Part shown: in pieces, positions 1 through 64,000 of the stretch
How the letters are laid out: each line of letters begins with the position of its first letter
How positions within the stretch are numbered: position 1 is the stretch's first letter
Assembly: GCF_030816725.1 (NCBI RefSeq)
Contig: NZ_JAUSYG010000001.1
Span: 1,860,001 to 1,924,000 of the forward strand
Origin: Pseudarthrobacter defluvii
Lineage (GTDB): Bacteria; Actinomycetota; Actinomycetes; Actinomycetales; Micrococcaceae
DNA: 64,000 nucleotides
Reading direction: 5' to 3'
Notes under the pieces: model-generated
The model's database searches: none
Told to the model about the DNA's origin: nothing
The model's input: only the letters and a program-made list of their open reading frames with translations
Program-made: the position numbers and the translations under genes

Positions 1-294
1 GACGTCGTCATTTCCACCCTCCCGCCGCGCGCGGCAGATGGACTCGCCGCGGAAATCGCCGCGCTCAAGACCACCACGCCGGGTGTGCTGCTGGACGTGG
101 CCTACGATCCCTGGCCCAGCCTTATTGCCTCGGTGTGGCAGGCCGGCGGCGGCCGCGTGGTTCCCGGCCTTGAAATGCTGCTGTACCAGGCCGTGGAGCA
201 GGTGCGGCTCTTCACCCGGCGCGGGGAAGACGTTAATGCAGGTGTCATAGATGTGATGTGTGACGCAGTCGGCCTTGCCCGGCGGGCGTTGTGA
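1..294 (+). CDS. aroE: Shikimate dehydrogenase, C-terminal part (gene cut by window start)
   Basis: The reading frame is open from base 1 to a TGA at 292-294 and encodes the last 97 residues of an AroE-type protein. It begins with DVVISTLPP, then has [11 protein letters not shown] and a helix containing [12 protein letters not shown], which match the end of the NADP domain and the C-terminal helix of shikimate dehydrogenase. AroE reduces 3-dehydroshikimate to shikimate with NADPH. The next gene is aroC, overlapping or nearly so, followed by aroK and aroB, which supports the assignment. The N-terminal substrate domain lies outside the window. Confidence 0.9.
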
Positions 295-320
295 CCGCCC
301 TACGTGGCAGGATGGAAATT

Positions 321-1516
321 ATGCGTTGGTTGACTGCCGGTGAATCCCATGGCCCGGCTCTGATGGGAATTATTGAGGGCGTCCCCGCCGGTGTGGAAAT
401 CACCAGCGGCAACATCGCAGACTCCCTGGCCCGCCGCCGCCTTGGCTACGGACGCGGCGCCCGGATGAAGTTCGAGCAGGATGTTGTCACGATTCTTGGC
501 GGCGTCCGGCACGGCCGCACCCAGGGAGGTCCCGTTGCCATCCAGGTGGGTAACACCGAGTGGCCCAAGTGGGAGCAGATCATGTCCGCAGATCCTGTGG
601 ACGCGGAACTCCTCGCCGACCAGGCACGCAACGCACCCCTGACGCGGCCCCGGCCGGGCCATGCGGACTTCACCGGCATGCAGAAGTACGGCTTTGATGA
701 GGCCCGCCCGGTGCTGGAACGCGCAAGTGCGCGGGAAACGGCCACCCGCGTGGCTCTCGGGACCGTGGCCGCTCAGTTCCTCAGGCACCTCGGCATTGAG
801 CTTGTCAGCCACACGGTCTCCATCGCCAGCGTCACGGTCCCTGAAGGCCGCCCGCTGCCGATACCCAGCGACGTTATCGCCCTGGACACGGATCCCTTGC
901 GCTGCTTTGACCGCGAAACGTCGGACGCAATGGTTGCCGAGGTCGACGCCGCCCACAAGGAAGGCGAGACCCTGGGGGGAGTGGTGGAGGTCCTGGCCTA
1001 CGGCCTTCCGCCGGGACTGGGCAGCTACGTGCACTGGGACCGACGCCTGGACGCCAGGCTGGCTGCTGCCCTCATGGGCATCCAGGCCATCAAGGGCGTG
1101 GAGGTTGGCGACGGCTTCCTCACCGCAGCCCGCCGTGGTTCTGCTGCCCACGATGAGATCGTCCGTGATGGCGAAGGCAGGATTGTCCGCGCCAGCAACC
1201 GAGCCGGCGGCATTGAAGGCGGCATGAGCATCGGCGATGTCCTCCGTGTCCGGGCCGCCATGAAGCCCATTGCCACGGTGCCCCGCGCCCTGCGGACCAT
1301 CGACGTCAGCACAGGCGAAGCGGCCAAGGCCCACCACCAGCGCTCTGACGTGTGTGCCGTACCGGCCGCCGGGGTGGTGGCCGAGGCCATGGTTGCCCTG
1401 GTCCTCGCCGAGGCCGTCATCGAGAAGTTTGGCGGTGATTCAGTGGCCGAGACCGCTCGCAACATCAAGGGCTACCTGGACAACATTCCGGCGTCCCTGG
1501 ACTCGATCGGCCAGTA

Positions 1517-1517
<1 letters not shown>
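321..1517 (+). CDS. aroC: Chorismate synthase
   Basis: Encodes 398 residues starting [16 protein letters not shown], the standard chorismate synthase N terminus. The enzyme makes chorismate from 5-enolpyruvylshikimate 3-phosphate with reduced FMN. Family signatures include GESHGPAL near residue 7, [12 protein letters not shown] near residue 40, and [11 protein letters not shown] in the last third. Longer starts exist at GTG 291 and ATG 312, but AGGA at 309-312 is well spaced for ATG 321, and family members begin at this point. The stop overlaps the aroK start by one base, indicating translational coupling. Confidence 0.95.
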
Positions 1518-3173
<1,656 letters not shown>

Positions 3174-3174
<1 letters not shown>

Positions 3175-3692
3175 TGCAGGGCGACCTGAGCGGCACCGCC
3201 GACTGGCCCGAAGCCGGGTTTCCGGGCGTCCGGATCAACCCGGAAACCCTGCAGCCCCAGATCGTTAACGAAGACGTCGTCCGGGAGGCCCTGGCCGTCT
3301 CGACGGATCCGGCGGACCGAATCTTCGTGCTGCTGGTCGAGGGTCACGCTTCCGACGCCGCCGAACTGCTCGCCGAAGCCCGCTTCAAGGACCCTGAATC
3401 GTTCCTTTTGCGGATTTTCGAGGCCGAAGTGCTGAGCGTCAGCCACCGGATGGACCGCGCTGTCGGGCTGTTCCGGCAACTCCTTGCCGAGTCGCACGGC
3501 ACCCCCGGGGAAGCCTTGGCCCTGCAGTACCTGGGCAGGACCCAGTACGCAGCCGGTCAGACCTCCGCTGCAGTTGAATCCTTTTCCAAGGCGCTGGACC
3601 TGCGGGTGGCGCAGGCGGCAGATGCCGCCCAGATCTACTCGTCGACGGTAGCCCTCCAGCGCGCCCGGGACGTCCTGGACCTGGCCTGCTGA
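3174..3692 (+). CDS. Small TPR-like hypothetical protein in the aro-efp cluster
   Basis: A 172-residue soluble protein without a signal peptide. ATG 3174 overlaps the aroB TGA by one base, so it is almost certainly co-translated with aroB; longer in-frame starts lie inside aroB and are rejected. The C-terminal half (about residues 70-160) is helical with a recognisable tetratricopeptide pattern: paired helices around [26 protein letters not shown] and [26 protein letters not shown]. TPRs bind proteins; no partner is evident. In many actinobacteria this slot holds aroQ and pepQ before efp. Specific function unknown. Confidence 0.7.
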
Positions 3693-3876
3693 CCTGCCTG
3701 TTGTGGCCGCAGCCGCGGGCCGCGGAAAGGCTGCCCGGTATTTACCGGTAGAATGGTTGTGGAATTTTTGCATCCACGCGATTTTTGACAAACACGTGCA
3801 GGCGGGCCGTTGTGGCGTGCCGCCCGGCATACAGCATCTGGCCCCAGCGGCCGGACAAAGAAACCAGAGGAAACCA

Positions 3877-4440
3877 GTGGCAACCACTAACGACATTAAG
3901 AATGGAACGGTCCTGAAGCTTGAGGGCCAGCTCTGGAACGTCATCGAATTCCAGCACGTCAAGCCCGGCAAGGGCGGCGCCTTTGTGCGGACCAAGATGC
4001 GCAACGTGATGTCCGGAAAGGTTGTTGACAAGACGTTCAACGCCGGGCTCAAGATCGAGACCGCCACGGTGGACCGCCGCGACTACCAGTACCTGTACCA
4101 GGACGGTGCGGACTTCGTCTTCATGGACACCTCCGACTACGACCAGATCACCGTATCCGGCGCCACGGTTGGTGACGCCACCAACTTCATGCTCGAGAAC
4201 CAGATGGTTAACATCGCCATCCATGACGGCAACCCCCTCTACATCGAACTGCCGCCGAGCGTCGTCCTGGAAATCACCTACACGGAGCCGGGCCTGCAGG
4301 GCGACCGCTCCTCCGCAGGCACCAAGCCCGCCACCCTGGAGACCGGCTACGAAATCCAGGTCCCGCTGTTCATCGAGAACAACACCAAGGTCAAGGTGGA
4401 CACCCGCGACGGCAGCTACCTGGGCCGGGTTTCTGAGTAG
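3877..4440 (+). CDS. efp: Translation elongation factor P
   Basis: EF-P (187 residues) binds between the P and E sites and rescues ribosomes stalled on polyproline. The start is GTG 3877 (ATTNDIKNG...), preceded by AGAGGA at 3866-3871. The open frame extends upstream to 3703, but that extension has no family homology. The tip loop is [10 protein letters not shown] with Lys at position 32, the residue modified in some bacteria. Domains II and III follow, ending in [15 protein letters not shown] 184-bp gap separates it from the TPR gene, so it may have its own promoter. Its TAG overlaps the nusB GTG by one base. Confidence 0.95.
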
Positions 4441-4850
4441 TGAGCGCCCGCGGTAAAGCCCGCAGCAGGGCACTGGATGTTCTTTTCGAAGCGGAGCAGC
4501 GCTCCGTTTCGGCGTTCGACGTGCTTCGCGCACGCCGGGAAAAGACCGACCAGGTGGTCAACCCCTACACCTTGGAGATTGTCGAAGGCGTAGTGTCCCA
4601 GCAGGCCGCCATCGATGAGTTCCTGGAGACTTACTCGCAGGGCTGGACCCTGGAGCGCATGCCGTCCGTGGACCGCATCATCCTGCGCATCGGCACCTGG
4701 GAGCTTCTGTACAACGACGACGTCCCCGATGGCGTGGCGGTCAGCGAGGCAGTTGCGCTGGCCAAGACGCTGTCAACGGATGAGTCCCCGCAGTTCATCA
4801 ATGGCCTTTTGGGCCGGTTGCAGCAGCTGAAGCCTTCGCTGCTCGCCTAG
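4440..4850 (+). CDS. nusB: Transcription antitermination factor NusB
   Basis: A 136-residue all-helical RNA-binding protein. With NusE/S10 it binds boxA and supports rRNA antitermination. The family pattern is clear: ARGKARSRALDVLFEAEQR at the N terminus, and SVDRIILRIGTWELLY and DESPQFINGLLGRL in the C-terminal half. GTG start shared with the efp stop. It is the last gene of the cluster and ends just before a strong hairpin. Confidence 0.95.
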   Translation: MSARGKARSRALDVLFEAEQRSVSAFDVLRARREKTDQVVNPYTLEIVEGVVSQQAAIDEFLETYSQGWTLERMPSVDRIILRIGTWELLYNDDVPDGVAVSEAVALAKTLSTDESPQFINGLLGRLQQLKPSLLA

Positions 4851-4864
4851 CCTCCCCGCAGGAC

Positions 4865-4905
4865 AACGCGAAAGGGCCCCGCCGCAGGCGGGGCCCTTTC
4901 GCGTT
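4865..4905. terminator. Perfect bidirectional terminator hairpin between nusB and the PrsW-like gene
   Basis: A perfect inverted repeat with 19-bp arms (4865-4883 and 4887-4905) and a 3-base loop. The core is AAAGGGCCCCGCC/GGCGGGGCCCTTT, so the A and T runs in the arms provide a U-tract on either strand. It lies between two convergent stops (nusB at 4850, the minus-strand gene at 4921) and would serve both. Confidence 0.9.
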
Positions 4906-4920
4906 CCCATGGGTGCAGGT

Positions 4921-6198
4921 TCAGCCGGCCACGGCCGCCCGCAGTGAGAGAATGCGCTGCAGTTGCTGCCTTTCCTCGGCCTGGTGGAGCGGCACGTCCC
5001 GTCCGCTGAGGATGCGCTGCCGGGTGTTGGCAAGCTGGGTGGCGGCTTTCATGAACTGCTTCATCTGCCGCTTCCGGCCGGAGTTCGCAGCCCAGGCCAA
5101 GGCGGTGCGCCGGCCGCCCAAAGTGGCCAGCAGCTGCACCTCGGCCGGAGTGAACCAGCCGGCGGCGGAATACTCCATCAGCCGCTGCCGCGTCAGCCGC
5201 TTCTCGGCCACCCGCAGGAAGATGATGCCGCCCACGGCCAGGACGAAGATCGGCACCTGGACCACGATGTAGTCCGGCAGGAAGCCCTGGCCCATGCTGT
5301 TCCACCGGTTGTGCAGGAACATGGCCGGCAGCAGTCCCACGAAGAACGCGGCGATCGAAGCGCCGGTGTGCCAGCGCCTGGCAGCGAAGCCCATGACGAG
5401 GCCGGTAGTGCCGGTGAAGATCGCGTGGGCGAAGGGGGACATGACGCCGCGCAGGAAGAAGACCTGGGCGAAGTCGCTGGCCGGCGACGCCGACTCGGCC
5501 ACGGCCCTGCCGAAATAGAGGATGTTCTCCGTGAAGGCGAACCCGCCGGCTATGGTGAAGGCAAACACCACGCCGTCCACGGGCCCGTCGAACTGTCGCC
5601 GCGCCGCGAGCAGAAGGATCAGCAGGCCAAGGGACTTGGCGAATTCCTCCACGATGGGCGCCTGCACTGTTGCCATGTAGGTCTGCAGGTCAGGCTGGTC
5701 GGTGAACTGGAATGCGATGACGAAGAACGGCTGGATCAGCAGGGTGACTGCCACGGACACCGCCGCACCCCACGTGAACGCAAAGAACAGCAGCCGTTTG
5801 GGTTCCGGCTCCCACCTGTCGATGATGTGGACCGCTGTCAGGACCACCGCCAGCGGGACCAGGGACGCCAGGAAGCCAATCAGGAACCCGGCGGCCCCGG
5901 TGTTGGACAGCAGGAACGGCACCACCAGGAACAGGCTCAGGAAAGCGAGCACGCCGCCGGCAATCGACAACCCCACCAGCCCGCCGCGGGCCCGCGTTGC
6001 ATGCAGCACCGTTCCCTGGGTCTGGGCCGGCACCATCACGGCCAGCGGCTGGCCCTGGTGGCCCGGGGCGGCCCGGTAGTGTTCCGGCTGCACATGGCCC
6101 ATCCAGCTGGGGTTGGCCTGCTGGGGCAGGGGACGGTAGCCGCCGCGGTAATGGTCGTCGGGGAGGCCGGAGGGAGGCTGCTGCGGGTACGTCGGCAT
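4921..6198 (-). CDS. PrsW-family membrane-embedded metalloprotease
   Basis: A 425-residue polytopic membrane protein. It has a cytoplasmic proline/glutamine-rich N terminus (about 80 residues), then about eight hydrophobic segments, then a charged C-terminal tail. The PrsW signature is present: APIVEEFAKSLG, with the two Glu of the EExxK motif inside a membrane helix, and later conserved His-containing helices (FAHAIFTGTTG and AMFLHNRWN). PrsW proteases carry out site-1 cleavage of anti-sigma factors in Bacillus; the substrate here is unknown. ATG 6198 is preferred on protein grounds; a GTG at 6231 adds 11 residues. Confidence 0.85.
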   Translation of the reverse strand: MPTYPQQPPSGLPDDHYRGGYRPLPQQANPSWMGHVQPEHYRAAPGHQGQPLAVMVPAQTQGTVLHATRARGGLVGLSIAGGVLAFLSLFLVVPFLLSNTGAAGFLIGFLASLVPLAVVLTAVHIIDRWEPEPKRLLFFAFTWGAAVSVAVTLLIQPFFVIAFQFTDQPDLQTYMATVQAPIVEEFAKSLGLLILLLAARRQFDGPVDGVVFAFTIAGGFAFTENILYFGRAVAESASPASDFAQVFFLRGVMSPFAHAIFTGTTGLVMGFAARRWHTGASIAAFFVGLLPAMFLHNRWNSMGQGFLPDYIVVQVPIFVLAVGGIIFLRVAEKRLTRQRLMEYSAAGWFTPAEVQLLATLGGRRTALAWAANSGRKRQMKQFMKAATQLANTRQRILSGRDVPLHQAEERQQLQRILSLRAAVAG

Positions 6199-6309
6199 AC
6201 CCGAAAGCCTAAGCGGGTGCTGCCGCACCACAAAGGACCCGGCCTCAGGGCCGCCGGAATGTGATCAGCGCCGCGTTGTCCGGGCACGGGCCCGGCAGGG
6301 ACCGTGTGG

Positions 6310-6315
6310 TAATTT
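6310..6315 (+). promoter_or_regulatory. Candidate -10 box for the pyr operon
   Basis: TAATTT at 6310-6315 lies in an AT-rich patch just upstream of the PyrR-type hairpin and is preceded by TGTGG. No convincing -35 box was found at the usual distance. It would give a short leader that contains the PyrR hairpin. Assignment by eye only. Confidence 0.35.
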
Positions 6316-6342
6316 TGAACAGCAAACATTCCTTTTTTAATT

Positions 6343-6358
6343 CCGTCCTGTGAGGCGG
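6343..6358 (+). promoter_or_regulatory. PyrR-binding RNA hairpin in the pyr leader
   Basis: The RNA can form CCG-UCCUGUGAGG-CGG. The loop matches the UCCNGNGAGG sequence recognised by PyrR in pyrimidine attenuation and translational repression. It ends 5 bases before the purine-rich ribosome binding site (AGGGGAGA, 6363-6370) of pyrR. No intrinsic terminator follows. Binding of PyrR with UMP would therefore be expected to hide the ribosome binding site, as reported for mycobacterial pyrR. Confidence 0.75.
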
Positions 6359-6376
6359 GGAAAGGGGAGACGAGCG

Positions 6377-6964
6377 TTGACATCTGTCACCAGCGCACCG
6401 GTTCCAGCCAGGGTTGTCCTCAGCCAGGCGGACATCGACCGGGCCCTCACTCGTATCGCCCACGAGATCCTCGAAGCCAACAAGGGATCCCGGGACCTGG
6501 TCCTGTTGGGCATTCCCCGCCGCGGTTACCCGCTGGCTGTCCGGCTGGCTGATAAGATCGCTGCCGCGGACAACACCGTTGACGCCGCTGCCATTGTGGG
6601 CCAGCTGGACGTCACCATGTTCCGTGACGACCTCTCCCACCAGGGGACCCGGCCGCCGTACCCCACCAGGCTGCCCCGGACCGGCATCGACAACAAAGTA
6701 GTGGTGCTGATCGACGACGTCCTGTACTCCGGACGCACCATCCGCGCCGCCCTGGACGCCCTGGTCGACCTCGGCCGGCCCCGCATCGTCCGGCTGGCAG
6801 TCCTCATTGACCGCGGCCACCGCGAACTTCCCATCCGGGCAGACCACGTGGGCAAGAACCTGCCTACCTCCTCGGCCGAGAAAGTCCGGGTCCGGCTCGA
6901 AGAGACAGACACGGCCGACGGCGGAACCCCGGTCAACGAAGTGGTAATCGAGGCGGGCGCGTGA
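6377..6964 (+). CDS. pyrR: PyrR bifunctional pyr regulator / uracil phosphoribosyltransferase
   Basis: A 195-residue type I phosphoribosyltransferase fold protein that binds pyr mRNA in response to UMP. The PRPP loop [18 protein letters not shown] lies near residues 108-125, and the conserved PRRGYPLA is near residue 47. Start: TTG 6377 with AGGGGAGA seven bases upstream. An upstream GTG at 6350 falls inside the PyrR hairpin and is unlikely. The gene heads the pyrimidine operon and overlaps pyrB (GTGA), so it probably regulates its own operon. Confidence 0.92.
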
Positions 6965-7986
6965 AGCATCTCCTGTCCACCGAGGACCTTAGCTTCACGA
7001 ACGCCATCCGCATCCTGGATACTGCCGAGGAAATGTCGGCAGTGGGGGAGCGGGAAGTGAAGAAGCTTCCGGCACTGCGCGGACGCACCGTGGTCAACCT
7101 CTTCTTCGAGGACTCCACCCGCACCCGCATCTCCTTCGAAGCCGCGGCCAAGCGGCTCTCGGCGGACGTCATCAACTTCGCCGCCAAGGGGTCCTCCGTC
7201 TCCAAGGGTGAGTCCCTCAAGGACACGGCCCAGACGCTGTCCGCCATGGGTGCGGACGCCGTCGTCATCCGGCACTGGGCCTCAGGCGCACCCCACCGAC
7301 TGGCCGCCACTGACTGGATCGACGCAGCAGTCATCAACGCCGGCGACGGCACCCATGAGCACCCCACCCAGGCCCTGCTCGACGCCTTCACCATGCGCCG
7401 GCACTGGGCCCGCCTCTCCGGCACCGGCTCCGAAGGGACCGACCTCAAAGGCATGCGGGTGGCCATCGCAGGTGACGTCCTGCATTCACGCGTGGCGCGG
7501 TCGAACGTGTGGCTGCTCCGGACCCTCGGCGCCGAAGTCACGCTCGTGGCCCCGCCCACCCTGCTGCCGGTCGGCGTCGAAAAATGGCCCTGCAGCGTCA
7601 GCTACGACCTCGATCAGACCCTGCAAAACGGCGTGGACGCGGTCATGATGCTGCGTGTCCAGGGCGAGCGGATGAACGCGTCGTTCTTCCCCAGCACCCG
7701 GGAATACTCACGCCGCTGGGGCTTTGACGACAACCGGCTCCGGGCCCTCGACGACCTCGGCATGACGGACACCATCATCATGCACCCCGGGCCCATGAAC
7801 CGGGGCCTGGAGATCAGCGCCGCCGCGGCCGATTCGCCCCGTTCCACCGTCCTGGCGCAGGTCCGCAACGGCGTTTCTGTGCGGATGGCAGCCTTGTACC
7901 TGCTGCTCTCCGGGGACACCCGGGAACCAGCCGCACACCGGGCACCGGCCTACGCCGCTGCCTCTTCCACCAAGGAGAGCAACTGA
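6961..7986 (+). CDS. pyrB: Aspartate carbamoyltransferase catalytic subunit
   Basis: 341 residues; makes carbamoyl-aspartate from carbamoyl phosphate and aspartate. The carbamoyl-phosphate loop [13 protein letters not shown] lies near residue 48, HPTQALLD near residue 134 and [11 protein letters not shown] near residue 261. No pyrI regulatory subunit lies next to it, as is usual in actinobacteria. GTG start overlapping the pyrR stop by 4 bases; the stop overlaps pyrC by 1 base. Confidence 0.95.
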
Positions 7987-9326
7987 TGGCAGCCAACATT
8001 GGAACCTACCTCATCCAAGGCGCCGCCATCCTGGGCGGGGAGCCCGCGGACCTGCTGATCCGGGACGGCATCATCGCCGAGATCGGCCATGGCCTGTCCG
8101 CTGACGGCGCCACCGTCATCGACGCCACCGGCCTCGTGGCGCTGCCCGGCATGGTGGATGTCCACACGCACCTGCGCGAACCGGGGCGCGAAGACGCCGA
8201 AACAGTGGAGACCGGCACCCGGGCTGCGGCGCTGGGCGGTTACACCGCCGTGCACGCCATGGCCAACAGCACGCCGGTCGCGGACACGGCTGGCGTGGTG
8301 GAGCAGGTCTACACGCTTGGCCGGGCAGCAGGCTGGGTGGACGTGCGCCCGGTGGGTGCCGTCACCGTCGGCCTCGCGGGGGAGCAGCTGGCCGAGCTCG
8401 GCGCCATGGCTGATTCCCGCGCCCGCGTCCGGATATTCTCCGATGACGGCATCTGCGTCCACGACCCCGTGCTCATGCGCCGGGCCCTCGAGTACGTCAA
8501 GGCGTTCGACGGCGTCGTGGCCCAGCATGCGCAGGAACCGCGCCTTACCGCCGGGGCACAGATGAACGAGGGCGACGTCTCCGCCGTCCTGGGACTCACC
8601 GGCTGGCCCGCGGTCGCCGAGGAAAGCATCATCGCGCGCGACGTCCTGTTGGCCCAGCACGTCGGATCGCGCCTGCACGTGTGCCACGTGTCCACGGCAG
8701 GCTCAGTGGAAATCATCCGCTGGGCCAAGGAACGCGGCATCGACGTCACGGCCGAGGTCACCCCCCACCACCTGCTCCTGACCGATGACCTGGTGCGCAG
8801 CTACGACCCCGTCTTCAAGGTCAACCCGCCGCTGCGCACCGACGCCGACGTCCAGGCATTGCGCGCAGGCCTGGCGGACGGCACGATCGACGTTGTGGGA
8901 ACGGACCACGCTCCGCACCCCAGCGAGCACAAGGAATGCGAGTGGGCCCAGGCTGCCATGGGCATGACCGGACTGGAAACGGCCTTGTCCGTGGTCCAGC
9001 ACGCCATGATCGACACCGGCCTCATGACCTGGGCCGATTTTGCCCGGGTCACGTCCACCGCGGCCGCAAAGATTGGCCGGCTGGACGACCAGGGCCGGCC
9101 CATCGAGGCAGGAGAGCCCGCCAACCTCATCCTGGTGGATCCGGTGGCGCGCTGGATGGTGGACCCGTTCCAGATGGCCACCATGGGCCGGAACTCGCCC
9201 TTCAAGGGCAGGGAGCTTCCCGGCAAGGTGGTGGCCACCTTCTTCAAAGGGCACCCCACTGTCCTTGACGGCGCGCTCAACACCCCGCACCCGGAAGGCG
9301 CCGCAACTCCGGCAGGGGCTGCCTGA
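7986..9326 (+). CDS. pyrC: Dihydroorotase
   Basis: A 446-residue zinc amidohydrolase of the long (type I) dihydroorotase group that cyclises carbamoyl-aspartate. Metal and substrate motifs are VDVHTHLREPGRED near residue 57, the conserved His residues in VCHVSTAGS and EVTPHHLLLTDD, and the catalytic Asp in VGTDHAPHPSEHK. ATG 7986 overlaps the pyrB stop by one base and the stop overlaps the next gene's ATG. Confidence 0.95.
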   Translation: MAANIGTYLIQGAAILGGEPADLLIRDGIIAEIGHGLSADGATVIDATGLVALPGMVDVHTHLREPGREDAETVETGTRAAALGGYTAVHAMANSTPVADTAGVVEQVYTLGRAAGWVDVRPVGAVTVGLAGEQLAELGAMADSRARVRIFSDDGICVHDPVLMRRALEYVKAFDGVVAQHAQEPRLTAGAQMNEGDVSAVLGLTGWPAVAEESIIARDVLLAQHVGSRLHVCHVSTAGSVEIIRWAKERGIDVTAEVTPHHLLLTDDLVRSYDPVFKVNPPLRTDADVQALRAGLADGTIDVVGTDHAPHPSEHKECEWAQAAMGMTGLETALSVVQHAMIDTGLMTWADFARVTSTAAAKIGRLDDQGRPIEAGEPANLILVDPVARWMVDPFQMATMGRNSPFKGRELPGKVVATFFKGHPTVLDGALNTPHPEGAATPAGAA

Positions 9327-9844
9327 TGGATAAGATCCTTCCCGGACTTGCCATGCTGGCGGTGGTCGCCGTCGTCTTTGTCCTCCTCGCCGTCGGCTGG
9401 CGCAACCGCCTGAAGCGCCAGTCCGACGTCGAAGAATTGCCCCAGGTGCCCGCCGCACCCGGTGAGCCCACCACCGCTGCCGACGGGCAGTACGTGGCCA
9501 CCACCACGGCAGGTGACTGGCTTGACCGGATCGCCGTGCACGGGCTGGGCATCCGCACCAACTCCACCCTCGAGGTGTACCCGCACGGAGTCCTTTACGA
9601 GCGATCCGGTGCCCCCGCCCTGTACATCCCCGCAGGCTCCCTCACGGGAGTCCGGCAGGACAGCGGCATGGCCGGGAAGTTCGTGGAAAAGGACGGACTC
9701 CTGGTACTCGCATGGACGCTTGGCGCGCACGAGCTGGACACGGGCTTCCGTACCCGCCGCGCCGCGGACAAGGACGTGCTGTACCAGGCCCTTCAGGATT
9801 TGATTTCGTCAGCCCCAGCGGCTGGTGCCACCAGTGGAAAGTAA
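9326..9844 (+). CDS. Small membrane protein with PH-like domain, between pyrC and carA
   Basis: 172 residues: one N-terminal transmembrane helix (about residues 6-26, ending WRNRLKR) and a soluble beta-rich domain (about 60-165). That domain has a pattern reminiscent of bacterial PH domains ([28 protein letters not shown] and [20 protein letters not shown]). A membrane protein gene sits in the same slot in mycobacteria (Rv1382, between pyrC and carA). ATG overlaps the pyrC stop. Its conserved place in the pyr operon suggests a link to pyrimidine synthesis or its localisation, but the function is not known. Confidence 0.75.
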
Positions 9845-9848
9845 GACA

Positions 9849-11152
9849 GTGAAAGCGAATACATTGACAGCAACCACCTCCGCTCCTGTGTCGGCCCCGG
9901 CTGCGCTGGTTCTCGAAGACGGACGTATTTTCCGCGGCACAAGCTACGGCGCCACCGGCACCGCCCTGGGTGAGGCCGTCTTCGCCACCGGCATGACCGG
10001 CTACCAGGAGACCATCACCGATCCGTCATACGCCCGCCAGCTGGTGGTGCAGACGGCCCCGCACATCGGCAACACCGGCGTGAACGATGACGACGCCGAG
10101 TCCCGGCGCATCTGGGTGGCCGGCTACATTGTCCGCGACGCCGCGCGCCGGCCCTCCAACTGGCGTTCCGAGCGGTCGCTGGATGAGGAGCTGGTGGCCC
10201 AGGGCATCGTCGGCATCCAGGGTGTGGACACCCGCGCCATCACCCGCCACCTGCGCGAGCACAAAACCATGCGCGCCGGCATCTTCTCCGGCGAGCCTGC
10301 GCAGGGGACCGACAAGGAACTGCTCGACGCCGTCCTGGCCAGTGCCCCCATGGAGGGTTCGCGCCTGGCCGAGGAAGTCAGCGTCGACGAAGCCTACGTG
10401 GTGGAACCGAGGGACCATGGCTGGGAGGGCGAGCCCCGCTTCACCATTGCGGCGATCGATCTCGGCATCAAGGCCATGACCCCGGTCCGCTTCGCAGAGC
10501 GCGGCGTCCGCGTCCACGTGCTCCCCGCCACCGCCACCCTTGAGGACGTCAAGGCCGTCAACCCGGACGGATTCTTCATGTCCAACGGCCCGGGCGACCC
10601 CGCCACCGCCGACGCCCAGGTGAAACTGCTCCGCTCCGTCCTGGACGAGAAGCTGCCCTACTTCGGCATCTGCTTCGGCAACCAGATCCTGGGCCGCGCG
10701 CTGGGCTTCGGCACCTACAAGCTCCGCTACGGGCACCGCGGCATCAACCAGCCCGTGATGGACCGCCGCACCGGCAAGGTGGAGATCACCTCGCAGAACC
10801 ACGGCTTTGCCGTGGACGCCCCGCTCGACGGTGCCACCCGGGCACCCGAGGAGCGCTACGGCCGGGTGGAAGTCAGCCATGTCAGCCTGAACGACGACGT
10901 CGTGGAAGGCCTCGCCTGCCTGGACATCCCGGCGTTCTCCGTCCAGTACCACCCGGAAGCGGCAGCCGGGCCGCACGATGCCGCCTACCTGTTTGACCGC
11001 TTCATCGAACTGATGGAGGGCACCCGGGACGGCCGGACCGCCAACCTGTCCAAGGAACCGGTGGACTCCGCCCACCCCGCGCAAGCGGACAACAACAGCG
11101 CCGACTCGGCAACGCCGAAGAATTCCGACAACAAGACTGAGGACAAGAAGTA

Positions 11153-11153
<1 letters not shown>
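9849..11153 (+). CDS. carA: Carbamoyl-phosphate synthase small (glutaminase) subunit
   Basis: 434 residues from GTG 9849 (GGAAAG upstream at 9837-9842). An N-terminal CPSase domain ([27 protein letters not shown]) is followed by a class I glutamine amidotransferase domain with the nucleophile Cys in [12 protein letters not shown] and the His/Glu pair in [14 protein letters not shown]. It feeds ammonia to CarB. The C terminus carries a 40-residue low-complexity tail rich in Asp, Asn, Ser and Lys that is not needed for the fold. The start could also be TTG 9864. It ends overlapping carB by one base. Confidence 0.94.
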
Positions 11154-14459
<3,306 letters not shown>

Positions 14460-14467
<8 letters not shown>

Positions 14468-15338
14468 GCAGGCACCCGCCACGGGACACGTACCAGGCGC
14501 CGGCCGGGAGTCCTTCGGCTCCCGGCTCGGTGCGGCCATGGCCGCCCGCGGCCCGCTGTGCGTGGGCATCGACCCGCATCCGGCACTGCTCAAGGGCTGG
14601 GGACTGGAAGACGACGTCGACGGGCTAAGGCGCTTCTCCCTCACCGCCCTGGAGGCAGTGGCTTCGCTCGCTGCCGCGGTCAAGCCGCAGGTGGCGCTTT
14701 ACGAGCGCCATGGATCGGCCGGCATGGCGGTGCTGGAGGAGGTGCTGGCCACCGCCCGGGACGAATCCGTTTTGACGATCGCCGATGCCAAGCGCGGCGA
14801 CATTGGTTCCACCATGGCCGCCTACGCCGACGCCTGGCTGGGGGACGAGTCCCCGCTGGCGGCGGACTCTGTCACGCTCAGCCCGTACCTGGGCTTCGAA
14901 TCGCTGCGCCCGGCGCTGGACCTTGCAGCGGAAACGGGCCGCGGCGTGTTCGTGCTGGCACTGACCTCCAACCCGGAGGGCGCCTCGGTCCAGCACGTGG
15001 GCGGAAACGATTCCGTGGCCCGCAGGATCGCGGCTGCCGCAGCAGCGGAAAACTCCCGGTACGCAGGAAGCCTGGGGTCCGTGGGCCTGGTGGTCGGGGC
15101 CACCGTTGGCAGCGCCCTAATGGACCTGGGCCTGGATCTTGCCGCCCTCCGCGGCCCCATCCTGGCGCCCGGCCTCGGGGCGCAGGGCGCAACGCCGGCC
15201 GACCTTCGCGCCACCTTCGGCCGCGCCTACCCGTTCGTCTTGGGAACGTCGAGCCGCGACATCCTGGCGGCGGGACCGGATATCCGCGGCCTTCGGGAGG
15301 CGGCCCTGGGAACGCTGGACGGACTGCGGGGCCAATAG
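14460..15338 (+). CDS. pyrF: Orotidine 5'-phosphate decarboxylase (type 2)
   Basis: 292 residues. The type 2 OMP decarboxylase active site [18 protein letters not shown] lies near residues 105-122; N-terminal [17 protein letters not shown] and C-terminal [12 protein letters not shown] and [10 protein letters not shown] are also typical. ATG 14460 overlaps the end of carB by 8 bases. It completes UMP synthesis together with the upstream genes; pyrE and pyrD are not in this window. Confidence 0.95.
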
Positions 15339-15449
15339 GACGGCAGTTGCCCGGATGCATTGATTCGGGCTGCACCAGAGGGTAGTTTCAGGACAGGTCC
15401 AAGGGCGGCCGCCCTTGGATGAAATCCGCCGACTCCGGGGGTGTCCGAG

Positions 15450-15767
15450 ATGGTTCTGCGACCCTTATCTGCGTCTGAACGGGCCGACGCCCTGGGCAAG
15501 GCGGCAGCAGCCAGGGCCACCCGGGCCGCCGCCAAGGAGAGCCTGCGGAACGGCGACAGGTCCGCGGCGGACATCATCAGCTCTGCGCTGGAGGACGACG
15601 CACTGGCACGCATGAAAGTCTCGGAGCTGCTCGAAGCCCTTCCCGGCATCGGAAAGGTACGCGCCGCGGCGATCATGCAGCAACTGGGCATCGCTGCTTC
15701 CCGCAGGGTCCGGGGACTGGGCGTCCACCAGCGGCGGGCGCTGGTAGATTTTATAGACGAGCATTGA
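15450..15767 (+). CDS. mihF: Actinobacterial integration host factor (mIHF)
   Basis: A 105-residue basic DNA-binding protein of the actinobacterial mIHF family, which is unrelated in fold to E. coli IHF and acts as a nucleoid protein. The conserved block is MKVSELLEALPGIGKVRAAAIMQQL...RRVRGLGVHQRRAL, which contains a helix-two-turn-helix DNA-binding module. I chose ATG 15450 because alignment with mycobacterial mIHF starts there (MVLRPLS versus MALPQLT) and GGGGG lies 8 bases upstream; a GTG at 15441 is possible. Location between pyrF and gmk matches mycobacteria. Confidence 0.92.
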   Translation: MVLRPLSASERADALGKAAAARATRAAAKESLRNGDRSAADIISSALEDDALARMKVSELLEALPGIGKVRAAAIMQQLGIAASRRVRGLGVHQRRALVDFIDEH

Positions 15768-15812
15768 GGCAGGCGGCGCCTGTCTTTCCCCCAACTGCGG
15801 CAAAAGGAATAC

Positions 15813-16406
15813 GTGAGCAAGAAACCTGGACTGACAGTCCTCGCAGGTCCGACGGCTGTTGGCAAAGGCACCGTGTCCACCTACATCCGTGACAACTACC
15901 CCGAGGTGTGGCTTTCCGTCTCAGCCACCACCCGGGCACCCCGGCCGGGGGAGGTGGACGGCGTCCACTACTTCTTCAAGAGCAAGGACGAGTTCGAGCA
16001 GCTCATTGCCGACGGCGAACTCCTGGAGTGGGCCGTCGTCCACGGCCAGAACACCTACGGCACCTTGAAAAGCACCGTGAACGGGGCCATCGCCGAAGGC
16101 CGGTCCGTGCTGTTGGAGATCGACCTGCAGGGTGCGCGCCAGGTCAAGGCAGCCGTTCCCGACGCCCAGTTCGTTTTCCTGGCCCCGCCCACCTGGGACG
16201 AGATGGTCCGCCGGCTGGTGGGCCGGGGCACCGAAACACCCGAAGAACAGCAGCGGCGCCTGGAAACCGCTAAACTGGAACTTGCTGCTGAACCGGAGTT
16301 CGACCACACCGTCATCAATGACGACGTCCGCCGGGCAGCGGACGAGCTTGTTTCACTCATGGGGCTGACACCGCATCCACACCTGCCGGAACCGTCAGCC
16401 CGCTAG
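15813..16406 (+). CDS. gmk: Guanylate kinase
   Basis: 197 residues; phosphorylates GMP to GDP. P-loop [11 protein letters not shown] lies near residues 10-20, and the GMP-binding region [21 protein letters not shown] and [12 protein letters not shown] are both family signatures. GTG 15813 follows an AAAGGAA ribosome binding site. It sits 46 bp after mihF and 15 bp before rpoZ, a conserved actinobacterial and general bacterial pairing. Confidence 0.95.
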
Positions 16407-16421
16407 GAATTTGGAGAATTC

Positions 16422-16682
16422 GTGTCCACGAACCTTGAAGGCATCATCAACCCGCCGATCGACTCGCTGCTCGAAGCAGCCGACTCCAAGTACGGCCTGG
16501 TGATCTTCGGTGCCAAGCGCGCTCGTCAGATCAACGCCTACTACGCCCAGCTTCACGAGGGCCTCTTTGAATACGTCGGACCTCTGGTTGACACCAAGCT
16601 GAACGAAAAGTCGCTCTCGATTGCCCTGCGCGAGATCAACGAAGGCAAGCTGGTTTCCACGCCGATCGAAGCCGCAGAGTAG
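16422..16682 (+). CDS. rpoZ: RNA polymerase omega subunit
   Basis: 86 residues, usual length for omega. Contains the family core: [33 protein letters not shown] near residues 9-40 and the conserved [15 protein letters not shown]. It assists assembly of beta-prime into RNA polymerase. GTG start preceded by TTGGAGAA. The gmk-rpoZ-coaBC order is typical. Confidence 0.95.
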
Positions 16683-16720
16683 ACCTGCTGCTTAACTGAC
16701 TTGCTGTTGACGGAGGTCAC

Positions 16721-17956
16721 GTGCGCATAGTCCTCGGAGTCGGGGGAGGGATTGCCGCCTACAAGGTGGCATCGCTCCTCCGGCTTTTTACTGAAGCCGG
16801 ACATGACGTCACGGTGATTCCCACGGAGGCATCCACCCGCTTCATCGGAACGGCCACGTGGGAGGCGCTGTCCGGGAACCCCGTGAGCAACAGCGTTTTC
16901 GACGACGTGCACCTGGTCAACCACGTCCGGCTTGGCCACGAAGCGGATCTCGTGGTGGTGGCGCCCGCCACCGCAGACCTCCTGGCCAAGGCAGCCACCG
17001 GCCAGGCCGGGGACCTGCTCACCAACACCCTGCTGATGGCCCACGGACCGGTGCTGTTCGCCCCCGCCATGCACACCGAAATGTGGCAGCACGCCGCCAC
17101 GCGGGCCAACGTCGAAACGCTCCGCTCACGCGGCGCTGCCGTCCTGGAGCCCGCCTCCGGCCGGTTGACGGGAGCAGACTCGGGCCCGGGAAGGCTCCCG
17201 GAACCGCAGGTAATCTTCGAGGCCGCCATGGCCTTGGTCCAGGGGCAGTCCGATTACCAGCTGCCCCTCGCCGGGCGCACCGTTACCATCAGCGCCGGCG
17301 GAACCCGCGAGCCGCTGGACCCCGTTCGGTTCCTCGGCAACCGGTCCTCAGGTAAACAAGGGGTGGCACTGGCCGTTGCGGCACGGAACGCCGGCGCAAC
17401 GGTCCGGCTGCTGGCTGCTCACATGGACGTTACGCCGCCAGCCGGCGTGGAAGTCGTCCGGGTGGAAACTGCCCTGGAACTCCGCGAGGCTGCGCTGGCC
17501 GCTGCTCCAGGGTCCGACGTAATCATCATGTCCGCGGCGGTGGCTGACTTCCGCCCGGCTGACGTTTCGGACACCAAGATCAAGAAGCGGGACGACACTG
17601 CGGATCCTGTCATCACCCTGGTCCGCAATCCGGACATCCTGCAGGAGCTTGTGGAGCAACGCACTGCGGACCCGGCTGAAGCGGGGCAGCTCATCGTGGG
17701 CTTTGCCGCAGAGACCGGGGACGGCCAGGGGGATGTGCTGGCGTATGCGGAGGCGAAGCTGCAGCGCAAGGGCTGCGACCTGCTGGTCGTGAACCATGTG
17801 GGGACGGACAAGGTCTTCGGGCAGGACTCCAACGCAGTTGTCATCCTTTCGCGCTCCGGCTCCGAACCGCAGGAAGCGTCCGGTACCAAGGCCGAGGTTT
17901 CGGAAGCCATCATCAGCCGCATCAGCCGTGAACTGAACCGTGTTGCCTCGAGCTGA
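16721..17956 (+). CDS. coaBC: Bifunctional phosphopantothenoylcysteine decarboxylase / phosphopantothenate-cysteine ligase
   Basis: 411 residues; two steps of coenzyme A synthesis. The N-terminal flavoprotein CoaC domain (about 1-180) has GVGGGIAAYK, the His of HLVNHVRLGHEADL and the FAPAMHTEMW loop. The CoaB ligase domain (about 185-405) starts ITISAGGTREPLDPVRFLGNRSSGK and contains MSAAVADFRP and the lysine-containing KIKKRD. GTG start. Confidence 0.95.
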   Translation: MRIVLGVGGGIAAYKVASLLRLFTEAGHDVTVIPTEASTRFIGTATWEALSGNPVSNSVFDDVHLVNHVRLGHEADLVVVAPATADLLAKAATGQAGDLLTNTLLMAHGPVLFAPAMHTEMWQHAATRANVETLRSRGAAVLEPASGRLTGADSGPGRLPEPQVIFEAAMALVQGQSDYQLPLAGRTVTISAGGTREPLDPVRFLGNRSSGKQGVALAVAARNAGATVRLLAAHMDVTPPAGVEVVRVETALELREAALAAAPGSDVIIMSAAVADFRPADVSDTKIKKRDDTADPVITLVRNPDILQELVEQRTADPAEAGQLIVGFAAETGDGQGDVLAYAEAKLQRKGCDLLVVNHVGTDKVFGQDSNAVVILSRSGSEPQEASGTKAEVSEAIISRISRELNRVASS

Positions 17957-18066
17957 ACCCGTTTCGCCCGCTGCCTGACGTGTTTCCGGCCACCTTTGCT
18001 TAGCACGGGGACATCTACCGACTCCTCCCTGACGGGAGCACCGACACCAACCAGTAAGGTAATTGA

Positions 18067-19302
18067 GTGACTTTACCGCTGCACCTTCCCCATACCCACG
18101 GGGCCACGCCCTCCGCGCTCCGGCTCTTCACGTCCGAGTCGGTCACCGAAGGCCATCCGGACAAAATCTGCGACCAGATCAGCGACGCCATCCTCGACGC
18201 CCTGCTGTCCGCGGACCCCGAGTCCCGCGTGGCCGTGGAGACCATGGCCACCACCGGCCTGGTGCATGTGGCAGGCGAAGTCACCACCGACGCTTACGTC
18301 GAGATTCCGCAGATCGTCCGTGAAACGATCCTGGGCATCGGGTACGACTCCTCAGCCAACGGGTTCGACGGTGCCCGCTGCGGCGTGTCCGTATCCATCG
18401 GCCAGCAGTCCAACGACATTGCCGGCGGCGTCTTCAACTCCCTTGAGGCCCGCGAAGGCCGCCAGGAGGATGATTACGACCTCCAGGGCGCGGGCGACCA
18501 GGGCCTGATGTTCGGTTACGCCAGCGATGAGACGCCGTCCTACATGCCGACGCCCATTTGGCTGGCCCACAGGCTCTCCGAACGCCTCACCGACGTCCGC
18601 AAGACGGGCCAGCTGGCCTATCTTCGCCCGGACGGCAAGACCCAGGTCACCGTGGGCTACGACAAAGACGTCCCGGTTTCCGTTGAAACGGTGGTCATTT
18701 CCAGCCAGCACGCCGAGGGCGCAAGCCTGGAGCAGCTGCGCGCCGATCTCGCTGCCGTCGTCATCGAACCTGTCCTCGCCGCCGCGGACCTCGACATCTC
18801 CCGCGCCGCGAACATCCTCAACCCTGCCGGCGAGTTTGTCATTGGGGGCCCGGTGGGTGACGCCGGGCTTACCGGCCGCAAGATCATTGTGGACACCTAC
18901 GGCGGCATGGCCCGCCACGGCGGAGGTGCCTTCTCCGGCAAGGACCCGTCCAAGGTTGACCGCTCCGCCGCCTATGCCATGCGCTGGGTTGCCAAGAATG
19001 TGGTGGCCGCAGGCCTTGCCAAGCGTGCCGAGATCCAGATCGCGTACGCGATCGGCCAGGCGCGGCCGGTGGGAACGTACGTGGAGACCTTTGGCACCGA
19101 GACGGTGGATCCCGCCCGGATCAGCGAAGCCATCGCGGAAATCTTCGACCTCCGTCCCCGTGCCATCATCGATGCCCTGGACCTGAAGCGGCCCATTTAT
19201 GCCAAGACCGCCGCGCACGGCCACTTCGGTCGGGAAGACCCTGATTTTACGTGGGAACGCCTGGACCGGGTGGATGATTTGAAAGCGTTCTTCAACGCCT
19301 AG
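18067..19302 (+). CDS. metK: S-adenosylmethionine synthetase
   Basis: 411 residues; makes SAM from ATP and methionine. Signature sites: [19 protein letters not shown] near residue 30, [12 protein letters not shown] near residue 140, and the P-loop-like [16 protein letters not shown] near residue 285. GTG 18067 follows AAGGTAA. The 110-bp upstream gap has a small hairpin (CTCC...GGAG near 18023-18036), but I see no recognisable SAM riboswitch. Confidence 0.95.
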
Positions 19303-19430
19303 CCGCGCTCCCGCCGGAGGCTCTGTTTGCAGGCACGCGACAGGGAAGACCAACCCAGCCCGGACGCCCAATGTCAGTGGCTGGTGCTTGGCTGTCCATG
19401 TCCAACCGGCGCTGAACGGAGGTAACTGCC

Positions 19431-21515
19431 ATGGTTGCTGAGAGCTCCGTCCAACCCACCCTGCTGCAGGGTTTTCCCGCACCCAGGATGCCCAGCGGCG
19501 TCACGCTGGCAGGGGAGCTTCCGGTGGCGCGGGTCCTGGTCGAGTCCTCCCTGCCGCATTTGGACCGTCCCTTCGACTATGCCGTGCCGGACGCACTGGA
19601 CCAGGCGGCACAACCGGGCACCAGGGTGAAGGTCAAGTTCAATGGCCAGGACCTCAGCGGTTTCCTCTTTGAACGCGTGGGGGAGTCCGACGCCGGACAC
19701 GCTTTGGTGCCTCTGGCAAAGGTCGTGTCCCCGGTCCAGGTCCTCACCCCCGCCGTCAGGGAGCTTGCCGCCGCCGTCGCAGCCCGTTACGCGGGCACGG
19801 TCAGCGACGTCCTCCGCCTGGCGGTCCCGCCCCGGGTAGCGAAGCTGGAAAAGGACTATCCCGATTCACTGGGTGCGGCGGAACCGGTGCCCGCGCCGCA
19901 GCCTTCAGGTACCCCCGCCATTTCAGCATGGGGTGCGTACCGCACGGGTTCGGCGTTCCTGCGGCACCTGGCCGGCGGGGGATCACCCCGCGCCGTCGTC
20001 AATCCACTGCAGGGCTACGGGCCCGCGGGCTGGCCCGGCCTGCTTGCCGAGGCCGCCGCTGCGGCCTACGCCTCCGGCAGGGGTGCTGTGCTGGTGGTTC
20101 CCGACTACCGGGACCTGGACCGGCTGGAGGAAGCGCTCAAGGGGCTGGTTCCGGCGGAGGCGGTGGCCAGGCTCACCGCCGACGACGGTCCCACGCCACG
20201 GTACCGGAACTTCCTCCGGCTGCTGGCCGGCAGCGCGAAGATCGCCATCGGGACGCGCTCGGCCGCCTTCGCACCCGTGCAGGACCTGGGACTGGTGGCC
20301 TGCTGGGACGACGGCGACGACCTCCACATCGAGCAGCGGGCGCCCTATGCCCATACCCGTGAAGTCCTGCTCCTGCGGGCCGAGCAGGAAGGCACCGCAT
20401 GCCTGCTCGCGGGGCATGCCCGCAGCACCGAGGTCCAGCGGCTGGTGGAAGCCGGGTGGGCCGTCCCCGTGGAGGCTGAGCGGGGGATCCTCCGCAGGAC
20501 CGTTCCCCGCGTCGTCAGCACTGCGGACAGTTTCGAGCAGGCGCGGGACCCCCTGGCCACCCTTGCCCGCCTCCCGCATGCCGCGTGGCAGGCCGCCAAG
20601 GAAGGACTGGAGCGCGGCCCCGTGCTGGTGCAGGTCGCAAGGGCAGGCTACGCACCCTCACTGGTGTGCGAAACGTGCAGGGAACCGGCCCGCTGCAGCC
20701 ACTGCCAGGGACCGCTGGCACTGGCGGGGACATCGGCGCTGCCACAGTGCCGCTGGTGTTCCACCCCGGCTCCGGACTGGAAGTGTTCGCACTGCGGGGG
20801 GCGGCGGCTTCGGAAGGGCGCCACGGGAGTCCTGCGTACTGCCGAGGAACTTGGCCGCGCGTTCCCCGGCACAGCGGTGATCACGTCCTCCGGCGACCAG
20901 GTGAAAGCCAAGGTAGGCGCGGGCAAGGCTCTGGTGGTGGCCACCGTGGGGGCCGAACCTGTTGCGGACGGCGGATATTCCGCCGCCCTCCTTCTGGACG
21001 GGGATTCCCTGCTGCGCCGCGAGACCCTCCGGGCCGGCGAAGACACAGTGCGCCGCTGGTTCAACGCGGCCGCCCTGGTGCGTCCGGCCCCGGACAAGGG
21101 GCTGGTGGTGGTTACGGCCACGGACACAGTCGCCACCGGGGCCCTGCTGCGGTGGGATCCGGCAGGTTACGCCCAGCGTGAGTTGTCCCTGCGGATGGAG
21201 CTTCAGCTGCCTCCGGCGGTAAGGATCGCGTCCGTCACGGGGCCCCGGGCCGCTGTCGAACACTACACGGGAGCCGTGGAAGCCGACCTTGGAGGCGCGG
21301 GAATCACCCTGCGCACCGCTGGCCCGGCACCGCTGCTGCTTACCGCACCGCCCTCCGGCAGGCGCTCAGCCGAGGACGTACGGACCCTGCTGTTCTTCCC
21401 TTACGGCCAGGCGGCCGCCGTCGTCCGCGTCCTGCGCATCACCCGCGCAGCTGTGGCAGCCAAACGGACGGTTGACCCGGTGCAGCTGCGCCTGGACGGC
21501 GTTGACGTGCTGTAG
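19431..21515 (+). CDS. priA: Primosomal protein N' (PriA), helicase motifs lost
   Basis: 694 residues with the PriA layout: an N-terminal 3'BD DNA-binding domain (VARVLVESSLPHLDRPFDYAVP), a helicase-like region and two Cys clusters (CETCREPARCSHC and CRWCSTPAPDWKCSHC, about residues 412-465) that bind zinc. The ATPase motifs are degenerate. There is no GxTGSGKT P-loop, and the DEEH box is replaced by a sequence reading CWDDGDD near residue 290. This is usual for actinobacterial PriA and implies a structural role in replication restart rather than unwinding. ATG with strong GGAGGTAA. Confidence 0.88.
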   Translation: MVAESSVQPTLLQGFPAPRMPSGVTLAGELPVARVLVESSLPHLDRPFDYAVPDALDQAAQPGTRVKVKFNGQDLSGFLFERVGESDAGHALVPLAKVVSPVQVLTPAVRELAAAVAARYAGTVSDVLRLAVPPRVAKLEKDYPDSLGAAEPVPAPQPSGTPAISAWGAYRTGSAFLRHLAGGGSPRAVVNPLQGYGPAGWPGLLAEAAAAAYASGRGAVLVVPDYRDLDRLEEALKGLVPAEAVARLTADDGPTPRYRNFLRLLAGSAKIAIGTRSAAFAPVQDLGLVACWDDGDDLHIEQRAPYAHTREVLLLRAEQEGTACLLAGHARSTEVQRLVEAGWAVPVEAERGILRRTVPRVVSTADSFEQARDPLATLARLPHAAWQAAKEGLERGPVLVQVARAGYAPSLVCETCREPARCSHCQGPLALAGTSALPQCRWCSTPAPDWKCSHCGGRRLRKGATGVLRTAEELGRAFPGTAVITSSGDQVKAKVGAGKALVVATVGAEPVADGGYSAALLLDGDSLLRRETLRAGEDTVRRWFNAAALVRPAPDKGLVVVTATDTVATGALLRWDPAGYAQRELSLRMELQLPPAVRIASVTGPRAAVEHYTGAVEADLGGAGITLRTAGPAPLLLTAPPSGRRSAEDVRTLLFFPYGQAAAVVRVLRITRAAVAAKRTVDPVQLRLDGVDVL

Positions 21516-21545
21516 CTGCAGACGTGCTCCCAGGGCTGGCGTGCT

Positions 21546-22625
21546 TTACGCCCGGTTCCGCTTCGCCACGACCTCGTGCGCGGCGTCCACCAGCTGGCGT
21601 GCCGATTCGTCCCAGCTGAACTCTGCCGCCTGGGCAAGGGCACGGCCCGACATTTCCTGCCAGTGGCGGTCGTCCTTCAGCTGGCCCACCGCATCGGCGA
21701 ACTGCCCGGGGGACTCCGGGTCCACATAGATCGCCGCATCGGCGCCTACTTCCCGGAAGATCGGAATATCGCTGGCAATCACCGGGGTGCCAACGGCCAT
21801 GGCCTCCACCAGGGGAAGCCCGTACCCCTCGGCCCTGGACAGGCTCACCAGTGCAGTGGCCCGCCGCAGCAGCGCGTCATACTCCTCATCCGTCACGCCG
21901 TTGTGGAACACCACGGACGCGCCCGGCGGGACGATCCGTTCCAGTTCTGCACGCCGCTGGGAGGTAATCCGGCTGAGTAAGTGCAGGGTGTAGCCAGGCA
22001 GCCCGGCCATGCCGGCCACCATTGTTTCCACGTTCTTGTACGGCATGAACGATCCCATGTAGATGATCGTCCTGTCCGCTCCGTCGTCCGGGTTGCGGGA
22101 CTCCTGGGCGGGTTGCGGGGCGTTGGCGATGATGCGCACCGGCCGGCTTGTCAGCCGGTACTTGGCCATCAGCGCTTCGGTGGTCCGGCTGATGGTGGCC
22201 ACAATGTCGGCCCGGTTGAGGAGGAGACGCTGCGGCCAGAAGGCCTTGTGGTACAGCCGCCAGAGCAGGCGAACGGGCGCCGGCAGGAAACCAGGGGGAG
22301 TGGGGTGCTCGTAGTAGATCAGGTCATGCAGGGTCAGGATCAGCCCGTACTTGCGGCCCCAGGTGCCCATGGTCTGCATGGGGCACACCACCACGTCCGC
22401 CCCGATGCCGTTCACCGTCCGCGCGATGAACAGTTCCCGGGGGGAGAGCGGGCTGCTGATCAGCGTGTAAGGAACATCAGGCAGGAGGGCCAGTTGCCGC
22501 ACATCGGACACCAGCATGGACACATCGGCGATCTTCGCCGTGGCAGCGATCAGGCTTGCCCCATAGCGGCTGATGCCATCGTGGTGGTCAGTGCGGGTAA
22601 AACGAGCATCGATGACAATCTTCAC
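21546..22625 (-). CDS. Glycosyltransferase family 4 protein
   Basis: 359 residues with the GT-B fold. The N-terminal acceptor domain begins MKIVIDARFTRTDHHDGISRYG. The C-terminal nucleotide-sugar domain has IIYMGSFMPYKNVETMVAG near residue 190 and the donor-site pattern SLSRAEGYGLPLVEAMAVGTPVIASD near residue 265 (the E-x7-E motif of family 4 retaining enzymes). No signal peptide, so cytoplasmic; probable role in glycolipid or polysaccharide synthesis, with acceptor unknown. Its start overlaps the stop of the upstream hydrolase by 4 bases, so the two are co-translated. Confidence 0.85.
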   Translation of the reverse strand: MKIVIDARFTRTDHHDGISRYGASLIAATAKIADVSMLVSDVRQLALLPDVPYTLISSPLSPRELFIARTVNGIGADVVVCPMQTMGTWGRKYGLILTLHDLIYYEHPTPPGFLPAPVRLLWRLYHKAFWPQRLLLNRADIVATISRTTEALMAKYRLTSRPVRIIANAPQPAQESRNPDDGADRTIIYMGSFMPYKNVETMVAGMAGLPGYTLHLLSRITSQRRAELERIVPPGASVVFHNGVTDEEYDALLRRATALVSLSRAEGYGLPLVEAMAVGTPVIASDIPIFREVGADAAIYVDPESPGQFADAVGQLKDDRHWQEMSGRALAQAAEFSWDESARQLVDAAHEVVAKRNRA

Positions 22626-23551
22626 GCGGGGTGGTCCTTCAGGAAGCTGCGGATGTAGCGGGCGGCCGGTTCCGGTGTTTCATAGTGGATGAGGTGCCCG
22701 ACGGCGGGGATCACCTTCAGTTCCCCGTCCGGCAGCAGGGCCAGGAGCTGGTGCTGGTTGGGAAGAGTTGCAATTTCGTCCTTTTCGCCGGCGATCAGCA
22801 GCACAGGAAGTTCCAGTTGTTCCGCCACCTCTGCGACATGGCTGCTGACGGAGGCAGTGAAGGACTCCAGGAGGCTGTCGCGGTCGGCGAAGGAACTGAA
22901 GTAGGCGTGGTGCTGGCCGTGAATGAAAGCGCGCAGCTCCCGGTCCCGCGTCTTGGCCATGGTTTCGCTCATGATCCGCACGATCAACGGATTACGCAAC
23001 AGGGCCAGGCCAGGCGTTCGGGGGAGCCGTGCGGCGAGCTTGTAGTACAGCACTGCCAGCCGTGTCATGACGCCCTTGGGCCCTTCCAGTGCCGGGGCGG
23101 CGATGGGATTGATCAGGATCAGGGGGCGCACGGCGTCAGGGTTCCTGGCTACGAAATGGGCCGCCACGATGGACCCGAACGAATGTCCCACCAGAACCGT
23201 ATCCGGCCCCAGGGCCTGGGCGGCCATGAAGTCGGTGATGAACTGCCCGTAACGCTCCACCGAGTGCGGGTCCCGGGCGAAAGCGTCCGAGCTGCCGAAG
23301 CCTGGCAGGTCCGGCATGATGATGCGCATGTCCGGGAGCTGGTCTGCGACGCGAAGGAGTCCGTGGTGGTCGCCCCGGAATCCATGCACCACCAAAATGG
23401 TGCGGGTCTCCGGGGTTTCCACGACTGGCTCATACGTCCAAAAAGCCACCGAGCCGCCGTCGAGGGCCACGGTGGAGGCGGAAGCGCGGGCGGCAAGGCC
23501 GGCGCTGAGGTATGCAGGCCCGGGGGAAGGCCCCGGGTTCACGGTATCCAT
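22622..23551 (-). CDS. Alpha/beta hydrolase
   Basis: A 309-residue alpha/beta-hydrolase fold protein. The HGFRGDH oxyanion region lies near residue 55, the nucleophile elbow LVGHSFGSIVAAH near residue 122, and the catalytic His in PAVGHLIHYETPE near residue 283. The substrate is not predictable. It is followed directly by the glycosyltransferase gene (overlapping) and lies 9 bp after the aldo/keto reductase stop, so these three genes probably form one operon. Confidence 0.85.
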   Translation of the reverse strand: MDTVNPGPSPGPAYLSAGLAARASASTVALDGGSVAFWTYEPVVETPETRTILVVHGFRGDHHGLLRVADQLPDMRIIMPDLPGFGSSDAFARDPHSVERYGQFITDFMAAQALGPDTVLVGHSFGSIVAAHFVARNPDAVRPLILINPIAAPALEGPKGVMTRLAVLYYKLAARLPRTPGLALLRNPLIVRIMSETMAKTRDRELRAFIHGQHHAYFSSFADRDSLLESFTASVSSHVAEVAEQLELPVLLIAGEKDEIATLPNQHQLLALLPDGELKVIPAVGHLIHYETPEPAARYIRSFLKDHPA

Positions 23552-23560
23552 GTGCCGGGC

Positions 23561-24430
23561 CTAGTTGACGTTGTCCGGATGCGATCCGGTCCGCTGCCCG
23601 CGGTCCAGTGCGTTGATAGCAGCCAGATCGCGTTCTGAGAGCTCGAAACCGAAGACATCGAGGTTTTCCCGGATGCGTGCTTCGGAACTGGCCTTGGGGA
23701 TGGCGATGTTCCCCAGCTGCATGTGCCAGCGCAGAATCACTTGGGCGGGGGTCCTCCGGTGCTCGGCAGCGCAGGCCTGGATGATGGGGTCGGCCAGCAC
23801 CTGGCCGCGGCCCAGCGGGCTCCAAGCTTCGGTACGGATTCCCAGTTCTGCGTGCTTCTGGCGCAGTTCTTCCTGCTGCAGCCAGGGGTGAAGTTCAATC
23901 TGGTTGACCGCGGGAACCACTTCGGCGCTTTGCAGCAGGCGGTCGAGGTGTGCCGGCTGGAAGTTGCTGACGCCAATGGCTCGGACTCTGCCTTCGCGGT
24001 AAAGCGTTTCCAGTGCGCGGTAGGTCTCAGGGAAGAGGCCCTTGCGGGGGCAGGGCCAGTGGATCAGGTACATGTCCACGTAGTCCAGGCCCAGGTTGAC
24101 CATGGAGTCGTCGAAGGCACGCAGCGTGGCGTCGTAGCCGTGGTGGTCATTCCACACCTTCGTGGTGACGAACACGTCCTCCCGGCTCAGGGACGGGGAC
24201 AGTTCGCCGGAACCGCCGCTGCCGGAGCCCGCGCCCAGCTGGGAGCTGATGCCCCGGGCCACGCCGGTTTCGTTGCCGTACATGGCGGCCGTGTCGAAGT
24301 GGCGGTAGCCGGCGGCGAGCGCGGTGGCCACCAGTCCTTCCGCGTCTGCCGCCGGCACCTTGTACAGCCCAAAGCCGAGCTGGTCTATCAGCACGCCGTT
24401 GTTCAGGCTGAGCCGGGGTGAGGTTCTCAT
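23561..24430 (-). CDS. Aldo/keto reductase
   Basis: 289 residues from ATG 24430. NADPH-dependent (beta/alpha)8 barrel oxidoreductase. The catalytic tetrad region includes FDTAAMYGNE (Asp and Tyr), VTTKVWNDHHG (Lys) and YLIHWPCP (His). The NADP site near the C terminus reads NIAIPKASSEARIRENL. It resembles 2,5-diketo-gluconate reductase-type enzymes. An upstream open-frame extension inside the regulator gene is not coding. Stop at 23561. Confidence 0.9.
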   Translation of the reverse strand: MRTSPRLSLNNGVLIDQLGFGLYKVPAADAEGLVATALAAGYRHFDTAAMYGNETGVARGISSQLGAGSGSGGSGELSPSLSREDVFVTTKVWNDHHGYDATLRAFDDSMVNLGLDYVDMYLIHWPCPRKGLFPETYRALETLYREGRVRAIGVSNFQPAHLDRLLQSAEVVPAVNQIELHPWLQQEELRQKHAELGIRTEAWSPLGRGQVLADPIIQACAAEHRRTPAQVILRWHMQLGNIAIPKASSEARIRENLDVFGFELSERDLAAINALDRGQRTGSHPDNVN

Positions 24431-24449
24431 GGCAACGACTCTACCCACT

Positions 24450-25433
24450 TCAGCTCGTGAGCCCCTCGTAATCGACCAGGCGGCGTGCGGTGGCTTCATC
24501 AAGGATGAGGTCGGTGGCGAGCCTCGCGGCCAAGGCCCCGCGGAGGCCGTTGATCTTGGACACCCCGGACACCACGCAGATCCTGCGGCGGACCTGACGC
24601 AGCTGGGCCAGTGCAGGGCCGGTGGACCTTTCGTTGAGGACGATCCCGTCTGAGGAGCCGTCCCCCCGGAAGAAAACGGTGGCGACGTCGCCCACCACGT
24701 CCGAGTTGGCAAGGGCGTTCAGGTCGTCCTCGTCCAGGTAGCCGCCGGCGTAAACGTGGCTGGGATAGTCGGCGTGCACGGAGCCGACACCGAAAATGGC
24801 GATGCTCATCTTGGCCTGCAGCTCGAGGATGCGCTGCACGCTCCGTTCATTCCACATGGCGGTCTTGGTGGCGGCGTGATCGAAGAAGGCCGGGACGGGA
24901 AACTGCTCCACCCGGGCCCCGTATGCGCTGCCGAACCTGCGCATGATGTCGCTTGCGTAGGTGATGCCGGTGGTGTGCATGTTCCCGGCGCCGTTGAGCT
25001 GGACGATGACGCTGTCATGCGTGATCTTCCTGGTGAGGTGCCGGCTCACCGCACTGAGCGTCGATCCCCAGGCCACCCCGATGATGGCATTCGAGTCGAC
25101 CAGAGGCCCGATGGTCCGGGCGGCCTGCATGGCTACCCGGTCCAGGGTCTCAGCTTCGTTGAGCGTCCCCAGGATCGGAACCACATGCACATCCAGGTTG
25201 TACCGGCGCCTGATCATCCCCTCCAGTTCAGGTCCGGTGTCCAGGGGGTTGCGGATCTGGATCTGTACCAGGCCCGACTCCCTCGCGGAAGAGAGGAGGC
25301 GGGAAACGGTGGACCGGGAGGTGCGGAGTTCACGCGCGATCGCATCCATCGTCAGATCCTGCAGATAGTACATTTGTGCAGCTCGGAGGGCGTCTTGGTC
25401 CCGGGAAAGTGCCACCTCAGTTCCGTTCTGCAC
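24450..25433 (-). CDS. SorC/DeoR-type sugar-binding transcriptional regulator
   Basis: 327 residues from GTG 25433. The N-terminal helix-turn-helix (DALRAAQMYYLQDLTMDAIARELRTSRSTVSRLLSSARESG) is typical of SorC regulators. The C-terminal effector domain (about residues 60-320) has IIGVAWGSTLSAVSRHL and FGVGSVHADYP, a pattern that binds phosphorylated sugars or polyols. It is divergent from glpD, with a palindrome lying on its own start codon, so it probably represses itself and the glp operon; glycerol 3-phosphate is a reasonable effector guess. An in-frame GTG start at 25499 is less likely. Confidence 0.85.
   Translation of the reverse strand: MQNGTEVALSRDQDALRAAQMYYLQDLTMDAIARELRTSRSTVSRLLSSARESGLVQIQIRNPLDTGPELEGMIRRRYNLDVHVVPILGTLNEAETLDRVAMQAARTIGPLVDSNAIIGVAWGSTLSAVSRHLTRKITHDSVIVQLNGAGNMHTTGITYASDIMRRFGSAYGARVEQFPVPAFFDHAATKTAMWNERSVQRILELQAKMSIAIFGVGSVHADYPSHVYAGGYLDEDDLNALANSDVVGDVATVFFRGDGSSDGIVLNERSTGPALAQLRQVRRRICVVSGVSKINGLRGALAARLATDLILDEATARRLVDYEGLTS
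25371..25380. promoter_or_regulatory. Second, imperfect copy of the SorC-type palindrome half
   Basis: The sequence CATTTGTGCA inside the regulator gene repeats TTTGTGCA of the palindrome at 25429-25442. With its flank it matches about 11 of 14 positions. A second operator inside the coding region would allow looping or graded repression, but it could be chance. Confidence 0.25.
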
Positions 25434-25442
25434 GTTTGTGCA
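25429..25442. promoter_or_regulatory. Candidate operator palindrome between the SorC regulator and glpD
   Basis: TGCAC-GTTT-GTGCA: perfect 5-bp arms with a 4-bp spacer. It overlaps the GTG start codon of the SorC-type regulator and ends 6 bp before the TTGACT -35 box of the glpD promoter, so binding would affect both directions. Confidence 0.55.
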
Positions 25443-25448
25443 TAGTCC

Positions 25449-25478
25449 TTGACTCCATTTTCCATTTCTCCAAACAAT
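25449..25478 (+). promoter_or_regulatory. Candidate promoter of the glpD-glpF-glpK operon
   Basis: TTGACT (25449-25454) as -35 and AACAAT (25473-25478) as -10, separated by 18 bp, in an AT-rich stretch that stands out in this GC-rich DNA. It lies about 60 bp upstream of the glpD start and immediately after the palindrome. Confidence 0.5.
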
Positions 25479-25540
25479 AGAGCAGAACGGCGGTGCCACC
25501 CAGCGGTATCCGCATCACACAAAGCCCCAAGGGAGTCGTT

Positions 25541-27361
25541 TTGGGACCCAAGGATTCATCTGTTCAACCCTCTGCTGCTGCGCCCCTTCCCGGCGCCGAA
25601 CGTCCGTCGGTCCACAGCCTGCGGCGCCGTCCCCACGCCAAGGTACTGGTGGTGGGAGGTGGCATCAACGGAGTAGGCACGTTCCGTGATCTGGCCCTGC
25701 AGGGCGTCGACGTCGCCCTCGTGGAGCGCGGCGACTACTGCCAGGGCGCCAGTGGCGCATCCTCGCACATGATCCACGGCGGCATCCGGTACCTGGAGAA
25801 CGGCGAGTTCCGCCTGGTCCGCGAGTCCGTGGTGGAACGCAACCGCCTGCTGAAGATTGCCCCGCACTACGTCAAGCCCCTGCAGACAACCATCCCGATC
25901 TTCAGCACCTTCTCCGGGATCCTGTCCGCACCGCTGCGCTTCCTGACGCACAAGCAGCAGGGCAAGCCCAAGGAGCGCGGCGCGTTCCTCATCAAGGCCG
26001 GCCTCAGCCTCTACGACTCGTTCTCCCGGGACGGCGGGACCGTGCCCCGGCACCAGTTCCGCACGCACAAGGCAGCCCTCGAGGAGTTGCCGGCCCTCCG
26101 GCCCGACGTCAAATACACCGCCACGTACTTCGACGCCTCCGTCCACAACCCTGAGCGGCTGACGCTCGACGTCCTGCAGGACGGCGAAAAGGCCGGCCGG
26201 GCGGGAAATTCCCAGGCCGCGGCGCAGGGAAACACAGCCCGCGCCAGCAACTACCTCTCATTGCAGACCATGTCGTCGGCACCGAACCCGGGGACCGGCC
26301 GTGGCGGCACCGTCCGGCTTCGCGACGAACTCACCGGGGAGGAATTCGACTTCACGGCCGACATCATCGTCAACACCACCGGTGCCTGGGTGGACCTCAC
26401 CAACGAGGCAATGGGGGCCGCCTCGTCCTTCATGGGAGGCACCAAGGGCTCGCACATCGTGCTTGACCATCCCGGCCTCCTCGCCGCCTGCCGCGGACGC
26501 GAAATCTTCTTCGAGCACACCGACGGCCGGATTGTCCTCATCTACCCCATGGGCGACCGCGTGCTGGTGGGCACCACCGACGTGGACGCGGACATGACCG
26601 AGGACGCCGTCTGCACCGACGAAGAGATCGAGTACTTCTTCGACCTGATCGGCCACGTTTTCCCCTCGATCGACGTCACTCCCGATGACATCGTCTACAC
26701 CTTCTCCGGCGTGCGCCCCCTTCCAAGCCATGACGCAACCCAGCCGGGTTTCGTCTCCCGCGACTACCGCATCGAACGCCGCGCTTCCGGGGACAACGGG
26801 AGCGGCGCCGTCGTCCTGAGCCTGGTAGGCGGCAAATGGACCACTTTCCGCGCCCTCGCCGAGCACCTGACCAATGAGGTCCTCTCCGAACTCGGCGTGC
26901 AGCGCAAGGTTTCCACTGCGCAGCTCCCCATTGGCGGCGGCGCCGGCTTCCCGTCCGACGACGCGGGCGTGCAGGCGTGGATCAAGGGCCACATGGTCCC
27001 CGGCCGGGACGCAGACCGCACGGCCGGCCTCCTGACCCGTTACGGCACCCGGGCCGAAGCGGTGATCGCATATCTCGATGCGGAACCCGACCACGCGCTG
27101 CGGTCCACCCGTGAATTGAGCGTCCGTGAACTGGAGTTCATGGCGGCCAACGAGCAGGTGGGGCACCTGGTGGATGTCCTCATCCGGCGGACCTCCCTCG
27201 CCTTCCGGGGGCTGGTCACCGGAGAACTTCTCAACGAAATGGCGGAGGTGCTGTCTGTTCCGCTCAAGTGGGACGCAGCAACCCGCGCCGCTGAGATCAA
27301 GCACGCCCAGGACGTGCTGCAGCGTTTCCACCGCGTGGAAACGCACAGCCTGGTCGCCTAA
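25541..27361 (+). CDS. glpD: Glycerol-3-phosphate dehydrogenase, FAD-dependent
   Basis: 606 residues from TTG 25541, which has AAGGGAG 5-6 bases upstream; a GTG at 25493 lacks such a site. Oxidises glycerol 3-phosphate to dihydroxyacetone phosphate and passes electrons to the membrane quinone pool. The FAD-binding motif VLVVGGGINGVGTFRDLALQ lies near residue 35. It is followed by SGASSHMIHGGIRYLENGEF, the GTTDVDAD segment and the C-terminal GlpD helical domain. It is the first gene of the glp operon and divergent from the SorC-type regulator. Confidence 0.94.
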   Translation: MGPKDSSVQPSAAAPLPGAERPSVHSLRRRPHAKVLVVGGGINGVGTFRDLALQGVDVALVERGDYCQGASGASSHMIHGGIRYLENGEFRLVRESVVERNRLLKIAPHYVKPLQTTIPIFSTFSGILSAPLRFLTHKQQGKPKERGAFLIKAGLSLYDSFSRDGGTVPRHQFRTHKAALEELPALRPDVKYTATYFDASVHNPERLTLDVLQDGEKAGRAGNSQAAAQGNTARASNYLSLQTMSSAPNPGTGRGGTVRLRDELTGEEFDFTADIIVNTTGAWVDLTNEAMGAASSFMGGTKGSHIVLDHPGLLAACRGREIFFEHTDGRIVLIYPMGDRVLVGTTDVDADMTEDAVCTDEEIEYFFDLIGHVFPSIDVTPDDIVYTFSGVRPLPSHDATQPGFVSRDYRIERRASGDNGSGAVVLSLVGGKWTTFRALAEHLTNEVLSELGVQRKVSTAQLPIGGGAGFPSDDAGVQAWIKGHMVPGRDADRTAGLLTRYGTRAEAVIAYLDAEPDHALRSTRELSVRELEFMAANEQVGHLVDVLIRRTSLAFRGLVTGELLNEMAEVLSVPLKWDAATRAAEIKHAQDVLQRFHRVETHSLVA

Positions 27362-27452
27362 GGCCGGGCAGCCGGTCGGGGCGCGCCAGCGTCCCGGCCC
27401 AACGGTCCTTCACCCGCGGAGGACCGACAACTAAACAAAGAAGGAGTCAAAG

Positions 27453-28202
27453 ATGTCTCTAGGAATAGTCTTCCTCTCCGAAGTCTTTGGCACGGGCATG
27501 CTGACCCTGTTGGGTTGCGGCGTCGTTGCCAACGTGGCTTTGCGGGGGACAAAGGGCAACAACGGCGGGTTCCTCATGGTCACATGGGGGTGGGGAATCG
27601 CCGTCTTCGCGGGTGTCTTCGTCGCCGCCAAGTCGGGCGCGCACCTGAACCCCGCCGTCACGCTCGGCCTGCTGCTCAATGGAAAGCCCGAATACGCCCC
27701 GGGAGTCGCCGTCGACACCGCCTCCACCCTGACCTACTTCGGCGGCGAGATACTGGGCGCATTCCTCGGCGCCGTAGTCTGCTGGCTGGCCTACAAACAG
27801 CATTTTGATGACGAGCCCGAGCCTGCAGGTAAGCTCGGGACCTTTTCCACCGGCCCTGCCATCCGTTCCACCCCGTGGAACCTGATCACCGAGATCATCG
27901 GAACCTTTGTCCTGGTCTTCGTCATCCTCACCCTCGGTGGCACCCCCTCGGGGCTTGGCCCGCTCGCAGTGGCGCTGCTCGTGGTCGGCATCGGTGTTTC
28001 CCTTGGCGGACCCACCGGCTACGCCATCAACCCTGCCCGCGACCTGGGACCCCGCATCGCCCACGCAGTGCTCCCCATCAAGGGCAAGGGCTCCAGCGAC
28101 TGGAGCTACTCCTGGATCCCGGTGGTTGGTCCGCTTGTGGGCGGCGCCTTGGCCGGAGTTGTTGCAAGGATCGCTCCCATCATCGTCACCGCCGCCTCCT
28201 AA
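27453..28202 (+). CDS. glpF: Glycerol facilitator (aquaglyceroporin)
   Basis: A 249-residue six-helix MIP channel with both pore motifs: HLNPAVT near residue 66 and the second NPA box as INPARDLGPR near residue 190. The Asp following the second box is typical of glycerol-conducting members. ATG 27453 with AAGGAG at 27440-27445. Placed between glpD and glpK, it imports glycerol for phosphorylation. Confidence 0.93.
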   Translation: MSLGIVFLSEVFGTGMLTLLGCGVVANVALRGTKGNNGGFLMVTWGWGIAVFAGVFVAAKSGAHLNPAVTLGLLLNGKPEYAPGVAVDTASTLTYFGGEILGAFLGAVVCWLAYKQHFDDEPEPAGKLGTFSTGPAIRSTPWNLITEIIGTFVLVFVILTLGGTPSGLGPLAVALLVVGIGVSLGGPTGYAINPARDLGPRIAHAVLPIKGKGSSDWSYSWIPVVGPLVGGALAGVVARIAPIIVTAAS

Positions 28203-28244
28203 TCTCCCGGCAACCAGTTCACACAACAAGACAAGGACGTCACC

Positions 28245-29759
28245 ATGAACCAGTACGTAATCGCCATTGACCAGGGCACCACCAGCACCCGCGCCATCAT
28301 TTTCGACCACAGCGGAGCCATTGTCTCCAGCGGCCAAATGGAACACGAACAGATTTTCCCGCAGGCCGGCTGGGTGGAACACGACGCCACGGAAATCTGG
28401 AACAACACCCGCGAGGTCATTGGCTCGGCCCTGTCCAAGGCGAACCTGACGCGGCACGATATTGCCGCCGTCGGCATCACCAACCAGCGCGAAACCGCCG
28501 TGGTGTGGGACAAGACCACGGGCAAGCCCGTCTACAACGCCATCGTGTGGCAGGACACCCGCACCCAGGACATCGTGGACGAGCTGGCCAGGGACGGCGG
28601 CGCGGAACGCTTCAAACAGAAAGTGGGCCTGCCGCTGGCCACCTACTTCTCCGGCACAAAGATCAAATGGATCCTGGACAACGTTGACGGAGCCCGGGAA
28701 AAGGCAGAGGCCGGGGACCTGGTCTTCGGCAACACCGACGCCTGGGTCCTGTGGAACCTGACTGGCGGCGTTGACGGCGGCGTCCACGTCACCGACGTCA
28801 CCAATGCCTCCCGGACCCTGTTCATGGACCTCGAAACCCTGCAGTGGGACGACGAGATCCTCGGCATCTTCGGCGTGCCGCGCAGCATGATGCCGGAGAT
28901 CAAGTCCTCCTCCGAGGTGTATGGCACCGTGCACAGCTCGCAGCTGCTCCGCGAGACTCCGGTGGCGGGCATCCTTGGCGACCAGCAGGCCGCAACGTTC
29001 GGCCAGGCCGCCTTCGACACCGGCGAAGCTAAGAACACCTACGGCACGGGCTGCTTCCTGATCTTCAACACGGGCGAGGAAATCGTCCACTCGAAGAACG
29101 GGCTGCTCACCACCGTGGGGTACAAGCTGGGCGACGCCAAACCGCACTACGCCCTCGAAGGGTCCATCGCGGTCACGGGCTCCCTCGTGCAGTGGCTCCG
29201 CGACAACCTGGGCATGATCAGCAGTGCCCCGGAGGTGGAAACCCTCGCTGCGTCGGTCAAGGACAACGGCGGAGTCTACATCGTCCCGGCCTTCTCCGGC
29301 CTGTTCGCTCCGTACTGGCGCTCGGATGCCCGCGGTGCGATCGTGGGCCTGACCCGGTTCGTCAACAAGAACCACATTGCCCGCGCAGCGCTGGAAGCCA
29401 CCGCGTTCCAGACCCGCGAGGTGCTCGACGCCGTCAACGCGGACTCTGGCGTGCCGCTGAGTGAGTTGAAGGTCGACGGCGGCATGGTGGCCAACGATGC
29501 CTTGATGCAGTTCCAGGCGGACATCCTTGGCGTCCCGGTCATCCGCCCCAAGGTCATCGAGACCACTGCGCTGGGAGCTGCCTATGCGGCGGGCCTTGCT
29601 GTCGGGTTCTGGAAGGATCTGGGCGAATGCTCCGCCAACTGGTCGGAGGACAAGCGCTGGGAACCGCAGATGGACAAGTCCGAACAGGAACGCCAGATGC
29701 GGCTCTGGAAGAAGGCTGTCACCAAGTCCATGGACTGGGTCGACGAGGACGTCAGGTAG
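28245..29759 (+). CDS. glpK: Glycerol kinase
   Basis: 504 residues, FGGY kinase family; phosphorylates glycerol with ATP. The N-terminal phosphate site [17 protein letters not shown], the glycerol-binding [12 protein letters not shown], and the C-terminal [20 protein letters not shown] are all present, and the length is standard. It starts 42 bp after glpF and ends at a strong terminator, so it is the last gene of the operon. Confidence 0.96.
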
Positions 29760-29773
29760 AGTCCTTCAACCCC

Positions 29774-29811
29774 CAAGGGCCGCCCTGCTTTTTCAGGCAG
29801 GGCGGCCCTTG
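29774..29811. terminator. Bidirectional terminator after glpK
   Basis: Perfect 15-bp inverted repeat (29774-29788 and 29797-29811) around a T-rich 8-base loop. The arms carry AA/TT ends. It separates glpK from the convergent FAD/Rieske gene. Confidence 0.85.
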
Positions 29812-29844
29812 CCATGTCCGGCCGGGCGCCGGGGAAGGAGGGTG

Positions 29845-31389
29845 TCAGGGTATGGGGCGCGGCGGCAGATTCCCCGTGGCCGGCCCCTGGATGACCCTGC
29901 CGTCCACATCGAACCGGGAGCCGTGGCAGGGGCAGTCCCATGTGCGGTCTCCCCGGTTGAAGCCGACCGTGCACCCCAGGTGGGTGCAGGTCGCGGACAC
30001 GGCGTGCATATCTCCGGCGGGATCCCGGTAGCAGGCCGTGCTGGTCCCGTCTGTTTCAATGACGGCGCCGTCACCAAGGCCCAGCTCCGCGACCCGCCGC
30101 GGGGAATCTGCCTTGGCGGCTTCCTCAGTCCCATTCGCGCCAGGCCCCTGCGCTGCCGGGACTGCCGGCGCCCCCGCTGCCGCTGTGGCCGGCGACGGGG
30201 CGCGGTTGCTGTCAAACAGAGCCGCCCATTCGTTGCGTGTGCCGTTGAGGAGATCTGCCAGCATCAGGGCCGCTGCCGTGCCGTTTGTCAGGCCCCATTT
30301 GCGCAGACCCGTGATGACGAAAGCATGCCGGCTCTCCGGGGTCAGCGGCCCGACGTAGGGCAGTCCGTCCAGCGGCAAGCCGTCCTGGGTGGACCAGCGG
30401 TAGGCCACCGTCCCGGCTCCGAAACGGCCCCGCGCGTAACGGGCCAGGCTGGCATGGCGCGGTGCAGGGTCCGCCTGCTCGCCGGCGGGATGGCCCTCGC
30501 CGCCCACCAGCAGGAAGGTCACCCCGTTCAGGCGGACCGTCAGCAGTGAACGCATGGGTTCGTCGGCGCTGATGAACGTGGCGTCTAAGGGCGGGGCGTC
30601 AACGGGCGCGGCGACGATGTAGGAGCGGTGCGGCCGGCACAATGCTTCGAACCGGCCATTGTCTCCGAAAGGAACATTCGTCGCCACCACCACGTCCTGG
30701 GCCCGCAGGGTCCCGTTTTCGGTGGCCACGATGACGGGCGTGCCCTCGCGCAGTTCCAGGGCGCGCGTCCGTTCCAGGACGAAGCTCCCGTCTCCGTCCA
30801 CCTTTCCAGCCAGTCCCTGGACGTACTGGACGGCATGAACCTGCGCCTGGCCATCGAACCTGACGGCGCCGGCCACGGCAAACGGCAGGGGCACATCGGC
30901 GGTGAAGGTTGACGGAAGGCCGAGACTGGCAGCAAGCCCTGCTTCTGCCTGAAGCTGCGGCAGCGAGTCACGGTCCGTGGCAAAGGTGTAGTTCGCTACC
31001 CGGCGGAAGCCGCAGGAAATGTTCTCCGCTGCCACCACCGCACCGATGTATTCCACTGCGGCTTGGTTCGCCAGTCCGTAGATGCGGGCAGCGGGCAGGC
31101 CATGACTGCGCAGCAGTTCTGTGTACGCAAGGCGGTGCAGGGACGTTACCTTGCCCGTGGTGTGCCCGGTCACGCCGGTGCCGATCCGGCCGGCTTCAAG
31201 GACCGCCACCGAGCGGCCCGAACGTTTCAGGGCCAGCGCTGCTGTCAACCCGGCCACCCCTCCGCCGATGATTGCCACGTCCACTTCCACGGTGCCGCGC
31301 AGTTCCGGGTAGTCGGTGGTGCCGGCGGTTGCCAGCCACAGGGAGAGGGGCCGCCCTTCAGGAGGGCCGGCAGCGGTTGCCTCTGACAT
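29845..31389 (-). CDS. FAD-dependent oxidoreductase fused to a Rieske [2Fe-2S] domain
   Basis: 514 residues. The N-terminal DAO-type FAD domain (about 1-400) has the dinucleotide motif [21 protein letters not shown] near residue 37 and [17 protein letters not shown] Pro/Ala-rich linker (about 400-440) leads to a C-terminal Rieske domain with CTHLGC and CPCHGS, the full set of two Cys and two His ligands. Fusions of this kind occur in several bacteria; the substrate is not known. No transmembrane segment or Tat signal. A dyad overlaps its ribosome binding site region. Confidence 0.88.
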
Positions 31390-31400
31390 CGTGTGCCGCC

Positions 31401-31416
31401 TCCCAACGTTTTGGGA
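31401..31416. promoter_or_regulatory. Operator-like dyad before the FAD/Rieske gene
   Basis: TCCCAA-CGTT-TTGGGA, a perfect 6-bp inverted repeat with a central CGTT, 12 bp upstream of the ATG. On the minus strand one arm overlaps the GGGAGG ribosome binding site, so a bound repressor or an RNA hairpin could limit expression. Confidence 0.35.
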
Positions 31417-31490
31417 TGATCATGCGCGCTTGCCCCGGGTAATGCAACGGGCCGTAAGGCCCGGCTGAGGCAGGCAACGTGCCGGTGCGC

Positions 31491-31496
31491 TAAAGT
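31491..31496 (+). promoter_or_regulatory. Candidate -10 box of the leuS attenuator transcript
   Basis: TAAAGT ends 6 bp before the ATG of the leader peptide at 31503. Transcription starting at that A would give a leaderless mRNA beginning with the leader peptide's start codon, which is common in actinobacteria. No clear -35 box. Confidence 0.45.
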
Positions 31497-31502
31497 AGAT
31501 CC

Positions 31503-31529
31503 ATGCGTGCGATCCTTCTGCTTAGTTAG
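31503..31529 (+). CDS. leuS leader peptide (8 residues, Leu-Leu-Leu)
   Basis: ATG CGT GCG ATC CTT CTG CTT AGT TAG encodes MRAILLLS with three leucine codons in a row. It lies upstream of leucyl-tRNA synthetase and is followed by a hairpin and a rho-independent terminator, the layout of an attenuation leader. No Shine-Dalgarno sequence precedes it, consistent with leaderless translation from the -10 box at 31491. Classical leuS attenuators have been described in some Streptomyces; here the call rests on the sequence layout. Confidence 0.75.
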   Translation: MRAILLLS

Positions 31530-31562
31530 CCGCCGGCTCCGATTATCGGACAGCTGAGCGGC
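31529..31562 (+). promoter_or_regulatory. leuS leader hairpin 1 (protector)
   Basis: Arms 31529-31538 and 31552-31562 can pair over about 10 bp with one bulged A and one G-U pair, enclosing a smaller CCGA-UUA-UCGG hairpin. The 5' arm starts at the leader stop codon, so a ribosome held at the Leu codons (31515-31523) would cover it. The released 3' arm could then pair GCUG (31553-31556) with CAGC (31562-31565), invading the terminator's 5' arm. Confidence 0.5.
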
Positions 31563-31587
31563 AGCCCCTCCATGGAGAGGGGCTTTT
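31563..31587 (+). terminator. leuS attenuator terminator
   Basis: Perfect 8-bp GC-rich stem, AGCCCCTC (31563-31570) with GAGGGGCT (31577-31584), 6-base loop, followed by a T run (31584-31587, then GTGTGT). It lies between the leader peptide and the leuS ribosome binding site. Confidence 0.8.
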
Positions 31588-31677
31588 GTGTGTCCGGGGC
31601 ATGGCGCCGGGCCGGCAGCAGGAGGATCAGGCCGTTATGGCAGCACAGATGCCGTAACAGAACAGAAGAGGGCAGCA

Positions 31678-34203
31678 GTGGGCGTTCAGCCGGAGACAGA
31701 GACCGGAACAGCAACAACAGTATCGGCGGAGCCTGAAGAGGGCACCTACAGTTTCACCGCCATGGAGGCCAAATGGCCCCAGGTGTGGGAAGACCTCAAG
31801 GTCTTCACCCCGGTGGACGATGGGTCGCGGGAGCGCCGCTACGTGCTTGACATGTTCCCGTACCCGTCCGGCGACCTCCACATGGGCCACGCCGAGGCGT
31901 TCGCCATGGGCGACGTGGTGGCGCGCTACCTGCGGCAAAAGGGCTACGACGTCCTGCACCCCATCGGCTGGGACTCCTTCGGCCTGCCCGCGGAGAACGC
32001 GGCCATCAAGCGCAACGCCCACCCCAGCGAGTGGACGTACGCCAACATCGACACCCAGGCAGCCTCCTTCAAGCGGTACGCGATCTCCGCCGACTGGTCG
32101 CGCCGGCTGCACACCTCTGATCCCGAGTACTACCGCTGGACGCAGTGGCTGTTCAAGCGCTTTTACGAGCGCGGCCTTGCCTACCGCAAGAATTCCCCGG
32201 TCAACTGGTGCCCCAAGGACCAGACCGTCCTGGCCAACGAGCAGGTTGTCAACGGCGCCTGCGAGCGCTGCGGCACCACCGTGACCAAGAAGTCCCTGAA
32301 CCAGTGGTACTTCAAGATCACCGACTACGCGGACCGCCTGCTGGATGACATGGACGAGCTCCGCGGCCACTGGCCCGAACGCGTCCTGGCCATGCAGAAG
32401 AACTGGATCGGCCGGTCCGAGGGTGCGCACGTGAAGTTCGTGATTGAGGCCGACGGCGGCAAGCCCGCCAAGGACGTCACGGTCTTCACCACCCGCCCTG
32501 ACACCCTGTACGGGGCAACATTCTTCGTGGTGGCAGCCGACGCGCCGCTCGCCGTCGAGCTCGTCACCGACGGGCACGCCGCCGCCCTGGACGAATACCG
32601 CGAACGGGTCAAGGCGCTCTCTGAGATCGAACGCCAGTCCACCGAGCGCGAGAAGACCGGTGTCTTCACCGGCCGTTACGCCATCAACCCGCTGAACGGT
32701 GAGAAGCTGCCCGTGTGGGCCGCCGACTACGTCCTGGCCGACTACGGCACGGGCGCCATCATGGCCGTCCCCGCGCACGACCAGCGTGACCTCGATTTCG
32801 CCCGTGCGTTCGACCTGCCCGTCCGCGCCGTCCTGGACACCGGTGAAGAGGATCCTGCCGTGTCCGGCACCGCCACCGCGGGGGAGGGCACCCTCATCAA
32901 CTCAGGTGAGCTGGACGGCCTGCCCAAGGGTGAGGCCATCCCGGCCGCCATTGCCATGCTGGAGAAGCAGGGGACCGGCGAGAAGTTCGTCAACTTCCGC
33001 CTCCGCGACTGGCTGCTCAGCCGCCAGCGCTTCTGGGGCACGCCAATCCCCATCATCCACTGCCCGTCCTGTGGCGAAGTTCCCGTCCCTGACGAGCAGC
33101 TCCCGGTCACCCTGCCCGCGGACCTCCGCGGTGAGGACCTGGCACCCAAGGGCACCTCGCCCCTGGCTGCGGCGGAGTCCTGGGTCAACGTGGAGTGCCC
33201 CACCTGCCACGGGCCGGCCAAGCGGGACACCGACACCATGGACACGTTCGTGGACTCGTCCTGGTACTTCCTGCGCTTCGTCTCGCCGCACTACACCGGG
33301 GGGCCCTTCGACCCGCAGAAGATCAATGACTGGATGCCGGTGGGCCAGTACGTGGGCGGTGTGGAGCACGCCATCCTCCACCTTCTGTACGCGCGCTTCT
33401 TCACCAAGGTCATCCACGACCTGGGCATGATCGATGCCGACGAACCGTTCAGTGCGCTGCTGAACCAGGGCCAGGTGCTCAACGGCGGCAAGGCCATGAG
33501 CAAGTCCCTGGGCAACGGCGTTGACCTCGGCGAGCAGCTGGACAAGTACGGCGTTGACGCTGTCCGCCTGACCATGGTGTTCGCGTCCCCGCCCGAGGAC
33601 GACGTGGACTGGGCCGACGTGTCGCCGTCCGGTTCCGCCAAGTTCCTGGCCCGGGCCTGGCGTCTGGCCCAGGACGTCACCAGTGAACCCGGTGTGGACG
33701 CCGCCACCGGAGACCGCGGGCTGCGTTCGGTCACGCACCGCACCATCGCCGACGCCGCCGAACTGCTGGACGCCAACAAGTTCAACGTGGTGGTGGCAAA
33801 GCTCATGGAGCTGGTCAACGCCACCCGCAAGGCGATTGACTCCGGTGCGGGCGCAGCGGATCCTGCAGTACGCGAAGCCGCCGAAGCGGTTGCCGTAATC
33901 CTCAGCCTGTTCGCGCCCTACACGGCCGAGGACATGTGGAACCTGCTGGGCCACCCCGCCTCCGTGGCCAACGCAGGCTGGCCCGTGCACGACCCCGCGC
34001 TCCTGGTCCAGGAGACGGTCACCGCCGTTGTCCAGGTGCAGGGCAAGGTCCGCGACCGTCTGGAAGTGTCCCCTGACGTATCCGAGGACCAGCTCCGCGA
34101 GCTGGCCCTGGCGTCGGAAAACGTCCAGCGTGCCCTTGACGGCCGGGGCATCCGGACAGTGATCGTCCGTGCCCCTAAGCTGGTCAACATCGTTCCGGCA
34201 TAG
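31678..34203 (+). CDS. leuS: Leucyl-tRNA synthetase
   Basis: 841 residues from GTG 31678 with GAGGG five bases upstream; the frame is open back to 31588, but the extra residues lie in the leader. Charges tRNA-Leu. Class I motifs: HIGH as [15 protein letters not shown] near residue 60, and KMSKS as [12 protein letters not shown] near residue 603. The CP1 editing domain includes [14 protein letters not shown]. The Cys sites [15 protein letters not shown]...CERCG and HCPSCGEVP...CPTCHG suggest zinc binding. Preceded by an attenuator with a Leu leader peptide. Confidence 0.96.
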
Positions 34204-34219
34204 CCGCATCCGCAGCGTC

Positions 34220-34251
34220 GACCGGCCGTCGGAGTTCTCCGGCGGCCGGTC
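34220..34251 (+). terminator. Hairpin after leuS
   Basis: A 15-bp stem: GACCGGCCG (34220-34228) with CGGCCGGTC (34243-34251), and CGGAG with CTCCG inside, joined by a T-G pair and a TT loop. There is no long T-run after it, so termination may be partial. Confidence 0.55.
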
Positions 34252-34285
34252 GTGGATAAGCCGGTAACCGTCCCCAGGAGGGCCT

Positions 34286-35284
34286 TTGCCTGATACCAAC
34301 GCCGCCGCGTGGCCATGGGTCCGTGCACGGCTTTCCGGCCTCCGAACCTCGGCCCGGCCCGGCACGAGACGCGGCGGAAGCGCTGTGGTGCGCACCGCCG
34401 TCGTCACGGACTCGGCTGCTGCCCTGCCGGCGGACTATTCACGCGGACTTCCGGGCGACGGAATCCTGACGGTGACTCCCATGCCGGTCATGGTGGGCGC
34501 TGAGATCTACGGAGAGGGCGAAGACGACATCCTGGAGACCATCGCCGTTGCCCTGGCCGCGGGGACGCCGGTCAAGACGTCCCGGCCGTCGCCCGGGCAG
34601 TTCGAGCAGGCTTACCGCGCTGCCCAGCTCCGCGGGTTCGAAGGTATCGTTTCGGTCCACATTTCGGGTGAGCTTTCGGGTACTGCGGATTCCGCGCGGC
34701 TGGCTGCCGCCAGGGTAGGAATCCCGGTGGACGTAATCGACACCCGCACGGTTGGCATGGCGCAAGGGTTGGCGGTCCAGGCCGCTGTGGAGGCGGCGGC
34801 AGCCGGTGCCGACCGGGCGGCGGTGGCCGCTGCGGCGGCAGCCCAAGCGGAACGCACCAAGGTCTTTTTCTACGTGCCCAGCCTGGAACAGTTGCGCCGT
34901 GGCGGGCGCATTGGAGCGGCGGCATCACTCCTGGGCACCGTGCTTGCCATCAAGCCCATCCTGGCAGTTGACGGCGGCAGGATCATCCCGCTCGAAAAGG
35001 TGCGTTCTGCCGCGAAGGCGGTGGCGCGCCTTGAAGACATCGTGGTGGCGGAGGCGGTGCTCCATCCGGGCGAGTCCGTCTGCCTTGCCGTCCACCACTT
35101 CGGCAACCCGGAGGAGGCGGAGAGCCTGGCGGCCAGGCTTGAGGCGGCTCTTCCTGACTGTCCTCCCGCCCAGATCAGTTCCCTTCCCGCGGTCCTGGCC
35201 GCCCACGCAGGGCTTGGCGTCCTCGCCGTCATTGTGGGCAGGGTGGACGGCGGGCCCGACGGCGGCGCCGACCAGTCCCCATAG
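34286..35284 (+). CDS. DegV family fatty-acid-binding protein
   Basis: 332 residues. DegV/FakB-type proteins bind a fatty acid and present it to the FakA kinase in Firmicutes; the role in actinobacteria is less clear. The core starts VRTAVVTDSAAALP near residue 36, with VKTSRPSPGQFEQAY near residue 95 and the lipid-site helix HISGELSGTADSARLAA. TTG 34286 has AGGAGGG just upstream; a GTG near 34385 giving a shorter protein is the alternative. No fakA gene lies nearby. Confidence 0.85.
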   Translation: MPDTNAAAWPWVRARLSGLRTSARPGTRRGGSAVVRTAVVTDSAAALPADYSRGLPGDGILTVTPMPVMVGAEIYGEGEDDILETIAVALAAGTPVKTSRPSPGQFEQAYRAAQLRGFEGIVSVHISGELSGTADSARLAAARVGIPVDVIDTRTVGMAQGLAVQAAVEAAAAGADRAAVAAAAAAQAERTKVFFYVPSLEQLRRGGRIGAAASLLGTVLAIKPILAVDGGRIIPLEKVRSAAKAVARLEDIVVAEAVLHPGESVCLAVHHFGNPEEAESLAARLEAALPDCPPAQISSLPAVLAAHAGLGVLAVIVGRVDGGPDGGADQSP

Positions 35285-35388
35285 AGGCCCTGAAGGTCCT
35301 TTGCCTCTGGTGGCATCTCCTGCCGACTCGTAACCTCGTCGCATTACGCCGCCCCGTCCCGGGACGGCTCCCGGAAGGGAGGAAACTC

Positions 35389-36465
35389 ATGCGTGCGCCC
35401 CGGGTAGATTTTGTCCGGAAAGCGATGGGGCTTCCCGTGGCACTGGTTTTTCTCCTGGCGGCTTGCGCTCAAGGTGGCACGCCCACGTCACCAACCCATT
35501 CGCCCCCGTCCGGATCAGGCAGCCCGGCCTGCGACCTGATAACTCCCGGGATCGCCGCCAGGATCGACCCCGGTTTGGTGCAAGTGGGGCAAGGCGGCAA
35601 GCCGGCGGGGAGCCCGGCCTACGTGTGCGGCTACATGAACAAGTCAGACAAGGGGCAGGTCCTCTCAGTGTCGCTGACATCACCCGCATCAGCAGCGCAG
35701 ATCGCTGAGGCGGAAAAGACCCCTGACTGTTCGCCGGTGGCCGGTATCGGGGACTTCGCCTGCATGCAGTGGAGCGGCTGGTTCCGCGGCGAAGGCAACG
35801 GGGCGTCCGCCAACACTGTGCTTAAGGCCGTGCGGGGCAAGGAGTCCCTCGATCTGCGTTTCCTGCTCCCGCCACCTACGGTCCCGGGACCCACGGGTGC
35901 CAACACCATTCCCGACGGCAACGGCATCGCCCGTGCGCTGGCCCAGGCAACCGTCGAGGCAGGGTGGGGCAACGGAGGTGCGCTCAACGTTCCGACGGCA
36001 CCGCCCGTCGGACAGCAGCCGACGACCAACAACCCCGTGTGTGCCCTGGTGAGCCCGGAGGCGGTCAAGAACGCATTCGGCGCAACGACGACGGCACAGG
36101 TCACCCCAGGAGAGGGCAGCTGCCGGTACACCTTCGGCGCCGGGGGCACACCGGGTCCGGACTCACTGGTGTTCGCCATCGAGTTCCATCAGGGGGGAGC
36201 GACCCTTCTGTCGGGGCCTTTGCCGCCGGACGGCCAGGAGCTCAACGGCATCGGGGATGCGGCCGTGTTCGTCCTCCGGGAGGATGCGTCGCAGCCGAAG
36301 AAGTTCCCCTCCGGGGAGGTGCCAATCACCTATATGTCGCTTCAGGTAGCCAGGGGCCAGAACATGGCTATCTTCACCGCACGGATCCTGATTTCACCGG
36401 ATGGGCCTACAAGTGAGCAGGTCAAGGACCAATTCGTCACGTTGGTCAAGGGCATCGACTTCTGA
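35389..36465 (+). CDS. Secreted lipoprotein with two DUF3558-like repeats
   Basis: 358 residues. A lipoprotein signal peptide ends in the lipobox LLAAC near residue 25, followed by a Ser/Pro/Thr-rich linker. Two related halves follow, each starting with a Cys motif: CDLITPGIAARI near residue 49 and CALVSPEAVKNAFG near residue 217, the pattern of DUF3558-type lipoproteins. Each half has further Cys (VCGYM, FACMQW; SCRYTF) that could form disulfides outside the cell. GGAGGAAA precedes the ATG. Function unknown; a second lipoprotein gene follows. Confidence 0.72.
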   Translation: MRAPRVDFVRKAMGLPVALVFLLAACAQGGTPTSPTHSPPSGSGSPACDLITPGIAARIDPGLVQVGQGGKPAGSPAYVCGYMNKSDKGQVLSVSLTSPASAAQIAEAEKTPDCSPVAGIGDFACMQWSGWFRGEGNGASANTVLKAVRGKESLDLRFLLPPPTVPGPTGANTIPDGNGIARALAQATVEAGWGNGGALNVPTAPPVGQQPTTNNPVCALVSPEAVKNAFGATTTAQVTPGEGSCRYTFGAGGTPGPDSLVFAIEFHQGGATLLSGPLPPDGQELNGIGDAAVFVLREDASQPKKFPSGEVPITYMSLQVARGQNMAIFTARILISPDGPTSEQVKDQFVTLVKGIDF

Positions 36466-36525
36466 ACCAGCCCGCGCCCGGTGCAAGTACAAACGCCAGG
36501 GAACTTACGGATAGGAGTGGATCGG

Positions 36526-37356
36526 ATGCATGGAGAAGCAGGGAGCTCCGTCCAACAGCCCAAGTGCGCCGATTGGTTTAGAAGAGCCGGGATTCTTGGT
36601 GCTGGGCTGTTGATCCTCACCGCATGCGGGTCCGGGCAACCAGCTATTTCACCGTCACCCAGCGTCAGCACTACCACCTCGACAAAGTCATCCAGCGCGA
36701 CGCCCGTGGCAGAGCCAACCACATCGTCTCCCAAAGTCTTCACAGACCAGGAACTCATGGCCATCACCAGCCAAGTCCTTGAGCCACACGGCGGAAGAGC
36801 CGAGGACACGGCCATGGCACGCAAGTCGTACGCGAAGATGCAGCAGCCGCCGGCGTCTGCGTCTGTCTCGTCCATACTCGGTCCCACGGATCCAGCTGAG
36901 TGCAACGTTTTCCATAGGTCATGGCAGCACGAGGCGCAATTGGACCTCTCCATGGGCTTTGCCCTCGGTGAAGTGTTCAACCTCGGTAGCCACGGAGCCG
37001 GCACGATCCTCTTCGACGTCAGGAGCGCTCCCCGGGAAGCCCTCGCCAAAGCTGACTTTGATTACAGGCAGGAGCTGATGGTTCGCTGCGCCACGTTCGA
37101 CCAGACGGTGTCCGGAGCTACCGGGCCCCAAAAGTTCACCATCCACCTCCTCCCGGGACCGGACATCGGCGAGAAGGCCTACGTGACCAAGGGCTCCTTC
37201 GATGGGAACAGCGCCTTTGTCGGGCTTCGGGTCCTGGACGGAACGATTTCTCTTGATATGGGCTTCAATCAGGGCTCGGACATGACCGAGGAGGAGGGCC
37301 TCAGCCTGATGTCTCAAGTTGCGCAGGGGTTTGTCGAAGAGGCGAAGAGCCAATAA
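36526..37356 (+). CDS. Secreted lipoprotein of unknown function
   Basis: 276 residues from ATG 36526 (TAGGAG 8 bases upstream). A signal peptide with twin Arg-like WFRRAGILGAGLLILTAC leads to the lipobox LTAC, followed by a Ser/Thr-rich linker (about 40-75) and a folded domain to the C terminus. Two Cys in the mature domain (AECNVFH and MVRCATF) could pair. Fold resembles sensor or PknH-type extracellular lipoproteins only loosely; no family assigned. It follows the DUF3558-like lipoprotein by 60 bp and has slightly lower GC in its 5' part. Confidence 0.6.
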   Translation: MHGEAGSSVQQPKCADWFRRAGILGAGLLILTACGSGQPAISPSPSVSTTTSTKSSSATPVAEPTTSSPKVFTDQELMAITSQVLEPHGGRAEDTAMARKSYAKMQQPPASASVSSILGPTDPAECNVFHRSWQHEAQLDLSMGFALGEVFNLGSHGAGTILFDVRSAPREALAKADFDYRQELMVRCATFDQTVSGATGPQKFTIHLLPGPDIGEKAYVTKGSFDGNSAFVGLRVLDGTISLDMGFNQGSDMTEEEGLSLMSQVAQGFVEEAKSQ

Positions 37357-37484
37357 GCGCCCCTGCAGCGCCGGCCAGTCGGAATGGTGGCGTGAAAGCC
37401 AGCGGTCCCAGCGGAGGGACGCAACTTTCCACATAGCGTCCGTGGCTCCTGACGGGCAGCATGGCGGGTCCCTAGGGTGGAGCC

Positions 37485-38378
37485 ATGTCACGCCGGAATG
37501 CTGGAGGAGCTGATCAGCGGGCGCGGCATTCTGGCGCCAGGCTTCAGGCCGCCCTGGGGGAGGCACGCGCCGGGCTCCTGGAGGTTGGATCCGGGGCTGA
37601 CGGTTTCGAGTACCGGGGAACCGGGGAATCCGGCGGAACTGAAACAGGCAGCGGCCGCGGGGATGGTTCCGGCGGTGCGCCGTCCCTCCGGTGGCGCGTG
37701 GGGCTTCGTGTTGCCCTTCTGCTGGCCGCCCTGGCGGTGGCGGCTGGAGCCTGGTTTTGGTGGCAGGCGGGTTCGGCGGTTCCGGAGATCCTGCCCCTCA
37801 ACGGTGCCAGTTCCGGGGAAGGCACCGGGGCAGCGGGCGATCGGCCAGCCCCGGCCGGGACTGCTGAATCACTCCCGGATACTGATCGCGGGCAGGGCGA
37901 GCCCACCACCGGGGCGCTGGTGGTGGTGCACGTGGCCGGTGCCGTGGCCAAGCCCGGTGTTATCCGGTTGCAGAGCGGCAGCCGCGTTGATGACGCGATT
38001 GCGGCAGCGGGTGGCGCGGCAGCGGACGCCGACGTGAACCGGCTGAACCTTGCACTCGTGGTGGAGGACGGACAGAAAATTTACGTACCGCAGCGGGGAG
38101 AGCCGGCGTCCTCCGTTCCCGATGCAGGCGGTGCAGGCGGGCCCACCGGCATGGGCCAGCAGGGGTCGGAATCCGGTTCGGCCGCCGGAAAGATCAACCT
38201 CAATACCGCGGACGCTGCAGTGCTGGACACCCTGCCCAAAGTCGGGCCGGTGCTGGCCCAACGGATCGTGGACTGGCGGAAGGAACACGGTCCCTTCAAA
38301 AGCGTTGAAGAACTGGACGCGGTGGATGGCGTTGGGCCCAAGATGCTTGAAGCCTTGCTGCCCCTGGTAACGGTATAA
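37485..38378 (+). CDS. comEA: ComEA family DNA-binding protein
   Basis: 297 residues: cytoplasmic Gly/Arg-rich N terminus, one transmembrane helix (about residues 75-93), a Pro/Gly-rich linker, an SLBB domain (VVVHVAGAVAKPGVIRLQSGSRVDDAI near residue 145) and a C-terminal double helix-hairpin-helix (INLNTADAAVLDTLPKVGPVLAQRIVDW and LDAVDGVGPKMLEALLP). This is the classic DNA receptor of natural transformation, placed outside the membrane. It precedes comEC by 9 bp. Transformation in this group is not well established. Confidence 0.9.
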   Translation: MSRRNAGGADQRARHSGARLQAALGEARAGLLEVGSGADGFEYRGTGESGGTETGSGRGDGSGGAPSLRWRVGLRVALLLAALAVAAGAWFWWQAGSAVPEILPLNGASSGEGTGAAGDRPAPAGTAESLPDTDRGQGEPTTGALVVVHVAGAVAKPGVIRLQSGSRVDDAIAAAGGAAADADVNRLNLALVVEDGQKIYVPQRGEPASSVPDAGGAGGPTGMGQQGSESGSAAGKINLNTADAAVLDTLPKVGPVLAQRIVDWRKEHGPFKSVEELDAVDGVGPKMLEALLPLVTV

Positions 38379-38387
38379 GGAGCCGGG

Positions 38388-40526
38388 GTGGCAGTGGGAA
38401 CGGGCGGGGACAGAGGGCAGGGGAGGCGGGTGGCGGAATCCTGCGGAAATCGAACGCGCAGTCCCTGGAACCGGTTCGTCGAATCTGCGGTCCAGGGCAT
38501 CGGCACAGAGCCCACGGAGGCGGCCGGCTCAGGAACAGTGCAGCCCCCTGAAACAACTTCACCTGGAACAACGTCCCCTTCCGGACCGTCACCCGCAACA
38601 ACCCGGGCACGGCTGCACACGCCAGTACTGCCCATACGCCGCCACACGGTCCTGCAGGGATACTGGCTGAAGGGATACTGGACCAAGGGCCTGGACCGCC
38701 TGCGCCAACGGATTGCCGGAAGCCATACGGCCAAGGAAGCAGCTGACCCGAATTGTGCAGGACCACGGCGGCGTACGGACCTCCGGCTTGTCCTCCCCGC
38801 AGCACTGGTTTGGGGCGCCTCAGTGGCAGGGCTTTGGCTGCCGCCTGCGGGGCTGGCCGCCCTGTGCTGCCTCCTAGTGGCACTCGGCGGGCTCATCCTG
38901 GCCCGCGCCGCGAACGGCCGGCGGACTCGCAAGGGAAGTGCCGCCGTCGGCCGCACGTATACGCCGGGGACCTTCGGGGGCAGGGGGCGGAGTTTCCGGG
39001 CCGCGCTGGGCGTTTCCCTGCTGCTGGGCGCTGCCGCCGCAGCCCATTCTGCAACAGCGTCCAGCCAGCGGTTCGATGGGCCCCTCGCCGAGGCGATCGC
39101 GGCGGGCAGGTCGGCCGTCGCGGTCGTGGAGGTTGCAGGAAACCCCCGGACCGTGGGCGGCTTCGGGGAGACGTCGGGACGCTGGGCGGTGCCGGTGTGG
39201 ACGCGGGAGGTGACCGCCGGCGGTGTCCTGGTGCGGACCCGCGCCCGGCTCGTGGTGATGGGCGGGCAGGAGTGGGCAGGCGCGGTGCCCGGGCAGACGC
39301 TGCGCGCAGCGGGCAAGCTGCGGCCCGCGGATCCCGGAGAGCAGGACGCGGGAACCCTGGCCGCTTCGACGGCTCCCGGCAACGCCGCCGGCGGCTCCGC
39401 GCTGGACGCCGGAGCAAGGGAACTGCGCGGGCGTTTTGTTTCCGCCGCCGCGTTCCTGCCACCTGATGCCCGCGGGCTGCTTCCGGGAATGGTCACCGGT
39501 GATACCAGCGCCTTGGATGACGGTCTGGGCAATGCGATGAAAGCCGTGGGCATGACGCACCTGACGGCGGTCAGCGGGGCAAATTGCAGCCTCGTGCTGG
39601 GGGCGCTGTTGGTGTTGTGCCGTCGCTTGCGGCTGCCCCGCGCGCCTGCTGCTGCAGCAGCCCTTGCCGGCCTGGGCCTGTTTGTTGTCCTGGTGGGACC
39701 TGATGCCAGCGTCCTGCGCGCGGCGCTGATGGGCGCCATCGGTGTCGCCTCCCTGGCCGGCGGTCGCTCAGGACGTGGCCTCAGCTTCCTCTGCCTCGCC
39801 GTCACCGGGCTTCTGTTGGCTGACCCTGCCCTGGGCTCCAGTTTTGGATTCCTGCTGTCCGTGCTGGCCACACTGGGGATCATCCTCCTGGGACGGCGGA
39901 TCATGGGCTGGGTTCCCGAGGCAGTGCCGCGGTGGCTTGTTGCAGCGGTCGCGGTCCCGTTGTCGGCGCAATTGCTGTGTGGCCCCGTCATCATTCTCCT
40001 GCAGCCACAGTTCGCGACCTATTCCTTGCTGGCTAACGTAGCCGTCTCGCCCCTGGTTGCCCCCGTCACCCTCCTGGGCACCGTTGCGGTGCCCCTGGTG
40101 ATCGTGCTGCCCTGGGCGGCAGCGGCGCTGATAGCTGTGGCCGGGATGTTCAGTGCAGGGGTGGCAGCAGTTTCCCGCTTTGCCGCACAACTGCCAGGGG
40201 CCGCACTTCCGTGGCCGGAGGGGATACCGGGCTTGCTCTCCATGGTGATGTTGTCCGCCGTGACGCTTGCCACCGTATGGGCGGCGGCCCGGCCCCTGCA
40301 GGTCGTCCGCAGGGTAAGGGAGGCACACACCGCAGCTGTCCGGTTGATCGAGCTGGTGGAACTGCGGTTGCAGCGGCTCCGGCGCGCCTGCGGCTTGGAC
40401 CGGGGACGCAGACATGGCAGGCTGGGATACTGCAATAACACCTCCGGAAGGGACCTTCGATGGCCGCTGCGCAAAAGCGAGCAACCCGCACCACGGCATC
40501 GAATACCGCCTCCTGGCGGGATGTAG
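38388..40526 (+). CDS. comEC: ComEC/Rec2-family membrane protein without metallo-beta-lactamase domain
   Basis: 712 residues with a long unusual hydrophilic N terminus (about 1-110), then hydrophobic segments, an OB-like DUF4131 region, and the competence core (MTHLTAVSGANCSLVLGALL and GPDASVLRAALMGAIGVASL). The core forms the inner-membrane DNA channel. The C-terminal metallo-beta-lactamase domain (HxHxDH) found in many ComEC proteins is absent; the protein ends in a basic tail that overlaps holA by 67 bases. GTG start with AAGGAG. Together with comEA it suggests DNA uptake, although no pilus genes are in this window. Confidence 0.85.
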   Translation: MAVGTGGDRGQGRRVAESCGNRTRSPWNRFVESAVQGIGTEPTEAAGSGTVQPPETTSPGTTSPSGPSPATTRARLHTPVLPIRRHTVLQGYWLKGYWTKGLDRLRQRIAGSHTAKEAADPNCAGPRRRTDLRLVLPAALVWGASVAGLWLPPAGLAALCCLLVALGGLILARAANGRRTRKGSAAVGRTYTPGTFGGRGRSFRAALGVSLLLGAAAAAHSATASSQRFDGPLAEAIAAGRSAVAVVEVAGNPRTVGGFGETSGRWAVPVWTREVTAGGVLVRTRARLVVMGGQEWAGAVPGQTLRAAGKLRPADPGEQDAGTLAASTAPGNAAGGSALDAGARELRGRFVSAAAFLPPDARGLLPGMVTGDTSALDDGLGNAMKAVGMTHLTAVSGANCSLVLGALLVLCRRLRLPRAPAAAAALAGLGLFVVLVGPDASVLRAALMGAIGVASLAGGRSGRGLSFLCLAVTGLLLADPALGSSFGFLLSVLATLGIILLGRRIMGWVPEAVPRWLVAAVAVPLSAQLLCGPVIILLQPQFATYSLLANVAVSPLVAPVTLLGTVAVPLVIVLPWAAAALIAVAGMFSAGVAAVSRFAAQLPGAALPWPEGIPGLLSMVMLSAVTLATVWAAARPLQVVRRVREAHTAAVRLIELVELRLQRLRRACGLDRGRRHGRLGYCNNTSGRDLRWPLRKSEQPAPRHRIPPPGGM

Positions 40527-41476
40527 CTCCGGACCGGATCGTGCTGGTGAGCGGGCCGGAAGAGTACCTGGGCATCAGGGCCATGGACAGGATCCGTTCG
40601 CAGGTCAGGGAGGCTTCGCCGGACGTTGAACTGAGCCGCATGAACGCTGCCTGCTATGAACCTGGCGCCCTCACCATGCAGGTGAGTCCGTCACTGTTCG
40701 GCGAGAGCAAGCTCATTGAGGTGGAAGCTGTGGAGGGCATGAACGACGCCTTCCTCGCGGATGCCCTCGCCTACCTCCAGCACCCGGAACAGGACGCCGT
40801 CGTCGTACTGCGCCACGCCGGGGGAGTACGCGGCAAAAAACTCCTGGATGCCGTCAGGAAGGGCGGTTGGCCCGTGGTGGATTGCCAGCCGCTGAAGAAG
40901 GATGCGGACAAGGTCCAATTCGTCACTGCAGAGTTCAGGGCAGCCGGGCGGCGGATTAACCAGGACGCCGTACAGGCCCTGGTCAATGCTGTGGGTGCAG
41001 ACCTGTCGGAACTCGCCGCCGCCTGCGCACAACTGATAGCCGATGCGGGCAGCACCGTCACTACCGAAACGGTGGACAAGTACTACGGCGGCCGAGTCGA
41101 AGCCACGGCGTTCAAGGTGGCCGACGCCGCAATGGCAGGAAACGCGCCGGTGGCACTGTCCACGCTGCGTCACGCCCTCGCAACCGGCGCAGACCCGGTG
41201 CCCCTGGTGGCAGCCCTCGCATCGAAGCTGCGAACAGTGGCCCGGGTTGCAGGGGCCTCCGGATCGTCCGCGCAGATTGCAGCGGAGCTGGGCATGCAGC
41301 CTTGGCTGGTGGAGCAGGCGCAGCGGGACGTCCGGCGCTGGACCCCGGAAGGCCTGGTGCGGTCAATCCAGGCCACGGCGGAGGCTGACGCACAGGTCAA
41401 GGGCCTGTCCCGGGACCCGGTCTACGCGGTGGAACATGCTGTGACCGTCATAGCGATGTCCGTCCAGGGCCGATAG
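40460..41476 (+). CDS. holA: DNA polymerase III delta subunit
   Basis: 338 residues; clamp loader subunit that opens the sliding clamp. The domain I pattern IVLVSGPEEYLGIRAMDRIRSQ lies near residue 27, with the beta-clamp contact region ADALAYLQHPEQDAVVVLRH and helical C terminus following. ATG 40460 preceded by GGAAGGGA. It begins inside the end of comEC in another frame; the comEC-holA-rpsT cluster is common in bacteria. Convergent with rpsT. Confidence 0.9.
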   Translation: MAAAQKRATRTTASNTASWRDVAPDRIVLVSGPEEYLGIRAMDRIRSQVREASPDVELSRMNAACYEPGALTMQVSPSLFGESKLIEVEAVEGMNDAFLADALAYLQHPEQDAVVVLRHAGGVRGKKLLDAVRKGGWPVVDCQPLKKDADKVQFVTAEFRAAGRRINQDAVQALVNAVGADLSELAAACAQLIADAGSTVTTETVDKYYGGRVEATAFKVADAAMAGNAPVALSTLRHALATGADPVPLVAALASKLRTVARVAGASGSSAQIAAELGMQPWLVEQAQRDVRRWTPEGLVRSIQATAEADAQVKGLSRDPVYAVEHAVTVIAMSVQGR

Positions 41477-41608
41477 CCCCTCAAGCTGCCGTCAGTTCCT
41501 GTCCCCTCCGGCGTCCCGGCCCTGAACGGTGCCGCGTTCTAGTAAGGAAGGACAGCGGCCTGCCGCCCCCGCTGAATTGGACGATTCAGGGCACGGTGGC
41601 ACGACTGG

Positions 41609-41644
41609 ACCGGTAGCACGGTTAAAACCGGTAGCAGGGTTAAA
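41609..41644. repeat. 18-bp tandem direct repeat between holA and rpsT
   Basis: Two adjacent copies of ACCGGTAGCA(C/G)GGTTAAA (41609-41626 and 41627-41644), differing at one base. Each contains the palindrome ACCGGT. The repeat abuts the rpsT terminator. The region 41477-41704 has no gene. Confidence 0.7.
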
Positions 41645-41647
41645 GGC

Positions 41648-41679
41648 GTGTGGCCGGTACCCGAGGGTACCGGCCACAC
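41648..41679 (-). terminator. rpsT terminator hairpin
   Basis: Perfect 15-bp inverted repeat GTGTGGCCGGTACCC / GGGTACCGGCCACAC (41648-41662 and 41665-41679) with a 2-base loop. It lies 26 bp past the rpsT stop, and TTT follows shortly on the minus strand. It could also serve holA from the other side. Confidence 0.75.
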
Positions 41680-41704
41680 CATCAGTTCGTGGGAACTGGA
41701 AACC

Positions 41705-41965
41705 TTAGAGTGCGTTGACCTTCTTGGAGATCGCCGACTTGCGGTTCGCTGCGTTGTTCTTGTGCAGAACACCCTTGCTGACAGCCTTGTCCAGCTTACG
41801 GCTGGCAGAAACGAGCGCAGTAGTAGCAGCTTCCTTGTCAGCGGACTCAACAGCGGTGTTGACGGCGCGGATGGCCGTCTTCAGCTCGGACTTGACTGCG
41901 TTGTTGCGCAGGCGGGCCTTCTCGTTGGTCAGGATGCGCTTCTTCTGGGACTTGATATTCGCCAC
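41705..41965 (-). CDS. rpsT: 30S ribosomal protein S20
   Basis: 86 residues, very basic and helical, [30 protein letters not shown]..., ending [13 protein letters not shown]. It binds 16S rRNA early in small-subunit assembly. GTG start at 41965, preceded on the minus strand by AAAGAGAG. Opposite in orientation to its neighbours and closed by its own terminator, so it is a single-gene unit. Codon use is more biased and GC lower than neighbours, as for other ribosomal proteins. Confidence 0.95.
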
Positions 41966-42134
41966 GTGTGAACTCTCTTTGTAATGCGGAAATGGTCTAG
42001 AGGGCTTTCAGGCTGGCCTTGACTGAGCGGCGTGGGGATACCTATGGCGGCCAACCATCAGTGACCGTCGACCTGCACGGACACACAGCAATAAAGACTA
42101 GCAGGTCAGCGGCGGCTCTGGCCATTCCAGGCGC

Positions 42135-42686
42135 TCAGGTCCAGCCGTGTTGCCTGCGCAGTCCGGCCGCCACTTTTTCGAAACGCGCCTTGTCCAATAC
42201 CGCGCCTTCACGCCGGATGCTGTCCGGCCGGATCTGGAGGACACGGTCCAGCCGTACCTCGCTGGCCCTGCCCTGCCTGTCCCAGCCGCCCGCGCCGAGG
42301 TCCACGTATCCTGTGGAAGCGGTGCCGGCAGGAATCCGGTCCCTGCTGGTCAGCATCAGCCCCAGGAGGTAGGGCCCGTTGTGTCCCACCAGCAGCACCG
42401 GCCGGTCCTTCCCTCGGCCATGGTCCTCCTCGTAGGGGACCCAGGTCCACACCACTTCGCCCGGATCCGGATCCCCGTCCGGCTGGGGGCTGTAGCGGAC
42501 AGTGGCGCGGCCGCGGTAATCACCGGGATAGCCAGCGGCTTCGGTAGGAGCGCCCCCACCGGAGCCGGGGCGCTTGCGGCCGTTGCGATTGTCCCGGACC
42601 GGCACTGGCGGGACCGCGCGCCGTTCCTGCAGCATGCGCAGGCCGCGGCGGACGGCGTTTCCCAGGGAGCGGAGATCGATGGCCAT
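42135..42686 (-). CDS. PemK/MazF-like protein without visible antitoxin
   Basis: 183 residues. The C-terminal 110 residues match the MazF/PemK fold: GEVVWTWVPYEEDHGRGKDRPVLLVG near residue 76, then LGLMLTSRDR and SEVRLDRVLQIRP. The N-terminal 70 residues are basic and Gly/Pro-rich, not typical of short MazF toxins. It is a single gene between rpsT and lepA with no small partner gene on either side, so it may be a housekeeping-type PemK-like protein of actinobacteria rather than a toxin. Confidence 0.75.
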   Translation of the reverse strand: MAIDLRSLGNAVRRGLRMLQERRAVPPVPVRDNRNGRKRPGSGGGAPTEAAGYPGDYRGRATVRYSPQPDGDPDPGEVVWTWVPYEEDHGRGKDRPVLLVGHNGPYLLGLMLTSRDRIPAGTASTGYVDLGAGGWDRQGRASEVRLDRVLQIRPDSIRREGAVLDKARFEKVAAGLRRQHGWT

Positions 42687-42870
42687 CCCAACAGCCTAGC
42701 GGCGCGGGTGTATGGGTGTGCCGTCGAAACACCTGTGCGTGGGCCGGTGAGGATGCGGTGGCGGGCTCCCGGACGTGGGACACTGGAGGTTGAAGACGTG
42801 CGGCCGGGCCGCAGGCGCCTTTCACGTGCCTGCCGGATCGCTGCAAACAACCCAACAGTAAGGACCCTGC

Positions 42871-44727
42871 GTGTCTCCCATGGCCCGCACCGCACCGGTG
42901 CCCGCCGCGACAGATCCGGCAATCATTCGGAACTTTTGCATCATCGCGCATATCGACCACGGCAAGTCCACCCTGGCGGACCGGATGCTGCAGTCCACAG
43001 GGGTGGTCCAGGCGCGCGACATGAAGGCCCAGTACCTGGACCGGATGGACATCGAGCGCGAACGCGGCATCACCATCAAGTCCCAGGCGGTCCGCATGCC
43101 GTGGGAGGTGGACGGCGTCAGTTACGCGCTGAATATGATCGACACCCCCGGCCACGTGGACTTCACGTATGAGGTGTCAAGGTCCCTTGCGGCGTGCGAG
43201 GGCGCAATCCTGCTGGTGGACGCTGCCCAGGGCATTGAGGCCCAGACGCTGGCCAACCTGTACCTGGCCATGGAGAACAACCTCACCATCATCCCGGTGC
43301 TGAACAAGATTGACCTGCCGGCGGCGCAGCCCGAAAAGTACGCGGCGGAGCTGGCCAACCTGATCGGCGGCGATCCGGAGGATGTCCTGCGCGTCTCCGG
43401 CAAGACCGGGGTGGGCGTGGAAGCCCTCCTGGACAAGATTGTCCGGGACCTGCCGGCACCCGAGGGCGATCCCGCCGCTCCGGCCCGCGCCATGATCTTC
43501 GACTCTGTCTACGACACCTACCGCGGTGTGGTGACGTATGTGCGCGTGGTGGACGGCATGCTCCACCCGCGCGAACGCATCCAGATGATGTCCACCAGGG
43601 CCTCGCACGAGCTCCTGGAAATCGGCGTCAGCTCGCCGGAACCCACCCCCTCAAAGGGCCTGGGCGTCGGCGAAGTGGGCTACCTGATCACCGGCGTGAA
43701 GGACGTCCGGCAGTCCAAGGTTGGCGATACCGTCACCAACCTGGCCAAGCCGGCCGCACAATCGCTCCCCGGCTACGCCGATGCCAAGCCCATGGTGTTC
43801 TCCGGCCTTTACCCGCTGGACGGCGCCGATTACCCGGTACTCCGGGACGCCCTCGAAAAGCTCATGCTCAATGATGCTGCGCTGGTGTACGAACCGGAGA
43901 CCTCGGCGGCGCTGGGCTTCGGGTTCCGGGTGGGCTTCCTGGGCCTCCTGCACCTTGAGATCACCCGCGAACGCCTGGAGCGTGAGTACAACCTCGACCT
44001 CATCTCCACGGCACCCAACGTGGAATACGAGGTGACCCTGGAGGACAAGAAGGTGGTCCGCGTGACCAACCCCAGCGAGTACCCCACAGGCAAGATCGCG
44101 GAGGTACGCGAACCCATGGTCTCCGCCACCATCCTGGCCCCCAACGAATTCGTGGGCGCCATCATGGAACTGTGCCAGTCACGCCGCGGCGTCATGAACG
44201 GCATGGACTATCTTTCCGAGGACCGCGTGGAAATCCGCTACCGCCTGCCGCTGGCCGAAATCGTCTTCGACTTCTTCGACATCCTGAAGTCGAAGACCCG
44301 CGGGTACGGCTCGCTGGACTGGAAAGCCGACGGCGAGCAGGTTGCCGACCTGGTGAAGGTCGACATCATGCTCCAGGGCGAACAGGTGGATGCCTTCAGT
44401 GCCATCACGCACCGGGAGAAGGCGTACGCCTACGGCGTGATGATGACCGGCAAGCTCCGCGAACTCATCCCGCGGCAGCAGTTCGAGGTGCCCATCCAGG
44501 CGGCCATCGGTTCCAGGATCATCGCCCGCGAAAGCATCCGGGCCATCCGCAAGGACGTGCTGGCCAAATGCTACGGCGGTGACATCTCGCGAAAGCGCAA
44601 GCTGCTGGAAAAGCAAAAAGAAGGCAAGAAGCGCATGAAGATGGTGGGCACGGTGGAAGTGCCGCAGGAAGCGTTCATCGCCGCCCTCACCACCGACGAA
44701 TCAAAGGACAAGGCCAAGAAGAAGTGA
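42871..44727 (+). CDS. lepA: Translation elongation factor 4 (LepA)
   Basis: A 618-residue ribosomal GTPase that promotes back-translocation or helps 30S maturation. G1 [15 protein letters not shown] near residue 26, switch [14 protein letters not shown] near residue 91, G4 NKIDLP, and the LepA-specific C terminus ([20 protein letters not shown]...[25 protein letters not shown]). GTG 42871 with AAGGA upstream. Confidence 0.96.
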
Positions 44728-44752
44728 CCACCGCGCAGTGGAGGACCCGCTG

Positions 44753-45982
44753 ATGCCCAGCGTACTTCCCCTCGGCGACCCGGCGCCGTCGGACGGTCTG
44801 CTGCCTGCACAGGCGGCGGACGGTGCCGGGCGCCGGGCGTACGGCCTCTACGTCCATATTCCGTTCTGCGCCGTCCGGTGCGGCTACTGCGACTTCAACA
44901 CCTACACCGCCACGGAACTCGGCGGCGGCGCGTCGCAGGACGCCTACGCCCAAACCGCGGTCTCGGAAGTGTCGCTGGCGGCCAAGGTGCTTGCCCGTTC
45001 CGGACTGCCGGAGCGGAAGCTCAGCACGGTCTTTTTCGGCGGTGGCACCCCCACGCTGCTGCCCGCTGACGACCTCGCCTTGATCCTGCGGGCCGCCATT
45101 GACCAGTGGGGCATCGAAGACGGCGCCGAAGTCACCACTGAAGCCAACCCCGACTCTGTCACTCCTGAGTCCCTGGCCGTGCTGAAGGAGGCCGGATTCA
45201 CCAGGGTGTCCTTCGGCATGCAGTCCGCTGTTCCGCACGTGCTCAAAGTCCTGGACCGGACCCATACACCGAGCCGGGTTCCGCAGGTAGTGCAGTGGGC
45301 CCGGGAGGCCGGACTGGCCGTGAGCCTGGACCTGATCTACGGAACCCCGGGGGAGTCGCTGGCTGACTGGCGGCACTCCCTGGAGACCGCCCTTTCTTAC
45401 CAGCCGGACCACATCAGCGCGTATGCGCTGATTGTCGAGGAGGGTACCAAGCTGGCCGCGCAGATGCGCCGCGGCGAGGTCCCGGGAATTGACGACGACG
45501 ACCACGCCGACAAGTACGAGCTCGCCGACCAGCTGATCACCCAGGCCGGCCTCGGCTGGTACGAGGTCAGCAACTGGGCACGGACACCGGAGCAGGCGTG
45601 CCGCCACAACCTGGCGTACTGGCGGGGCGATGACTGGTGGGGGATTGGACCTGGCGCGCACTCGCACATGGGCGGGGTGCGGTGGTGGAACGTCAAGCAC
45701 CCGTCCGCCTACGCCAACCGGCTGTCACAGGGGCTGTCGCCAGCCGCGGGAAGGGAAACCCTGGATCCCGAAACCAGGAACCTGGAGCGGGTGATGCTTG
45801 AGGCGCGCCTGCAGTCCGGGCTTGACGTCTCGACGCTGAGCACCGCGGGACGCTATGAGATTGCCGGGCTTATCGCCGACGGCCTGGTGGAGCCCGTGGC
45901 CGCTTTCCACGGTCGCCTGGTTCTCACCCTGAAAGGCAGGCTCCTGGCCGACGCAGTGGTCCGCCGCATCCTGCCGGACTGA
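44753..45982 (+). CDS. hemW: Radical SAM protein HemW (heme chaperone)
   Basis: 409 residues from ATG 44753 (GGAGGA 7 bases upstream; a GTG at 44738 is less well placed). Radical SAM motif CAVRCGYCDF near residue 43 with HemW-type YVHIPFC. Also FGGGTPTLLP, a GGE-like motif and SFGMQSAVPHVL. The fourth Cys found in coproporphyrinogen oxidase HemN is not at that site, supporting heme chaperone HemW. It delivers heme to respiratory enzymes. Confidence 0.92.
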   Translation: MPSVLPLGDPAPSDGLLPAQAADGAGRRAYGLYVHIPFCAVRCGYCDFNTYTATELGGGASQDAYAQTAVSEVSLAAKVLARSGLPERKLSTVFFGGGTPTLLPADDLALILRAAIDQWGIEDGAEVTTEANPDSVTPESLAVLKEAGFTRVSFGMQSAVPHVLKVLDRTHTPSRVPQVVQWAREAGLAVSLDLIYGTPGESLADWRHSLETALSYQPDHISAYALIVEEGTKLAAQMRRGEVPGIDDDDHADKYELADQLITQAGLGWYEVSNWARTPEQACRHNLAYWRGDDWWGIGPGAHSHMGGVRWWNVKHPSAYANRLSQGLSPAAGRETLDPETRNLERVMLEARLQSGLDVSTLSTAGRYEIAGLIADGLVEPVAAFHGRLVLTLKGRLLADAVVRRILPD

Positions 45983-45991
45983 CTGGGCCCA

Positions 45992-46038
45992 CGCCCGTAA
46001 GGGCCCCTGCCCGAGCTTGCGAGGCTAGGGGACGGGCG
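45992..46038. terminator. Possible bidirectional terminator between hemW and the DUF4870 gene
   Basis: CGCCCGT (45992-45998) pairs with ACGGGCG (46032-46038), and CCCCT (46004-46008) with AGGGG (46027-46031), giving about 12 bp with a 5-base bulge. It lies between convergent stops. No T-run, so moderate support. Confidence 0.45.
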
Positions 46039-46042
46039 GGGA

Positions 46043-46453
46043 CTACTTAATCCAGCGGAGGTTGTACTGGTAGCGGTGCGGCTGGCCACGGTTTACGTGG
46101 ATCCCTGCGGCAACGGAGAAGCACGTGAGCGCCACCCAGATCAGTGTGGCGATGACCGCGAAGATGTTCCCCACATAGGGAATGAACACCAGGATGTTGG
46201 CTAACACCGCGGCGATGGTGGGCGGCAGGCTGAAGTTCAGTGCTTCCTTGGATTCCTGGGCAGTGAATGGCCCGCGGTCACGGAAGATCAGGTAGATCAG
46301 CAGTGAGGGGACGCACCCAAGGATCCCGCCGAAGTGTGCCAGCGTGGCCCATTGGCGGTCTTCACTGGCCGTAAGCGGCAGGGCGTTGGCGGGTACGCCA
46401 TGGTACTCGGAGCGGCCCTGGCCGTCCCTGTGATCACGTGCGTTTTCTGCCAC
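46043..46453 (-). CDS. DUF4870 small membrane protein
   Basis: 136 residues. Three hydrophobic segments (about 38-57, 75-93, 100-122). The conserved DUF4870 pattern is ASEDRQWATLAHFGGILGCVPSLL, then FTAQESKEALNFSL and NIFAVIATLIWV. Role unknown; the family is widespread as small membrane proteins. GTG start with AAGGAC upstream; convergent with hemW. Confidence 0.85.
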   Translation of the reverse strand: MAENARDHRDGQGRSEYHGVPANALPLTASEDRQWATLAHFGGILGCVPSLLIYLIFRDRGPFTAQESKEALNFSLPPTIAAVLANILVFIPYVGNIFAVIATLIWVALTCFSVAAGIHVNRGQPHRYQYNLRWIK

Positions 46454-46527
46454 AGTCTGTGTCCTTCGAGGTGCAAGTTGTGCTGACTACTACCAAGAAT
46501 ACTGGCTCTAGGCCCGGTGCCCGGCCG

Positions 46528-47379
46528 TTAGGGCACCGTGAGGAAATCGATGACTTCCTCAACCCGGCCCAGCAGGGATGCTTCGAGGTCAGCGTACGTG
46601 CGCACGGCGCCCAGCAGTTTCTGCCATCCCAGGCCGATATCCTCCTTGGTGGCGTGCGGCCAGCCGAAGGCTTTGAGGATGCCGGTCTTCCAGTCCTGCC
46701 CACGGGGCACGGCAGGCCATTTTTCGATGCCCAGGACCGCGGGACGGATTGCCTGCCAGACGTCCACGTACGGGTGTCCCACGATCAGGACGTTGCCGGC
46801 GGCGCCCGGGGAGGCCATGACAGCGTCCGCGATCCGTGACTCCTTGGAGTCGGGAACCAGGTGGTCCACCAGCACGCCGAGACGGCGGCCCGGGCCGGGC
46901 CTGAAGTCCGCGACGGCGGCGGCGAGGTCGTCGATGCCATGGAGGGGCTCGACGACGATGCCCTCCACGCGCAGGTCGTCTCCCCACACCTTTTCCACCA
47001 GTTCGGCGTCGTGCTTGCCTTCCACCCAGATCCTGCTGGCCTTGGCAACCTGTGCGCGCTGCCCTGCGACGCGCACGGAGCCGGAGGCGGTCCTGCCGGC
47101 GGCCGGGCCGGCAGTGGCAGGTTTGGGAGCGGGGGGCATCAGCCGGATGGGCTCGCCTTCAAGCAGGAAACCAAACCCAAGCCGGAAGGACCGCGACTTT
47201 CCGCGCCGGTCCTCCAACGCCACGACGTGCATTCCGCCGGATTTCTCCACGCGGGTGACGGCACCCACCCAGCCGGACTGGACTTCCTCAAGCACCATGC
47301 CCCGCTCCACGGGGACTTCCGGCAGTTCCCTTCGTGCGGGAGCGGCAATGCCCCTGGGGCCCCAGTTCTGGTAATCCAT
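46528..47379 (-). CDS. DUF3097 family protein (TOPRIM-like core)
   Basis: 283 residues, an actinobacterial family often found by hemW and hrcA. The N-terminal 80 residues are beta-rich; the rest has IWVEGKHDAELVEKVWGDD near residues 117-135 and LGVLVDHLVPDSKE near residues 167-180. This VEGKxDA...E...hhhVDH pattern resembles the TOPRIM nuclease/primase catalytic fold (Glu then Asp-x-Asp), so it may act on nucleic acids; that inference is mine. ATG at 47379, divergent from hrcA. Confidence 0.8.
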   Translation of the reverse strand: MDYQNWGPRGIAAPARRELPEVPVERGMVLEEVQSGWVGAVTRVEKSGGMHVVALEDRRGKSRSFRLGFGFLLEGEPIRLMPPAPKPATAGPAAGRTASGSVRVAGQRAQVAKASRIWVEGKHDAELVEKVWGDDLRVEGIVVEPLHGIDDLAAAVADFRPGPGRRLGVLVDHLVPDSKESRIADAVMASPGAAGNVLIVGHPYVDVWQAIRPAVLGIEKWPAVPRGQDWKTGILKAFGWPHATKEDIGLGWQKLLGAVRTYADLEASLLGRVEEVIDFLTVP

Positions 47380-47458
47380 GGAATCGATCCGCCTAGCGCT
47401 AGCTCCTCAGCCCGGGAATTTCGCCCGGAGCGGTACCAATGCTAACAACGGGCCAAGG

Positions 47459-47464
47459 CATAAT
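47459..47464 (+). promoter_or_regulatory. Candidate -10 box for hrcA
   Basis: CATAAT at 47459-47464, immediately upstream of the CIRCE element, so a bound HrcA would block RNA polymerase. A matching -35 box was not found. Confidence 0.4.
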
Positions 47465-47470
47465 AGACTG

Positions 47471-47497
47471 TTAGCACTTAGGCATGTCGAGTGCTAA
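47471..47497 (+). promoter_or_regulatory. CIRCE operator (HrcA binding site)
   Basis: TTAGCACTT (47471-47479), 9-bp spacer, GAGTGCTAA (47489-47497). It matches the CIRCE consensus TTAGCACTC-N9-GAGTGCTAA with one mismatch in the left arm. It lies 56 bp upstream of the hrcA start, so HrcA represses itself and dnaJ2. Confidence 0.92.
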
Positions 47498-47552
47498 CCC
47501 CTGGGCGGCAACGGGCGGGGCCTGCGCCCCGGACCATGGATGGAGGTGGAGT

Positions 47553-48566
47553 GTGAGCGAGCCACGGAAACTGGAAGTATTGCGGGCCATTGTGGAGGAC
47601 TACGTCCACTCCCGTGAGCCGGTTGGGTCGAAGGCCTTGGTGGAGCGGCATCATCTCGGCGTTTCCAGCGCCACCATCCGTAATGACATGGCCGCCCTGG
47701 AGGATGAGGGGCTGATTACTGCTCCGCACACCAGTGCCGGCCGGATTCCCACGGACAAGGGATACCGCCTTTTCGTCGACCAGATCTCGGCCGTCAAGCC
47801 CCTTTCGGCTGCAGAACGCCGTGCTATCCAGACGCTCCTGGAAGGCGCCGACGACCTCGATGACGTACTTGACCGCACCGTCCGGCTGCTGTCGCAGCTG
47901 ACCAACCAGGTGGCCGTGGTCCAGTATCCGCACCTGAGCCGGGCACTCGTCCGACACATCGAATTCGTGCTTCTGGCGCCGCGGAAGGTCCTCGTGGTCC
48001 TGATCGCCAACAGCGGCAAGGTGGAGCAGCGCGTCATCGACGTCGGGCAGGACCTTGGGGATGAGGCGCTGGCTGAGCTGCGCACCCGTTTCCTCGGCGC
48101 CCTGGGGGGAACGCGGCTGAGCCTTCTCGCGCAGGCCCTTCCCGCCGTCGTTGCTGCGACACCCCAACCGCAGCGGCAGGCAGCGCACGCACTGGCCCTT
48201 GGCTTGGAGGGGCTGGCCCAGAACAGCCGGGAGGACCGCATGGTCATGGCCGGCACCGCGAACCTCGCCAGGTCCAACGTGGATTTTCCGCTCAGCATCG
48301 GTCCGGTGCTTGAGGCACTTGAGGAACAGGTGGTCATGCTGCGGCTGTTGAGCGAGATGGCCCAGGACCACCGCGGCGTGGCTGTGAGCATCGGAAGGGA
48401 GAACCCTTACGACGGCCTTGCCGAGGCCTCCGTGGTGGCAACGGGCTACGGCCCGGACAGCGCGGCAAAGGTGGGAATTCTCGGCCCTACCCGCATGGAC
48501 TATCCCACCACCATGGCCGCCGTCAGGGCCGTGGCCCGCTACCTTTCCAGGATCCTGGGGCCCTGA
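47553..48566 (+). CDS. hrcA: Heat-inducible transcription repressor HrcA
   Basis: 337 residues from GTG 47553 (GGAGGT five bases upstream; the frame opens earlier at 47484). The winged-helix N terminus reads [21 protein letters not shown]...[20 protein letters not shown], and the effector domain with [17 protein letters not shown] closes it. It represses chaperone genes until heat stress. An upstream CIRCE shows self-regulation. groEL and dnaK are not in this window. Confidence 0.95.
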
Positions 48567-48654
48567 CTCCTTGCCGCCGGGGTTTGCTCCGGCTGTGCAA
48601 CAAGAGTCCTGGCCGCCCAACTGAACGCAGTACAACAAGGAAGAGACACGAACT

Positions 48655-49782
48655 TTGAGCAGCCACTATGACGTCCTTGGCGTTTCACCCGAAGCGACGG
48701 GGGAAGAAATCAAAAAGGCCTACCGCAAGCTGGCCCGCACCCTTCATCCGGATGTTAACCCAGGTGCCGACGCTGCCGAGCGGTTCAAGGCCGTAACCCA
48801 CGCCTACGAGGTCCTTTCCGACCCCCAGAAGCGCAGGATCTACGACACCACCGGCAATGAAAACGGCACAGACAACGGCTTCGGCGGCGCAGGCTACGCT
48901 GGCCAGGGCTTCGCGTTCCAGGACATCTTCGACACCTTCTTCGGCGCCGGCGGCACCTCCGGACCGGCATCGCGTGTCCGCCGCGGCCAGGACGCGCTGA
49001 TCAGCGTCCGGATCGACCTCCGCGACGCCGTGTTCGGAGTGAACAAAAAACTCGAGGTGGACACTGCCGTGGTCTGCCCCACCTGCGACGGATCCTGCTG
49101 CCGCCCCGGCACCCATCCGGAGCGCTGCGACATCTGCGGCGGCAGCGGCCAGGTGCAGCGGGCCGTCCGCTCCATTCTGGGCCAGGTCATGACAGCTGCT
49201 CCCTGCGGCACCTGCGAAGGATTCGGCACCGTCATCAAGGACCCCTGCAACGAATGCAGCGGGCAGGGCCGTATCCGCAGCCGCCGGTCACTGACCATCA
49301 AGGTCCCCGCCGGCGTCGCCACCGGCACCCGGATCCAGCTCTCCGGCCAGGGCGAGGCCGGCCCGGCAGGGGGCCCTGCCGGCGACCTGTACGTGGAGAT
49401 CCGCGTCAACAACGACCCCACCTACGTCCGGGAAAGCGACGACCTGCACGCCACACTGCACATCCCCATGACTGCGGCCGCCCTGGGCACGGACGTCAGC
49501 CTGGAAACCTTCGACGGCACGCAGGAGATCGACGTCAAGCCCGGCACCCAGTCCGGCGAAATCATCACACTGCGCGGCTTGGGCGTCACCCACCTGAGGG
49601 GTTACGGCCGAGGCGACCTGAAGGTCCACCTCCAGGTGGACACCCCTGCGAAGCTCGACTCCGCGCAGGAGGAACTCCTCCGCCAGCTTGCCAAACTCCG
49701 CGGTGAACAGATCACCGAGGGCAAGCTCGCCGCCAGCGGCGGCATGTTCGCCAAGCTCCGGGACCGGCTCGGTAACCTTTAG
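48655..49782 (+). CDS. dnaJ: Molecular chaperone DnaJ (DnaJ2 type)
   Basis: A 375-residue DnaK co-chaperone. J-domain with HPD ([14 protein letters not shown] near residue 32), a Gly-rich region with [14 protein letters not shown], then the zinc region with four CxxC-type repeats ([32 protein letters not shown]; about residues 141-205), then the substrate domain. TTG start with AAGGAAGAG. It lies 88 bp after hrcA, in the CIRCE-controlled unit. Confidence 0.93.
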
Positions 49783-49784
49783 CG

Positions 49785-50564
49785 GTGAGCAACCCCGTCT
49801 TCTTCACTTCCGCCGGTTCCCTGGACGCCATGGCGCCGGGCCAACCCTTTGTCCTCGAAGGGGCGGAGGCGCGTCACGCTGTCACCGTCAAACGACTGGC
49901 TCCGGGTGAGTCAGTCGATATCGTCGACGGCGCCGGCACCCGCATGACCGGAAAAGTCGTCTCCGCCACGTCGTCCGGGCTCGAAGTGGAGTGCGCAAGC
50001 CTCACCCTTGAAGAAAGGCCCGAGGTCCGGCTGGTGCTGGTACAGGCGCTTGCCAAGGGTGACCGCGACGAGCTGGCCATTGAGACCGCCACCGAACTGG
50101 GCATCGACGCCGTCGTGCCCTGGCAGTCCGAGCGGTCCATCGTCCGCTGGAAAGGCGACCGGGCGGCGCGTGCACACGCCAAGTGGGAATCATCCGTGGC
50201 CGCGGCCGCCAAACAGGCGCGGCGGGCTTGGATCCCGGAGGTACGTGCCGCCGTCGACACGGCCGGGCTTTCCGCGGCCGTGGAAGCCTCGGATCTGGCG
50301 GTCATCCTGCATGAAGACGCTGTACGGCCGCTGCGCACTGTCCTGGAGGCGTGGCAGGGGAGTGCGGGTACCGGTCCCCGTGAAATCCTGCTGATCGTGG
50401 GCCCGGAGGGCGGCATCAGTCCTCGCGAAGTAACAAAACTCTGCGATAAAGGCGCTGCGACCGCCCTGCTGGGGCACCATGTCCTGCGGTCGTCGACAGC
50501 CGGTCCGGCCGCCGTCGTGCTTGCCAGCGACATCCTTGGCCGGTGGACGGTTACCGGACCTTAA
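49785..50564 (+). CDS. rsmE: 16S rRNA m3U1498 methyltransferase
   Basis: 259 residues; SPOUT-fold, N3-methylates U1498 of 16S rRNA. The C-terminal SAM knot has LLIVGPEGGISPREV near residue 205 and LGHHVLRSSTAGPAAVVLASDIL. The N-terminal PUA-like domain begins NPVFFTSAGSLDA. GTG 49785 starts 2 bp after the dnaJ stop, as in many bacteria. Its 3' end overlaps the convergent lipoprotein by 14 bp. Confidence 0.94.
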   Translation: MSNPVFFTSAGSLDAMAPGQPFVLEGAEARHAVTVKRLAPGESVDIVDGAGTRMTGKVVSATSSGLEVECASLTLEERPEVRLVLVQALAKGDRDELAIETATELGIDAVVPWQSERSIVRWKGDRAARAHAKWESSVAAAAKQARRAWIPEVRAAVDTAGLSAAVEASDLAVILHEDAVRPLRTVLEAWQGSAGTGPREILLIVGPEGGISPREVTKLCDKGAATALLGHHVLRSSTAGPAAVVLASDILGRWTVTGP

Positions 50565-51507
50565 TGGACCTCGTGTCCTCGTTCTTGTCCGGCTCGCCGC
50601 CAATGCCTGCCTGCGCTACGTGGAGCTCGTAGTCGCCGGACGGCAGATTCAGTGCCAGCGCGAAGGCGCCCGCCGGCCCTTGCGCGGCGTCGGCCGTGGT
50701 TTCCCCGGTCAGGAAGGGCGCTTTGCTGCCGCCATCTGCGGCGCGCAGGACCTGCCAGCGGAGCTTTGCGCCAGGTGACGTGCTGCGCCCGGTGATCTTC
50801 ACGCTGCCGGCTGGTACCTCGGCGTTTTCCTGGGGGTCAATAATCCACACCGGCGCCACGAGGCCCGCTGCGCGGGTCATCAATGCGCCCAGCTGGACCT
50901 TGCCGAACGCGACGTAATCCGTGTGGCCGTCCACCAGGATCCGCACCCGGACCTGCTGGCCGGTATCGACCAGGCCCGAACTGGCGGCAGCGGCGGTTGC
51001 CGTATAGATCAGCTGCTGGATGGCCCGGGCCGCCATGTCTGCGTCGAGATTGCTGTTGAAAGCATCGGCTGAGACGTCCACGGTGATGACATCCTTGCCG
51101 GAAATGGAGGTGGCGAGCTTTTCGGGGTTCTGCCAGGGGGTGAAGAAATCGGGGTCCAAAGGCTTCTCGGACATCATGGCGCGCAGGGCCCGGGTGACCG
51201 GGTTTTCCTGCTCCGGAACATCGCGGAATTCGCGGTAAAGGAAGATGTTCCCGCCGCTGCGGCCGATCCAGTACACCGGGGCCTTGTTGGAGGACTGGGT
51301 GGTTTCCAGCGGCGCGCTGGTGGAGGGCGCGTCAGGCATTGTGCCACCTGAAGCGGGGACTGAGGCAGTGGTGCCTGCGGGTGACGGCCCGCCCTCGGCC
51401 GTGCAGCCTGCCAGGACCGGAACAAGCACCAGGATTCCTGCCAGGACGGCGGGGCGCACGCGGCCCATGGGTCGTCCTGCCCTTTCGGGCACAGAGGTTT
51501 CCGGCAC
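50551..51507 (-). CDS. GerMN domain lipoprotein
   Basis: 318 residues. Lipoprotein signal peptide with lipobox VLAGC near residue 34, Thr/Ser/Pro-rich linker, a GerMN domain (about 75-210, with VYWIGRSGGNIFLYREFRDVP and ALRAMM), and a C-terminal Gmad2-like beta domain (APVWIIDPQENAEVPAGSVKITGRSTS). GerMN occurs in spore germination proteins and in LpqB-like actinobacterial lipoproteins. GTG 51507 is the longest start; ATG 51468 with GGCAGGA gives a shorter, typical signal peptide. Overlaps rsmE by 14 bp at its 3' end. Confidence 0.85.
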   Translation of the reverse strand: MPETSVPERAGRPMGRVRPAVLAGILVLVPVLAGCTAEGGPSPAGTTASVPASGGTMPDAPSTSAPLETTQSSNKAPVYWIGRSGGNIFLYREFRDVPEQENPVTRALRAMMSEKPLDPDFFTPWQNPEKLATSISGKDVITVDVSADAFNSNLDADMAARAIQQLIYTATAAAASSGLVDTGQQVRVRILVDGHTDYVAFGKVQLGALMTRAAGLVAPVWIIDPQENAEVPAGSVKITGRSTSPGAKLRWQVLRAADGGSKAPFLTGETTADAAQGPAGAFALALNLPSGDYELHVAQAGIGGEPDKNEDTRSIKVR

Positions 51508-51570
51508 TGTACTGCCCTTGTCCTTTCCTGGCGTGGCGGGCCGATCCCCCTGACGGCCTGATGACCCAGC

Positions 51571-51590
51571 AATGCTGGATTTCCAGCATT
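51571..51590. promoter_or_regulatory. Perfect 20-bp palindrome upstream of the GerMN lipoprotein
   Basis: AATGCTGGA-TT-TCCAGCATT: perfect 9-bp arms with a 2-bp centre. It lies 64 bp from the lipoprotein start and 223 bp from phoH. It looks like the operator of a dimeric regulator. Confidence 0.6.
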
Positions 51591-51625
51591 ACACAGAGGG
51601 GTGCACCGTCAGCCGCTATGTGCCA

Positions 51626-51651
51626 CGTTCCCGCCAACTGCAACGGGAACG
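51626..51651. promoter_or_regulatory. Second dyad upstream of phoH/GerMN gene
   Basis: CGTTCCCG (51626-51633), 10-bp spacer, CGGGAACG (51644-51651): perfect 8-bp arms whose centres are 18 bp apart, compatible with a regulator binding on one face of the helix. Confidence 0.45.
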
Positions 51652-51812
51652 ATATGAGGCCGATATGAAGTTGATACCAAATCCACTCAAGGAACGCTGT
51701 CGTGCCGCTTCCATCAGGCGGGTATCTGGTCAGGGCGGGTGCTGGCGTAAGATAAAAGGATCGCTGTGCAGGGAGCGCTGGAGAACAGGCACCGGCATCA
51801 GCAAGAGCACTA

Positions 51813-52946
51813 ATGATGTCGATCTTCGAGGGGACCACGGGCCTGCGGGCCAACACCATGACTGAATCAGCGAACGGTAAGCGCCGGCTCAACACGGGCG
51901 AAGGCAGTCCCGGGGAATTTCCGCACTCCATGCCCGGCACGCGGACCGAAGTTGTCCTCTTCGAGAACACCGACCAGATGGTTCAATCACTTGGCAGCCA
52001 CGATGAAGCGCTGCGCTTCATCGAAGAGCAGTTCCCGGGCGTCAATTTCCACGCCCGTGGCAACGAACTGTCCATCAGCGGCCCCATAAGTGACGTCCCC
52101 CGGATCATGCGGCTCCTCCAGGAAGTCCGCGGCCTGGTGGCCCGCGGCACTGTCATCACGCCCGCAGTGCTGCAACAGCTGGTGGCACTCCTGCGCACCC
52201 AGTCGCTGCAGAATCCCGTGGACGTGCTCACCCATGACATCCTCTCCAGCCGCGGCAGGACCATCCGGCCCAAGACCCTCAACCAGAAGAACTACGTTGA
52301 TGCCATTGACGCCAACACGGTGATCTTTGGCATCGGGCCCGCCGGAACCGGCAAGACCTACCTGGCCATGGCCAAAGCAGTGCAGGCGCTGCAGCAAAAA
52401 GAGGTCAGCAGGATCATCCTCACCCGGCCGGCAGTGGAGGCGGGCGAGCGGCTGGGCTTCCTGCCCGGCACATTGAGTGACAAGATCGACCCCTACCTCA
52501 GGCCGCTCTACGACGCCCTGCACGACATGATGGACCCCGAGTCCATACCCCGGCTCATGGCAGCGGGCACCATCGAAGTGGCACCGTTGGCATACATGCG
52601 CGGGCGGACCCTCAACGATGCGTTCATCATCCTCGACGAGGCCCAGAACACCACGCCGGAACAGATGAAGATGTTCCTTACGCGCCTGGGATTCGGATCC
52701 AAGATGGTGGTCACCGGAGACGTCACCCAGGTGGACCTGCCGTTCGGGACGCGGTCAGGCCTGCGGATCGTCGAGGAAATCCTGCAGGGCATCGAGGACG
52801 TAAACTTCTCCGTCCTGGATGCCGCCGACGTCGTGCGGCACCGGCTCGTAGGGGACATCGTCAACGCCTACAGCATCTGGGACGAAACCCAGCGGAACCG
52901 GGTCAAGCATTCAGCCAGCCGGGAAAAACGGGGGGAACACGCGTGA
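51813..52946 (+). CDS. phoH: PhoH family ATPase
   Basis: A 377-residue phosphate-starvation-type P-loop protein; implicated in RNA processing together with YbeY. Walker [16 protein letters not shown] near residue 173, Walker [16 protein letters not shown] near residue 271. An N-terminal KH-like segment (FEN...[18 protein letters not shown]). Start ATG 51813 (also 51816); ATG 51858 is possible. phoH-ybeY-CBS protein-era is a conserved bacterial order and the overlaps here indicate one transcript. Confidence 0.92.
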
Positions 52947-53416
52947 GCATCGAGGTGAACAACGAATCCGGCATCCAGGTGGAGGAAGCGGAGCTCGTTT
53001 CCCTTTCGCGGTACATTTTCGAGCAGCTCTACATCCATCCGCAGGCGGAACTTTCCATCCTCCTGGTAGATGAACCTGCCATGGAGAAGCTGCACATCGA
53101 GCTCATGGACGAGCCAGGGGCCACTGACGTGCTCTCGGTTCCGATGGACGAGCTGACCCCCGGAACCCCCGACCGGCCCACGCCCCAGGGAATGCTGGGT
53201 GACATCGCTATCTGTCCGCAGGTGGCGAAGGTCCAGGCCCGGAATGCCGGCCATACGCTTCAGGACGAGATGCTGCTGCTGACCACGCACGGCATCCTGC
53301 ACCTTCTGGGTTACGACCACGCCGAGCCGGAAGAGAAAGCGGAGATGTTCGGGCTCCAGCGTGAACTCCTGTCCGGCTTCACCGGCAAAGAAGCCCCCGC
53401 CGAGACAACCCAGTGA
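52943..53416 (+). CDS. ybeY: Endoribonuclease YbeY
   Basis: 157 residues. The metal site HGILHLLGYDHAEPEEKAEMF (H-x3-H-x5-H type) lies near residues 115-135; ATDVLSVPMDE precedes it. YbeY processes 16S rRNA 3' ends and controls ribosome quality. GTG start overlapping the phoH stop by 4 bases; the stop overlaps the next gene. Confidence 0.94.
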   Translation: MSIEVNNESGIQVEEAELVSLSRYIFEQLYIHPQAELSILLVDEPAMEKLHIELMDEPGATDVLSVPMDELTPGTPDRPTPQGMLGDIAICPQVAKVQARNAGHTLQDEMLLLTTHGILHLLGYDHAEPEEKAEMFGLQRELLSGFTGKEAPAETTQ

Positions 53417-54744
53417 CGCAACTGCTCCTGGTCGCGGTGGCACTGGTTTTCCTTGCTGTCGCGGCCCTGCTGACCGCGGCCGAGGCCGCCTTCAGTTTCC
53501 TTCCCCGCCACGACGCCGAAGAGGCACTGCACAGGAGCCGCGGCACCGCAATGCGCCGCATCCTTGCCGAACCTGTGGCGCACACCCGGGCACTGCGGTT
53601 CTGGCGTGTCTGGTTTGAGATGGCCTCCGCCGTGGCCGTCGCGGTGCTGATCGCCAGCCTGCTGGACAACGTCTGGCTTGCCGGCCTGGTGGCCACCGGC
53701 ATCATGGCCGTGCTTGGCTTCGTGATAGTGGGCGTTTCGCCCCGGCAGCTCGGCAGGCTGCACTCCACTGCTGTGGTCCGCTTCACCGCTCCGATGGTCC
53801 GGTTCCTCACCAGCGTGCTGGGGCCCGTACCGGGCTGGCTGGTTGCGGTCGGAAGCTCCGCGGCTCCCGGAGCGCCCGGCGGAGACGACGCTTTCTTCAG
53901 CGAGCAGGAGTTCCGCGAGTTAGTGGACCGGGCAAGTGAGTCCGACATGATCGAGGACACCGAGGCGGAGATGATCCAATCGGTTTTCGACTTCGGCGAC
54001 ACCCTGGTCCGGGCCGTCATGGTGCCCAGGACTGACATCGTCAGCATCGATGCGGGCTCCAGCCTTCACGAGGCCATGTCCCTCTTCCTGCGGTCGGGTT
54101 ACTCGCGGATCCCGGTCATCAGCGAGAACACGGACCATATCCTTGGCATTGTCTACCTCAAGGACGTTGCCGCGGTAATCCACCAGCTGGGGCCGGACCA
54201 GGAACCGCCGCTGGTGGAGTCACTGGCCCGCGAGGTCCGTTACGTGCCGGAATCGAAGCCGGTCAGCGACCTCCTGCGCGAACTGCAGAAGGAATCCACC
54301 CATGTGGCCATCGTCATCGACGAATACGGCGGCACCGCCGGGCTTGTTACCCTCGAGGACCTGATTGAGGAAATCGTGGGCGAGATTGTGGATGAATACG
54401 ACACCGAGAGCGCCGAAGCCGTGGCCCTGGGTGACGGCTCCTACCGCGTAAGCGCCCGCATGGGCATCGATGACCTCGGCGAGCTTTTCGACCTGGAGAT
54501 CGACGACGACGAAGTGGACACCGTGGGCGGGCTCCTTGCCAAAGCGCTTGGGCGCGTCCCGATCGTGGGCAGCAGCGTGGAGGTGCAGGGCGTATCCCTG
54601 CGGGCGGACCGGCTGGAGGGCCGGCGGAACCGGGTCAGCCACATCATTGCGGCGGCCGTACCAAGAGTAGAGACTGACTTTGAAGGCCTCCTGGAAGAGG
54701 CCGAAGCAACCCAGCAGGGAGTTCCACGTGAGCAAGAAAAATAA
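53413..54744 (+). CDS. Hemolysin-family CNNM/CorC membrane transporter
   Basis: 443 residues: N-terminal DUF21 membrane domain (about 1-170) with four hydrophobic segments, two CBS domains ([14 protein letters not shown] and [14 protein letters not shown]) and a C-terminal CorC_HlyC domain (about 355-430). Annotated as hemolysin by tradition; likely a Mg2+/Co2+ transport or regulatory protein. GTG overlaps the ybeY stop; its 3' end overlaps era by 17 bases. Confidence 0.9.
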
Positions 54745-55687
54745 GGCTGAGGCCTCGGACGACTTCGGCGGCTTCCGCGCCGGGTTCTCGGTTCTGGTCG
54801 GCCGGCCCAACGCGGGCAAGTCCACCCTGACCAATGCGCTGGTAGGCAAGAAGGTGGCCATCACCTCCGCCAAGCCGCAGACCACCCGGCACACCATCCG
54901 GGGCATCGTGCACCGTGAGGACGCCCAGCTGATCCTCGTGGACACACCGGGGCTGCACCGTCCCCGCACCCTCCTCGGCAAGCGCCTAAACGATCTCGTG
55001 GCGGATACTCTCTCCGAGGTGGATGCCATCGGTTTCTGCCTGCCGGCCAACGAGAAAATCGGCCCCGGTGACAAATTCATCGCCGCCCAGCTTGCCGCCG
55101 TCGGCCGGAAACCGGTGGTTGCCATCGTCACCAAGGCCGACCTCGTGGACAAGCAGGCCCTGACTGAACAACTCCTGGCTGTTGCGGCGCTGGGCCGCGA
55201 GGTGATGGGGGAGGACGGTTGGAAGGACATCGTCCCGGTGTCCGCTGCCGACGGCTTCCAGGTGGAAACCGTGGCCGACGTCCTGATCAGCCACATGCCG
55301 CCGTCGCCGCCCCTGTACCCCGACGGTGAACTGACAGACGAGCCCGAAGCAGTCATGGTGGCGGAGCTCATCCGCGAAGCCGCCCTGGAGGGGGTGCGTG
55401 ACGAGCTTCCACACTCCCTGGCCGTAGTGGTCGAAGAGATCGTTCCCCGGGAGGACAGGCCGGAAGACAACCCCCTGCTGGACGTGCGCGTCAACCTCTA
55501 CGTGGAGCGTCCGTCGCAGAAGGCCATCATCATCGGCAAGGGTGGCAGCCGGCTGCGCGAAGTAGGCACCAATGCCCGCAAAGGAATCGAAGCGCTGCTG
55601 GGCACACGGATCTACCTTGACCTTCACGTTAAGGTGGCCAAAGACTGGCAGCGGGACCCGAAACAGCTGGTCAAGCTGGGTTTCTGA
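54728..55687 (+). CDS. era: GTPase Era
   Basis: 319 residues from GTG 54728 (AGGGAG six bases upstream). It is a GTPase that binds 16S rRNA for 30S assembly. G1 VGRPNAGKSTLTNAL near residue 24, the switch segment KPQTTRHTIRGIV, DTPGLHRP, TKADLVD, and the C-terminal KH domain with IIGKGGSRLREVGTNAR. Confidence 0.95.
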   Translation: MSKKNKAEASDDFGGFRAGFSVLVGRPNAGKSTLTNALVGKKVAITSAKPQTTRHTIRGIVHREDAQLILVDTPGLHRPRTLLGKRLNDLVADTLSEVDAIGFCLPANEKIGPGDKFIAAQLAAVGRKPVVAIVTKADLVDKQALTEQLLAVAALGREVMGEDGWKDIVPVSAADGFQVETVADVLISHMPPSPPLYPDGELTDEPEAVMVAELIREAALEGVRDELPHSLAVVVEEIVPREDRPEDNPLLDVRVNLYVERPSQKAIIIGKGGSRLREVGTNARKGIEALLGTRIYLDLHVKVAKDWQRDPKQLVKLGF

Positions 55688-55743
55688 CCCTCGAAAAAGG
55701 CGTTCCCTGGAGCGTGCCGGCCAAGTTCTCCACCCTGGACCAC

Positions 55744-55749
55744 TAAAAT
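55744..55749 (+). promoter_or_regulatory. Candidate -10 box for the LCP gene
   Basis: TAAAAT, 36 bp upstream of the GTG start at 55785 and 57 bp after era, in a short AT-rich patch. A GAGGAAGG ribosome binding site follows. No clear -35 box. Confidence 0.45.
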
Positions 55750-55784
55750 GGACCGGATTTCGTATTTAGAGGAAGGTTCACCAC

Positions 55785-57380
55785 GTGGGTCCAGGCGGCG
55801 ATGCACGCGACAACGAGGCTGACCAGTCAGCCCGACCGGGACCGGTATCCCGCCATGCAAGCGGCGGTGCCGTCGGCGCCGCCCGCCACCTCGGCCCGCT
55901 GCATGGAATGCCCCTATGGCTCAAAGCCGTCACGGGCGTGGTGGCCCTGGTCCTCGTGGCCGCGATTGTCTTCGGCGGATTCTGGTTCTTCCGCCTGCAG
56001 AACAACATCTCCAAGTCGCCGCTGAATGCCGGAGGGGAAAACACCGAGGCCGCGGGGAATGATGCCACGGGCCGGCTGCAGATCCTGATCCTCGGCTCGG
56101 ACACCCGCGACGGCAAGAACGCGGAGTATGGAACCGCTGACGATTCCACAGGCTACGGCAAGTCGGACGTGATGATGCTGATGGACATCTCCGAGGACAA
56201 CAAGCGCGTCAACGTGATCAGCTTTCCGCGCGACCTCCTGGTGGATATCCCCGACTGCAAGGACAAGAAGACCGGCAGGGACTACCCGGCCCGCACCGGC
56301 GTGATGATCAATGAGGCCATGAGCGAGGCCGGCATCGGCTGCGCGGTGGATACAGTCAATAAGCTCACCGGCATGCAGGTGGACCACTTCATGATGGCCG
56401 ACTTCAATGCGGTGAAGGAGTTGTCCAACGCCGTGGGCGGTGTGGAAGTCTGCATCAGTGACGCTGTCTACGATCCAGACTCCCGGCTGCGGCTGCCCGC
56501 AGGAACATCCTCCGTGCAAGGCGACATGGCGCTTGCCTTCCTTCGCACCCGCCACGCTTTTGCCGACGGCGGCGACCTGGGCCGCATCAAGGCACAGCAG
56601 GGCTTCCTGTCGTCGCTGACCCGCAAGATCAAGGACGAGGGAACCCTGTCAGACCCCGCCAGGATGCTGAAGATTGCCGATGTCGTAACCCAGAACCTGA
56701 CCGTCGACGAGGGGCTGGCCTCCGTTCCCACGTTGCTGACCATCGGCAACCGGCTCAAGGACATCGACATCAGCAAGGTGGCCTTTGTTGCGGTGCCCAC
56801 TACGCCGGCCCCCGTCGACCCCAACCGCCTGGTCATCGCCGAGCCCGCCGGCGCCCAGCTTTTCTCGGCCTTGCGGAAGAACGTGGACCTGACCGATCCC
56901 AACGCGCCCACCACGCCGTCGCCCAGTGACACGGCATCCCCGTCACCGGCGCCCACCGAGACGGCCACGCCGGCACCGCCCTACAACAAAGCCATCCAGC
57001 CGGTTACCGTCGCCAACGGATCCGGGGTCAACGGGCGTGCCCAGGAGATCGTCCAGGCATTGGTGGCCGGGGGCTTCACCCAGACCGGCCAGTTCCTCGC
57101 CCAGCCCGTGACCAAGACAGCCGTGTACTACGGCAACGGCTTTGCCGACGTTGCTGCCGATGTGGCTGCCCTGCTGGGGATTCCGGCCACCCTCATGATC
57201 CCTGCCCCCGGTGTATCGGGTGTCCAGGTCTATGTCGGCAGCGATTTCACCACCGGCACTGCTTACGGAGCAGGGGCCGGCGGCGGGACTGCGCCGGCTT
57301 TGCCGAAGGATATTGTCAACCAGACCGCAGGAGACAAGGTTTGCCAGCAGGCCAACCCTGAGCTGATCGTCCGAAAGTAA
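55785..57380 (+). CDS. LCP family (LytR-CpsA-Psr) cell-wall protein with LytR_C domain
   Basis: 531 residues. N-terminal cytoplasmic tail, one transmembrane helix (about 47-69), LCP domain (about 95-300) with LILGSDTRDG, SDVMMLMD, SFPRDLLVDIP and FLRTRHAF, whose Asp/Arg residues bind the polyprenyl-phosphate donor. A Thr/Pro/Ser linker (about 375-400) leads to the LytR_C domain (ITVANGSGVNGRAQEIVQAL) near residue 410. Attaches teichoic acid or arabinogalactan-type polymers to peptidoglycan outside the membrane. GTG start. Confidence 0.92.
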   Translation: MGPGGDARDNEADQSARPGPVSRHASGGAVGAARHLGPLHGMPLWLKAVTGVVALVLVAAIVFGGFWFFRLQNNISKSPLNAGGENTEAAGNDATGRLQILILGSDTRDGKNAEYGTADDSTGYGKSDVMMLMDISEDNKRVNVISFPRDLLVDIPDCKDKKTGRDYPARTGVMINEAMSEAGIGCAVDTVNKLTGMQVDHFMMADFNAVKELSNAVGGVEVCISDAVYDPDSRLRLPAGTSSVQGDMALAFLRTRHAFADGGDLGRIKAQQGFLSSLTRKIKDEGTLSDPARMLKIADVVTQNLTVDEGLASVPTLLTIGNRLKDIDISKVAFVAVPTTPAPVDPNRLVIAEPAGAQLFSALRKNVDLTDPNAPTTPSPSDTASPSPAPTETATPAPPYNKAIQPVTVANGSGVNGRAQEIVQALVAGGFTQTGQFLAQPVTKTAVYYGNGFADVAADVAALLGIPATLMIPAPGVSGVQVYVGSDFTTGTAYGAGAGGGTAPALPKDIVNQTAGDKVCQQANPELIVRK

Positions 57381-57417
57381 GAACCTATTGGCGCGGGTGC
57401 CAACCCGCCGGGACAGA

Positions 57418-57447
57418 GATGGGCCCCGCCTTCCGGCGGGGCCCATC
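57418..57447. terminator. Bidirectional terminator between the LCP gene and the M13 peptidase
   Basis: GATGGGCCCCGCC (57418-57430) / GGCGGGGCCCATC (57435-57447), perfect 13-bp arms with a TTCC loop, followed by TTCTTT on the plus strand. Shared by two convergent genes. Confidence 0.85.
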
Positions 57448-57455
57448 TTCTTTGG

Positions 57456-59408
57456 CTACCAGATGCTGACGCGGTCTCCGGCCGGCATCCACATGCCGTC
57501 CTCCTCGCTGACATCGAACGCCTCGTGGAAGGAGTCCAGGTTCTTCGCGATCGCATTGGTACGGAACTCATTGGGGGAGTGGGGATCGGTGGCAAGCCGC
57601 CGGATGGCCTCTTCCTGCCGGATGACCTGGCGCCAGCCCGCCGCCCAGGAGGCGAAGAAGCGCTGCTGCCCTGTCAGCCCATCCAGGACCTCCGGCTCCT
57701 TGCCGTCGAGGCTGATCAGGTAGGCCTTGTACGCGATGGTCAGGCCTGCCAGGTCCCCGATGTTCTCGCCCAGAGTGAGCCGGCCGTTGACGTGGTGTCC
57801 CGGCGCCGCCGTGGGGGACAGCGCGTCATACTGCGCAACGAGCCGTGCGGTCAGGGCCTCAAACGCCTGGCGGTCCTGGTCGGTCCACCAGTTGCGGAGG
57901 GCTCCGCCGCCGTCGAACTGCGAGCCCTGGTCGTCAAAGCCGTGGCCGATCTCGTGCCCGATGACTGCGCCGATGCCGCCGTAGTTGACGGCGTCGTCGG
58001 CGTCTGCGGTAAAGAACGGAGGCTGCAGGATGGCGGCGGGGAACACAATTTCATTCATCATCGGGTGGTAGTAGGCGTTGACCGTCTGCGGCGTCATCAG
58101 CCACTTGATCCGGTCCACGGGCTTGCCCACCTCATCCAGGTGCCTGTCGACGTCGGCGTTGTGCGCCCGTTCCACATTCCCAAGGAGGTCGTTGGGGTCG
58201 ATTTCCACTGCCGAGTAGTCGATCCACTTGTCCGGGTAGCCGATTTTGGCCCGGAACGCCTCCAGCTTGCGCAGCGCCTCGGCCTTGGTATCCTCGCCCA
58301 TCCAGCCCACCCCGGTGATGCTGCGGCGGTAGGCCTCAATGAGGTTCGCCACCAGGGTCTGCATCCTCGCCTTGTGGGTTTCGGGGAAGTGCCTCGCCAC
58401 GTAAATCTGTCCCACGGCCTCACCGAGGGCGGCTTCGACGACGGCGACGCCCCGCTTCCAGCGGTCCTTGTTCCGGGGTGTGCCGCTGATGGTAGTGCCG
58501 TAGAAAGCGAAGTTGGCGTCCACGAAGGTGGAGGACAGGTACGGTGCGGCACCGCTGATGACCCGCATGGCCAGCCACTCCTGCCACGTGGCAACCGGCA
58601 CCTCATCCAGGAGGCCGGCCGCGCCGGTAAAGAAGTCGGGGGTGCTCACCACGATTTCCTCGCGCTTGGCGGCATCAATTCCCGCAGCATCAAACCAGGT
58701 GGCCAGGAGGGGGAAGAGCGCCGCGGCTTCATCCGCAGTCTTCAAGTTGTACGTCTTCTGCGGATCCCGGAGGGTGACGTTGTCCCAATGGTGGGACGCA
58801 AGCTTTGTCTCCAGCTGGACCACCCGGCCGGCCGCGCCCTGGGGATCGGCCACCCCTGCCAGTTCGAACATCCTCGCCACGTGGTCCGTGTAGGCGGAAA
58901 CGATGGGGGCAAACTTTTCTTCCCGGTAATACGACTCGTCAGGCAGTCCCAGGCCTCCCTGTCCGGTGTACAGCAGGACGCGGTCCGGGTTGCCGGCGTC
59001 GGGGGCAGGGTAAATGTAGAACAACCCGCCCACGTCCGCGCGGAACAACCTGCCTGCCAGTGAAATGAGCTCGGGCACCGAGCCGGCGGCGAACACCTCG
59101 GCGAGCCGCCCGCGGATGGGCTCCATGCCCTTGCCTTCAACAGTGGACTCGTCCATGAAGCTGTTGTAAAGGTCGCCGATCTTCCGCTCGATACCGGTGG
59201 CGTCCGCTCCCTTGGCCGCAGCTTCCTCGATGATGTCCCGGACAGCGAGCTCCGATCCGTCACGGAGTGCGGTGAAGGTCCCCTCCAGCGGCCGGTCGTC
59301 GGGAATCTCGGTCGCTTTCAGCCAGGCACCGTTGACGTGCTGGTACAGGTCATCCTGCGGCCGAACTGTGTGATCAATGGTGGACAGATCGATCCCCGAA
59401 ATGGGCAC
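57456..59408 (-). CDS. M13 family metallopeptidase (neprilysin/PepO type)
   Basis: 650 residues. The zinc motif VIGHEIGHGFDDQGSQFDGGG and the second ligand motif GENIGDLAGLTIAYKAY are unmistakable M13 features; the C terminus ends VGDRVSIW-like (DRVSIW). No signal peptide or transmembrane helix is seen, so it is probably a cytoplasmic oligopeptidase. ATG at 59408 (GGAG-like site upstream on the minus strand). Convergent with the LCP gene. Confidence 0.93.
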   Translation of the reverse strand: MPISGIDLSTIDHTVRPQDDLYQHVNGAWLKATEIPDDRPLEGTFTALRDGSELAVRDIIEEAAAKGADATGIERKIGDLYNSFMDESTVEGKGMEPIRGRLAEVFAAGSVPELISLAGRLFRADVGGLFYIYPAPDAGNPDRVLLYTGQGGLGLPDESYYREEKFAPIVSAYTDHVARMFELAGVADPQGAAGRVVQLETKLASHHWDNVTLRDPQKTYNLKTADEAAALFPLLATWFDAAGIDAAKREEIVVSTPDFFTGAAGLLDEVPVATWQEWLAMRVISGAAPYLSSTFVDANFAFYGTTISGTPRNKDRWKRGVAVVEAALGEAVGQIYVARHFPETHKARMQTLVANLIEAYRRSITGVGWMGEDTKAEALRKLEAFRAKIGYPDKWIDYSAVEIDPNDLLGNVERAHNADVDRHLDEVGKPVDRIKWLMTPQTVNAYYHPMMNEIVFPAAILQPPFFTADADDAVNYGGIGAVIGHEIGHGFDDQGSQFDGGGALRNWWTDQDRQAFEALTARLVAQYDALSPTAAPGHHVNGRLTLGENIGDLAGLTIAYKAYLISLDGKEPEVLDGLTGQQRFFASWAAGWRQVIRQEEAIRRLATDPHSPNEFRTNAIAKNLDSFHEAFDVSEEDGMWMPAGDRVSIW

Positions 59409-59511
59409 TGCAACTCCTTTTAGCGGGACGCCGCTGCCCGGTGGATTACCGGAGGCGTCTGCATGCTGGACTTTACGGACGGTAGTGCCCTTTCATCTTA
59501 CGCACCCGTGT

Positions 59512-59517
59512 TACCCT
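59512..59517 (+). promoter_or_regulatory. Candidate -10 box for the leuA leader
   Basis: TACCCT, ending 6 bp before GTG 59524 of the leader peptide. A start there would give a leaderless transcript, the same geometry as for the leuS leader. No good -35 box. Confidence 0.4.
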
Positions 59518-59523
59518 CAAAGT

Positions 59524-59580
59524 GTGCGTGCAGAGCTCCTTCTCCTTAGCTGCCGCGGCGAGGCCACAGACGCTATCTAG
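59524..59580 (+). CDS. leuA leader peptide (18 residues, four Leu codons in a row)
   Basis: GTG CGT GCA GAG CTC CTT CTC CTT AGC TGC CGC GGC GAG GCC ACA GAC GCT ATC TAG, giving VRAELLLLSCRGEATDAI. Four consecutive leucine codons precede the conserved SCRGEA segment. It lies 81 bp upstream of leuA. Leu leader elements of this type (the LEU element) are known upstream of leuA in most actinobacteria. No Shine-Dalgarno sequence. Confidence 0.8.
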   Translation: MRAELLLLSCRGEATDAI

Positions 59581-59603
59581 CGCACGGCCCACCCTCGCTG
59601 CGG
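59553..59603 (+). promoter_or_regulatory. Long-range RNA helix of the leuA leader (LEU element)
   Basis: The 5' arm (59553-59563, CCGCGGCGAGG) lies within the leader codons for Cys-Arg-Gly-Glu and pairs with the 3' arm (59593-59603, CCTCGCTGCGG) over 11 bp with one G-U. A ribosome stalled at the Leu codons (59536-59547) would overlap the 5' arm. No intrinsic terminator follows, so control may act on translation initiation or by Rho. Confidence 0.6.
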
Positions 59604-59634
59604 AGTTTGTGTTGCCCGGCCACCCTTTCACTGA

Positions 59635-61401
<1,767 letters not shown>

Positions 61402-61484
61402 TGCCCGCTGGTGGTGCCGCTGTTCGACCCCGCGGCATCACCGGTCTTGGCAGCATGAAGCTGCCCAGGATGGGAAGATAGAGC

Positions 61485-62237
61485 GTGCCCCAACAGTCTT
61501 TTGCCTCCCGGGCTTACCGGGACGACGCCGTGGTGCTGCGTACCCACAAGCTGGGCGAGGCCGACAGGATCATCACCCTCCTCACGAAGCACCACGGACA
61601 GGTCCGCGCCGTCGCGAAAGGGGTGCGCCGCACCAGCAGCCGTTTCGGTGCCCGGCTTGAACCGTTCATGGTGGCGGACCTCCAGCTGGTGTCCGGCCGC
61701 ACCCTGGACATCGTGACGCAGGCAGTCGCCAAAGGGGCCTACGGCGGAAGCATCGCCGCGGACTACGGCAGATACACGGTTGCAGCAGCGATGACCGAGA
61801 CAGCGGAGAAACTCACGGATGTGGACGGCGAAGCCGGCACCGCACAGTACAACCTGCTGGTGGGGGCCCTCGCCGCGTTGAGCCGGGACGAGCATGCCGC
61901 GGGCCTCATCCTTGACTCCTACCTGCTGCGCGCGCTGGCCACCGGCGGCTGGGCGCCCAGCTTCACCGACTGCGCCCGCTGCGGCATGCCGGGCCCGCAC
62001 ACGGCGTTCTCCGCGCCCCTCGGCGGAATGGTCTGTGCCCAGTGCAGGCCGCCCGGGTCGCCGGCCCCGGCACGGGAGACCGTGGTCCTGTTGGCGGCCC
62101 TGCTGACGGGGGACTGGACGACGGCGGACGCTTCGCTGGCGCAGCACCGCAAGGAGGCCGCCGGCCTGGTGGCCGCGTACCTGCAATGGCACCTGGAACG
62201 AGTACTGAAATCCCTCAAACATGTGGAGCGTAGCTGA
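61485..62237 (+). CDS. recO: DNA repair protein RecO
   Basis: 250 residues. N-terminal OB fold ([40 protein letters not shown]) and a zinc site of four Cys (CARCGMP and CAQCRPP, about residues 163-188). RecO loads RecA with RecR in recombinational repair. GTG 61485, in the usual leuA-recO-uppS actinobacterial order. Confidence 0.94.
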
Positions 62238-62239
62238 CA

Positions 62240-63091
62240 GTGGCCCTCGGAAAGAGAAACAATACGGTCCGCCGGCGCACCCATCCCGTGCTGCCGCCCT
62301 ACCCGCACCCGTCCGGGGCCGTGGCTCCCTCCATTCCGGCGGAATTCATTCCGCGGCATGTGGCCATTGTCATGGACGGCAACGGCCGGTGGGCCAACCA
62401 GCGGGGCCTGCCCCGGATTGAGGGACACAAGGCAGGGGAGCCTGCACTGCTGGACGTCATGGCAGGGGCCATTGAGCTGGGCATCGAGTACGTCAGCGTC
62501 TACGCCTTTTCCACGGAGAACTGGCGCAGGTCACCTGAGGAAGTCCGCTTCCTGATGGGATTTAACAAGGACGTGCTGCGAAGGCAGCGGAACCAGCTGG
62601 ATGACTGGGGAGTCCGGGTCCGGTGGGCGGGGCGCAGGCCCCGGCTCTGGGGTTCGGTTATCCGGGAACTGGAGGAAGCCGAACAGTTCACCGCGGCCAA
62701 CACCACCTGTAATTTGACCATGTGTGTTAATTACGGCGGCCGGGCAGAGATCACGGATGCAGTTTCCGCGATCGCAGCAGACGTGGCGGCTGGAAAGCTG
62801 AAGCCCGGTGCCATCACCGAGCGGACCATCCAGAAGTACCTCGATGAACCGGACCTGCCTGACGTGGACCTCTTCCTGCGCAGCTCGGGCGAGCAGAGGC
62901 TGTCCAACTTCCTGCTGTGGCAGTCCGCCTACGCCGAGTTCGTCTTCATGGACACGCTCTGGCCGGACGTGGACAGGCGGACCCTTTGGGCCGCCGTCGA
63001 GGAGTATGCCCGGCGGGACCGCCGCTACGGTGGGGCAGTGGACGCGGCCGCTGCTCCGGCAGACGTCCGGACAGACTCCCGGGCGGAGTAG
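62240..63091 (+). CDS. uppS: Isoprenyl (polyprenyl) diphosphate synthase, UPP type
   Basis: 283 residues; cis-prenyltransferase giving undecaprenyl or decaprenyl diphosphate for cell-wall lipid carriers. Active-site [18 protein letters not shown] near residue 40 (Asp in MDGNGR), [14 protein letters not shown], and the C-terminal [29 protein letters not shown] (RxSGxxR...). GTG start 2 bp after recO, so co-translated. Confidence 0.95.
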
Positions 63092-63093
63092 CC

Positions 63094-64000
63094 TCACCCA
63101 TAAGCCCGCAGCCAACGGGCCAGCCGCGAGTAGGCATCGGACCGGATTGGCTCGGGGGAGAGGAATACGTCGTGCAGCGCCCCGTCAATCCGCTCGAGGG
63201 TCACAGTCCGGCCCAGGGTCAACGCCCGGGCGCTGATGGTATTGACGTCCAGGACGGCGTCGGTACGGCGCATCTCCTCGGACCAAAGGAGCCCGTTGGC
63301 GCTGCCCTTGGACAGCAGGACCAAGACCGGTGCCTCGATGCCAAGGCCGCGCGCCACCCGGGAATGCCCGGCGAGTACCGCCCGCAGCCAGCCGGCACGT
63401 ACCGGGAAAGCCATCCGGGGGCGGTAGCGCTCGTCAAGCGGCCACTCGCCGTCCGCAGCGCTGCTGATGGTGCGCCAGTAATGGCCGCGCTCCGGCAGGC
63501 GCAGGACGGTCTGCGGCCGGATCCGGGCCACGGGGCGCACCATGCTGGACGCCGCCCGCCGCACGAGTGAACTGCCGTGCATCTCAAGCCAGGGACTGTT
63601 GAGAACGAGCAGCGAAACGGCCTCGGGGTGGCGGCTGGTCCAAAGCGCTGCCACCAGTCCGCCGGTGGAATGGCCCATCAAGGCCAGTGGCCCGGGGCCG
63701 CTTTCCCCGCCGATGATGCGCCATGCTTCTTCGATCTCCGCGTCGTAGGCGGTGAGGTCCGCCACATACCCGCCCGGTGATTCCGGACGGAGGCTGCGTC
63801 CGTGGTTGTGCATGTCCAGGGCGTAGAAGTCATATCCCGCCCCAGCCCAAAAACGGGCCAGTTCCACGTTGAAGAAGTAGTCACTCCAACCGTGCAGGAA
63901 CAACACAGCGCCGCGGCGGTCGCCCCCGGCGCCGCGGTCCGGGTCAGGCCGGAGCCGTACCAGCGTTGCCGTCCGCTCCACACCGTCAGATCCGGTGGCC
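63094..64000 (-). CDS. Alpha/beta hydrolase (monoacylglycerol lipase-like), cut by window end
   Basis: At least 302 residues; the frame stays open to the window edge, with a GTG at 63981 as a possible internal start. Motifs: AVLFLHGWSDYFFN near residue 30, YALDMHNHGRSLRP, the nucleophile elbow LMGHSTGGLVAALW, and the catalytic His in IDGALHDVFLSPEP near the C terminus. It resembles serine hydrolases of the monoacylglycerol lipase/lysophospholipase type. Convergent with uppS (2-bp gap), no terminator between them. Confidence 0.85.
   Translation of the reverse strand, partial: ATGSDGVERTATLVRLRPDPDRGAGGDRRGAVLFLHGWSDYFFNVELARFWAGAGYDFYALDMHNHGRSLRPESPGGYVADLTAYDAEIEEAWRIIGGESGPGPLALMGHSTGGLVAALWTSRHPEAVSLLVLNSPWLEMHGSSLVRRAASSMVRPVARIRPQTVLRLPERGHYWRTISSAADGEWPLDERYRPRMAFPVRAGWLRAVLAGHSRVARGLGIEAPVLVLLSKGSANGLLWSEEMRRTDAVLDVNTISARALTLGRTVTLERIDGALHDVFLSPEPIRSDAYSRLARWLRAYG

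Follow-up and report, generated by a model that had tools for sequence, protein, structure and literature searches.

A leaderless-type leucine leader with abutting hairpins upstream of leuS in Pseudarthrobacter defluvii and other actinobacteria, a probable transcription attenuator

How leuS might be adjusted to the supply of leucine is the question raised by a short segment (31491-31590, forward strand) of the 64,000-nucleotide stretch of Pseudarthrobacter defluvii DNA analysed here (the window), in which a TAAAGT hexamer, six nucleotides, an ATG, a short open reading frame (ORF) encoding MRAILLLS, a first hairpin (hairpin 1) and a terminator succeed one another, all upstream of leuS. The -10-like hexamer was read from the sequence at 31491-31496 (+) and predicts a transcription start at or next to 31503, where the eight-codon leader peptide ORF begins (31503-31529, +; ATG CGT GCG ATC CTT CTG CTT AGT TAG); this ORF, with its leaderless-type start, was recognized from the sequence and by comparison within the genus. 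Codon counts in the genus and in distant leaders single out CTT CTG CTT (Leu5-Leu7; 31515-31523, +) as the putative control codons. A GGAGG-like ribosome binding site is absent from the six nucleotides preceding the leader ATG, and no sigma-70-type -35/-10 pair passes a promoter scan of the leuS leader region. Hairpin 1 (31529-31562, +), identified by folding and by covariation of aligned pairs, comprises 14 pairs with small bulges, has the third base of the TAG stop as its first base and starts five nucleotides past the last Leu codon. It is adjoined without a spacer by an eight-pair intrinsic terminator hairpin (31563-31584, +; pattern scan, fold and covariation) and then, counted from 31584, by TTTTGTGTGT; the U-rich tract read from the sequence, TTTTGTGTGTCC, spans 31584-31595 (+), and the genus rows listed carry TTTTGTGTGT or differ from it by one base. 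Across 31380-31700, the pattern scan found one terminator against 0.1 expected, and the 88-nt leader RNA folds at -38.6 kcal/mol (z -2.75), an energy as low being reached by one of 200 shuffles. A preliminary description of this DNA had reported an ORF MRAILLLS with three Leu codons, six nucleotides past a -10-like box and lacking a ribosome binding site, as well as a GC-rich terminator with a T run preceding leuS; the sequence agrees with the former, and the single terminator of the scan and the fold with the latter, while its plain 10-bp hairpin 1 is replaced by the bulged 14-pair structure.

Downstream of the leader, a Shine-Dalgarno-like GAGGG read from the sequence (31668-31672, +) precedes leuS (31678-34203, +), which encodes leucine--tRNA ligase (TIGR00396, 966.6 bits, cut-off 548.4) and has a GTG start found at the same position in close relatives. 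The ORF on the other side of the leader (29845-31389, -) has matches, each of them under cut-off, to FAD oxidoreductase models and, at its C-terminus, to Rieske models; because it runs divergently, we assigned the leader to leuS. The leader has no Rfam match up to an E-value of 1 in 30500-32500, so no T-box or other Rfam riboswitch matches there, and its sequence is without a match in the plasmid collection.

The leader is present in all 64 same-genus leuS loci (63 genomes), a count made up of 59 loci from a genus set of 61 searched genomes, of which G027 and G056 had no leuS locus among the matches listed, and five from the family search, with G002 represented in both. Codon 7 is CTT in all 64, codon 6 is CTG in 63 and codon 5 is CTT or CTC in 63, and the start codon is ATG in 63 and GTG in one. 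The peptide MRAILLLS is identical in 52 loci, the remaining 12 having at least two Leu, the number that the search pattern demanded. The ORF has no fixed end, since the stop codon is lost in five of the 64 loci (L096, L097, L098, L106 and L149); in these it is replaced by CAG or AAG and the ORF enters hairpin 1, like distant leaders of the xPR type.

The family search covered 120 genomes, 119 of them with leuS; 109 loci were read besides that of the own genome, nine of the 119 being left out. Using a leader pattern of a short ORF with leaderless-type spacing (TAnnnT 5-8 nt before the start) and at least two Leu, 60 of the 109 loci have a leader, and an RNA model recovers 12 among the other 49, bringing the number to 72; three of the 12 are weak (L154, L159 and L168; E 5e-4 to 6e-3) and were accepted on sequence reading. 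Leaders occur in 20 of 31 family genera. By pattern and model, such a leader is missing from the other 37 loci, namely all 36 read of 11 genera plus L240. The family peptides vary (MHAILLLS, MNVALLLT, MTALLLLR, MPRALLLT, MDALLLR) and mostly keep their length and Leu positions; across 19 genera the Leu codons near the ORF end are kept while other codons change, with exceptions including g20, g15 and g23. The Leu run is partly lost in the family leaders g20, g15 and g24, and a single Leu is found in g23 (CTA) and in L154, L159 and L168 (CTT). These last three, all from one genus, encode MAYFLG followed by a stop and then directly the terminator: hairpin 1 is missing, and the Leu codon and the 5-nt offset are kept. 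Conservation in relatives, to which the preliminary description had tied its proposal, is thus borne out for the Leu codons, the start geometry and both hairpins.

Base-pair changes in the two hairpins were evaluated in an alignment of 48 diverse leaders (A1), covering hairpin 1 and the terminator, against 500 shuffles. Paired cells amount to 91.9% versus 82.6% in the shuffles and covariation to 0.298 versus 0.143, figures that lean toward structure, since related sequences were aligned and member folds guided the choice of structure; on four of five measures no shuffle out of 500 reaches the real alignment, and on the fifth, the number of pair types, eight do. Both sides have changed in 12 of 17 pairs (seven of nine in hairpin 1, five of eight in the terminator), and sliding the partner by 1-3 columns lowers pairing to 44-54%. 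The last base of the stop codon is G opposite C in 44 of 45 cases and A opposite T in three of three, that is, G-C has become A-U in three of the 48. The inner pairs of hairpin 1 covary freely and its two outer C-G pairs (A1 columns 49-50 and 85-86) are invariant in all 48; the G's of these invariant pairs could alternatively pair with C's of the terminator arm. A pairing between the 5' arm of hairpin 1 and the 3' arm of the terminator (1:4) was rejected on reading the alignment, in which A-U changes at columns 48-87 are unmatched at column 117.

The spacing of the parts is narrowly distributed. Among 147 unique leaders, 6 nt separate TAnnnT from the start codon in 124, 7 nt in 22 and 8 nt in one, of which just the concentration at 6 nt is informative because the search pattern demanded 5-8 nt. 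Two adjacent hairpins are predicted in 142 of the 147, the other five falling outside the terminator pattern. Hairpin 1 measures 18 to 62 nt in these 142 leaders; in 78 of them the terminator follows it without a gap, and in the others 1 nt (56 leaders), 2 nt (seven) or 3 nt (one) lies between the two (0-1 nt in 134). The offset from the last Leu codon to the beginning of hairpin 1 is 5 nt in 116 leaders and 4 nt in 18 (4-7 nt in 137). Control codons that overlap the 5' arm of hairpin 1 are the rule in classical trp-type leaders; such overlap is absent from 137 of the 142. Of the 147 unique leaders, 125 have CTT as their final Leu codon, 12 have CTA, eight CTC and two CTG. In the distant leaders CTT comes last in 25 of 31, versus a share of 1.6% among the Leu codons of their leuS genes, a comparison whose binomial P treats related leaders as independent. 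CTT accounts for four of the 69 Leu codons of the window leuS and for 20 of 121 in four other window ORFs. The last CTT (codon 7) is the probable sensor codon of the leuS leader. The mRNA entry of the ribosome lies at roughly +11 to +12, counted from the first base of the P site; when the A site holds the last Leu codon, this entry would fall at the foot of hairpin 1 and therefore, once the hairpin has folded, at the foot of the terminator.

Pairing that might compete with the terminator was sought in several ways. In a permutation test that keeps hairpin 1 (111 leaders, 18 genera), the real pairing of its 3' arm with the terminator 5' arm is lower than the permuted one (0.27 versus 0.31 by genus, P 0.054) and its energy is weaker (-4.1 versus -5.4 kcal/mol, P 0.0008). 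An edge scan, in which RNA upstream of the ribosome edge is removed and the best edge taken, places eight of eight E. coli attenuators above chance (0.61-0.87 versus 0.29-0.46 in shuffles), the fraction of shuffles as high being below 0.05 in four, 0.067-0.083 in three and 0.15 for hisL. Applied to 62 actinobacterial leaders (at most two per genus plus the window), the same scan gives a mean of 0.26 versus 0.37 in shuffles, with the fraction below 0.05 in one leader and below 0.15 in two, a comparison in which the controls have the advantage of 2-12 edge positions along the control-codon cluster versus three. Fixed edges at three ribosome positions leave 0, 1 and 3 of 142 leaders below 0.05; with the last control codon as the edge, this test also puts three of the eight E. 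coli controls (hisL, leuL and ilvL) under chance, which we think comes from an edge placed too far downstream. For the window leader the values are 0.41 versus 0.42 by chance in the edge scan and 0.41 versus 0.33 with fixed edges. Permutations, shuffles and alignment yield no supported pairing of the hairpin 1 3' arm with the terminator beyond the GG:CC noted above, which is almost invariant and so lies outside the reach of covariation.

These features make it very likely that the leuS leader is a leucine-responsive, that is leucine-sensing, transcription attenuator. Transcription would start at or next to the leader AUG, and a 70S ribosome would therefore load on the bare 5' end and read the eight codons. 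With ample charged tRNA-Leu, the ribosome would finish and depart, the terminator would fold and transcription would end near 31590; with tRNA-Leu short, the ribosome would wait at a Leu codon, likeliest the last, rare CTT, and RNA polymerase would continue into leuS. How the stall is passed on is a more tentative matter, and we put at slightly under an even chance the proposal that the ribosome itself acts where hairpin 1 meets the terminator, no competing antiterminator being involved. Hairpin 1 would stow the intervening RNA, a ribosome whose A site holds the last Leu codon would have its mRNA entry at the junction, and, parked there, it would keep the base of the terminator open. We favour this reading because it would account for an offset that is fixed, hairpins that abut, an antiterminator that is missing, a last codon that is rare, and three relatives that lack hairpin 1 yet keep everything else; leucine-responsive attenuation as a whole is quite probably the best explanation of the locus. 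Weighing against it are the stop codons lost in five genus loci, the 37 family loci with no such leader and the 94 of 246 class genomes that the RNA model does not match. Against junction action stand the invariant GG:CC, a remnant that the classical model could use, the antiterminators drawn or argued in related leaders, and mutation results from S. coelicolor, as given in the accessible parts of PMC1262725 and PMC11857589.

Hairpin 1 could instead be the antiterminator by steric clash, impeding terminator closure within the RNA exit channel while it is intact and abutting; a ribosome moving past the Leu codons would then melt hairpin 1 and bring about termination, and a starved one would halt just short of it. 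The abutment of 0-1 nt in 134 of 142 leaders, the failure of the edge scan to find pairing competition and the entry of the xPR-type leader ORF into the hairpin 1 5' arm all suit this idea, which we nevertheless consider unlikely: L154, L159 and L168 are without hairpin 1 yet keep the rest, and the gene would be on without any ribosome, whereas we know of no attenuator with its gene on in the absence of a ribosome. Similarly improbable is classical attenuation, in which a stalled ribosome would cover the hairpin 1 5' arm and the freed GCGG 3' arm would pair with CCCC of the terminator. The near-invariance of GG in hairpin 1 and CC in the terminator speaks for it, as do the antiterminators drawn for Streptomyces leuS (PMC1262725) and argued for C. 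glutamicum ilvBNC (PMC11857589) in the available portions of those papers; the pairing itself, however, lies below hairpin-preserving permutations and below shuffles (one of 62 under 0.05). The preliminary description had chosen this mechanism, with GCUG:CAGC as the antiterminator. In the window, 31553-31556 could form that pairing with 31562-31565, and a ribosome placed on the last Leu codon gives a value of 0.41 versus 0.33 by chance (fraction 0.28), but GCUG:CAGC is found in 14 of the 64 genus leaders and in none of 55 other family leaders; the geometry differs as well, the Leu codons preceding hairpin 1 rather than lying inside its 5' arm. It is more improbable still that the leader acts on leuS without codon-based leucine sensing, for example via a protein or growth rate. 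In the related ilvB leader of S. coelicolor, replacing codons had no consequence, according to the part of PMC1262725 at hand, but the retention of Leu codons near the ORF end across 19 genera while others change, some exceptions aside, and the Ile codons that stand in their place before cimA both argue for sensing through codons.

Beyond the family, 31 of 96 further loci have a leader by pattern (named scan and class search, the upstream DNA being shortened in some); a pattern match at L052 was discarded as dubious. Distant peptides include MRRTLLLT and MRSQILLLRQPR in Nocardioides, MRSATLLLSGPRRP in Nonomuraea and MHRQELLT in Microlunatus. Searched against the own genome, RNA model R1 finds the leuS leader with 73.8 bits (E 8.6e-18) and, as next best, a match with E 1.65; no further convincing copy was found there. 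Because the leader is present at all genus loci, shows covariation in both hairpins and scores so highly in its own genome, we judge from the sequence comparison that it is not a chance feature. R1 layout matches, which include cimA and ilvB leaders and not leuS leaders alone, occur in 152 of 246 genomes of a class sample (E<=0.01), representing 74 of 103 genera, and at E<=1e-6 in at least 107 genomes among the matches listed; 94 of the 246 have no R1 match. In G189, G201, G212, G248 and G354, the single match among those listed has cimA behind it. The best 29 class loci besides that of the window (L294-L322) contain 25 readable leaders, of which 21 have a longest following ORF that is leuS-like by eye; in the other four the longest ORF is in another frame. 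Two of the class genomes, G216 and G340, match with E 1.6e-14 and 2.3e-14 and encode the peptide MRAVRLLLSEPR, which is the printed LeuL2. A match at 40834-40930 (-) in the search of the window (E 2.6e-4) lies antisense inside the ORF 40460-41476, has no leader and was taken as chance; it is not among the genome-search matches listed, and because of it we regard R1 E-values near 1e-4 as unsafe. One genome, G386, has two leuS genes (L302 and L341), both above the TIGR00396 cut-off and each with its own Leu leader.

The gene behind 20 further class regions is cimA in 12 (TIGR00977), ilvB in five (TIGR00118) and leuS in three (TIGR00396), all above the curated cut-off. The cimA leaders of other actinobacteria (L324, L325, L328, L329, L331, L332, L334, L335, L337, L338 and L342) carry isoleucine, as in VQRTAIIIP, VLHHVIIIR, VAQALIIG and MTFCLIIT, and share the hairpin layout; ATT closes the Ile codons in 10 of the 11 measured. 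Across the 14 measured cimA (11) and ilvB (three) leaders the offset is 3-7 nt (5 in six) and the gap 0-1 nt throughout, and none of the 14 gives a positive antiterminator test. An ilvB leader is also visible by eye in the own genome (L343), where MTIVTAGTVVVLTKRVAP and a stop, with the codons GTC GTC GTC CTT, are followed after 5 nt by a hairpin and an abutting terminator. It is conceivable, though on balance somewhat doubtful, that a widespread actinobacterial design stands before leuS (Leu), cimA (Ile) and ilvB (branched-chain) and switches without an antiterminator: a leaderless micro-ORF ending in a control codon, as a rule a U-ending one of low usage in these genomes, would bring the starved ribosome to the base of a terminator-abutting hairpin, and both would block closure of the terminator. 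Among the matches listed from the open full-text literature, citramalate synthase, leader peptide and attenuation are named together in work on a methanogen.

Elements of this kind are known, since LeuL2 of Streptomyces is in print as leaderless (PMC8079986, as far as the text is available): both leucine attenuation upstream of leuS and a leaderless start of the leader have already been described there. In S. lividans TK24, leuL2 precedes leuS, encodes the peptide MRAVRLLLSEPR and has a leaderless start taken from transcript data, and leuS leaders are predicted for S. coelicolor and S. avermitilis, with antiterminators drawn for two Streptomyces leuS leaders (Seliverstov 2005, PMC1262725), in the portions of these papers that could be seen. 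According to the same part of PMC1262725, altering codons was without effect in S. coelicolor ilvB, and in leuA the outcome did not fit classical attenuation. The Streptomyces leuL2 resembles the present leader in its gene and in LLL followed by a hairpin and U run, and its leaderless start has a predicted counterpart here; it differs, in what is accessible of its description, in having 12 codons and an ORF that enters hairpin 1, in contrast to eight codons ending at the hairpin's first base. Homology in sequence and structure is indicated by the R1 matches in the two genomes that encode LeuL2. The preliminary description had called the leader unusual, a view contradicted by the recurrence of its start geometry in relatives and by the printed Streptomyces case, so that of that account the Leu-rich leader, the leaderless-type start geometry and the terminator stand, and the classical antiterminator exchange and the unusual status lack support. 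What appears new, as far as our searches of the open full-text literature reach, is the breadth of occurrence, the way the hairpins abut, the negative outcome of the antiterminator test, and isoleucine leaders before cimA.

The 'fast' attenuator of C. glutamicum ilvBNC, for which an antiterminator is argued from mutants, is likewise near-leaderless, its control codons lying near a hairpin in contact with the terminator, but its antiterminator and terminator share a GCC trinucleotide, whereas the hairpins here abut with no shared bases (PMC11857589, accessible text). The E. coli trp-type attenuators (thrL, trpL, hisL, leuL, pheL, ilvL, ivbL and pheM) have in common with the leuS leader a residue-rich leader peptide and a terminator before the gene; in the same test, their terminator 5' arm pairs upstream above chance, in contrast to the actinobacterial leaders, which fall below it. 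Polycysteine leaderless attenuators of mycobacteria were reportedly described by Canestrari in 2020. These too use a leaderless short ORF as an amino-acid sensor; they differ in sensing cysteine, and the available part of PMC13236596 gives translation attenuation for the cysteine genes, where the leuS leader has an intrinsic terminator. If junction action is correct, ribosome-mediated attenuation would need no two competing folds, exact placement of the ribosome being sufficient; a compact amino-acid sensor of about 90 nt would result, the rare last codon would be explained, and cimA with its isoleucine leaders would be added to the genes so controlled. Even if classical attenuation proves right, the element would represent leuS control in many actinobacteria, where the open full-text literature, in its accessible parts, describes Streptomyces alone.

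The LEU element of leuA is a further Leu leader before a leucine gene, and has, in the accessible part of PMC1262725, a pseudoknot and no obvious terminator, unlike the leuS leader with its terminator. Assignment of the leuS leader to this element was accordingly rejected, a terminator being present and the gene being leuS and not leuA. The window contains a second Leu leader, with leaderless-type spacing, at 59512-59664, in which TACCCT and six nucleotides precede a GTG at 59524, VRAELLLLSCRGEATDAI and a stop, and then leuA (ATG 59662); it scores weakly with R1 (13.4 bits) and, having no T run, looks like the known LEU element.
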